Source: Gemmatimonadota bacterium (GTDB taxonomy: Bacteria; Gemmatimonadota; Gemmatimonadetes; Gemmatimonadales; GWC2-71-9). Taken from it: a stretch of 38,262 nt of DNA. This document shows, piece after piece, positions 1-38,262 of this stretch. The stretch covers positions 1 to 38,262 of the forward strand of contig JACQHC010000078.1 of the NCBI GenBank assembly GCA_016199245.1, in the 5' to 3' direction. Position 1 is the stretch's first letter. Every line of letters starts with the position of its first letter. The notes below the pieces were generated by a model. It did no database searches. It was not told the DNA's origin and saw only the letters and a list, made by a program, of their open reading frames with translations. Both the position numbers and the translations under genes were made by a program.

Positions 1-399
1 CCCGAGTACGGTCTTGGGATGGTCGGTGGCGATCCGGTAGGTGCACGCCAGAGCCGCTTCCAGCCCGCCGCCGAGGCACGCGCCGTGGATCGCTGCCACG
101 ACCGGCTTCCCGAGATCGGCGATCCGGTTGATCAGCGCCTGCCCGCCTCGCACCAGCTCTCGCGCTTCGGGAACCGAGCGCAGGTGCCCGAACTCGTCGA
201 TGTCGGCGCCCGCGATGAAGGTGTCAGCCTTGCCGGACAGCAAGACCACGGCCCGCACGGTCGGGTCGGAGGCCCAGTTGGTCAGCAGGGCGTCCAGCTC
301 ATCGCGCACGCCGCGCGTGATCTTGTTGACGCTCTCCCCGGGGAGGTCGAGGCGGGCACGGACCACCCCCGCCGTCGCATCCACCTGGAATGCCGGCAT
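1..399 (-). CDS. fadJ: Enoyl-CoA hydratase / FadJ-like fatty-acid oxidation alpha subunit, N-terminal part (cut by window edge)
   Basis: This is the first 133 codons of a gene that runs off the left edge. The translation starts MPAFQVDATAGVVRARLDLP and has crotonase-fold features: an AGADI segment (the oxyanion-hole and acyl-CoA pocket region of hydratases) and later HGACLGGGLEAALAC, the second oxyanion-hole glycine stretch with a following helix. In the family this domain hydrates trans-2-enoyl-CoA. In FadJ/FadB it is fused to a 3-hydroxyacyl-CoA dehydrogenase, which would lie outside the window. The start ATG comes two bases after the fadI stop (TGAGCATG), so the two genes are almost certainly cotranscribed and translationally coupled. 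A stand-alone enoyl-CoA hydratase is possible, but the fadI-fadJ order favours the bifunctional form. Crotonase assignment is firm; the full-length domain structure is inferred. Confidence 0.85.
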   Translation of the reverse strand, partial: MPAFQVDATAGVVRARLDLPGESVNKITRGVRDELDALLTNWASDPTVRAVVLLSGKADTFIAGADIDEFGHLRSVPEARELVRGGQALINRIADLGKPVVAAIHGACLGGGLEAALACTYRIATDHPKTVLG

Positions 400-401
400 G
401 C

Positions 402-1694
402 TCAGCGCCGCTCCAGCACCATGGCGAATCCCATTCCTCCCTGCGCGCAGACTGAGATCAGGCCGAACTGCGCGTCCCGCCGCTTCATCTCGTTGGCGAG
501 CGTGAGCGTGATGCGGGCGCCTGTGGCGCCGAAGGGGTGGCCGATCGCGATGGAACCGCCCATCACGTTCGTGGTGTCCCAGTTCACCTGGCCTATGGCC
601 TCACCGCGCCCGAGTTGGCGCGCGGCCCACTCGCGCGACTCGAATGCCTGGATGTTCGAGAGTACCTGGGCGGCGAACGCCTCGTGCATCTCGACCAATC
701 CCAGCTCCCGCCACGAGATCCCGGCCCGGTCCAGGGCTCGGGGTACGGCGTACGCGGGCCCCATGAGCAGTTGCTCCCCGGGGTCGAGCGCCGCCACAGC
801 GTACGACCGGATGAACGCCAGCGGCTCATAGCCGAGAGCGCGGGCAGCGTCCTCGCTCATCAGGAGCACCGCCGCGGCGCCATCGGTGAGTGGAGAGGAG
901 TTGCCGGCGGTCACCGTCCCGTACCGGCGGTCGAACACGGGCTTCAGCGCGGCCAGCTTCTCAGCCGTCGTGTCCCCGCGGATCCCGTTGTCCCGGGCCA
1001 CCGGATCGGCGCCCGGACGGAACACGGGCGCAATCTCCGCGGTCAGCCGGCCGTCCTCCGTACCCGCCAGGGCGCGCTGGTGGCTGCGCAGCGCCACTTC
1101 GTCCTGCGCGGTCCGCGTGATGCCGTTCTCCTTGGCCATCTTCTCCGCCGACTGCCCCATGGTCTTGCCGGTGGACGGCTCGGCAATCGCGGGTGCGACG
1201 GGGACGAGATCACGGGGCCGAATGCGGGCGATCAGCGCCACCCGCTGCCCCATGCTCTTGGCCCTGCTGAGGTTCACGAGCGTGTCCGCGAACCGGCGGC
1301 TGTGCAGGACCGGAATGTCGGACAGGGACTCTGCGCCCCCCGCGATCGCGACGCGGGCATGCCCCAGCGCGATCTGGTCATGGGCGAGAGCGATGGCGGT
1401 GTTGGCCGACGCGCAGGCCCGGTTCACGGTGGCGGCCGGAATGGAGCGGGGGAACTGCGGCAGCAGGCTCACCTCGCGGGCCAGATTTGGCGCGAGCGGG
1501 CTCGCCACAACCTGCCCGAAGAACATCTCGTCCACGACATCGCCGTCGAGATTGGCGCGGTGCAGCAGTTCCACGACGGCGTGGCGGGCGAGGTCGACCG
1601 CGGAAAGGTCCTTGAGATCGGAACCGGACCGGCAGAACGGCGTGCGACATCCCGCGACGACCGCGACGAGCTTCCCGTTGGCCGGCCCCGTCAT
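402..1694 (-). CDS. fadI: Acetyl-CoA C-acyltransferase (3-ketoacyl-CoA thiolase), FadI type
   Basis: A 430-residue thiolase, close to the length of E. coli FadI. It catalyses CoA-dependent cleavage of 3-ketoacyl-CoA, the last step of each beta-oxidation cycle, in the cytoplasm. Three catalytic landmarks are present: nucleophilic Cys94 in VNRACASANTAI, His386 in GHPFGATGAR, and the C-terminal Cys416 in CAQGGMG. The gene reads directly into the fadJ-like gene with a two-base gap, matching the usual beta/alpha subunit pairing. No clear Shine-Dalgarno precedes the ATG at 1694. The 81 bases between this gene and the methyltransferase stop contain nothing recognised, so the promoter is unplaced. 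Confidence 0.95.
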   Translation of the reverse strand: MTGPANGKLVAVVAGCRTPFCRSGSDLKDLSAVDLARHAVVELLHRANLDGDVVDEMFFGQVVASPLAPNLAREVSLLPQFPRSIPAATVNRACASANTAIALAHDQIALGHARVAIAGGAESLSDIPVLHSRRFADTLVNLSRAKSMGQRVALIARIRPRDLVPVAPAIAEPSTGKTMGQSAEKMAKENGITRTAQDEVALRSHQRALAGTEDGRLTAEIAPVFRPGADPVARDNGIRGDTTAEKLAALKPVFDRRYGTVTAGNSSPLTDGAAAVLLMSEDAARALGYEPLAFIRSYAVAALDPGEQLLMGPAYAVPRALDRAGISWRELGLVEMHEAFAAQVLSNIQAFESREWAARQLGRGEAIGQVNWDTTNVMGGSIAIGHPFGATGARITLTLANEMKRRDAQFGLISVCAQGGMGFAMVLERR

Positions 1695-1775
1695 GAACGG
1701 TAAGCTAGTGCGGGTTCAACGAATCGCGCCACGCGGAGCGGCGCGCGCCTCTTGTGGAGCGTCAGACCTGCGGCA

Positions 1776-2234
1776 TCATTCCGAGGGACGTTGGGCGAGC
1801 ACGCTCGCGACCGCCATGGGGCGGCCGCCGATGAATTCGAGCGCCTCACGCGCAAGCACGATCTCGAACGGCGTGGCGAGCTGGATCAACTCGCCGCGCT
1901 TCAGCAAGTGATCCGAGGAGGTCGGCCCCCACCCATGCTCGCGCTGCTCCTCGAGAAACGTCTCGCACATGAGATAGCCACCGGGCCGGACCGCTCGCCG
2001 GAAATCCACCATGCGCCGTCGATCGAGGTAGTTGAAGGCCATGACCAAATCGAACCGCGCCTCGGGCAGCTCGTAGCGCGTGAGGTCCGCGGTCACCCAT
2101 TCGATGGGCAGCGTGCCGGCCGCTTTTCGGCCCGCGGCGATGTTCTCGGCATCCGCATCCACGGCGGTGACCATGGCGCCGCGGGCCGCGGCGGCAATGG
2201 CGTGGCGGCCCCGACCGCAGGCCAGGTCCAGCAC
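1776..2234 (-). CDS. Class I SAM-dependent methyltransferase (small, start uncertain)
   Basis: From the GTG at 2234 the product is 152 residues and begins with the SAM-binding motif I, LDLACGRGRHA. An acidic ribose-binding residue follows (VDAD), then motif IV-like FDLVMAFNYLDR and RPGGYLMCETF. This resembles the TehB-like or generic methyltransferase_25 family; the substrate cannot be told. In-frame codons upstream of the GTG encode HPSAWFTWHAHIIRPAGK, which looks like the usual N-terminal helix of this family, but that open stretch reaches an in-frame TGA at 2328-2330 without an ATG, GTG or TTG. The real start may therefore be a rare codon (ATT at 2252 is one candidate), or the sequence may carry an error. 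The N-terminal region abuts or overlaps the divergent glpD start. Confidence 0.8.
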   Translation of the reverse strand: MLDLACGRGRHAIAAAARGAMVTAVDADAENIAAGRKAAGTLPIEWVTADLTRYELPEARFDLVMAFNYLDRRRMVDFRRAVRPGGYLMCETFLEEQREHGWGPTSSDHLLKRGELIQLATPFEIVLAREALEFIGGRPMAVASVLAQRPSE

Positions 2235-2310
2235 CTTCCCGGCCGGTCGAATGATGTGGGCGTGCCAGGTGAACCAGGCGGACGGATGCTCGTTGCTTCC
2301 TGACCGGCTC

Positions 2311-3969
2311 GTGGACCCCTCCTTCTCTCACGCTACGCGCGCCGCGGACCTCGCTGCGATGGGCCGCGAGGCCGTCGACTTGCTGGTCGTGGGCGCCGGT
2401 GTCACCGGCACGGGGATCGCCCGCGACGCTGCCATGCGCGGCATTCGTACCGTGCTGATCGACAAGGGCGACTTCGGCTCGGGCACGACCGGCCGGTCAT
2501 CGCGCTTGGTACACGGCGGCCTGCGCTATCTCGAGCTCGGCGACTGGCGGCTGGTGTTCGAGGCGAGCCGCGAGCGGCGCACACTCCTCCGGATCGCCCC
2601 CCACCTGGTGTGGCCCCGCTCGTTCCTCTTCCCCGTCCACGCCGGTGGTCGCGTTCCAGCCTGGAAGCTCGCGACCGGGATGTGGCTGTACGACCTCCTC
2701 GCGGCGTTCCGGAATGTGCGCCACCATCGAATGCTGAGCAAGCGTGGCCTGCAACGGGCGGAGCCGGCGTTGCGCAGCCAGGGCTTGCGCGGCGGCGCCC
2801 GCTACTTCGACGCCCAGTGCGATGACAGCCGCTTGGCTCTGGCGAACGCCCGCGACGCCCGCCGACACGGCGCCCTGGTTGCGAACTACGTCCAAGCCGA
2901 CCGGTTCTCCGTGACGGACGGGCACGTTCGCGGGGTGCACGCCACGGACGCGATCGGCAGGGGAACCCTGGCCATCCGCGCCCTCGTCGTCGTGAACGCC
3001 ACCGGTCCGTGGGCGGACGGCTTGCGGGCGCAACTCGGGGAGCCCCCGGCGCTCCGGCGGACAAAGGGGGCCCACGTCGCGGTGCCGCGCGAGCGCCTCG
3101 GCAACCGGGAAGCTGTTACCATCACCTCGCCGATCGACGGCCGCGTCATGTTTGTCGTGCCGTGGGGTGACCTCACCTATGTCGGCACGACGGACACGGA
3201 TACCGCGGAATCTCCAGACGACGTGCGAGCCACCGCGGAGGACGTGGTCTACCTGCTCCGGTCCGCCAACGCGTACTTCCCGGACGCGCGCCTTGGTCCG
3301 CAGGACGTGAGGAGTACCTGGGCGGGCTTGCGCTGCTTGCTAGGGACACTGACGAACGGCGCCCCGAGCGCGATGTCTCGCGAGCATCGGATTATCGAGG
3401 GAGCCTCCGGGTTGATCTCCGTGGTGGGCGGTAAGCTCACCACCTACCGCTCCATGGCCGCCGAGGCCGTGGACCTGACCGCCCGGCGTCTGGTAGCCCT
3501 GGACGGGCGGCCCGTGCCACCGAAAGCGCGGACGGACCGCGAGCCCCTGCCAGGCGGCGAGGTCCGGGACCTCGATCTCCTGGTACGCGACCTCGAGCGC
3601 GAGGAGACCCCCCGGCCCGTGGCCGAGCGCCTCGTGCGCACGTACGGCAGCGAGGCGACCGCCGTGGTCCGGCTGGCTCGATCCGACCCCTCGTTGGCCC
3701 GCCCGATTGTCGAGCGACACCCCTCCTTGCGAGCGGAACTGGTGCATGCGATCCGGCGCGAGATGGCTATAAAGCTGTCCGATTTGCTCGTCCGCCGCAC
3801 ACATGTATTCCATGAGGCCGAGCACCACGCCCTGCCGGAAGCTCCGGCGCTGGTGGAGCTCGCCGCCTCTGAACTGGAGTGGTCAGCGGCGCGGAAGGCG
3901 CAGGAGCTGGCGGCCTACCTGGAGGATGTCGACCGCAGTCTCGCGTTTCGGGGAGAGCTCGGGAGCTAG
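2311..3969 (+). CDS. glpD: Aerobic glycerol-3-phosphate dehydrogenase
   Basis: A 552-residue FAD enzyme that oxidises sn-glycerol 3-phosphate to dihydroxyacetone phosphate at the membrane and passes electrons to quinone. The N-terminus has the FAD dinucleotide motif VDLLVVGAGVTGTGIARDAA, followed by TTGRSSRLVHGGLRYLE, the conserved glycerol-phosphate dehydrogenase block. Near residue 370 is VVGGKLTTYRSMAAEA, typical of GlpD, and a C-terminal helical domain follows. I placed the start at the GTG at 2311 because RAADLAAM just before the Rossmann strand matches the family N-terminus; ATG 2359 would remove it. There is no obvious ribosome-binding site. The stop overlaps the stop of the convergent MFS gene within the four bases CTAG. 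No glpK or glpF is adjacent. Confidence 0.93.
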   Translation: MDPSFSHATRAADLAAMGREAVDLLVVGAGVTGTGIARDAAMRGIRTVLIDKGDFGSGTTGRSSRLVHGGLRYLELGDWRLVFEASRERRTLLRIAPHLVWPRSFLFPVHAGGRVPAWKLATGMWLYDLLAAFRNVRHHRMLSKRGLQRAEPALRSQGLRGGARYFDAQCDDSRLALANARDARRHGALVANYVQADRFSVTDGHVRGVHATDAIGRGTLAIRALVVVNATGPWADGLRAQLGEPPALRRTKGAHVAVPRERLGNREAVTITSPIDGRVMFVVPWGDLTYVGTTDTDTAESPDDVRATAEDVVYLLRSANAYFPDARLGPQDVRSTWAGLRCLLGTLTNGAPSAMSREHRIIEGASGLISVVGGKLTTYRSMAAEAVDLTARRLVALDGRPVPPKARTDREPLPGGEVRDLDLLVRDLEREETPRPVAERLVRTYGSEATAVVRLARSDPSLARPIVERHPSLRAELVHAIRREMAIKLSDLLVRRTHVFHEAEHHALPEAPALVELAASELEWSAARKAQELAAYLEDVDRSLAFRGELGS

Positions 3970-5480
3970 CGCCCCTCCATCTCGCGCAGCCGCTGCATGT
4001 CGCTTTCGATTGTGTGCACGCCGAGCAGCAGGACGAATGCGCCGACGACCGCGACGGTGGGAAGCAAGAGCATTGCGGTCTGGATGCCAAAGCGGTCGGA
4101 CAGGAACCCGATCAGCGGGTACGCGACCGCGTCGCCTGCGATGTGCGTGAAGAACACGTAGGTACCGACCACGGATGCGCCGATGCTGGACGGCACGACG
4201 TCGAAGATGGCGGCGGTCACGGGGCCGTTGTACCACGTGAAGAGAAAAATGGTCCCGAAGAACAATGGCGTGAACGCGTTAAGGTCCCGCGTCGTGAGCA
4301 GCAGGAGACACAGCGGTGCACCGATGATGAAGCCGACCGAGCCGGCGATCAGCCGGCCGGTGGGCCAGCGCTCCAGCAGGCGATCCCCGAGTCGCCCGCC
4401 GAAGACCACCCCGAGTGATGCCCCCAGCAGTCCCCACACGCCCATGAGCCGGCCTGCCATCTGAGGCTCGAGCCCGAGCTCTCGCTGCAGGAAACTCGGT
4501 GACCATCCGACCAACCCGTTCATGGCGAAGGAGATCAGCGCGCCGCCCGCGAACACCCAGACGAGGGTGGGCGTGCGCAGCACAAAGCGGGCCGCATCGA
4601 TCATCTCATCCAGTGTAGTCAAAGCGGTCGAGCGCTGACGGGATTCGGCGCGCGCCGCGAGCATGCGCCGCACCAGGCGGGCGACGGTGCCGGCCGCCCC
4701 GAGCGCGAGCGCGGTGCCGATGATCGCTCCTTCACCCTCGGCACTCACCTGATCGAGCCGATCGAGCACGTAGGCCAGTCCCAGCCCGAGGGCGCCAAGC
4801 GACCAGAGAGGCCACGTGCCCTGGATGAGGTGCCAGATCGTGAGTTCCAGGCGGCGGATGATCTCGAGTAAGGACAGGCGGCGCTCTTCGCGAGTCGGGT
4901 CGCGGAGCTGCGTGGTCAGGATCGCCAGCAACAGGCTCGGGATGGCCACCGCCATGAACGCCGCTCGCCACCCGTAGAGGTGTTCCAGCTCGCCTCCCAG
5001 CCAGATGCCGGCCACGCCACCGAGGGCGAGGCCACCCCAGAAGATCCCCAGAGCCAGCGCCCGGCCGCGCGACGGGAAGAAATCCGCCACGAGGGATTGC
5101 GCCGACGGGGAGTACGCGGCCTCGCCGATACCGACCATGGAGCGACAGAACAGCAGCTGCCAGTAGTGCCTGGTCAACCCGGTGAGCGCCGTGAACGCGC
5201 TCCACACGGCCACGCCTCCGGCAATGACCAGCTTACGTGACCGGAGGTCGCCCAGGATACCGAGCGGCACGGCTGCGACGGACAGCACGATGATGTAGGC
5301 CGAGCCCAGCCACCCCAGCTGGGTGTCGGACAGGGCGAGCTCCTGCTTGATGGGCTCGAACAACACGAAGATGATGTTGCGGTCGATGTAGTTGACGGCG
5401 TTGATGCACGTGAGCAGCGCCAGGGCGTACCACGCGTACGCCCCGGGCGTGCTACCGGTGTGCCCAGCTCGCCCGGTCAC
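3966..5480 (-). CDS. MFS transporter, spinster-like
   Basis: A 504-residue polytopic membrane protein of the major facilitator superfamily. Seen directly: [19 protein letters not shown] in TM1, the loop 2-3 motif [10 protein letters not shown] (a variant of GxLaDrxGrR), and [16 protein letters not shown] before TM5. These resemble the spinster branch often annotated as sphingolipid or organic-anion transporters. The central cytoplasmic part holds two extra hydrophobic stretches (about residues 220-237 and 248-267), so the protein may have 14 rather than 12 segments. The start is a GTG at 5480 that overlaps the upstream stop as GTGA, making it the last gene of a four-gene coupled operon. Its substrate is probably tied to that operon, but nothing in the sequence names it. 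Confidence 0.88.
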
Positions 5481-6610
5481 TCCCCGCGGCCGGCCGCCGC
5501 GGCGCGTTGGTCGCGCGTGCGGCGGGCTTTCTTGTAAGCCCTAACGAGCGCCGCGAGCATCGGTCCGCGCCGGTCATAGAGCCGCTTGAGCGGGCGGGGC
5601 GGGCGGCGGGCCAGAGCGTAGGCCGTGACCAGAGGAAGACCCACGGTACTGTCCACGTAACACACGACAGAGTGAGCCAGTTGGTCGGGATCCACCTTCC
5701 CCCAGCTTACCGCTTCCCCCGGGGTCGCGCCGGATAGCCCGCCCGTGTCGGAGCGGGCGTCGGTGATCTGCAGGAAATAGTCGTGGCCCTTCTCGTCGAT
5801 CCCGAGGACCTCCTGGATCTGGGGCTCGGTTTGGAGCACGAAGTTCTTCGGGCTGCCTCCGCCAATCATCAGAACCGCGCTCCGGCCCCGGCGTTTCCCG
5901 TCCAGCACGATGGCCGCGGTTTCGTTGACGTCGGCCGACACGTCGAACCGCAGCTTGCCGCCGTCGAGCGCCTGTTCGGCGACGTTCATGCCGATGGAGG
6001 AGTCGCCCGGCGACGACGTGTAGATCGGCACGCCGCACTCGTGCGCCACCGCGAGAACCGATCGGTGCTTCAGGCCCAGCGCCCCCTCCCGCTCCCGCAC
6101 GTAGCCGCCCATCAGATAGTGGTACTCGGCGGTGGTCATGTCCCGCTGGAACTCCGGACGCGCCGAGATCTCGCGCATGAAGTGATCCGTGTGGAGCAAG
6201 ACGGTGTAATCGAACAGGATGTCGTAGATCCGGACCACGCCTTCCTTGCGCAGCACCACGTCGTCCACGAAGGGCGAGCCCTGGTGCATCGAAAGCCCAA
6301 GGGCGAAGTGCGCGTCGTGGTACAGGTTGGCCCCCGTGGAAACGATCCAGTCCACGAAGCCCGCTTGCATGAGGGGGATCAGGCAGGACATCCCGACCCC
6401 GGCGGGCGTGAGCGCCCCCGTGAGGCTCATCCCCACCGTGACGTCGGGTTCCAACATGCGCTCCGTGAAGAGCCGCGCCGCCTCCCGCAGCCGCCCGGCG
6501 TTGTAGGCGAGGAACGAGTTATCCATCAACTCCGCCACCGACTCCCGTCCCGTGATGGCGATCGGGTTGATCCGCGACCCGCGCAGGAACCGGCTTGGTT
6601 TCTTGCTCAT
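5477..6610 (-). CDS. Deoxyhypusine synthase-like / homospermidine synthase-like protein
   Basis: A 377-residue member of the deoxyhypusine synthase family (Pfam DS). In eukaryotes the enzyme uses NAD and spermidine to modify eIF5A. Bacteria lack eIF5A, and tested bacterial relatives make free polyamines such as homospermidine, so a polyamine role is likely but inferred. Family signatures seen: [22 protein letters not shown] (NAD-binding), [30 protein letters not shown] and [13 protein letters not shown]. The last contains Lys305, aligned with the catalytic lysine that forms the enzyme-substrate imine in human DHS, so the protein should be active. The start ATG at 6610 is fixed by an ATGA overlap with the upstream LOG-family stop; a longer open frame reaching 6754 lies inside that gene and is not needed. 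Confidence 0.93.
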
Positions 6611-7356
6611 TTCTTGCCCCGCTCCTCGCGCATCTGGCGACCGACGCTCTCCACCACGACGCGCACTGCCTGTTCCGGATCGTCGGTCACGTGAAACAAA
6701 CGCGCATCGTCCGGACTGATCATCCGCTCGGCGGCGACGGTGTTGGTGAGCCACTGCACGAGTCCCCGCCAGTACTCCCTGCCCATGAGCACGACGGGGA
6801 AATCCTTGATCCGGTCCGTCTGGATCAACGTCAGCGCCTCAAACAGCTCGTCCAGCGTGCCGTAGCCGCCCGGAAAGAACAGGAAACCGCGTGAGTACTT
6901 GATGAACATGGTCTTGCGGACGAAGAAATACCGGAAATCAATCTCCCGGGTGACGTAGGGGTTCGAGTGTTGCTCGTGCGGCAACTCGATGTTGAGGCCG
7001 ATCGAAAGCGTGCTGGCCTCGGTCGCGCCGCGGTTGGCCGCCTCCATGATACCCGGCCCGCCGCCCGTGATGACGGCGAAATTCGCCTCGCCGAACCGCC
7101 GCGCGGTTTCCACCGCCTTCGCGTACCACGGATGATCGGGGGTCATCCGTGCCGAGCCGAAAATGGCGACGGCGGTATCGACGTCCGACAGGCTGTCGAA
7201 CCCCTCGACGAACTCGCCCAGGATTCGGAGGGCGCGCCAGGGATCGGTCCGCGTAAACGCCTGGCGCTCGCCGGCGGGTCGCGGCGCGAACAGCACTTCA
7301 TCGGCAGTCCGCCGCGGGCCCACCGACGGAGGGGGTTCTTCAGGTGGTGAGGACAT
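6607..7356 (-). CDS. LOG family protein (TIGR00730-type Rossmann fold, lysine-decarboxylase-like)
   Basis: A protein of about 249 residues with the [13 protein letters not shown] motif (PGGxGTxxE) that defines the LOG family, plus [14 protein letters not shown] and the nucleotide-binding start VAIFGSARM. Characterised members are nucleoside 5'-monophosphate phosphoribohydrolases that release free bases, in plants and some bacteria cytokinins. The old name 'lysine decarboxylase' is not supported biochemically. I prefer the ATG at 7356, which leaves a modest overlap with the upstream aminotransferase stop at 7340; ATGs at 7377 and 7413 are in frame but lie deeper inside that gene. The stop overlaps the DHS-like start as ATGA. 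Function inside this operon is unknown. It could act on a nucleotide by-product or be a housekeeping passenger. Confidence 0.9.
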
Positions 7357-8500
7357 CGATCGCTCGTTGGTGATCATCGGGGACGTTGTAGAAGAACGGC
7401 GAAAGCCGAACATGCCCGGGCCGCGCGTCCGCCACGATGCCCGCGGTTGCCAGTCGCCGGACTTGGGCCGCGGGGTCGGCGGCCGGGAGCATCACGATCG
7501 CTGACCGGCTGGCCGGGTCCGGCGCCACCTTGGGACGAAGTCCGGCGGCCGAGGCGCGCTCCACGAGGTCGCGCGTCAGGTCGCGGGTCGTGCGAAACAC
7601 GGCATCCCAGCCGATTTCGTCCAACACATCCAGCCCGCCGAGCTGCGCGTGTACGGCGGCCAGCGCCGGCGTGCCCTGCTCGAAGCGACGGGCGTCCGTG
7701 TGAAACTCCAGGACGCGCGGATCGAAGCGGAACTGGTGCTCGTGGGCGAACCATCCGGTCACGGTAGGGTTGAGCCGCCGGGCCAGCTCTTCGCGCACGT
7801 AGAGGAATACAATACCCGGTCCACCCAGCAACCACTTGAGCCCGCCGGCCGTGAGGAAATCCACCCCCGCGGCGCGGACGTCCAGCGGCACCTGGCCGAC
7901 GCCCTGATACGCGTCCACATAGCAGAGCGCGCCCCGGGCGTGAGCCAGTTCCGCCACCGCGCGAATGTCCAGTACGCAGCCCGAGGTGAAGAACACGTGA
8001 GAGGTGACGACGAGCGCTGTCCGCTCATCGATCGCGTCGGCGAAAGACTGGAGCGGGACCGAGACCCCATCCGGGCTCTCCAGCACCACCACTTCGACGC
8101 CCAGGGGGCGCCTGGCGAGCCATTGGTAGACGACCGTCGGGAAATCGAGCGAGGTCGTGACGACGCGGGGGCGGTTCCGGTGGTCAAGCGCGCTGGCCAG
8201 CACGGCGGTGGCTGTCGAGACCGCCGCGTGGAGCGCGATCTCCCCGGGCGTTGCACCGATCACCGCCGCGTATCGTGCTCGCAGCTCCGCCAGCGCACCC
8301 CACCACACGTCATACCAGGCTGCCGCACCGCGGGCGTCCCATTGGTCGAGGAACGCCTGCATGCGAGCGCGTGAGCGGCGCGACAGCGCGCCGAGCGAGC
8401 AGGTGTTGAGGTAGATTTGGCGGTCGAAGATGGGGAACTCGGCTCGGTAACGCGCGAGGGCGTGGGGTTGGGGGGGCGCCGCGGCCGTTGCTCCCGTCAT
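7340..8500 (-). CDS. Class V aminotransferase-fold PLP-dependent enzyme (kynureninase / cysteine-desulfurase-like)
   Basis: A 386-residue fold-type I PLP enzyme. Lys222 in AGGLKWLLGGPG is the expected Schiff-base lysine, and Asp196 in YVDAYQGVGQ is the residue that pairs with the pyridine nitrogen. The N-terminus YRAEFPIFDRQIYLNTCSLGA is the substrate-entry strand typical of the isopenicillin-N-epimerase, kynureninase and desulfurase superfamily. No conserved desulfurase cysteine loop is evident, so a cysteine desulfurase role is unlikely. ATG 8500 is the sensible start; the open frame continues to 9061, but that part is antisense to queG. A TATATT box ends eight bases before the ATG, so transcription may be nearly leaderless. 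It is the first gene of the operon with the LOG, DHS-like and MFS genes. Substrate unknown. Confidence 0.9.
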   Translation of the reverse strand: MTGATAAAPPQPHALARYRAEFPIFDRQIYLNTCSLGALSRRSRARMQAFLDQWDARGAAAWYDVWWGALAELRARYAAVIGATPGEIALHAAVSTATAVLASALDHRNRPRVVTTSLDFPTVVYQWLARRPLGVEVVVLESPDGVSVPLQSFADAIDERTALVVTSHVFFTSGCVLDIRAVAELAHARGALCYVDAYQGVGQVPLDVRAAGVDFLTAGGLKWLLGGPGIVFLYVREELARRLNPTVTGWFAHEHQFRFDPRVLEFHTDARRFEQGTPALAAVHAQLGGLDVLDEIGWDAVFRTTRDLTRDLVERASAAGLRPKVAPDPASRSAIVMLPAADPAAQVRRLATAGIVADARPGHVRLSPFFYNVPDDHQRAIDVLTT

Positions 8501-8508
8501 GTGGGCCC

Positions 8509-8514
8509 AATATA
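8509..8514 (-). promoter_or_regulatory. Candidate -10 box for the PLP-enzyme operon (near-leaderless start)
   Basis: Reading on the minus strand, TATATT occupies 8514-8509 and is followed by only GGGCCCAC before the ATG at 8500. A start site about seven bases downstream of the box would fall on or next to the start codon. No convincing -35 hexamer lies 16-18 bases upstream (CACGGG at the expected place), so the call rests on the -10 match and its position. The identical hexamer is the -10 of the better-supported parA promoter. Confidence 0.35.
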
Positions 8515-8569
8515 CAAGCGGGCTGCATAACCCCGTGAGTGCGACATGGGCCGCCGGCGGAGATGCGCG

Positions 8570-8866
8570 ATGACGGCGAGGTCGGAGAATCAGCTCGATC
8601 CGAGATACCGCGATTCGTGGCCGCGCCTGAGCGTGCGGGTGGCGCTTCGCGCCGTGCTCCGCCCGCGCCTGGCCCTCGACCTGGTGTCTCTCGCGTGGGC
8701 GTTCCGCCGGCGGGATTGGTATCGCCGGCCGCCGTTCCTGCCGGTTCCGCCTCGAGAATACGTCCGCTGGCGCATGTACACCGCCTACGGAGATGAACGG
8801 GCCGTGCCGCCAGTGGATGACGTGATTCGCTTCGCGACGTGGCGACGACGCCTGCTCCAACTCTGA
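8570..8866 (+). CDS. Small basic protein of unknown function, upstream of queG
   Basis: A 98-residue open frame from ATG 8570 (an in-frame ATG at 8546 would add eight arginine-rich residues). The product is rich in Arg, Trp and Pro and contains DPRYRDSWPRLSVRVALR, then a mildly hydrophobic ALDLVSLAWAF, then PVPPREYVRWRMYTAYGDE. It ends in a basic tail. I do not recognise a family. The reasons to think it real are the coding-like amino-acid mix with well-placed aromatics and its 28-base overlap with queG on the same strand. The short hydrophobic segment could be a membrane-associated helix, but no signal peptide is clear. It could instead be part of the queG leader. Confidence 0.55.
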   Translation: MTARSENQLDPRYRDSWPRLSVRVALRAVLRPRLALDLVSLAWAFRRRDWYRRPPFLPVPPREYVRWRMYTAYGDERAVPPVDDVIRFATWRRRLLQL

Positions 8867-9831
8867 CGCCCGAGCGACGGGCTTTCCTCGCCAAGCAGCG
8901 AGCCACCACGCTCGGCTTCGACGCGGCAGGTGTGACCGGCCTTGGGCCACTGCCGCACGGCGACGCGCTGGACCGCTGGCTGGAACATGGCATGGCGGCC
9001 GGTATGGATTACATGCACCGGCAGGCCGCGCGGCGGCGAGATCCCGGCGCCATTGAACCACGCGCGACCCGCGCCGTCGTGGTCACGAAGCACTACCTGA
9101 CGCCCGATGTGGCGCCTGCCCCGGGGCGCGGCCGCGTGGCGAAGTACGCCCGCGGACGAGATTACCATGCGGCTCTCCGCCGGCCCCTGGCCGACCTCGC
9201 GCGGTATCTCGTCACGTTGGGACCTCCGGGGACGCTGGCGCGACCGTACGTCGATGCGGGACCGGTGCCGGAACGGGAGCTGGCGCAACGCGCGGGAATC
9301 GGCTGGATCGGCAAGAACACCATGCTGATCGACCCGCGCCGCGGGTCCTATTCGTTCATCGCGGCTATTCTCACGAATCTCGATATCGCGACCGACCTGC
9401 CGTTCGCGGCGGATCGCTGTGGCACGTGCCGGGCGTGCCTGGACGCCTGCCCCACCGGCGCCTTCCCCCAGGAGCGAGTGCTCGATGCGCGACAGTGCAT
9501 TTCGTACTGGACCATCGAGCACCGCGGAGATTTCCCCCCGCACGTCCCTGCCATGCTCGGCGACTGGGTGTTTGGCTGCGACGTATGCCAGGACGTGTGC
9601 CCGTGGAATGAGCGTTTCGCCGAGCCGCCGACCGATCAGATGCTGGCGGCGGACCCGTCGCTCGGGTCGATCGACCTTCGCGAGCTGGCGGCCACGCCGG
9701 ACGAGGAAATCGCGACACGGTTCAAAGGAACCGCGTTGATGCGCGCAGGAGCTGCGGGGTTGAGGCGAAATGCGCGGGTGATCCTGGACGCTGCCCACGA
9801 CGGCCGCCGTCGCCCTTCCTCGCCCTCCTAA
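8839..9831 (+). CDS. queG: Epoxyqueuosine reductase QueG
   Basis: A 330-residue protein that performs the last step of queuosine biosynthesis, reducing epoxyqueuosine in tRNA to queuosine using cobalamin and two [4Fe-4S] clusters. Seen: the cobalamin-domain block AGIGWIGKNTMLIDPRRGSY, the ferredoxin-like cluster motif CGTCRACLDACPTGAF, and the second motif CDVCQDVCPWN. The N-terminal YARGRDYHAALR segment is also typical. The start is a GTG at 8839, inside the end of the small upstream ORF. The C-terminus is short, without the HEAT-like extension some QueG proteins carry. The stop codon is nested with the stop of the convergent Nif3-like gene in CTAA. No other queuosine genes are in the window. 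Confidence 0.95.
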   Translation: MATTPAPTLTPERRAFLAKQRATTLGFDAAGVTGLGPLPHGDALDRWLEHGMAAGMDYMHRQAARRRDPGAIEPRATRAVVVTKHYLTPDVAPAPGRGRVAKYARGRDYHAALRRPLADLARYLVTLGPPGTLARPYVDAGPVPERELAQRAGIGWIGKNTMLIDPRRGSYSFIAAILTNLDIATDLPFAADRCGTCRACLDACPTGAFPQERVLDARQCISYWTIEHRGDFPPHVPAMLGDWVFGCDVCQDVCPWNERFAEPPTDQMLAADPSLGSIDLRELAATPDEEIATRFKGTALMRAGAAGLRRNARVILDAAHDGRRRPSSPS

Positions 9832-10592
9832 AGCCCGGTGGGGTGATCGATGAACTCCCAGTCCACCCGGAACCGCACGGCCACGTGCGCCGCCAGCGCC
9901 TTCACTCCCACTGCCTCCGTTGCGTAGTGCCCGCCGAGCAGCAGGTTGATGCCCCATTCCTCGGCGTCGAGGGCCGCGTGGTGCGGCGCTTCGCCGGTCA
10001 CCAGCGTGTCGGCTCCGGCGTCCCGCGCCTGAGCGAGGAATGAAGCCCCCGCGCCAGTGACGATGGCCACGCGGGTGACCCGACGGGGCCCGCCCGGAAT
10101 GACCGTCGGGGGCGTCCCCACCTCTCTTTCAAGATCGAGCGCCAGATCTTCCCGAGCCACCGCGCGGTTGCCAATGACGCCGACTGCCGCACCTCGCTCC
10201 GTCCCAAACGGCTCGGCATCCAGGAGCCCGAGCCTGCGGGCGAGCAGCCAGTTGTTGCCGACCTCTCGGTGACAATCCAGCGGTAGATGGGCGGAGTAGA
10301 GCGCGACGTCGCCGGAATGCAGAGCTCGGACCCGACGGCCGTGGCGTCCGGTGAGGGGCTCAATCCCGCCCCAGAACAAACCATGGTGCACCAGAAGCAA
10401 CGAGACGCCCGATGCCACGGCGGCATCAATGCTTGCCTGACACGCATCGACGGCCGCCCCGACTCGACTGAAGCGCCCGGAGTTCTCGACTTGGAGGCCG
10501 TTGAGCGATCGCTCGTCGTCCGGTACCGACCGAACGTCGAGGTAGCGATCAAGGTAACTAACGACGTCGTCTATACAGTATAGCGTCATCAT
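9828..10592 (-). CDS. Nif3-like dinuclear metal centre protein (DUF34/YbgI family)
   Basis: A 254-residue Nif3/YbgI-family protein. These form hexameric rings with a two-metal site. Proposed roles include a GTP cyclohydrolase I type 2 activity and metal-insertion or repair functions; none is settled. Family landmarks: LNGLQVENSG near the start, LLVHHGLFWGG with the first metal histidines, YSAHLPLDCHREVGNN, and the C-terminal LLGGHYATEAVGVKALA with the last metal ligands. Two adjacent ATGs (10592, 10589) can serve as start. A short in-frame extension after the bactofilin stop ends with a TGA overlapping this ATG. It is probably the last gene transcribed from the parA operon, or has its own promoter in the 104-base gap. 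Confidence 0.93.
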   Translation of the reverse strand: MMTLYCIDDVVSYLDRYLDVRSVPDDERSLNGLQVENSGRFSRVGAAVDACQASIDAAVASGVSLLLVHHGLFWGGIEPLTGRHGRRVRALHSGDVALYSAHLPLDCHREVGNNWLLARRLGLLDAEPFGTERGAAVGVIGNRAVAREDLALDLEREVGTPPTVIPGGPRRVTRVAIVTGAGASFLAQARDAGADTLVTGEAPHHAALDAEEWGINLLLGGHYATEAVGVKALAAHVAVRFRVDWEFIDHPTGL

Positions 10593-10696
10593 AAAGCCAT
10601 CATGCTGATGGCCTCAGCGGCTCGATACTGGTCAACTGTCAGTGTACCAAGCGAATAGTCGAGGCGACCGAGATATCCACACTGAACACGACCATG

Positions 10697-11089
10697 TTAA
10701 TGCACCGGGATAGGTGTGCGGGGGCTTGGCTCGGTACCCTGGTCGGCGGGTTGCCCCATCTTGAGGAGTCCGTTCACCTCGCCCCCCTCGCTGACGAGGA
10801 TCCGGAAGGTCGTGATATCCCCCTGCACAACCGCGCCTGGCTGGATCTCGACGCGATCCTCGGCGAAGATGGATCCGTGGACAGTGCCGCCGACGATGGC
10901 TTCGCGCGTCCGAACGTCGCCCTCGACAGTCCCGCCGCTCGCAACGAGCACCTGTTGATCGGCTTGAATGGCGCCAACGACGGTGCCTTCGATCTTCACG
11001 ACGCCGCTCGTGATCACCTGTCCCTCGACGCGCATGCCGGGCGCGATGATCGAGAGCCCGCCCTCGCGGGTATCCGCCGTTCGTTTCAT
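10697..11089 (-). CDS. Bactofilin
   Basis: A 130-residue bactofilin (PF04519), a cytoskeletal protein that polymerises into non-polar filaments without nucleotide. The core is a run of short beta-helix turns such as VEGQVITSGVVKIEGTVVGA and VEGDVRTREAIVGGTVHGSI, each with alternating hydrophobic positions and glycine turns. The N-terminal tail is short (about 12 residues) and the C-terminal tail is Pro-rich (EPSPRTPIPVH), the usual layout. It follows the M23 peptidase gene by 20 bases, with GGAAGG upstream of the ATG acting as a likely ribosome-binding site. Bactofilin/M23 pairs control cell shape or localised peptidoglycan remodelling in Caulobacter, Helicobacter and others; linkage to parAB here suggests coordination with chromosome segregation. 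Confidence 0.95.
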   Translation of the reverse strand: MKRTADTREGGLSIIAPGMRVEGQVITSGVVKIEGTVVGAIQADQQVLVASGGTVEGDVRTREAIVGGTVHGSIFAEDRVEIQPGAVVQGDITTFRILVSEGGEVNGLLKMGQPADQGTEPSPRTPIPVH

Positions 11090-11109
11090 GGAGTCCCTTC
11101 CTTATCGTC

Positions 11110-11907
11110 CTAGCTTGGCGCCTGGCCGAGCAGTGGCCGGGGGTCGATCGCCTTTCCGCCTTGCCGCGCCTCGAAATGAAGGTGCGGTGCCGTCGAGCGG
11201 CCCGTCGAACCCGAGAGACCAATCACCTGGCCAGCATTGACCGCTTCGCCGGCAACGACGAGGAGGCGAGAGGCGTGGCCATACAGCGTCTGATACCCGT
11301 CAGGGTGCTCGATCAGCGCGAAGCGCCCGTATTCGACGTCGTCGCCGGTCTCGGTCACGATGCCACCGCCGGCGGCGCGAATCGGGGTCCCGGTGGGAAC
11401 CGCGATGTCCAGGCCGGGGTGCGCCTCCCGTCCCGTTCCCATGCTCACCTGCCCGCGGGTGACCACCCCGGCCTCGTCCAGGGGCCAGTGCCGCGGCGGC
11501 GATGGGCCGAGCTCATAGTGCTGCGGCGCGTCGGGCGCACGTGCCAGAACGGGGTGTGCGACGGCGAGGCTGTCACCCTGCGCCCGGCGGGGGATCAGGT
11601 CCCCGCCCAGCATACTGCGCACTTGCTCGTAGCGACTCTCCAGCTCGCCAAGCCGCGCGGCGAGGTCCCTCACCTGGGCATTCTCGGCCTGCAATCGCTC
11701 GATCTCGCGTTCCAGCAACGGAACGCGAGCGGCGAGGCGCACCACAGGCCCGTGGGTCACCGTGCCGAGCACGACGGCGACTGCGAGCACAATGCCGAAC
11801 ACCAGCAGAGTCCGGGCTGCCCAGAGCGGCACCCGAATGCTGGGGGACTTGAGGGCGCCGTCCCGGTGGATCATCAGCGTCACGAAACGCCGTGGGGTCG
11901 AGCTCAC
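11110..11907 (-). CDS. M23/LytM-type peptidoglycan endopeptidase, membrane-anchored
   Basis: A 265-residue protein: short basic N-terminus, one transmembrane helix (about residues 32-49, TLLVFGIVLAVAVVLG), a coiled coil (about 60-98, EREIERLQAENAQVRDLAAR) and a C-terminal LytM domain. The zinc motifs are intact: HPGLD (first), YGHAS, and HLHFE with His242 and His244. The enzyme should cleave peptide cross-links in the periplasm. The transmembrane plus coiled-coil plus LytM layout is the one found beside bactofilins, where the cytoplasmic or transmembrane part is thought to be positioned by the filament. The start ATG at 11907 overlaps the parB stop (ATGA), so it is translationally coupled to chromosome-partition genes. 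Confidence 0.95.
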   Translation of the reverse strand: MSSTPRRFVTLMIHRDGALKSPSIRVPLWAARTLLVFGIVLAVAVVLGTVTHGPVVRLAARVPLLEREIERLQAENAQVRDLAARLGELESRYEQVRSMLGGDLIPRRAQGDSLAVAHPVLARAPDAPQHYELGPSPPRHWPLDEAGVVTRGQVSMGTGREAHPGLDIAVPTGTPIRAAGGGIVTETGDDVEYGRFALIEHPDGYQTLYGHASRLLVVAGEAVNAGQVIGLSGSTGRSTAPHLHFEARQGGKAIDPRPLLGQAPS

Positions 11908-12791
11908 GGGCGGTACGCCTCTCCGAGTATCAACTCCAGGACGCGCTCCAGGTCGTCATTCGAATAGAAGCTCACCATGATGCGGCCGCCCTTGCCGCGC
12001 GCCACCACGAACACGTCGGTCTGCAGGCGTCGCCGGAGCGCGTTCTCGACGCGCTGGAGCTCCGGGTCCAGCCCGGCGCCGCGAGCGCGCCGGCCCCGAG
12101 GCCGAGGCGCCGTTCCCGTGTCGCGCCGGGCCGCCTCCTCCAGTTCGCGCACCGAGAGCCCTCGCTCGACTGCAAGCTGGGCCAGGCGGCGAAGGTCCGC
12201 GGCCTTCGGGAGCTGGAGCAGGGCGATCGCGTGACCGGTGGTCAGTCGCCGATCGTGCAGCAACTGCTGCACCTCTTCAGGAAGCCCCAGCAGACGGAGC
12301 GCGTTCGCCACGGTCGAGCGAGCGCGGCCCACGAGTGTCGCCACCTCGCCGTGCGTTACATGGAACTCGGACACGAGACGCTGGTAGCCGCGCGCCTCGT
12401 CAATCGGAGACAGATTGTCACGCTGGAGGTTCTCGACAAGCGCCATCGCGAGCAGCGTACGCTCGTCGGCGTCGCGCACGACGGCATCGATTTCGGTCCA
12501 GCCCAACCGCTCCGCAGCGCGGCAGCGGCGCTCTCCGGCGATCAGCTCGAACTTGCCGTCGGACCCAGGCCGGACAACCACAGGCTGGAGGAGACCGGAG
12601 GTACGCATGGACTCCGCCAGCTCCGCGAGTGCTTCCTCCGGGAATGAGCGGCGCGGCTGATAGGGGTTGGGCCGCACGTCCGTCAGCGGAATGCTGCGCA
12701 GCGAGCCCTCGGCCCGCGCTTCCGCGACGGACGGGCCGAGCAACGCTTCGAGTCCTCGCCCAAGACGCCGGCGGTTTCGAGGGTCAGTCAC
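11904..12791 (-). CDS. parB: Chromosome partitioning protein ParB (CTPase, parS-binding)
   Basis: A 295-residue ParB. It loads at parS, spreads as a CTP-dependent sliding clamp and stimulates the ParA ATPase. The N-terminus has RRLGRGLEALLG, the conserved ParA-interaction motif. The ParB/Srx CTP-binding domain includes NPYQPRRSF and GERRCRAAERLG (residues 86-97), ENLQRDNLSPIDEA follows, and a helix-turn-helix lies around HVTHGEVATLVGRARSTVANALRLL. A C-terminal dimerisation domain ends the protein (VSFYSNDDLERVLELI). The GTG at 12791 is chosen because it overlaps the parA stop in GTGACTGA and gives the family N-terminus directly; the longer frame to 12953 would be antiparental sequence inside parA. 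Confidence 0.96.
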   Translation of the reverse strand: MTDPRNRRRLGRGLEALLGPSVAEARAEGSLRSIPLTDVRPNPYQPRRSFPEEALAELAESMRTSGLLQPVVVRPGSDGKFELIAGERRCRAAERLGWTEIDAVVRDADERTLLAMALVENLQRDNLSPIDEARGYQRLVSEFHVTHGEVATLVGRARSTVANALRLLGLPEEVQQLLHDRRLTTGHAIALLQLPKAADLRRLAQLAVERGLSVRELEEAARRDTGTAPRPRGRRARGAGLDPELQRVENALRRRLQTDVFVVARGKGGRIMVSFYSNDDLERVLELILGEAYRP

Positions 12792-13602
12792 GAAGGGCGC
12801 TGCCGATCGGGACGGGTTCGACGGACGCGAAGGCGCCCTGGACCCGGCGAATGACCTCTTGCGCGAGGGCGAGATAGCCCTTGGCACCCACGGATTGTAC
12901 GTCGTACAAGAGGATCGGCTTGCCGAAGCTCGGAGCCTCGGCCAGGCGAACACTGCGCGGGATCACGACCTGGAACATCTTAGTGCCGAAGTACTCGTTC
13001 GCCTCCTTAGCGACTTGCTTGGAGAGATTCAAGCGGTTGTCGAACATGGTCAGCAACACGCCCTCGATGGCGAGGTCCGCGTTGAAGTTCTGCTGTACGA
13101 GCTTCACCGTGTTCAAGAGCTGCGAGAGTCCCTCGAGCGCATAGTACTCGCACTGAATGGGTATGAGCACCGAATCGGCCGCGGTGAGCATGTTGAGGGT
13201 GATCAGGCCGAGTGACGGTGGGCAGTCGATCACCACGAACTCGTAGGCATCTCGCACGCCGGCAATGGCGCGCCGCATGGCCGTCTCGCGAGCCGGGCGA
13301 TTAACCAGTTCGATCTCCGCCCCCACGAGATCCTGCGTGGCGGGTACGACATCGAGGTAGGGAACCTGCACGCCGCCGCGGACGACTGACGGGAGCGGCA
13401 TATCTCCCATCAATGCCTCATAGAGTGATGCGGGAAGCCGACGCCGGTCGATGCCGACGCCCGATGTCGCGTTCGCCTGCGGGTCGCCGTCAACCAGAAG
13501 TGTACGCCGCTCGCTCACAGCGAGCGAAGCGGCGAGGTTAACGGCCGTCGTGGTCTTGCCCACGCCGCCCTTCTGGTTCGCTATGGCGATGACACGACCC
13601 AC
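12784..13602 (-). CDS. parA: Chromosome partitioning ATPase ParA (Soj)
   Basis: A 272-residue deviant Walker-A ATPase. The motif KGGVGKTTTAVN lies at residues 11-22 with the signature lysine Lys11, DGDPQAN (A') follows, and the Walker B-like VVIDCPPSLG is in the middle. There is no N-terminal DNA-binding extension, so it is the chromosomal Soj type rather than a type Ia plasmid ParA. It forms the nucleoid gradient that separates parS-ParB complexes. The GTG start at 13602 is preceded by AAGGAG at 13612-13617, nine bases upstream, a good ribosome-binding site. A strong promoter and a parS site lie directly upstream. It heads the parA-parB-M23-bactofilin operon. Confidence 0.97.
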   Translation of the reverse strand: MGRVIAIANQKGGVGKTTTAVNLAASLAVSERRTLLVDGDPQANATSGVGIDRRRLPASLYEALMGDMPLPSVVRGGVQVPYLDVVPATQDLVGAEIELVNRPARETAMRRAIAGVRDAYEFVVIDCPPSLGLITLNMLTAADSVLIPIQCEYYALEGLSQLLNTVKLVQQNFNADLAIEGVLLTMFDNRLNLSKQVAKEANEYFGTKMFQVVIPRSVRLAEAPSFGKPILLYDVQSVGAKGYLALAQEVIRRVQGAFASVEPVPIGSALRD

Positions 13603-13681
13603 TCTACATAACTCCTTTTGTCACAAATAATTACGTGTCTAAGAGAGGGGAAGCTCGCAGCCGGTTCAGCCGAAAGCGGCC

Positions 13682-13710
13682 AATATACCATTGAGCCAGA
13701 TAGGGGTCAA
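13682..13710 (-). promoter_or_regulatory. Sigma-70-type promoter of the parA operon
   Basis: On the minus strand, TTGACC at 13710-13705 is followed by exactly 17 bases and TATATT at 13687-13682. This is the best promoter match noticed in the window. Transcription would start near 13674, leaving a leader of about 70 bases that includes the AAGGAG site before parA. The parS palindrome lies only 11 bases upstream of the -35 box, so ParB spreading could influence this promoter. Confidence 0.75.
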
Positions 13711-13721
13711 AGGAACGGGCA

Positions 13722-13737
13722 TGTTTCACGTGAAACA
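13722..13737. promoter_or_regulatory. parS centromere site (perfect 16-bp palindrome)
   Basis: TGTTTCACGTGAAACA is a perfect palindrome identical to the widespread bacterial parS consensus bound by chromosomal ParB/Spo0J. It sits in the 211-base gap between mnmG and parA, upstream of the parA promoter. parS sites cluster near the replication origin in most bacteria, so this segment is probably origin-proximal. I found no second copy in the window, no DnaA-box cluster and no AT-rich unwinding element. Confidence 0.96.
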
Positions 13738-13813
13738 CGGGGATGGAACAGCGACAAGCGCTTCTCGGACAGGCGGTTAGGGCCGGGCCGCCGAGCTGAG
13801 CGCCCCCTCTTTA

Positions 13814-15682
13814 CTAGGCGGCTCGACCCCTCGCGCGCCGGACCACTTCGAACACGAGATTCTGCAAGTCACTCGGTGAGACACCGGGAATTCGGCCCGC
13901 CTGCGCAAGCGACGTCGGGCGGATCTGATTCAGCTTATGCCGCGCCTCCGTGCTCAGGCTCGCGAGCTCGGCGTACGGGACATCCGCGGGCAACTGGAAC
14001 TCCGTTAACTCAGCAAGCCTCTGCGCCGCTTCTCGCTCGCGGGCCAGGTAACCCTCGTACTTCAGTTCGATCTCCGCAGACGCCCAGGCGTCATCGTGCG
14101 CCTCAGCGGCGATGCCGGCCGCCTCAGCTGCAGCGCGCAGCCGCACCGATGGTCGCTTCACGAGCTCGGCCAGCCGTGTGGGGGCGGCCACTTCTCGCTC
14201 TCCCACGGCCCGAAGCAGCTCGTTGGCTACAGATGCGCGGAGCGGCGTAGCCCGCGCTGTGTCGACCAGTTCTTCTTCCTCCTTGATCCGCCGCTCGAGC
14301 ACAGCGCGTTCTCCGTGGCTCAGCATCCCGAGCCTCGCAGCCAACGGGCCTAAACGTCTTAGCGCGTTGTCCTGCCTCAGCAGCAGTCGGTACTCTGCCC
14401 GCGACGTAAAAAGCCGGTACGGCTCGTCCACGCCTCGAGTCACTAGGTCATCCACGAGGACGCCGAGGTAGGCGTCGTCTCGACCGAGAACGATAGGTTC
14501 CCTACCCAGGGCCCGTCGTGCCGCGTTCATGCCGGCGATCGCGCCCTGGCCCGCCGCTTCCTCGTACCCCGTGGTCCCGTTGATCTGCCCGGCGAAGAAA
14601 AGCCCGTTGACGGCCTTTACTTCGAGCCACGGAGTCAGTTGGTCGGGGGGATAGTAGTCGTACTCAATCGCGTAACCAGGCCGTGTCATCCTCGCGCGCT
14701 CAAGACCCGGCACCAGACGAAGGAACTCGAGTTGGACGTCCACCGGAAGCGAGGTCGAGAGGCCGTTGAGGTAGAGCTCTTCGGTGCCGAGCCCTTCGGG
14801 TTCGAGGAACACCTGGTGCCGGGGAGCGTCAGGGAACTTCACAATCTTGTCCTCCACAGACGGACAGTACCTCGGCCCACGACTCGAAATGGCACCGCCA
14901 TACAGGGCTGACCGCTTGAGGTTCTGCCGAATGACCTCCTTTACCGGCTCCTCAGCCCACGTGATCCAGCACGGTCGCTGGTCCGGCCTGGCCTCCTTTC
15001 TGAAGTGAGAAAACCGGTACTCCGGCATCTCGCCATCCTGTCGTTCGAGGACAGCCAGATTCACGGTGCGTCCGTCCACGCGCGGAGGCGTTCCCGTCTT
15101 GAAGCGGGCGACGGTGAGGCCCAACGCCTCGAGCTGCGTGGCAAGGTCGACTGATGGCGGGTCCCCGGCGCGGCCGGCCGGGATCCTCGTTTCTGTGCCG
15201 AGGTGAATCTTCCCTCGAAGAAATGTACCTGCTGTTACAATCACAGCATCGCTGCGGAAAACGCGCCCGTCGCCGACCCGAACACCGCATACTACATCAC
15301 CTTCCAACTCAAGTGCCACAGCCATCCCCTGGACGATCGCCACGTTTTGGCGCTCCTCCAGCAGCGACCGCACTGCGCGACGATATATCGTACGATCACA
15401 CTGTGCGCGCGGCGCCCATACTGCCGGACCTTTTGACCGGTTGAGCATGCGGAATTGAATGGTCGCCTGGTCTGCCGCGCGGGCCATGATGCCGCCGAGT
15501 GCGTCCACTTCGCGCACCACCGTCCCTTTGGCGATGCCACCGATCGCGGGGTTGCAGGACATCTGCCCGATCGTGTCGAGGTTAGAGGTGACGAGCGTGA
15601 CGTCGACACCCAGTCGCGCAGCAGCGGCGGCGGCCTCGGTACCGGCGTGGCCTCCACCGACGACAATGATGGTAGGGTTCAC
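13814..15682 (-). CDS. mnmG: tRNA uridine-5-carboxymethylaminomethyl synthesis enzyme MnmG (GidA)
   Basis: A 622-residue FAD protein (E. coli MnmG is 629). With MnmE it installs the cmnm5/nm5 group on wobble uridine 34 of certain tRNAs. The N-terminus has [20 protein letters not shown] (FAD binding) and [12 protein letters not shown], a GidA signature. [15 protein letters not shown] and [12 protein letters not shown] are the second conserved block, and the C-terminal helical domain ends in [21 protein letters not shown] start it at GTG 15682, which overlaps the permease stop as GTGA; an in-frame ATG at 15697 would add five residues. mnmE is not in the window, and the usual downstream rsmG is absent. 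Confidence 0.97.
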
Positions 15683-16953
15683 GCCGTGCGGACCCACCGC
15701 ACAAGCTCGCCGAGGCCCGGGCGCTTGCCGTACATCAGGATGCCGACGCGGTAGATTCGCCCGGCAACCCAGGTAACGGCTGCTAGCGCGAGCGCGAGGA
15801 ATCCGAGAGACGACGCGAGCTCACCCGCGGGAACCTCCGCTGCCGCCCAGCGCACGGGCATGGCAATCGGTGAGGTGAACGGCACCAGGGACAGGGTCAC
15901 GGCCATCCTCCCATCGGGATCGTTGAGGATGCCGATCATCAACACGGAGGGAAGAACGAGCAGCATGACGACGACGTTGGCGGCCTGCCGTGCCTCCGCC
16001 TCGCTGCCGGTCATCGCCCCGACCGCCGCGAACATGGCGGCGTAGAGGAAATAGCCCAGCAGGAAAAACAACAGAAACACAATCACCGTGCCGAGTGGCA
16101 CCTCAGGGAGAGCCGGCATCTCCCCGCCGGGAATGGACTCACCGAGGAGGCGGAACACCAGCTCCCGGCGGTCCACCATCACCGCGCCGAAAACGCCCCA
16201 GATGGCGAATTGGAATAAGCCGACACCTCCAACGCCGACGATCTTTCCCGCCAGCAACTCGAATGGGCGCAGACTCGAGATCAGCACCTCCACGATACGG
16301 GAGGATTTCTCCTCCACTACGGAGCCCATCACGTTCACGCCATACAGCAGGATTCCCATGTACAGCAGAAGCCAGATGACGTAGGCCAGAATGAACGAGC
16401 CTTCGCCCGAGGACGTGGTAGTTCGGGCGCCTGCGACTTTCAACGTGCGGAATTGGAGAGGGATCCGGGCCTGACGGACTAACGCGGCATCCACGCCTGC
16501 GCGGCCCAACCGCTCGGTGAAGACAGCCTCTTCCACCAGGTTCGACAAGATCTGCATGTCGCGGGGCGAGGTGACATTGGCCCCGCGGTACTCGGCCTTG
16601 CCGTCGTCGACCGCCTCATCCGTGACGATCACGAACCCGTCGATCGACTTCAGGCCGATCAGCCCAACCAGGGAGTCCGCCGCAGTTTCGATTTGATCCA
16701 CGGACGTCGGGAGCCACGTGGCCTGGATGGGCAGCGCCTGATCCAACGTCTCCGCCAGCCGCTGCCCGAATCCAGTGGAGGTTGCGTCCACCACCCCCAC
16801 CTTCCGCTCCTCGGCGCCCCGTCGGGCCATGATCAGTGGCACGGCAATGAACGCGAACATGAGAACCGGTCCGAGCACGGTGGAGATAATGAACCACTTG
16901 GTGCGGACGCGCTCCACGAACTCCCGCCGAACCACGACCCAGATCTTACCCAC
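15679..16953 (-). CDS. ABC transporter permease, NatB/YhaP type (ABC-2 family)
   Basis: A 424-residue membrane protein. It has one N-terminal transmembrane helix ([21 protein letters not shown]), a soluble extracytoplasmic region of about 150 residues, and five or six C-terminal helices. [25 protein letters not shown] is the hallmark cytoplasmic loop of NatB-type ABC-2 permeases. The GTG start at 16953 overlaps the ATPase stop by eight bases, so the two products are made together. In Bacillus, NatAB exports sodium, but most members have unknown substrates and many act on lipophilic compounds; no substrate can be deduced. The stop overlaps mnmG. The natAB-mnmG linkage is probably positional rather than functional. 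Confidence 0.92.
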
Positions 16954-17905
16954 GAGCGCCTCCGGTGTCGGCCGGCGCCGTAGCGGCATCAGGTCCCACT
17001 TTGTCGATGAAGATCTTGTGCAGCGTCGGCTCGGCCACTTCGAAGCGGGTGACCTGAGCTCCGGCCCGGACCAACGCCTCGAGAATCCGGTGCGGTGCCG
17101 CGCCGTCGGCGAGCTCGAGCTCGGCATACTGTCCGTATTCGTCCGCCTTGGCGACCAGCGTGCGGTCCTTCAACACCCTCTCGGCCTCCACTCCGCGTTC
17201 CACGGCAACGATGACATGCCGGCCGCCGTGGTTTCGCTTGATGTCCGCAAGCCGGCCGTCGACCACTTTCTCTCCGCGGGCGATGATACAGATAGCGTCG
17301 CACAGCTTCTCAGCGTGCTCCATGATGTGCGTCGAGAACAGAATCGTTGTCCCGGCCCTGGCAAGCGTCACCACAGTGTCCTTCATCACTTGCGTATTCA
17401 CGGGATCCAGGCTGGCGAACGGCTCGTCCAGGATCACGAGAGCCGGGCCATGCATGACGGTGGAGATGAACTGGACCTTCTGCTGCATGCCCTTGGAGAG
17501 CGCGTCGAGTTTCTGCTGCTCCCAGGCGCCGAGTCCGAGCTGCTCGAGCCACCGCTTCGCCTCCCGGCGAGCCGCCTGTCGGTCCATGCCTTTTGTCTCG
17601 GCGAGGAAGACCAGTAGGTCTCCCACCTTCATCTTGCGATAGAGCCCGCGCTCCTCTGGCAGGTAGCCGATCCGGCTGCTTAGTGCCCGGCCGTCACTCC
17701 GCGTGCCGAAGAGCGAGATGGTCCCCTCATCCGGAACGAGGATGTTCATGATCATCCGGATGGTGGTTGTCTTGCCCGCGCCGTTGGGCCCGAGGAGTCC
17801 GTAGATGCTGCCCCGTGGGACCGCCAGCGTGAGCTGCTTGACCGCCGTGTGGGCGGCAAAGCGTTTCGTGACGCCCTGGAGGGCGACGACTGTGTCCGCA
17901 GTCAC
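16946..17905 (-). CDS. ABC transporter ATP-binding protein, NatA/YhaQ type
   Basis: A 319-residue ATPase. Walker A is GPNGAGKTT (residues 39-47), a Q-loop region GYLPEERGLYRKMKV follows, the signature is LSKGMQQK in place of LSGGQ, and Walker B is LVILDEPFASLD; the switch histidine lies in FSTHIMEHAE. The EERGLYRKM sequence is typical of NatA-like subunits paired with ABC-2 permeases. A C-terminal extension of about 80 residues carries the domain usually called DUF4162. The ATG at 17905 is separated by 107 bases from sufU, and the gene may be read from the suf operon or from an unrecognised promoter in that gap. It forms an export complex with the overlapping permease. Confidence 0.94.
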   Translation of the reverse strand: MTADTVVALQGVTKRFAAHTAVKQLTLAVPRGSIYGLLGPNGAGKTTTIRMIMNILVPDEGTISLFGTRSDGRALSSRIGYLPEERGLYRKMKVGDLLVFLAETKGMDRQAARREAKRWLEQLGLGAWEQQKLDALSKGMQQKVQFISTVMHGPALVILDEPFASLDPVNTQVMKDTVVTLARAGTTILFSTHIMEHAEKLCDAICIIARGEKVVDGRLADIKRNHGGRHVIVAVERGVEAERVLKDRTLVAKADEYGQYAELELADGAAPHRILEALVRAGAQVTRFEVAEPTLHKIFIDKVGPDAATAPADTGGARG

Positions 17906-17950
17906 GGCTGGTCCCGCGTCTCGAAGCTGTCTGTCATTGGCTCATCGTCA

Positions 17951-17978
17951 CGTAGAAGGGGTGCTGGCCGCCCCTACG
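17951..17978 (-). other. Imperfect hairpin between sufU and the ABC ATPase gene
   Basis: CGTAG and CTACG flank GGG and CCC with a small bulge, enough for an RNA stem of about eight pairs in the 107-base gap downstream of sufU. No run of T follows it on either strand, so it is not a standard intrinsic terminator. It may slow or attenuate read-through from suf into the transporter genes, or have no role. Confidence 0.25.
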
Positions 17979-18012
17979 ATACGTCTGGCGCGGCGCAGAG
18001 GCTACCCGATCG

Positions 18013-18468
18013 TTACTCGGTGGATACGCGCTCGGTCTTGGCGGCCAGGGCCGCGTGCAGCGTGTGCCACGGAAGGTTGGCGCACTTCACGCGGGCGGGG
18101 AACGCCCGCACGCCGGCGAAAGCGGCCAGCTTGCCGAGGTCCCCGGTATCCGGTGGCGCGGTCGCGGGCGAGGTGACCATGGTGTGGAACGCCTTGAACA
18201 GCCGACCGGCTTCTTCCTCCGTCTTGCCCTGCACGGCCTGCGTCATCATCGATGCCGATGCCCGCGAGATGGCGCAGCCGGAGCCCTGAAATGCCGCGTC
18301 GAGCACTCGCCCGTCTTCCACGTGCAGATACAACGTGATGCGGTCGCCGCAAAGGGGATTGTCACCCTCGGCAGTCCGGTTCGCGTCTGGAGGAACGCGG
18401 AAGTTCCGAGGGTTCCTGTTGTGGTCTACGATGAGCTGCTGATACAGGTCCGAGAGGTCGGTCGTCAC
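18013..18468 (-). CDS. sufU: SufU sulfur-transfer / Fe-S assembly protein
   Basis: A 151-residue SufU. In SUF systems of Gram-positive type, SufU is a zinc protein that takes the persulfide sulfur from SufS and stimulates it. The metal and sulfur ligands are all present: Cys40 and Asp42 in NPLCGD, Cys65 in GSGCAIS and Cys129 in VKCANLPWHTL. The SufU-specific insertion before the last cysteine distinguishes it from IscU. The start is the GTG at 18468, 15 bases after the sufS stop; a nearby ATG at 18482 is out of frame and reaches a stop within six codons. It is the last gene of the suf operon. Confidence 0.95.
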   Translation of the reverse strand: MTTDLSDLYQQLIVDHNRNPRNFRVPPDANRTAEGDNPLCGDRITLYLHVEDGRVLDAAFQGSGCAISRASASMMTQAVQGKTEEEAGRLFKAFHTMVTSPATAPPDTGDLGKLAAFAGVRAFPARVKCANLPWHTLHAALAAKTERVSTE

Positions 18469-18482
18469 TCGTGACGATCCAT

Positions 18483-19760
18483 TCAGGCAAAGACCTTGCG
18501 CACGCGGGCCAGGGCGCTGACGAGGGCGTCCACGTCCGAGCGCGTGTTGTAGAACGCGAAGGATGCTCGGGCGGTTGCGGGGACGCCGAAAAAGTCCATC
18601 ACAGGCTGCGTGCAATGGTGACCCGTGCGGATGGCGACGCCGGCCTGGTCCACGATGGTGCCGACGTCGTGCGCGTGCGCGCAGTCCATGACGAATGACA
18701 CGGCGCCGGTTCGGCGCGTCGGGCAGCCGATCAGGCGGACGCCGGGCTCGGCGCGGAGCCGCTCGACCGCGTAATCGACGACATCCGCCTCGTGCCGCTC
18801 CAGGCTGTCGCGATCGAGGGCCATGAGATAGTCGATGGCCGCGCCCAGGCCGACCGCTCCCGCGATGTGCGGCGTGCCGGCCTCGAACTTGTGGGGCAGG
18901 ACGGCGTAGGTCGTCTGCTCGAACGTGACCGAACGAATCATGTCTCCGCCGCCCTGAAACGGCGGCATCTCCTCCAGCAACTCGGCGCGGCCGTACAGCG
19001 CGCCAATCCCTGTGGGCCCGAACATCTTGTGGGACGAGCACGCGTAGAAGTCGCAGCCCAGCGACTGCACGTCCACGCGGTGGTGCGCCACCGCCTGCGC
19101 CCCGTCCAGCAGGACCGGAATACCGCGCGCCTTCGCTTGCCGGATCATCTCGGCGACGGGATTCACGGTGCCCAGCGAGTTCGACACGTGGACGAGAGAC
19201 ACGAGCCGCGTGCGGTCGGTGAGCAAGTCGACATAGCGGTCCAGCAGCAGATCCCCGGACCGGTCCATGGGGATCACTCGCAGCGTTGCACCGCGTTCCG
19301 CCGTGACGATCTGCCACGGCACGATGTTCGAGTGATGCTCCATGGCCGAGATCAGGACTTCGTCGCCGGGACGGAGCCGAGGGCGGGCGAAGCTGTGGGC
19401 GACAAGGTTGATCGCCTCGGTGGTACCGCGGACATAGATGATCTCGCGTGACTCGGCCGCGTTGAGGAATCGTTGCACTTTGGCCCGCGCGCCTTCGTAC
19501 GCGGCGGTCGCCTGCTGGCTCAACGTGTGAACCGCCCGGTGCACGTTCGCGTTGGTTTCCTCGTAATACCACCGCACGGCTTCGATGACCGGGCGGGGCT
19601 TCTGCGTCGTCGCGGCGTTGTCGAGATACACGAGCGGCTGGCCGTTGATCGTGCGCTCGAGGATCGGGAAGTCGGCGCGGAGCGACTCGACATCCGCTAC
19701 ATGGCCTGCCCGGCCCGTGGCCTCGGCACGGCTCACTGTCGAGCGGGAGGCCGTGGTCAT
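18483..19760 (-). CDS. sufS: Cysteine desulfurase SufS
   Basis: A 425-residue class II cysteine desulfurase that removes sulfur from cysteine to form a protein persulfide for Fe-S assembly. Lys245 in SSHKMFGPTG binds PLP, and Cys383 in RTGHHCTQP is the persulfide-forming cysteine on the short loop typical of SufS. Other family blocks: YLDNAATTQKP near the N-terminus and SAMEHHSNIVPWQ. The first 20 residues are not conserved in the family. The ATG at 19760 overlaps the sufD stop as ATGA. It works with SufU, encoded directly downstream. Confidence 0.97.
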   Translation of the reverse strand: MTTASRSTVSRAEATGRAGHVADVESLRADFPILERTINGQPLVYLDNAATTQKPRPVIEAVRWYYEETNANVHRAVHTLSQQATAAYEGARAKVQRFLNAAESREIIYVRGTTEAINLVAHSFARPRLRPGDEVLISAMEHHSNIVPWQIVTAERGATLRVIPMDRSGDLLLDRYVDLLTDRTRLVSLVHVSNSLGTVNPVAEMIRQAKARGIPVLLDGAQAVAHHRVDVQSLGCDFYACSSHKMFGPTGIGALYGRAELLEEMPPFQGGGDMIRSVTFEQTTYAVLPHKFEAGTPHIAGAVGLGAAIDYLMALDRDSLERHEADVVDYAVERLRAEPGVRLIGCPTRRTGAVSFVMDCAHAHDVGTIVDQAGVAIRTGHHCTQPVMDFFGVPATARASFAFYNTRSDVDALVSALARVRKVFA

Positions 19761-21123
19761 GGAACCGCGCGTGGGCGGCGCGCGCCCCGGTCGAGTGTTG
19801 CCCGCACCAGACGGTCGAGCTGCCGCCGCAGTTCCGGCACGGGGACGGTGCCGATGATCTGGGCGCTAAAGCCGTAGGTCATGAGGTCCCGGGCGTCGTG
19901 CGGCGCGATGCCGCGGGTCTGGAGGTAGAACAGCGCGGCTGGATCCAGGGGGCCCAGGGTGGCGCCGTGCGTGCACTTCACGTCGTCGGCGTGGATCTCG
20001 AGCTGCGGCTGGCTGTCGGCGCGCGCCTCCTCGGAGAGGAGGAGGTTGTTGTTGGTTTGCTTGGAGTCGGTGCGCTGGGCGCCGGGTCGCACGATGATGC
20101 GACCGGTGAACACGCCACGGGCGTGGTCGTCGAGGATCCCGTTGAACAACTCGTGGCTCTCGCAGTGCGGGGCGGCGTGATCGATCGTGGTGTGGTGGTC
20201 CACGTGCTGCCGTCCGTGCAACACCGAAAGCCCGTTGAGAATGAGGTACCCGCCCGCTCCGCCGAGCACGGCACCCACATCATGCCGGGACAAGGCGGAC
20301 CCCACCGCGACGGTGCACGTCTGAACAGAGCTATCCGGCCCCTGGTACACCTGGCTCGTTGCCATGTGGTAGGCGAGTTCGCTCTCACGCTGGATGCGGC
20401 AGCTCGCAATCTGCGCGCCGTCTTGCGCCACCAGCTCGGTCACGGCGCTGGTGAGGTACGCGCGATCCTCGACACCCGCGTACGTCTCCACAACGCTAAC
20501 CCTGGCTCCCCGCTCGGCGACGATCAGCACCCGGGGGTAGCTGGCCGACGGCCCGTCACCTGGCGCCGCAAGGAAGAGCAACTGAACGGGCGCTTCGACC
20601 TCCACGCCCGCCGGCACGTAGAGAAACGCTCCGTCCTCGACAAATGCCGTGGCAAGTGCGGTGAAGGGGTTGCGGTCGACGAGCGCGTGCCGGCCGAGAT
20701 GCCGCTCGATCGCGGCGCCGGCAGCCCCGTTCCGCTGGATGGTATCAGCCAGGCTCCCCAGCCGCACGCCGGCAGGAAGGCCGCCCACGGAGGAGAGGTT
20801 CGGCGCAAAGCGCCCGTTCACAAACACGGCGTGCGCGGCGCCGGGGCCGGGCGGCAACATTAATCCCAGATGCTCCCGGCCGATCTGGGGCCGCGGGTGC
20901 CAGTGCATACGTGAAAACCGCAGGTTGGCGAGCGGAGCGACGCTCGTGAACCGCCAGTCCTCCTGGCGCGTCGAGGGGAAACCGACGTCGGCGAACCGGG
21001 CAATTGCCGCCTCGCGCAGCCCGGCCAGCCAGGCGGGTGCCTTGCGCCCGCTCGGCGCGATCGCCTTGTGGTACTCGTCGAGCAACCCCTGCCGCTGGTC
21101 CGCAGCGGTGCCGCTTCCGGCTG

Positions 21124-21127
<4 letters not shown>
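19757..21127 (-). CDS. sufD: Fe-S cluster assembly protein SufD
   Basis: A 456-residue SufD, the partner of SufB in the SufBC2D scaffold that builds [4Fe-4S] clusters. The C-terminal beta-helix contains GRIIVRPGAQRTDSKQTNNN and the block ADSQPQLEIHADDVKCTHGAT, which is diagnostic for SufD and SufB. The N-terminal region FPSTRQEDWRFTSVAPL is SufD-like. DDVKCTHGATLG contains the conserved C-H near the SufB interface. The GTG start at 21127 overlaps the sufC stop as GTGA, and the stop overlaps the sufS start. It is less conserved than sufB, as usual. Confidence 0.96.
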
Positions 21128-21879
<752 letters not shown>

Positions 21880-21915
21880 GAAGGTCCTGGTATCAACGTG
21901 ATGGTGTCGGCCGCC

Positions 21916-23354
<1,439 letters not shown>

Positions 23355-23358
<4 letters not shown>

Positions 23359-24041
23359 GCCGCGTTTTCCGAACCAGGGAGCGGTGGGGAGCTCGGTCGT
23401 TCTCCGAAGCTCACCGCGTACTCGCATGCGTTGCATCCGTTCACGATGTGCCGTTCGCGGGAGACCTGAGCGCCGAGTACCTGCTCGAGGAACCGCAGCT
23501 CCTCATGGCATACCTCGGGGAACTTCTCGGCCACCGCATGAACTGCGCAGTTATGTTCGGCGATACGGAGGCCGTTGGGCTCGGGCGACCATTCGGCCAT
23601 GAAGCCCCGCTGCGAGAGCAACCCAGCCACCGCGTCCACTCGCTGCTCCGGAGTTGCCTGGTGCAGCTGGAGCTTCAACCGATCGGCCTCAGCTTCGAAG
23701 TACTCGGCGAAGAACCGGCGTACGGCTTCGCGGCCGCCGCTGCGCTCCACGAATGCCAAGGCGGCCTGGAGCGTCTCCTCGTAGCGCTTGGGGAACAGCG
23801 CCTCGCCTGCCTGACTCAACTTGTAGGTGAACGTGGGCGCGCCGAGACCACGTTGCTCTCGTTCGTGGGCCACGAGGTGTTCGACCTCGAGTTCCTTGAG
23901 GTGGCGCCGCACCGCGGTAGGGGTCACGCCGTGTCGCCGTGCCAGGTCGTTGGCCGAAAGCGGCTGGTTGCGCTTCAACGCGACCAGAATCTGCCGTCGG
24001 AGGCCTTTGTGGGCCGCGAGTGAGGGGGAGAGCGGTTCCAT
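23355..24041 (-). CDS. sufR: SufR-like Fe-S-sensing transcriptional regulator
   Basis: A 228-residue regulator with an N-terminal winged helix-turn-helix (about residues 17-55, [20 protein letters not shown]) and a C-terminal region with four cysteines: Cys165 (EHNCAVH), Cys178 (EVCHE), Cys203 and Cys206 (NGCNACEY). This matches SufR, which represses suf genes while holding a [4Fe-4S] cluster and releases DNA when the cluster is lost. The start ATG at 24041 is chosen over 24083 because the family N-terminus begins there. As first gene of the operon it is in position for autoregulation. The name is supported by cysteines plus context; binding specificity is inferred. Confidence 0.88.
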
Positions 24042-24054
24042 GATCAGGGGCGGG

Positions 24055-24083
24055 AATCTAGTCAGCCGCGTACAAAATCGCAA
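24055..24083 (-). promoter_or_regulatory. Candidate sigma-70-type promoter of the suf operon
   Basis: On the minus strand TTGCGA (24083-24078) is followed by 17 bases and TAGATT (24060-24055). Transcription would begin about 24048, only some seven bases before the sufR ATG, so the message would be nearly leaderless; this fits the lack of a Shine-Dalgarno before sufR. The imperfect inverted repeat ACAAAA (24072-24077) / TTTTGT (24097-24102) straddles the -35 box and could be an operator. Confidence 0.5.
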
Positions 24084-24192
24084 ACTTATGAAACCGTTTT
24101 GTTCGTAATATGCGTATGTTTATGTAGGACAGCATGTTATGTTACTGCTCAACCTCCATAGGCTTTACGGCGTTCTGACGCATCTAGCCCCC

Positions 24193-24208
24193 TCAACCGA
24201 ATGGTTGA
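24193..24208. promoter_or_regulatory. Candidate SufR operator, CAAC-N6-GTTG inverted repeat
   Basis: TCAACCGAATGGTTGA contains CAAC and GTTG separated by six bases, the spacing described for cyanobacterial SufR operators, and the repeat extends one further base on each side. Another GTTGA half-site follows at 24213-24217 and another TCAAC at 24149-24153. It lies between sufR (starting 24041) and def (starting 24270), about 110 bases upstream of the proposed suf -35 box. That distance is larger than expected for simple repression, so another start site may exist. Confidence 0.45.
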
Positions 24209-24269
24209 TCATGTTGATGTGCCTGAACCTACCGCTCGGGATGACGAGGCGTAAATTGGGGGTCCCTTT

Positions 24270-24836
24270 ATGGCTGTACGACGGATTCGACTGCTAGGCG
24301 ACCCCGTCCTGCGGGCTCGCTGCGATCCTGTGACAAGTCCTCAGTCGCCGGCTGTGAGGATCGTGGCCGACGACCTGAGGGACACCTTGCGTGACTGGCA
24401 GAAGCGCTCGGGCGCCGGCCGGGGAATCGCAGCGCCGCAGATTGGTGCGCCGATCAGATTGGTGCACATCGCGCTAGCGGACCGCCGCTGGACGCTGGTG
24501 AACCCCGAAATCACGGACGTGGGCGACCAGGATTTCCTCGTGTGGGACGATTGCTTCTCTTTTCCGGATCTCCTCGTACGCGTGCAGCGTGCCTACCACG
24601 TAACCGTACGGTACCAGGACCTGACAGGTGCGACGCTGATCCTGGATGCGGAAGGAGCGCTCGCGGAGCTGCTGCAGCACGAGATTGATCACCTGGACGG
24701 CGTGCTGGCGGTGGATCGGGCAACCGGTGTGGATCCGTTCTGCTTGCGTGAGGAATGGGAGAAGCACTGGGCGGCCCAGGGACGGTACAGCGCGCCCAGT
24801 GTGAGGGAGGAACCAAGGGGCGCGCACGTCTATTAG
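24270..24836 (+). CDS. def: Peptide deformylase (variant motif II)
   Basis: A 188-residue peptide deformylase, which removes the formyl group from the first methionine of new proteins. Motif I is GRGIAAPQIG (Gln57), and motif III is HEIDHLDG with metal ligands His137 and His141 and catalytic Glu138. Motif II, normally EGCLS, reads DDCFS here, keeping the metal-ligand Cys95 but replacing the glycine before it with Asp. The active-site residues are therefore complete and activity is plausible, but the substitution and the absence of a neighbouring fmt gene suggest a secondary or specialised copy. A -10-like TAAATT at 24252 lies close to the ATG, without a clear -35. Its stop is nested with the convergent transporter stop (TTAG). 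Confidence 0.9.
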   Translation: MAVRRIRLLGDPVLRARCDPVTSPQSPAVRIVADDLRDTLRDWQKRSGAGRGIAAPQIGAPIRLVHIALADRRWTLVNPEITDVGDQDFLVWDDCFSFPDLLVRVQRAYHVTVRYQDLTGATLILDAEGALAELLQHEIDHLDGVLAVDRATGVDPFCLREEWEKHWAAQGRYSAPSVREEPRGAHVY

Positions 24837-25465
24837 CCGGCACTTGCGTCTGCTTCGCTCGTCGTTTCAATCCCCTCTCGTACCAACCAAGGCACCATCA
24901 GCGCCGCACCGACAGGATCCGCCCACCACCAGCCCAAGAGCGCATTCAGGGCGAGCCCGGCCAGGAGGCACAACGACAGATAGGAGCACGCGAGCGTTTC
25001 TTTCGCCTCCGCCATCAGAGCGGCGCTGCCCATGGCTTCGGCCACGCGCCACTTGCGCCACGCCAGGAGTGGCATCACCGCGAGCGACAGCATGGCGAGC
25101 AGCATCCCAACCACACTCTCCTCCGCCGCGGCACCGCGAGCCAACGACCGGACGGACTGTACGACCACATAGGCCGCGAGCGCCAGAAATGTCCAACCCA
25201 CGAACCGGCGGGCGAGTCCCTCGGCCCGGTCAGCGGTTTCGGGGTTCCGTCCGCTCCCCTCCCGCGTCAGGCGCCACACGAGCATCCCTGACGCCGCGGT
25301 CTCGATCACGCTGTCGAGCCCAAAGCCCACCAACGCGATGCTCCCGGCGGCTTCGCCGGCCCAGAGGGCCACGATCGCTTCCGCCACGTTGTAGCAGAGC
25401 GTGACGAGGACGAGTCGAAGGCCCCGGGCGGCGAGTGCCTTTGCGGGAGTCCCAGTGGACGTCAT
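24833..25465 (-). CDS. Small cation transporter, CDF-like membrane domain only
   Basis: A 210-residue membrane protein with five or six hydrophobic segments. YNVAEAIVALWAGEAAGSIALVGFGLDSVIE resembles TM1-TM2 of the cation diffusion facilitator family, with Asp in FGLDSVIE at the metal-site position. MAEAKETLACSYLSL and WWWADPVGAALMVPWLVREG resemble TM5-TM6. The usual C-terminal cytoplasmic metal-sensing domain is missing, but stand-alone membrane-domain proteins of about 200 residues form a common subfamily, so this need not be a truncation. Substrate unknown; the divalent metal role is by family only. (The longest hydrophobic string is given here only to 20 residues: YNVAEAIVALWAGEAAGSIA.). 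Confidence 0.85.
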   Translation of the reverse strand: MTSTGTPAKALAARGLRLVLVTLCYNVAEAIVALWAGEAAGSIALVGFGLDSVIETAASGMLVWRLTREGSGRNPETADRAEGLARRFVGWTFLALAAYVVVQSVRSLARGAAAEESVVGMLLAMLSLAVMPLLAWRKWRVAEAMGSAALMAEAKETLACSYLSLCLLAGLALNALLGWWWADPVGAALMVPWLVREGIETTSEADASAG

Positions 25466-25484
25466 GCTACGACTTCACGAAGGT

Positions 25485-26678
25485 TCAGGCGAGCGCTTCG
25501 AGGAACTCCGCAATCACGCGGCTGGTTTGTACCGGTTGCTCGAGGGGCGCAAGGTGGCCCGCTTCGGGGATCACGGTGAGCTGCGCTTCTGGGATGGCAT
25601 CGGCCAGCGCACGGGACGTCGCGGCGGGGATCAGGCGATCCTCGCGGCCTGCGATCACGAGCGTGGGGACGTCGATGCTCCCGAGGAGCGCCGTGGAATC
25701 GGGCCGATCGCGCATCGCCTCGAGCGCCCCGATGATCCCTGTGGTCGGATTGGCGGCGATCATGGCTTTGAGATGCTCGACCACCTGAGGTTGAGCGGTG
25801 ACAGACCAGGGTGTGAGCAGCTGCGGAACGAGCGCGTCCGCCAGGGCCGCCGGGCCGTCACGTTGCACGACGCCAATCATCTCGTCTCTCCGCCGCCGAC
25901 CCTCCTCCGTATCGGCCTCGGCGCGCGTGTTCACCAATACCAGCGCGCCGACCCGTGTCTTGTGTCGCCGAAGCAGTTCGAACGCGATGTAGCCTCCCAT
26001 AGACAGCCCGCACACCACGGCCTGATCCACGTGTAGTACGTCGAGCAGCGCGGCGAGGTCGTCCGCATACTCGGCCATGGTGTATTTGCCTGGCGCGTCG
26101 GACAAGCCCATGCCCCGCAGGTCCGGTGCGATGCGCTTCCAGCCCGTGAGGGTGGCCATCACCTGGCGCCACACGGTGCGGTCCAGAGGGAAACCATGGA
26201 CGAAGAGGATGGGCCTTCCGTCCCCCTGGAGGTCCAACGCGACGGCGAGCCCCCGGACCGCGAGATGCCTCGTTTCACTGGCGCGCACGGAAGGCCGGCG
26301 GCCGAATGCCTGTACGAACTCCGGTGGAAGCGGCGCGGGTTCAGCCCGGGAATTGAGGCAATCGAACGCCAACTCCGCTTCGGCGACGATGGCGCCGTCC
26401 TCCCCGCGTGCGACGTGCCGCACCGTGAAGCTCGTCCGGCCCATCGCGACAAGCGACGTCTCGACGCGCAGTCGATCGCCTGCGCCCGCGTGCGACTGGA
26501 ACTCCAAGGTTGTCTTGCGCACCGCGGGGAACGAATCGGACCTCGCCTGCCCAGACGCTGCGCCGCCGAGCTGCTCCCACCGGGCTCGATCCAGTAGGCG
26601 GAGCAGAGCGGCCGCCGTGAGCCGTCCGCCCGCGTCGCAATCGTCGGGGTAGATCAGCAGTTCCACCGGAGTCACCAC
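25485..26678 (-). CDS. Fusion protein: hotdog acyl-CoA thioesterase domain plus alpha/beta hydrolase
   Basis: A 397-residue protein with two domains. Residues 1-125 resemble the 4HBT/YbgC-FadM hotdog thioesterases: LIYPDDCDAGGRLTAAALLR carries the strand-turn-helix with Asp15 at the usual catalytic position, and ARWEQLGG follows. Residues 140-397 are an alpha/beta hydrolase: oxyanion-hole HGFPLD, nucleophile Ser226 in GLSMGG, Asp347 in GREDRLIP and His375 in GHLAPLE. The second half resembles 3-oxoadipate enol-lactonase and related esterases. Both sets of catalytic residues look intact. The GTG at 26678 is used; another GTG follows directly. No gene is cotranscribed with it, so the substrate is open. 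Confidence 0.88.
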   Translation of the reverse strand: MVTPVELLIYPDDCDAGGRLTAAALLRLLDRARWEQLGGAASGQARSDSFPAVRKTTLEFQSHAGAGDRLRVETSLVAMGRTSFTVRHVARGEDGAIVAEAELAFDCLNSRAEPAPLPPEFVQAFGRRPSVRASETRHLAVRGLAVALDLQGDGRPILFVHGFPLDRTVWRQVMATLTGWKRIAPDLRGMGLSDAPGKYTMAEYADDLAALLDVLHVDQAVVCGLSMGGYIAFELLRRHKTRVGALVLVNTRAEADTEEGRRRRDEMIGVVQRDGPAALADALVPQLLTPWSVTAQPQVVEHLKAMIAANPTTGIIGALEAMRDRPDSTALLGSIDVPTLVIAGREDRLIPAATSRALADAIPEAQLTVIPEAGHLAPLEQPVQTSRVIAEFLEALA

Positions 26679-26958
26679 GCTTGAGCGCCTCGCTGGCCCG
26701 TTGGCGGTTGAAAGTTACCTTTGATCGCACCGCGGACCACCCTGCTCCCGACCGGTTGCCGGATCGTAGGGATGACCTGGGCTTCCGGGGTCGGAGGATG
26801 CAGAAGCCCGGTGTCACGAGTCGGACAGTCATGGTCGGTGATGACCCCACGGTGTCGCATTGATCTCACGATAGTTGCGCGCCGATCTTGTGGACAACTC
26901 GCGCACCATCGACACACTGTGTTGACAAGTATACGCGTTCGAAGGAGAGCCTCAGCAG

Positions 26959-28020
26959 ATGACCCATAGCCGCGTTGCCGCAGCACTCCTTGCCATGTCC
27001 GTGGCAGCACCGCTGGGCGCGGGAGCCGTGGCTCAGGAGGACACTCAGACCTCCCGTCTTGAGCGGTTGCTCCAGAGTCAGATGGAGAGCATGCGGCATC
27101 AAATGGATGTGTTGAATCGCCGGCTTGACGACGTCATGTTCTTCCAGCGGTTCTCCGGTATCGCGGACGTCGATGTCGTGAGCTTCACGGGACCACCGCG
27201 ACGGCGCGAGCCGAACCCGACAGCGCAGGGTGCCGGGAATCCGCTCCGCATACCGGCCTACGTGTTCATTCCCAAGCGCCTGGACCGATCGCGGAAGCAA
27301 CCGTTGATCGTCCTGCCGCACGACGGGGTGCACAGCAATTTCAACACGGCCTATGCCCACCTGCTGGGCGAGCTGCTCGACCAGGGGTACACCGTCGTGG
27401 CGCCCGAGTACCGCGGTAGCACGGGCTATGGGCGGGGGTTCTACGAGAGCATCGATTATGGCGGCCTTGAGATCGAGGACACGTACGCCGCGCGGAGCTT
27501 CGCGCTGGAGACGTACGACTTCCTGGACCCCGCGCGGGTAGGCATCGTGGGGTGGAGCCACGGTGGGTTGCACGTGCTGATGAACATCTTCGAGCACCCG
27601 GATGCCTACGCGGTGGCGTACGCCGGCGTGCCCGTGAGCGACCTCATCGCGCGCATGGGCTACAAGACCCAGGGCTATCGGGACCTGTTTTCGGCGGACT
27701 ATCACATCGGGAAAGACGCGTTCGAGGACGTGGAGGAGTACCGCCGGCGCTCACCTTCCTGGAACGTCCACAAGTACCGCGGTACGCCGTTGCTGATTCA
27801 CACCAACACGAACGATGAGGACGTCAACGTGCTGGAGGTGGAGCGGCTGATTCAGGCATTGCAGGCTGCGGGCAAGACGGGATTCGAGTACAAGGTCTAT
27901 CAGGACGCTCCGGGTGGTCACTTGTTCAACCGGCTTGACACACGGCTTGCGCGGGAGTCGCGAGTGGAGATTTGGCGGTTCATCGGACAGCGGCTGCGGC
28001 CGGAGAGGCCGGTCCGATGA
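26959..28020 (+). CDS. Secreted prolyl-oligopeptidase-like (S9-type) alpha/beta hydrolase
   Basis: A 353-residue protein with an N-terminal signal peptide (MTHSRVAAALLAMSVAAPLG, cleavage after about Ala25) and a short coiled-coil segment (residues 33-60). The catalytic domain has PEYRGSTGYGRGFYESIDYG, nucleophile Ser200 in GWSHGG, an acid in TNTNDEDVN (Asp286 or Asp288) and His321 in GGHLFNR. The beta-propeller that gates full S9 peptidases is absent, so it may act as a broad esterase or peptidase. The ATG is preceded by AAGGAGAG. The 280 bases upstream hold a TTGACA near the start but no -10 at proper spacing, so the promoter is not identified. The stop overlaps the next start as ATGA. Confidence 0.9.
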   Translation: MTHSRVAAALLAMSVAAPLGAGAVAQEDTQTSRLERLLQSQMESMRHQMDVLNRRLDDVMFFQRFSGIADVDVVSFTGPPRRREPNPTAQGAGNPLRIPAYVFIPKRLDRSRKQPLIVLPHDGVHSNFNTAYAHLLGELLDQGYTVVAPEYRGSTGYGRGFYESIDYGGLEIEDTYAARSFALETYDFLDPARVGIVGWSHGGLHVLMNIFEHPDAYAVAYAGVPVSDLIARMGYKTQGYRDLFSADYHIGKDAFEDVEEYRRRSPSWNVHKYRGTPLLIHTNTNDEDVNVLEVERLIQALQAAGKTGFEYKVYQDAPGGHLFNRLDTRLARESRVEIWRFIGQRLRPERPVR

Positions 28021-29690
28021 TGCGCGCCCGCCACGCCACCGCCCTGCACAGCGGCATAGGCGGCATCCGCGGGATTAGCCGCGTTCTGCTCGTGTCTGGT
28101 CTTAGGCTGTCCATGCCGCTCATCCCGCTCCTGCCGCTCCCCCAAGCAGCGGTTGCGCAGACCTCCTACGACCTGATCATCCGCAACGGGCGCGTCCTCG
28201 ACGGCACGGGCAATCCCTGGTTCACGGCTGACATCGCCGTGCGGGGTGATCGCATCGCGGCAGTCGGGAACCTGAGCGGTGCGCGAGCCGCGCGGGTGAT
28301 TGACGCAACGGGGCTCTACGTCGCGCCGGGCTTCATCGACGTGCATTCGCACTCCGGTCCCGCGCTCGCCACGCCCGAGCTGAGTGGCGCGGAGCAATTG
28401 CTGGCACAGGGCATCACCACGGTCTTCGTCAACCCGGACGGCGGTGGGCCTGTGGACCTCGCAGGGCAGAAGGCTGCGCTGCTGAAGAACGGGCTGGGCG
28501 TGAACGTGGCGCAACTTGCCCCTCACGGCTCCGTGCGCGGAGCCGTGCTGGGGATGCAGGATCGCGCGCCTGACCGTACCGAACTGGACCGGATGCGGCA
28601 GCTGGTGCGGTCCGGGATGGAGGCGGGCGCGTTCGGCCTGTCTTCCGGACCGTTCTACGCGCCGGGGAGCTTCTCCAGGACCGAGGAGCTGGTGGAGCTG
28701 GCCAGGGTCGCCGCCGAGTTCGGCGGCGCCTACACCAGTCACATCCGGGACGAATCCGACTACACGATCGGCGTCGTGGCGGCAGTGGACGAAGTCATCC
28801 GCATCGCTCGGGAAGCGAGACTCCCAGGCGTCGTGACGCACATCAAGGCCCTGGGGCCAAGGGTATGGGGCTATTCCCTTGCGCTGGTTTACCGGATCGA
28901 CCGGGCGCGCTCGGAGGGTGTGGAAGTCTACGCGGATCAATATCCGTATGAGGCTTCTGCGACGAGCCTGACGGCGGCCCTCGTGCCTCGGTGGGCCGAG
29001 GTGGGCGGGGACACGGCGCTCGAGCGGCGCCTGCGCACGCCGGCCGAGCGGGCTCGGATCCGCGGCGAGATGCTGGAGAACCTGGATCGTCGTGGCGGCG
29101 CTGCGCGGCTCCAGTTCCGCCGGCATCGAGCGGACCCTTCGATTGAAGGCCGGGCCCTTGCCGACGTGGCGCGCGACCGCGGGAAGGAGCCGGTTGATGC
29201 AGCGCTGGACCTGATCGCGGCCGGCGGTGTCGGGGTCGTATCGTTCAACATGAATGAGGCCGATATCGAGACGCTCATGCGGCAACCGTGGACCATGACC
29301 GCGTCCGACGGCGACCTGGTCGCGTTCGGTGACGGCGTCCCGCACCCTCGAGGAAACGGGACATTCCCTCGCAAGATCCGCCGTTATGTTCTGGACAAGC
29401 CCGTCGTGGATCTGGCGTTCGCGATTCGCAGCATGACAGCCTTGCCCGCGTCTGTGTTCCGGATGGCCGACCGCGGCATGCTGCGGCCTGGTGCGGCGGC
29501 CGACGTCGTCGTGCTTGACTTGCAGCGTATTCGGGACGCGGCCACGTACGACCGGCCGCACCAGCTCGCCGAAGGGATGGTGTATGTGCTGGTAAACGGC
29601 GGCCTGGCGGTCGATCAGGGGCGCGCCAACGGGGCAAAGCACGGGCGCGTACTGAATAGACAGGCGATGACAGGCGATGACAGGCGATGA
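28017..29690 (+). CDS. Secreted N-acyl-D-amino-acid deacylase (D-aminoacylase, amidohydrolase superfamily)
   Basis: A 557-residue protein with an N-terminal hydrophobic segment (about 21-48) that looks like a signal peptide after an unusually long basic tail. The core YDLIIRNGRVLDGTGNPW and GFIDVHSHSG (His110, His112 metal ligands) mark the D-aminoacylase branch. Later blocks include AYTSHIRDES, VTHIKALG, MTASDGDLVAFG and the C-terminal GMVYVLVNGGLAVDQGRANG. The reaction is release of free D-amino acids from N-acyl-D-amino acids. ATG 28017 overlaps the upstream stop as ATGA. The gene ends inside a tandem 10-base repeat, so its last residues depend on repeat number. With the S9-like hydrolase it suggests scavenging of modified peptides. 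Confidence 0.92.
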   Translation: MMRARHATALHSGIGGIRGISRVLLVSGLRLSMPLIPLLPLPQAAVAQTSYDLIIRNGRVLDGTGNPWFTADIAVRGDRIAAVGNLSGARAARVIDATGLYVAPGFIDVHSHSGPALATPELSGAEQLLAQGITTVFVNPDGGGPVDLAGQKAALLKNGLGVNVAQLAPHGSVRGAVLGMQDRAPDRTELDRMRQLVRSGMEAGAFGLSSGPFYAPGSFSRTEELVELARVAAEFGGAYTSHIRDESDYTIGVVAAVDEVIRIAREARLPGVVTHIKALGPRVWGYSLALVYRIDRARSEGVEVYADQYPYEASATSLTAALVPRWAEVGGDTALERRLRTPAERARIRGEMLENLDRRGGAARLQFRRHRADPSIEGRALADVARDRGKEPVDAALDLIAAGGVGVVSFNMNEADIETLMRQPWTMTASDGDLVAFGDGVPHPRGNGTFPRKIRRYVLDKPVVDLAFAIRSMTALPASVFRMADRGMLRPGAAADVVVLDLQRIRDAATYDRPHQLAEGMVYVLVNGGLAVDQGRANGAKHGRVLNRQAMTGDDRR

Positions 29691-29700
29691 CAGGCGACGG
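29661..29700 (+). repeat. Tandem 10-bp repeat spanning a gene junction
   Basis: CAGGCGATGA occurs three times in a row (29661-29690) and a fourth, degenerate copy (CAGGCGACGG) follows. Each copy contains overlapping ATG and TGA. Because the period is 10, successive copies place the stop and the start in different frames. The amidohydrolase stop falls in the third copy, and an ATG in the second copy (29677) is in frame with the next gene. Such arrays can change length by slippage. Confidence 0.9.
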
Positions 29701-29727
29701 CCGTCACGCAGCGAGGGAAGGCGAAGA

Positions 29728-32028
29728 GTGACGACGAAGGGTGACGGGCCAGGCGTGCGCCGTAGTTGCGAGCCCGGGAAGGGATGCGTATTGCGATCCC
29801 TACCGGCCGGCTTGGTTCTGGCGGCCATTGTGACGGCGGTGCCCCCATCCGGGCTGGGCGCTCAGGCCCTCGACCCGACCCGCCCGCCGGACAGCGACGC
29901 GCGCCCGCCGAACCCGGAAGCCATACCACGACCTACGACCACCGCGGTGCGCGCGGTGGGGCGGATTGCCGTGGATGGCCAGCTCGATGAGGCAGCGTGG
30001 AGCGCGGCTGAGCTCCTCTCCGGATTCCTCCAGTCCCAGCCGCGGCCCGGAATGCCGGCGTCCGAGCGTACGGTGGTCCGCGTGCTGTACGACGACGATT
30101 ACATCTACGTCGGCGCGATTTGCTATGACACCGATCCCAGCAAGATGTTTTCTCCCGGGTTCGACCAGGACTTCGACACCCACAACAGCGACGTGTTCGG
30201 CGTTTCGTTCGATCCGTACCTCGACCGCAAGAACGCGTTTATGTTCGCGACCAATCCGTCCGGCGCGCTGTTCGACGCCCAGGCGTTCGACAACAGCCGG
30301 CTGATCAACCGGGCGTGGGAAGGTGTGGTGCACGTCAGGACCGCTGCACACGACTCGGGTTGGACGGCTGAGTTCGCCATTCCCCTTACGACGCTGCGGT
30401 TCAAGGGCTCGGAAGGCGAGCAGTCGTGGGGCATCAACTTCTTGCGACGTGTGCGACGCCGGAACGAGGAGTCCTACTGGGCGCCGATGCATCGGTATCA
30501 CCGAGTCCACACCATGTCGCTCGCCGGGACCATTCAAGGACTCACGGGTCTGAAACAGGGCCGGAATCTCTCGCTGAAGCCGTTCGCGCTCGCCTCGAGG
30601 GGGTGGGGATCGCTGCGGCCGGTGGAGCAGCATGATCTGGCGGGGGATGGCGGCGTGGACCTGAAATGGGGCGTCACGTCGCGCATGACCCTGGACCTCA
30701 CATACCGGACGGATTTCTCGCAGGTCGAGGTGGACGAAGAACAGGTGAACCTGACGCGGTTCTCGCTATTCTTTCCGGAGAAGCGCGACTTCTTCATGGA
30801 GAACGCGGGGGTGTTCGCGTTCGGCGACGTGTCCCTGCAGAACTACCGCCTCGGGTCCTCGCCGCGCGACTTCAGCCTGTTCTATTCGCGCCGCATCGGC
30901 CTGTTGCCCAACGGGCAGCCCGCCCCCATGATCGGGGGCGGACGGGTGACTGGCACGGCTGGTGGGCTGGAGATCGGGTTGCTCGACATGCAGACGGAAG
31001 CGGACTCCGGCGCGCCGGGGGAGAACTTCGCCCTTGCCCGGGTCAAGAAGAACCTCGGTTCCGCGCAGGTCGGAGCGGTCTTCATCAATCGGGAGATCAC
31101 GAGCGCCGCGAGCACGGGGTTCAACCGGAGCTACGGTGCGGACCTGTCGCTGCGGTTGTTCGACCACTTGTTCGTCAACACGTATGCCGCGGCCACCGAC
31201 GAGGGAACCGGAGCGGGTGACAACACCATCGGCAACGTGCTGCTCGCCTGGCGCGACCGCGTGCTGGACATCTCCGGGTTCGTCAAGCGTGTGGGGGACG
31301 GGTTCGATCCCGGGGTCGGGTTCATTCGGCGTAACGGCGTGCGACAGGCGTACGCAACGCTCGGTGCTCACCCGCAGCCGCGCTTCGCATCGCTCCAGGA
31401 GCTGAATCCATTCATTGAAGGCAACTTCGTCGAAGATCGCGACGGCGTGCTCGATACGCGCGAGCTCTCGGCCGGGTTGGAAGCGGAGTTCCTCAGTGGT
31501 GCGCAGGCGAATATCGGGGCGACGCAGACGTACGAGCGACTCACGGTCCCGTTCCGGGTTTCGGCTACGGCCACGGTGCAACCCGGCGAGTACGAGTACC
31601 GCGAGGCCAGCGGCGGGTTCCAGTCGGACCAGTCGCGGCCGTTCTCGTTGGGCGCGCGCGGCAGCTACGGCAGCTTCTACGACGGCACCAAGCGGTCCGG
31701 GCGGGCGAACCTACGCTGGCTACCCAATCATCATTTCTCAGTCGACGCGTCCGCCGAGCGCAACAATGTCCGTCTGCCTGCTACGGCGTTCAATGCCGAC
31801 GTGTTCCGGGCCAGGTTCCGCTACGCGCACTCGACCCGCGTCTTTGCCAGTGCGCTGGTGCAGTACAACGCCGCGGGGGACGAGCTGTCCGTGAATGCGC
31901 GGCTCAACTACATCCACGCGCCGCTATCGGATTTCTTCCTCGTCTTCACCGAGCGCCGCAACGTGGAGACCGGGCAGCTGCTCGACCGGTTGATCACGGC
32001 GAAGGTAACGAGGCTGCTGGCGTTCTAA
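29728..32028 (+). CDS. DUF5916 outer-membrane protein with N-terminal CBM9-like domain
   Basis: A 766-residue protein from GTG 29728, chosen because GGGAAGG stands just upstream; an in-frame ATG at 29677 would add 17 residues. A signal peptide covers about residues 18-45, ending LGAQA. A carbohydrate-binding family 9-like region follows (GRIAVDGQLDEAAWSAA, VRVLYDDDYIYVGAICYD, HNSDVFGVSFDPYLD). The C-terminal half is rich in alternating beta-strands as in an outer-membrane barrel, with FFPEKRDFFMENAGVFAFG, a DUF5916 landmark. The last residue is Phe, the usual barrel-assembly signal. The function of DUF5916 proteins is unknown; they are often near secreted peptidases. The stop is nested with the convergent gene stop. 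Confidence 0.9.
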   Translation: MTTKGDGPGVRRSCEPGKGCVLRSLPAGLVLAAIVTAVPPSGLGAQALDPTRPPDSDARPPNPEAIPRPTTTAVRAVGRIAVDGQLDEAAWSAAELLSGFLQSQPRPGMPASERTVVRVLYDDDYIYVGAICYDTDPSKMFSPGFDQDFDTHNSDVFGVSFDPYLDRKNAFMFATNPSGALFDAQAFDNSRLINRAWEGVVHVRTAAHDSGWTAEFAIPLTTLRFKGSEGEQSWGINFLRRVRRRNEESYWAPMHRYHRVHTMSLAGTIQGLTGLKQGRNLSLKPFALASRGWGSLRPVEQHDLAGDGGVDLKWGVTSRMTLDLTYRTDFSQVEVDEEQVNLTRFSLFFPEKRDFFMENAGVFAFGDVSLQNYRLGSSPRDFSLFYSRRIGLLPNGQPAPMIGGGRVTGTAGGLEIGLLDMQTEADSGAPGENFALARVKKNLGSAQVGAVFINREITSAASTGFNRSYGADLSLRLFDHLFVNTYAAATDEGTGAGDNTIGNVLLAWRDRVLDISGFVKRVGDGFDPGVGFIRRNGVRQAYATLGAHPQPRFASLQELNPFIEGNFVEDRDGVLDTRELSAGLEAEFLSGAQANIGATQTYERLTVPFRVSATATVQPGEYEYREASGGFQSDQSRPFSLGARGSYGSFYDGTKRSGRANLRWLPNHHFSVDASAERNNVRLPATAFNADVFRARFRYAHSTRVFASALVQYNAAGDELSVNARLNYIHAPLSDFFLVFTERRNVETGQLLDRLITAKVTRLLAF

Positions 32029-35000
32029 TCCCGGCCTCCGCGCCGTCCAGCCATCCGCTCCAAGACGGCGATAGCCTCGTTGAGCCCCGCCTCCAGTTCG
32101 GCCTTCCGCCGCTTCTGAGTCTCCGTGGGTGGATAGAGGCTGCCCGATCGCACGCCGCCGCCGTTCATGTCTGAGGCGAGCCCAGCCAGGCCTCGTAGCG
32201 TCGCCGCCAGACGACCGCGCGCCGCGGCGGCAGTGTCGCCAGCTGGGACCGCCGGCTGTTGACCGAAACCGCCCTGTACGCGGACGCCGAGTCGCTGAGC
32301 GGTCTCGAAGCCGCGGCGTTGCAGCGCGGCCACCCCTAGGAGGAAGGCTTGTCGCTCGCGGTACTGGGCATCCGTGATGGGCATTTGCGGGTCGCCCCTC
32401 ACGAGCACCGTCCCACGGGCGCTTACGCCGCCGGCCTCAAGGACCACCGTGTAGGCGCCCGGCGATACAAACGGCCCCCTGGGTCCCACGGGCTGCGCGA
32501 GCGCGGGCAGGGCCTGCGTTGGTGCTTCAGCGGCCTCGCCGCCACCCCCGCCACCGAAGGAGGGAGGCGGCTCGTGCCGCAGATCCCAATTCACGCGGTG
32601 AATCACACCGGGTTCGCCTGAGGCCTCCAGTCGCCGCAGGATCTGGCCGGACGCGTCCTGCACGGTGATCGTCGCCCGGTCGGCCCGTTGCGAGAGGTGA
32701 TAGCCAATCATGGCGCCAAACTGGGGGTTTTCTCCCGCGTAGGCCGCCTGCGACCGGTACGACTGATCCTTCCAGTAATGGAAGATCGTGGCGGGACGGA
32801 TGGCGAACAGATGCGCGGGATGAGCCGCAACCTGCGGCGACCACTCGGCCAACGGCGCCAGGTCGTCCAGGATCCAGATGCTCCGCCCGTGCGTGCCGAG
32901 GACCAGATCGTTGTCACGCGGGTGAATCTCGATGTCGTCGTACGCCGTGGTGGGCAGGTTCGGCATGAGCCGCACCCACGCGGCGCCACCGTCGTTCGAG
33001 GCGAAGAGGGCGTGCTCCGTGCCCAGGAAGAGCAGCCGGGAGTTGGTGTGATGTTCGGCGATGGCGTTGACGGACCCGGCGGGAAGACCGTTCACCCGAG
33101 GCGTCCACGTGCGGCCGAAGTCCGCCGTGTGGAAGACGTATGGCGCGAAGTCCCCGTCCCGGTGGCCGTCGAACGCCGCATACGCCGCGCCGGGAGCCGT
33201 GCGCGAGGCGATGACACGGCTCACGAACGCCCCGTTCGGCGCGCCGCGAATGTTGCGCGAGACCTCCGTCCAGGTTCGTGCTCCGTCTCGCGACACCTGC
33301 ACGTTCCCGTCGTCGGTGCCCACCCACAGAATCACGGCGTCCAGCGGCGACTCGGCGATCGTGGAAATCGCGCCGAACGACGATTCACCGTCGTAGCGCG
33401 ACAGCGTGATCTCGGCGCCCCGCACGCCCATCAGCACCAACGTGTCCCGATCGATCCGCCGCGTGAGATCGTCCGTGCGCTCCCAGCTCAGTCCCCGGTC
33501 GCGCGAGATGAACAGGCGGTTCCCGCCAGCGTACACGACGCTCGGGTTGTGGCGTGAAACGAGCGTGGGCGAGTTCCACTCCCAGCGGTAGTCCGGCTCG
33601 CCCGCCGGCGGCGCCGGGGCGATGTCCAGGATGTCGCCCGTCTCGGCGTCCACGCGCGTGAACCCGCCGTCGTTCGAGTTGCTGTACACGTAGCGATGGC
33701 TCGTCGGGTCGATCTGATGGTACATGCCATCACCGAACCCGATCTGTCGCCAGTCGTCGTTGATGATCCCTTCCCAGTGCCGCGTGGCGCTGGGCCCCAG
33801 CCAGGAATGGTTATCCTGGAGCCCGCCGTACACGAAGTACGGCTCCCGCATGTCGAGGCCGATGTCGTAGAACTGCGCGATGGGGAGGTTGTTGATTTTG
33901 GTGTAGGTGGCCCCGCGGTCCCAGGTCTCGTACAGGCCGCCGTCCCCGCCCAGCAGGAAATGCTTGGTGTTGTTCGGATCGATCCACAACGCGTGGTGGT
34001 CCGCGTGCACGCCCACGTCGTACGTCGGTGCGGTGGGCAGTTCCTTGAAGTTGATACCCCCGTCCTCGCTCACTGACGACTGCGTGCCAAGGACGTACAC
34101 GCGGTTCTCGTCGCGCGGATCGATGAAGATCTCGCTGTAGTACATGGGCCGCGGATTGAGGTTGCTCACTTTGCGCCAGGACTCGCCACCGTCCGCGCTG
34201 CGGTAGGTGCCGCCCTCGCCGCGATGCTCGACCGTGGCGTTGAGCACCATCCGATTGGTGGCTGACATGGCGAGCCCGATCCGCCCGATATCACCCCGCG
34301 GAAGGCCGGCCGTGATCCGGCGCCACGTCCGCCCGCCGTCCGTCGTCTTGTGGATCCCACTCCCCGGCCCGCCGCCGTTGAAGCCCCAGGCGCGCCGCAG
34401 GCGCTGATACGAGGCCGCGATGAGCGTGTTGGGGTCCGCTGGATCCATCACCAGGTCCACGACACCCGTGAGGGTGTCGACGTAGAGCACCTTGACCCAG
34501 GTACGGCCGCCGTCCGTCGTCCTGAAGACGCCGCGTTCGGGAGTCGGTTTCCACAGGTTGCCCAGGGCGGCGACGTAGGCGATGTCGGGATTGGTCGGAT
34601 GCACGAGCACGCGGCCGATGTGCCGGGTCGCATCCAGTCCGAAGTGCGTCCAGGTCGCTCCCGCGTCGGTGGAGCGATAGACGCCATTGCCCCAGGACGT
34701 ACTCTGGCGGTTATTCTGCTCGCCTGTCCCGGCCCAGATCACATTGGGATCGGAAGGCGCGATCGCCACGTCGCCGAATGTGCTGACGGGCTGGTGGTCG
34801 AAGATCGACGTCCACGTGGTCCCGTTGTTCACGGTCTTCCACAACCCGCCGGACGCCGTCGCCACGTAGATGGTGGCGGGCTCGTGCGGCAGCGCTTCCA
34901 CGTCATGAATGCGTCCTCCGGTCACGGCGGGGCCGATGGAGCGGAATCTCAGCTCTCGCACGAGCGTCGGGGAAAGCCCACCGTTCTGCGCTGACGCGGT

Positions 35001-35060
35001 TGCGGGAAGAATCATCAGGAACGCGGCGAACAGCGCTCCGTTTCTCAACGTCCACGGCAT
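32025..35060 (-). CDS. Secreted sortilin/VPS10-like BNR-repeat (multi-propeller) protein
   Basis: A 1011-residue protein with a signal peptide (MPWTLRNGALFAAFLMILPA, cleaved near Ala24). At least eight Asp-box motifs (S/T-x-D-x-G-x-T-W) are visible, including RSTDAGATW, RTTDGGRTW, KTTDGGRTW, RSADGGESW, ISRDRGLSW, VSRDGARTW and TADFGRTW, which form beta-propeller blades. The last quarter is a non-propeller region with a glycine stretch after PSF and a charged helical tail. Relatives are annotated as glycosyl hydrolases or VPS10-domain proteins, but no catalytic residues are identified and enzymatic activity is unproven. A weak ribosome-binding site (GGAG) lies nine bases before the ATG. Confidence 0.92.
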   Translation of the reverse strand: MPWTLRNGALFAAFLMILPATASAQNGGLSPTLVRELRFRSIGPAVTGGRIHDVEALPHEPATIYVATASGGLWKTVNNGTTWTSIFDHQPVSTFGDVAIAPSDPNVIWAGTGEQNNRQSTSWGNGVYRSTDAGATWTHFGLDATRHIGRVLVHPTNPDIAYVAALGNLWKPTPERGVFRTTDGGRTWVKVLYVDTLTGVVDLVMDPADPNTLIAASYQRLRRAWGFNGGGPGSGIHKTTDGGRTWRRITAGLPRGDIGRIGLAMSATNRMVLNATVEHRGEGGTYRSADGGESWRKVSNLNPRPMYYSEIFIDPRDENRVYVLGTQSSVSEDGGINFKELPTAPTYDVGVHADHHALWIDPNNTKHFLLGGDGGLYETWDRGATYTKINNLPIAQFYDIGLDMREPYFVYGGLQDNHSWLGPSATRHWEGIINDDWRQIGFGDGMYHQIDPTSHRYVYSNSNDGGFTRVDAETGDILDIAPAPPAGEPDYRWEWNSPTLVSRHNPSVVYAGGNRLFISRDRGLSWERTDDLTRRIDRDTLVLMGVRGAEITLSRYDGESSFGAISTIAESPLDAVILWVGTDDGNVQVSRDGARTWTEVSRNIRGAPNGAFVSRVIASRTAPGAAYAAFDGHRDGDFAPYVFHTADFGRTWTPRVNGLPAGSVNAIAEHHTNSRLLFLGTEHALFASNDGGAAWVRLMPNLPTTAYDDIEIHPRDNDLVLGTHGRSIWILDDLAPLAEWSPQVAAHPAHLFAIRPATIFHYWKDQSYRSQAAYAGENPQFGAMIGYHLSQRADRATITVQDASGQILRRLEASGEPGVIHRVNWDLRHEPPPSFGGGGGGEAAEAPTQALPALAQPVGPRGPFVSPGAYTVVLEAGGVSARGTVLVRGDPQMPITDAQYRERQAFLLGVAALQRRGFETAQRLGVRVQGGFGQQPAVPAGDTAAAARGRLAATLRGLAGLASDMNGGGVRSGSLYPPTETQKRRKAELEAGLNEAIAVLERMAGRRGGRD

Positions 35061-35126
35061 GGGATGACTCCAAGTGTCAGGGAGCGGATGAGGACAATAT
35101 GCGGCATGTGAACTGGCGACGGCAGG

Positions 35127-35144
35127 AGGAGTGGACTCCTTTTT
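35127..35144 (+). other. Short perfect hairpin with T run at the RNase D start
   Basis: AGGAGT-GG-ACTCCT followed by TTTT forms a perfect inverted repeat of six bases with a two-base spacer (in practice a four-base loop). It looks like a very small intrinsic terminator but stands at the beginning of the gene, and it covers the AGGAGG that would serve the GTG at 35131. It may reduce ribosome access or be chance. Confidence 0.35.
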
Positions 35145-36321
35145 CCGAAGCCTGGTAGCGAAGTTACGCCCGACCCTGATGCCCGCTCACCCACCGCCTC
35201 CCATCATCGGCGACGCGGCCGCGTTGGCCCAAGCCGTGTCACGGCTCACCACGCGCGGCCGTATTGCCATGGACACGGAAGCCGCGTCCTTCCACCGTTA
35301 CACGGATCGGGTCTACCTGGTACAACTGAGCTCGGACGACGAGACGGTGCTGGTGGACCCCCTGCAGTTGCGAGACCTCGGGCCCATTGGCGCCGTGCTG
35401 GCGGACGAGCGCGTCGAGGTCGTGTTCCACGACGCGGATTACGATCTGCGAGTCCTGGACCGCGATTTTGGGTTCCACGCGCGCCGCGTGTTCGACACCA
35501 GAATCGCCGCACACCTGCTCGGCGAGCCCGGCGTGGGGTTATCCGCGCTGCTGGAGAAGTTCGTCGGCGTCCAGCTGGACAAGAAGCTCCAGCGCGCGGA
35601 CTGGTCCCGGAGGCCGCTGCCGCCGGACATGGTGGCCTACGCCGCGGCGGACACGATGTATCTGCTGGCGTTGCGCGATCAGCTCGAGCGTTTGATGGAG
35701 CAGGCCGGGCGGCTCGGGTGGGCGCGCGAGGAATTCGCCCGGCTCGAGACAATCCGCTGGACGCCGCCCGAAAAGGACGATCTCTATCTTCGCTTGTCGG
35801 GCGCCAAGGCGCTCTCGCCGCGCGCGAAAGTCATCCTCAAGGTCCTGTGCGAGTGGCGTGAAGACGTCGCCCGATCGCTCGACCGCCCGCCGTTTCGCGT
35901 GGCTCCGAGCGAAGCACTCGTAGCCGTGGCCCGGGAAGCCCCCGCCACGCCAAGCGCGCTGCACCGCGTAGCAGGGCTGCCGCAGTCAATCGGGAGGCGT
36001 CACGAGGAAGGGTTACTGGGGGCGGTGCGCCGCGGACTCCGTGAGGAGATTCGTCGAACGGTCCGGCCGCGGCCGGCGTCGCCGCGACCGGATGCCGAGA
36101 CTGAGATCCGGTTGGAGCGACTCAAGAGCTTTCGCAACCACCGAGCGGCCGCGCTCGGCTTGGAACCAGGAGTGCTCTGCCCCAATGGCACCCTCCTCGC
36201 GATCGCGCGCACGGCGCCGCGCACGCCTGCGGAGCTCGCGAACGTTGCCGAGCTCCGGGCCTGGCAACGGCAGGCGTTGGGCGAATCGGAATTGGTGGCC
36301 GCAGCCCGGTGCGGGGCGTGA
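35131..36321 (+). CDS. rnd: Ribonuclease D (DEDD exonuclease with HRDC domain)
   Basis: A protein of up to 396 residues. The exonuclease domain has Asp48 and Glu50 in IAMDTEAASFHRY, FHDADYDLRVLDRDFGF with the second metal aspartate, ALLEKFVGVQLDKKLQRADW, and YAAADTMYLLALRDQL with the final Tyr/Asp pair. Two HRDC-like helical regions follow (about 225-300 and 325-390), used for RNA binding. RNase D trims 3' ends of tRNA and other stable RNAs. The start is uncertain: GTG 35131 has AGGAGG only one base away and inside a hairpin, while ATG 35179 gives the typical short family N-terminus but has no ribosome-binding site. Confidence 0.92.
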   Translation: MDSFFRSLVAKLRPTLMPAHPPPPIIGDAAALAQAVSRLTTRGRIAMDTEAASFHRYTDRVYLVQLSSDDETVLVDPLQLRDLGPIGAVLADERVEVVFHDADYDLRVLDRDFGFHARRVFDTRIAAHLLGEPGVGLSALLEKFVGVQLDKKLQRADWSRRPLPPDMVAYAAADTMYLLALRDQLERLMEQAGRLGWAREEFARLETIRWTPPEKDDLYLRLSGAKALSPRAKVILKVLCEWREDVARSLDRPPFRVAPSEALVAVAREAPATPSALHRVAGLPQSIGRRHEEGLLGAVRRGLREEIRRTVRPRPASPRPDAETEIRLERLKSFRNHRAAALGLEPGVLCPNGTLLAIARTAPRTPAELANVAELRAWQRQALGESELVAAARCGA

Positions 36322-36327
36322 CGCTGC

Positions 36328-36627
36328 TCAGTAGCCCAGGAAGGCGCGGACCTTCGGATCGATCCGCTCGGGTGTCCAGTAGGGCTCCCACACCAGGTCC
36401 ACGTTCACACCGGTCACCCCGTCGAGCGAGCGTGTGACGCGGTCCACGTCGGCCATGATCTCCGGGCCTGAGGGGCATCCCGGGGACGTCAGCGTCATGG
36501 TGACGTCCACGATCCCCTCGCCGTCGACCTGGACGTCGTAGACCAACCCGAGGTCGATGACGCTCAGGTTGATCTCCGGGTCCTTGACCTGGCGCAGCGC
36601 TCTGCGGACGTCGTCGGCTGTGATCAT
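36328..36627 (-). CDS. MIP18/DUF59-family Fe-S assembly factor (SufT/PaaD-like)
   Basis: A 99-residue MIP18-family protein. It begins DDVRRALRQVKDPEINLSVI, continues DLGLVYDVQVDGEG, and has the reactive cysteine in TLTSPGCPSGPEI; it ends WEPYWTPERIDPKVRAFLGY, all typical. Members help deliver Fe-S clusters to target proteins; the SufT branch supports the SUF system. Here it is separated from the suf operon by about 12 kb. The ATG at 36627 has GGAG nine bases upstream. It is converging on rnd with a six-base gap between the two ends, the only convergent pair in the window whose stops are not nested. Confidence 0.93.
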   Translation of the reverse strand: MITADDVRRALRQVKDPEINLSVIDLGLVYDVQVDGEGIVDVTMTLTSPGCPSGPEIMADVDRVTRSLDGVTGVNVDLVWEPYWTPERIDPKVRAFLGY

Positions 36628-36671
36628 GAGGGAGAACTCCGTAACGCGCCAATCAACCTTGGGCAGTCAGC

Positions 36672-36701
36672 AATCTACCATTCGCGACGTGCGATGTGCA
36701 A
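36672..36701 (-). promoter_or_regulatory. Candidate promoter for the MIP18-family gene
   Basis: TTGCAC (36701-36696) is followed by 18 bases and TAGATT (36677-36672) on the minus strand. The start site would be near 36665, leaving about 38 bases to the ATG with the GGAG site inside. The -10 hexamer is identical to that proposed for sufR. The call rests on hexamer match and spacing alone. Confidence 0.4.
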
Positions 36702-36711
36702 TCAGACTGCC

Positions 36712-37068
36712 TCATCCACGCACCGGGCCCCACGTTCGTGCGATCCACCGGTAAAGCCGTTCCGCGATGCGCAGCGCGCCCGGCAGGCCCAGGATTCCTC
36801 GCGGGATCCAGCCGAACGGAACAAACGCGCAGAGCCCTCGGGCAGCCGCCGCCCCGGCCAGTACGCTTCCGTCAGGCAGGGCGAGGTGAACCGCCTGGCG
36901 CAGCACGGTGAGGTCACGGCTTGCGAGCGCCGCGGCGCGTGGATCCGTGAGCGGCAGAAGCTCGATGGCGTCCGAGCGATCCCAGCGTTTCAGGCGGCCG
37001 ACCCAGCGACGGCAGAATGCGCAATCGGCGTCGTAGATCAGTGTGGGGCGGCGCGCTTGCTCTAGCAC
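36712..37068 (-). CDS. DCC-family thiol-disulfide oxidoreductase-like protein (DUF393)
   Basis: A 118-residue protein with TLIYDADCAFCRRWVGRLKR near its N-terminus. DxDCxFC is the hallmark of the DCC family (DUF393), a thioredoxin-fold-like group with a redox-type CxxC. A central ELLPLTDPRAAAL and a hydrophobic C-terminal part (LCAFVPFGWIPRGILGLPGA) follow. Cellular role unknown. The GTG at 37068 is used because it overlaps the serine hydrolase stop by seven bases (GTGCTAG), and because the family N-terminus starts just there; the longer open frame to 37236 lies inside the neighbour gene. Confidence 0.88.
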   Translation of the reverse strand: MLEQARRPTLIYDADCAFCRRWVGRLKRWDRSDAIELLPLTDPRAAALASRDLTVLRQAVHLALPDGSVLAGAAAARGLCAFVPFGWIPRGILGLPGALRIAERLYRWIARTWGPVRG

Positions 37069-38225
37069 CGGCGCGGCGCCCGTGGAGCCCCGTCCTGCTG
37101 TTCTACGATTTCCGCCGCCGCATCCGCGATCCGGCCCCGGATCTCCTTGAGCCGCGTGATCGATCGCGACGCCTTCGGGGCGTACACGCGATTCGTTAGC
37201 ACGATTACGAAGAGGTCTCGCTCCGGGTCGATCCACAGCGAGGTGCCCGTGAAGCCCGTGTGGCCAAAGGCCAGCCGCGACAGGCGGACGCCCGAGTTGT
37301 CGGCGGTCGTGGTGTCGTCCATCTCGAAGCCAAGCGACCGGTTGCCGCCGGCGCGGCTGCTAAACAGGGCGACCGTCTCTGGGTGCAGAACGGGACTGCA
37401 ATCGGCGGCTCGCCCGCTGTCGAGGAGAAACTGCGCGAACCGAGCAAGGTCGAGCCCTGTACTGAACAGGCCGGCGTGGCCGGCGACACCGCCGAGCCGC
37501 GCCGCGTTCTGATCGTGCACGACGCCTCCCACCGGTGTGCCGCGCCACACACCGACGGGTGCGGCACGGTCCCGCAAAACGCGGGGTAGACGATAGCGCG
37601 TCTCGGTCATGCCCAGCGGCTGAAACAGGTCTGTCAGAGCGAACTGGTCGAGCGGACGCCCCGAGGCCCGTTCGATGATCCAGCCCAGCAGGATGGCATT
37701 GAGATCGCTGTACTCCGCGCGAGCTCCCGGGCGCCGGCGGAGCGGTTCCTCCAACACCAACCGGCTCGCTCCCGCGGAATCGGCGGACCGTTCATTCAGC
37801 GGCAAGAACGCCCGCAGCCCCGACGTATGGTACAAGAGGTGCGCCACGGTCACGTCCTGCTTGCCCTCGCCGACGAACTCCGACAGGTAGCGCTGCACGG
37901 CGTCGTTCAGCCGGATCTTGCCGGCTTCGACCAGGCGCATGAGGGCCGGCGCCGTCGCCACAACTTTGGTCAGCGAGGCCAGGTCGTACAACGTGCTGTC
38001 CGGGCTCGGCACACGGCTTGACGTGGACCAGGTGACGTGCCCGTATCCCCGGGCGACGAGCAGCGAGTCACGCCGGCCGACAATCACCACGGCCCCGGGG
38101 TACACGCCGGCCGTGATTCCCCCCAGCACCACGCGATGGAGCTCGGCTGCTGTCGCGAGTTGAGCGGCGGCTACGACGATCGCCAACGCCGTCAGCGCCA
38201 CAGGCCCGGGATCCTCGCGCCGCAC
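37062..38225 (-). CDS. Serine hydrolase, class C beta-lactamase/DD-peptidase-like (periplasmic)
   Basis: A 387-residue secreted serine hydrolase. Residues 7-27 form a signal peptide (VALTALAIVVAAAQLATAA). The SxxK motif is Ser84-Leu-Thr-Lys87 in LASLTKVVA. The second motif is YSDLN (Tyr172), and HTG in FGHTGFTGTSLW replaces the KTG of classical beta-lactamases. GVAGHAGLFSTGLDLARFAQ is typical of the group. Members are esterases, D-amino peptidases or peptidoglycan hydrolases, so antibiotic hydrolysis should not be assumed. The start is the GTG at 38225; an in-frame TGA a few codons upstream shows the gene is complete at the window edge. The 37 bases beyond it hold nothing recognised. Confidence 0.92.
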   Translation of the reverse strand: MRREDPGPVALTALAIVVAAAQLATAAELHRVVLGGITAGVYPGAVVIVGRRDSLLVARGYGHVTWSTSSRVPSPDSTLYDLASLTKVVATAPALMRLVEAGKIRLNDAVQRYLSEFVGEGKQDVTVAHLLYHTSGLRAFLPLNERSADSAGASRLVLEEPLRRRPGARAEYSDLNAILLGWIIERASGRPLDQFALTDLFQPLGMTETRYRLPRVLRDRAAPVGVWRGTPVGGVVHDQNAARLGGVAGHAGLFSTGLDLARFAQFLLDSGRAADCSPVLHPETVALFSSRAGGNRSLGFEMDDTTTADNSGVRLSRLAFGHTGFTGTSLWIDPERDLFVIVLTNRVYAPKASRSITRLKEIRGRIADAAAEIVEQQDGAPRAPRRC

Positions 38226-38262
38226 GTGGGGCAGCAGCCGTCACTCGTGAGACGGACCCTCC

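Follow-up and report, generated by a model that had tools for sequence, protein, structure and literature searches.

The gene described here joins members of two common enzyme families, a hotdog thioesterase and an alpha/beta hydrolase; the fusion is genuine and conserved, and it was born from a pair of operon genes. We studied it in a stretch of 38,262 nucleotides from a Gemmatimonadota contig (hereafter the window), where it encodes a single protein of 397 residues. Our preferred reading, to which we give a probability of roughly 60%, is that the protein couples an active esterase to a thioesterase domain which, although catalytic in most relatives, has only a residual or structural role in the window. 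Judged from its sequence, the copy in the window would be a derived version with a weakened hotdog. The features to which the text refers are as follows:

25485..26678, minus strand: fusion gene, 397 aa; GTG start, no stop inside the open reading frame, coordinates including the stop codon
26304..26648, minus strand: N-terminal hotdog domain 4HBT_2 (Pfam), residues 11-125; Asp15 kept
26214..26303, minus strand: inter-domain stretch, residues 126-155 (AlphaFold model)
25536..26213, minus strand: C-terminal alpha/beta hydrolase domain Abhydrolase_1 (Pfam), residues 156-381; Ser226, Asp347 and His375
24270..24836, plus strand: peptide deformylase, convergent; many relatives also have it downstream of their fusion gene
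35131..36321, plus strand: RNase D-like exonuclease carrying an HRDC domain; in relatives, the conserved divergent gene upstream of the fusion

Domain content and predicted structure

The original prediction, a hotdog domain fused to an alpha/beta hydrolase, is borne out: one open reading frame holds both Pfam domains above cut-off, and both folds are present in AlphaFold models. The hotdog half matches the profile of the YbgC-like single-hotdog enzymes (4HBT_2, residues 11-125, 40.5 bits against a cut-off of 25.5) as well as 4HBT (residues 22-97, 30.5 against 20.6), and the hydrolase half matches Abhydrolase_1 (residues 156-381, 113.6 against 25.8). Against the narrower NCBIfam models, the hotdog half scored 42.3 with the YbgC equivalog TIGR02799 (cut-off 141.35), and the best score of the hydrolase half, 173.5 with PcaD (TIGR02427), was also below its cut-off of 255.85. 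Four further 4HBT matches are found in the source assembly (2.58 Mb, 67% complete).

The AlphaFold model of the whole window protein, built with seven aligned rows, had a mean pLDDT of 85; the hydrolase was mostly above 90 and the hotdog blocks mostly between 66 and 83, with one loop at 46. Residues 126-135 fell below 50, and from about residue 136 onward the chain lies within the modelled hydrolase fold. This part of the model (136-397) superimposes on the Thermogutta terrifontis esterase TtEst (4uhe) with a Z of 42.2 and an rmsd of 1.2 over 262 residues at 39% identity. As the VIA comparison of the whole-protein model gave hydrolase matches only, the hotdog was modelled separately (AlphaFold, three rows; mean pLDDT 78), and its best fold match was YbgC, 1s5u (Foldseek TM 0.83, E 3e-9).

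The same two proteins are the nearest solved relatives by sequence. Among solved structures, the hotdog family is closest to YbgC, a TE9 single-hotdog acyl-CoA thioesterase (1s5u, E 2.7e-18), whose catalytic Asp is aligned, but the hotdog of the fusion falls short of the YbgC equivalog and is joined to a hydrolase. TtEst (4uhc-4uhh) is the best match of the hydrolase half (E 3e-58), with the triad in place, but it is a chain of 274-282 residues in the PDB and has no hotdog; its activity is described, in excerpts of PMC4655241, as directed to short-chain (C1-3) esters. In excerpts of PMC4861933, the hydrolase homologue AF-Est2 binds CoA yet showed no CoA thioesterase activity, so the hydrolase half of the fusion need not act on thioesters. 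PcaD, the 3-oxoadipate enol-lactonase, belongs to the same hydrolase superfamily, and PcaCD/PcaDC provide a precedent for bifunctional fusions of such a hydrolase, although the partner there is a carboxymuconolactone decarboxylase rather than a hotdog. Membership of PcaD or of PcaCD/PcaDC was rejected on the scores below cut-off.

Distribution of the fusion

Among 60 relatives, 24 had a full-length match in a single open frame. Of 395 genomes drawn from the phylum, at least 48 carry the full-length fusion, every one of them in family f1 or f3 (f1, f2 and f3 are codes for families within Gemmatimonadota; f2, which we infer to be the family of cultured Gemmatimonas, is the sister family with unfused genes). 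Two further fusions in this draw are interrupted by contig ends, and in genome G009 the two halves sit at two contig ends. Asp15, Ser226, Asp347 and His375 are invariant among the 25 fused proteins of alignment A1.

Outside the phylum, at E <= 1e-45, the fusion was not seen among 398 genomes from the G400 phylum, 31 of which had a match, or among 301 from the G401 phylum, 109 of which had one, at a threshold that a more diverged fusion could escape; these searches stem from loci L038 (K189A clade bacterium) and L044 (Chloroflexi bacterium). Each of two plasmid searches gave 2 of 72,556 records with a place covering at least 80%; H11 and H14 are the pair from one search, and the annotated CDS of H14 is the hydrolase alone, beginning downstream of the match start.

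It had also been remarked that no characterized protein of this layout was known, and in our searches of the open-access PMC literature we indeed found no description of the fused layout, nor of a bacterial single chain with the thioesterase-esterase activity pair. The only relevant paper from the layout searches was PMC516016 (Dillon and Bateman, 2004), excerpts of which describe LpxC-FabZ, HAD-hotdog and dehydrogenase-hotdog Rosetta fusions. As in the present case, these join a hotdog to a neighbouring operon gene and their parts occur separately elsewhere, but an alpha/beta hydrolase is not among the partners described in those excerpts.

An unfused gene pair in a conserved chromosomal slot

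In f2, the hotdog and the hydrolase are separate, adjacent genes on the same strand, hotdog first, at 13 loci, with 47-233 bases between the profile matches. In one of these (L093), the hydrolase starts at an ATG in the frame of the hotdog, six codons past the hotdog TGA. The window gene is a Rosetta-stone fusion derived from two genes of an operon, and a functional link between the two halves is supported by the unfused adjacent pair in the sister family. A hotdog-only profile (A2), run on the same 395-genome draw and set against the full-length search, gave a hotdog match near 1e-30 or better in 32 f2 genomes, 11 of them outside the fetched loci.

Fused, split, hydrolase-only and hotdog-only loci share one slot, in the order divergent RNase D-like gene, optional AI-2E-type permease, optional PLP-dependent enzyme, hotdog, hydrolase, optional PEMT/ICMT methyltransferase and convergent ferredoxin. 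The PLP gene is directly upstream in 11 of the 13 split loci, all 13 of which have the methyltransferase downstream; at the fused loci, the gene directly upstream is that for RNase D in 26/36 and the PLP gene in 7/36. Nine hotdog-only loci were fetched, eight with the slot neighbours. One of the nine, L125:6311-6673 (f1), shows the reverse loss clearly: a fusion-type hotdog stands alone in the conserved slot and the hydrolase half is gone. At six loci (L058, L059, L069, L073, L079 and L084), the heuristic neighbourhood gene caller failed to report the fusion or the hydrolase gene, and the loci were therefore re-scored by profile searches on all open reading frames; a weak, opposite-strand hydrolase match at L119 was left out, and the neighbour 'c27' was discarded as a likely spurious reading frame because it overlaps the ferredoxin gene.

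In the window, an insertion has left the RNase D neighbour about 8.5 kb away from the fusion. Three of the insertion gene clusters also occur in L047 at the same place, so the insertion seems to have been inherited. Its genes (window 26959-35060) encode an S9-type peptidase, an amidohydrolase, a DUF5916 protein and a Sortilin/BNR protein. Elsewhere in the window, a SufR-like regulator (23355-24083, minus strand; 118.8, below the NCBIfam cut-off of 178.8) adjoins SUF-operon-like genes, including one which, from its translation, we take to encode SufB, and a deoxyhypusine synthase family protein (5477-6754, minus strand; Pfam DS, 230 bits) is encoded in this bacterial genome. The neighbours of the fusion are a mixed set without a single pathway theme and gave no pathway assignment; no tol-pal genes were recognized among those examined, and a defence role was set aside, there being no PADLOC match.

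Evolutionary history

When 77 hydrolase domains were placed in a tree (L087-L092 being left out as duplicates), the f1 and f3 rows formed one group with support of 100/99, except for the long-branched L085. This group holds all the fused rows and 12 hydrolase-only rows, and the split rows all fall in the other group. Within the 49-row group, the hotdog must have been gained or lost eight times, and a clade of fused rows free of hydrolase-only rows is rejected (p-AU 1.5e-48). The simplest account is one fusion followed by repeated loss of the hotdog; that fusion recurred at this site is a less simple alternative. The adjacent, co-directional genes that fused would have encoded a YbgC-like single-hotdog acyl-thioesterase and a TtEst/PcaD-like alpha/beta serine carboxylesterase, and this would most simply have happened once, in an ancestor common to the two related Gemmatimonadota families, with inheritance at a fixed chromosomal place thereafter.

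Active sites and motif decay in the hotdog

The expectation that both domains retain their catalytic residues is correct for the hydrolase, whose Ser226-Asp347-His375 triad and GxSxGG elbow are kept in 77/77 homologues, but only in part for the hotdog of the window. Its Asp15 is kept, as in all 59 hotdog rows. Most of these rows add a His at D+4 and an Asn at D+6, which are present in 13/13 split rows, 9/9 hotdog-only rows, one contig-broken row and 29/36 fused rows. In the window, His19 is replaced by Arg and Asn21 by Thr, D+7 is Ala, and the second catalytic position is absent.

In Shewanella YbgC, a Tyr, the essential Asp15 (aligned with Asp15 of the fusion) and a His at D+7 are described as crucial in excerpts of PMC5479800, and plant ALTs have an Asn in place of that His, according to excerpts of PMC9806908. 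Where YbgC has its Tyr, Asp and His, the window protein carries Pro, Asp and Ala; unlike the Tyr of YbgC, the residue at D-4 is Pro in all 59 hotdog rows, that of the window included. Where the HxN pair would be, the YbgC sequence in the alignment shows Val and Tyr, although it has its own His at D+7.

The seven motif-less fused rows occupy three separate places in the tree: the window with L047; L068; and L065, L136, L137 and L141. Their hotdogs have evolved faster. On a fixed tree of the 36 fused rows, the terminal-branch hotdog/hydrolase ratio had a median of 2.11 in the seven motif-less rows versus 0.74 in the 29 intact rows (Mann-Whitney p 4.6e-6, the rows not being independent), and this test weighs less than its p value would imply because the seven rows amount to three independent lineages. 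The ratio of the window (3.40) was the highest of the 36, and the intact L055 also reached 2.30. Pairwise omega of the hotdog was nonetheless below 1 (0.10-0.27 in motif-less pairs, dS being near-saturated in most pairs), and the window/L047 pair had a value of 0.27, again with near-saturated dS. Together, an omega below 1 and a raised branch ratio indicate that constraint on the hotdog of the window is relaxed and still present. The hotdog was the better conserved half in several intact pairs (dN ratio 0.30-0.41).

Discussion

The predicted substrate of the hydrolase half is a small carboxylic ester or a lactone, cleaved through the acyl-enzyme mechanism typical of a Ser-His-Asp triad. The hotdog of most relatives is probably an acyl-thioester hydrolase that uses Asp15 and the His/Asn pair. 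In the window, the loss of the second catalytic position makes it most likely that the hotdog is an oligomerizing or ligand-binding remnant, with thioesterase activity weak or nil and the esterase doing the work. Against the remnant reading, Asp alone might suffice for catalysis, since other hotdog thioesterases lack the HxN pair, and the low omega of the window/L047 pair would also fit a real hotdog activity.

An unlikely though serious alternative is that two independent housekeeping activities were joined for co-expression and equal stoichiometry only, both being active, in the window as elsewhere. The mixed neighbourhood (PLP enzyme, AI-2E-type permease, methyltransferase, ferredoxin and RNase D) and the universal retention of Asp15 are what one would expect of such a protein, but decay of the hotdog in three fused lineages suggests that the thioesterase is dispensable at least there.

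A further reading seems doubtful to us: that the intact members are thioesterase-esterases in which the acyl product passes from the hotdog to the serine hydrolase, the lineage of the window being one of three in which the domain is decaying to a structural module while still fused. Slightly less probable again is a two-step enzyme whose hotdog would release the acyl chain of a CoA or ACP thioester and whose hydrolase would then turn over the product (a lactone, an ester or a beta-keto acid). MKS1 has an alpha/beta-hydrolase fold and is a decarboxylase; its nucleophile is changed, whereas the Ser of the fusion family is invariant. In tomato methylketone synthesis, excerpts of PMC12794305 have the hotdog thioesterase MKS2 and then MKS1 acting consecutively, a single-hotdog thioesterase and its partner resembling the two halves of the fusion, although they are separate plant proteins. 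MKS2/MKS1 shows how the fusion could work and is a model, not evidence for the fusion itself. That the halves are fused or operon-adjacent, and that both active sites are kept in most fused relatives, speaks for consecutive action; however, either half is often alone in the same slot, a frequency of loss that argues against an obligate two-step pathway, and the hotdog of the window lacks conserved active-site residues.

Hotdog proteins form dimers and tetramers, and the motif decays here while the domain stays under purifying selection. Both points would suit a hotdog that is a non-catalytic scaffold, for oligomerization or ligand binding, across the whole fused family, but this is improbable given the joint presence of Asp, His and Asn in the 29 intact fused rows and the stronger conservation of the hotdog than of the hydrolase in several intact pairs. 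Finally, a sequencing or assembly artefact is ruled out, since the genomes of at least 48 independent species have the two domains joined in frame in the same way. Separate genes in relatives, which had been named in advance as a sign of a false join, do exist, but in the sister family, where they are the unfused counterpart and do not point to an assembly error.

Biochemically, the fusion joins two ordinary enzyme families, and our preferred reading remains that of an esterase carrying a thioesterase domain whose catalytic role has lapsed or dwindled in the window. What the family offers is an experiment replicated by nature, in which a gene pair fused and one partner was then lost or decayed; a single slot within one bacterial order shows the fused, split, hydrolase-only and hotdog-only states. 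These four states make it testable what the fused hotdog gives the esterase, and whether fusion of two enzymes implies consecutive catalysis.
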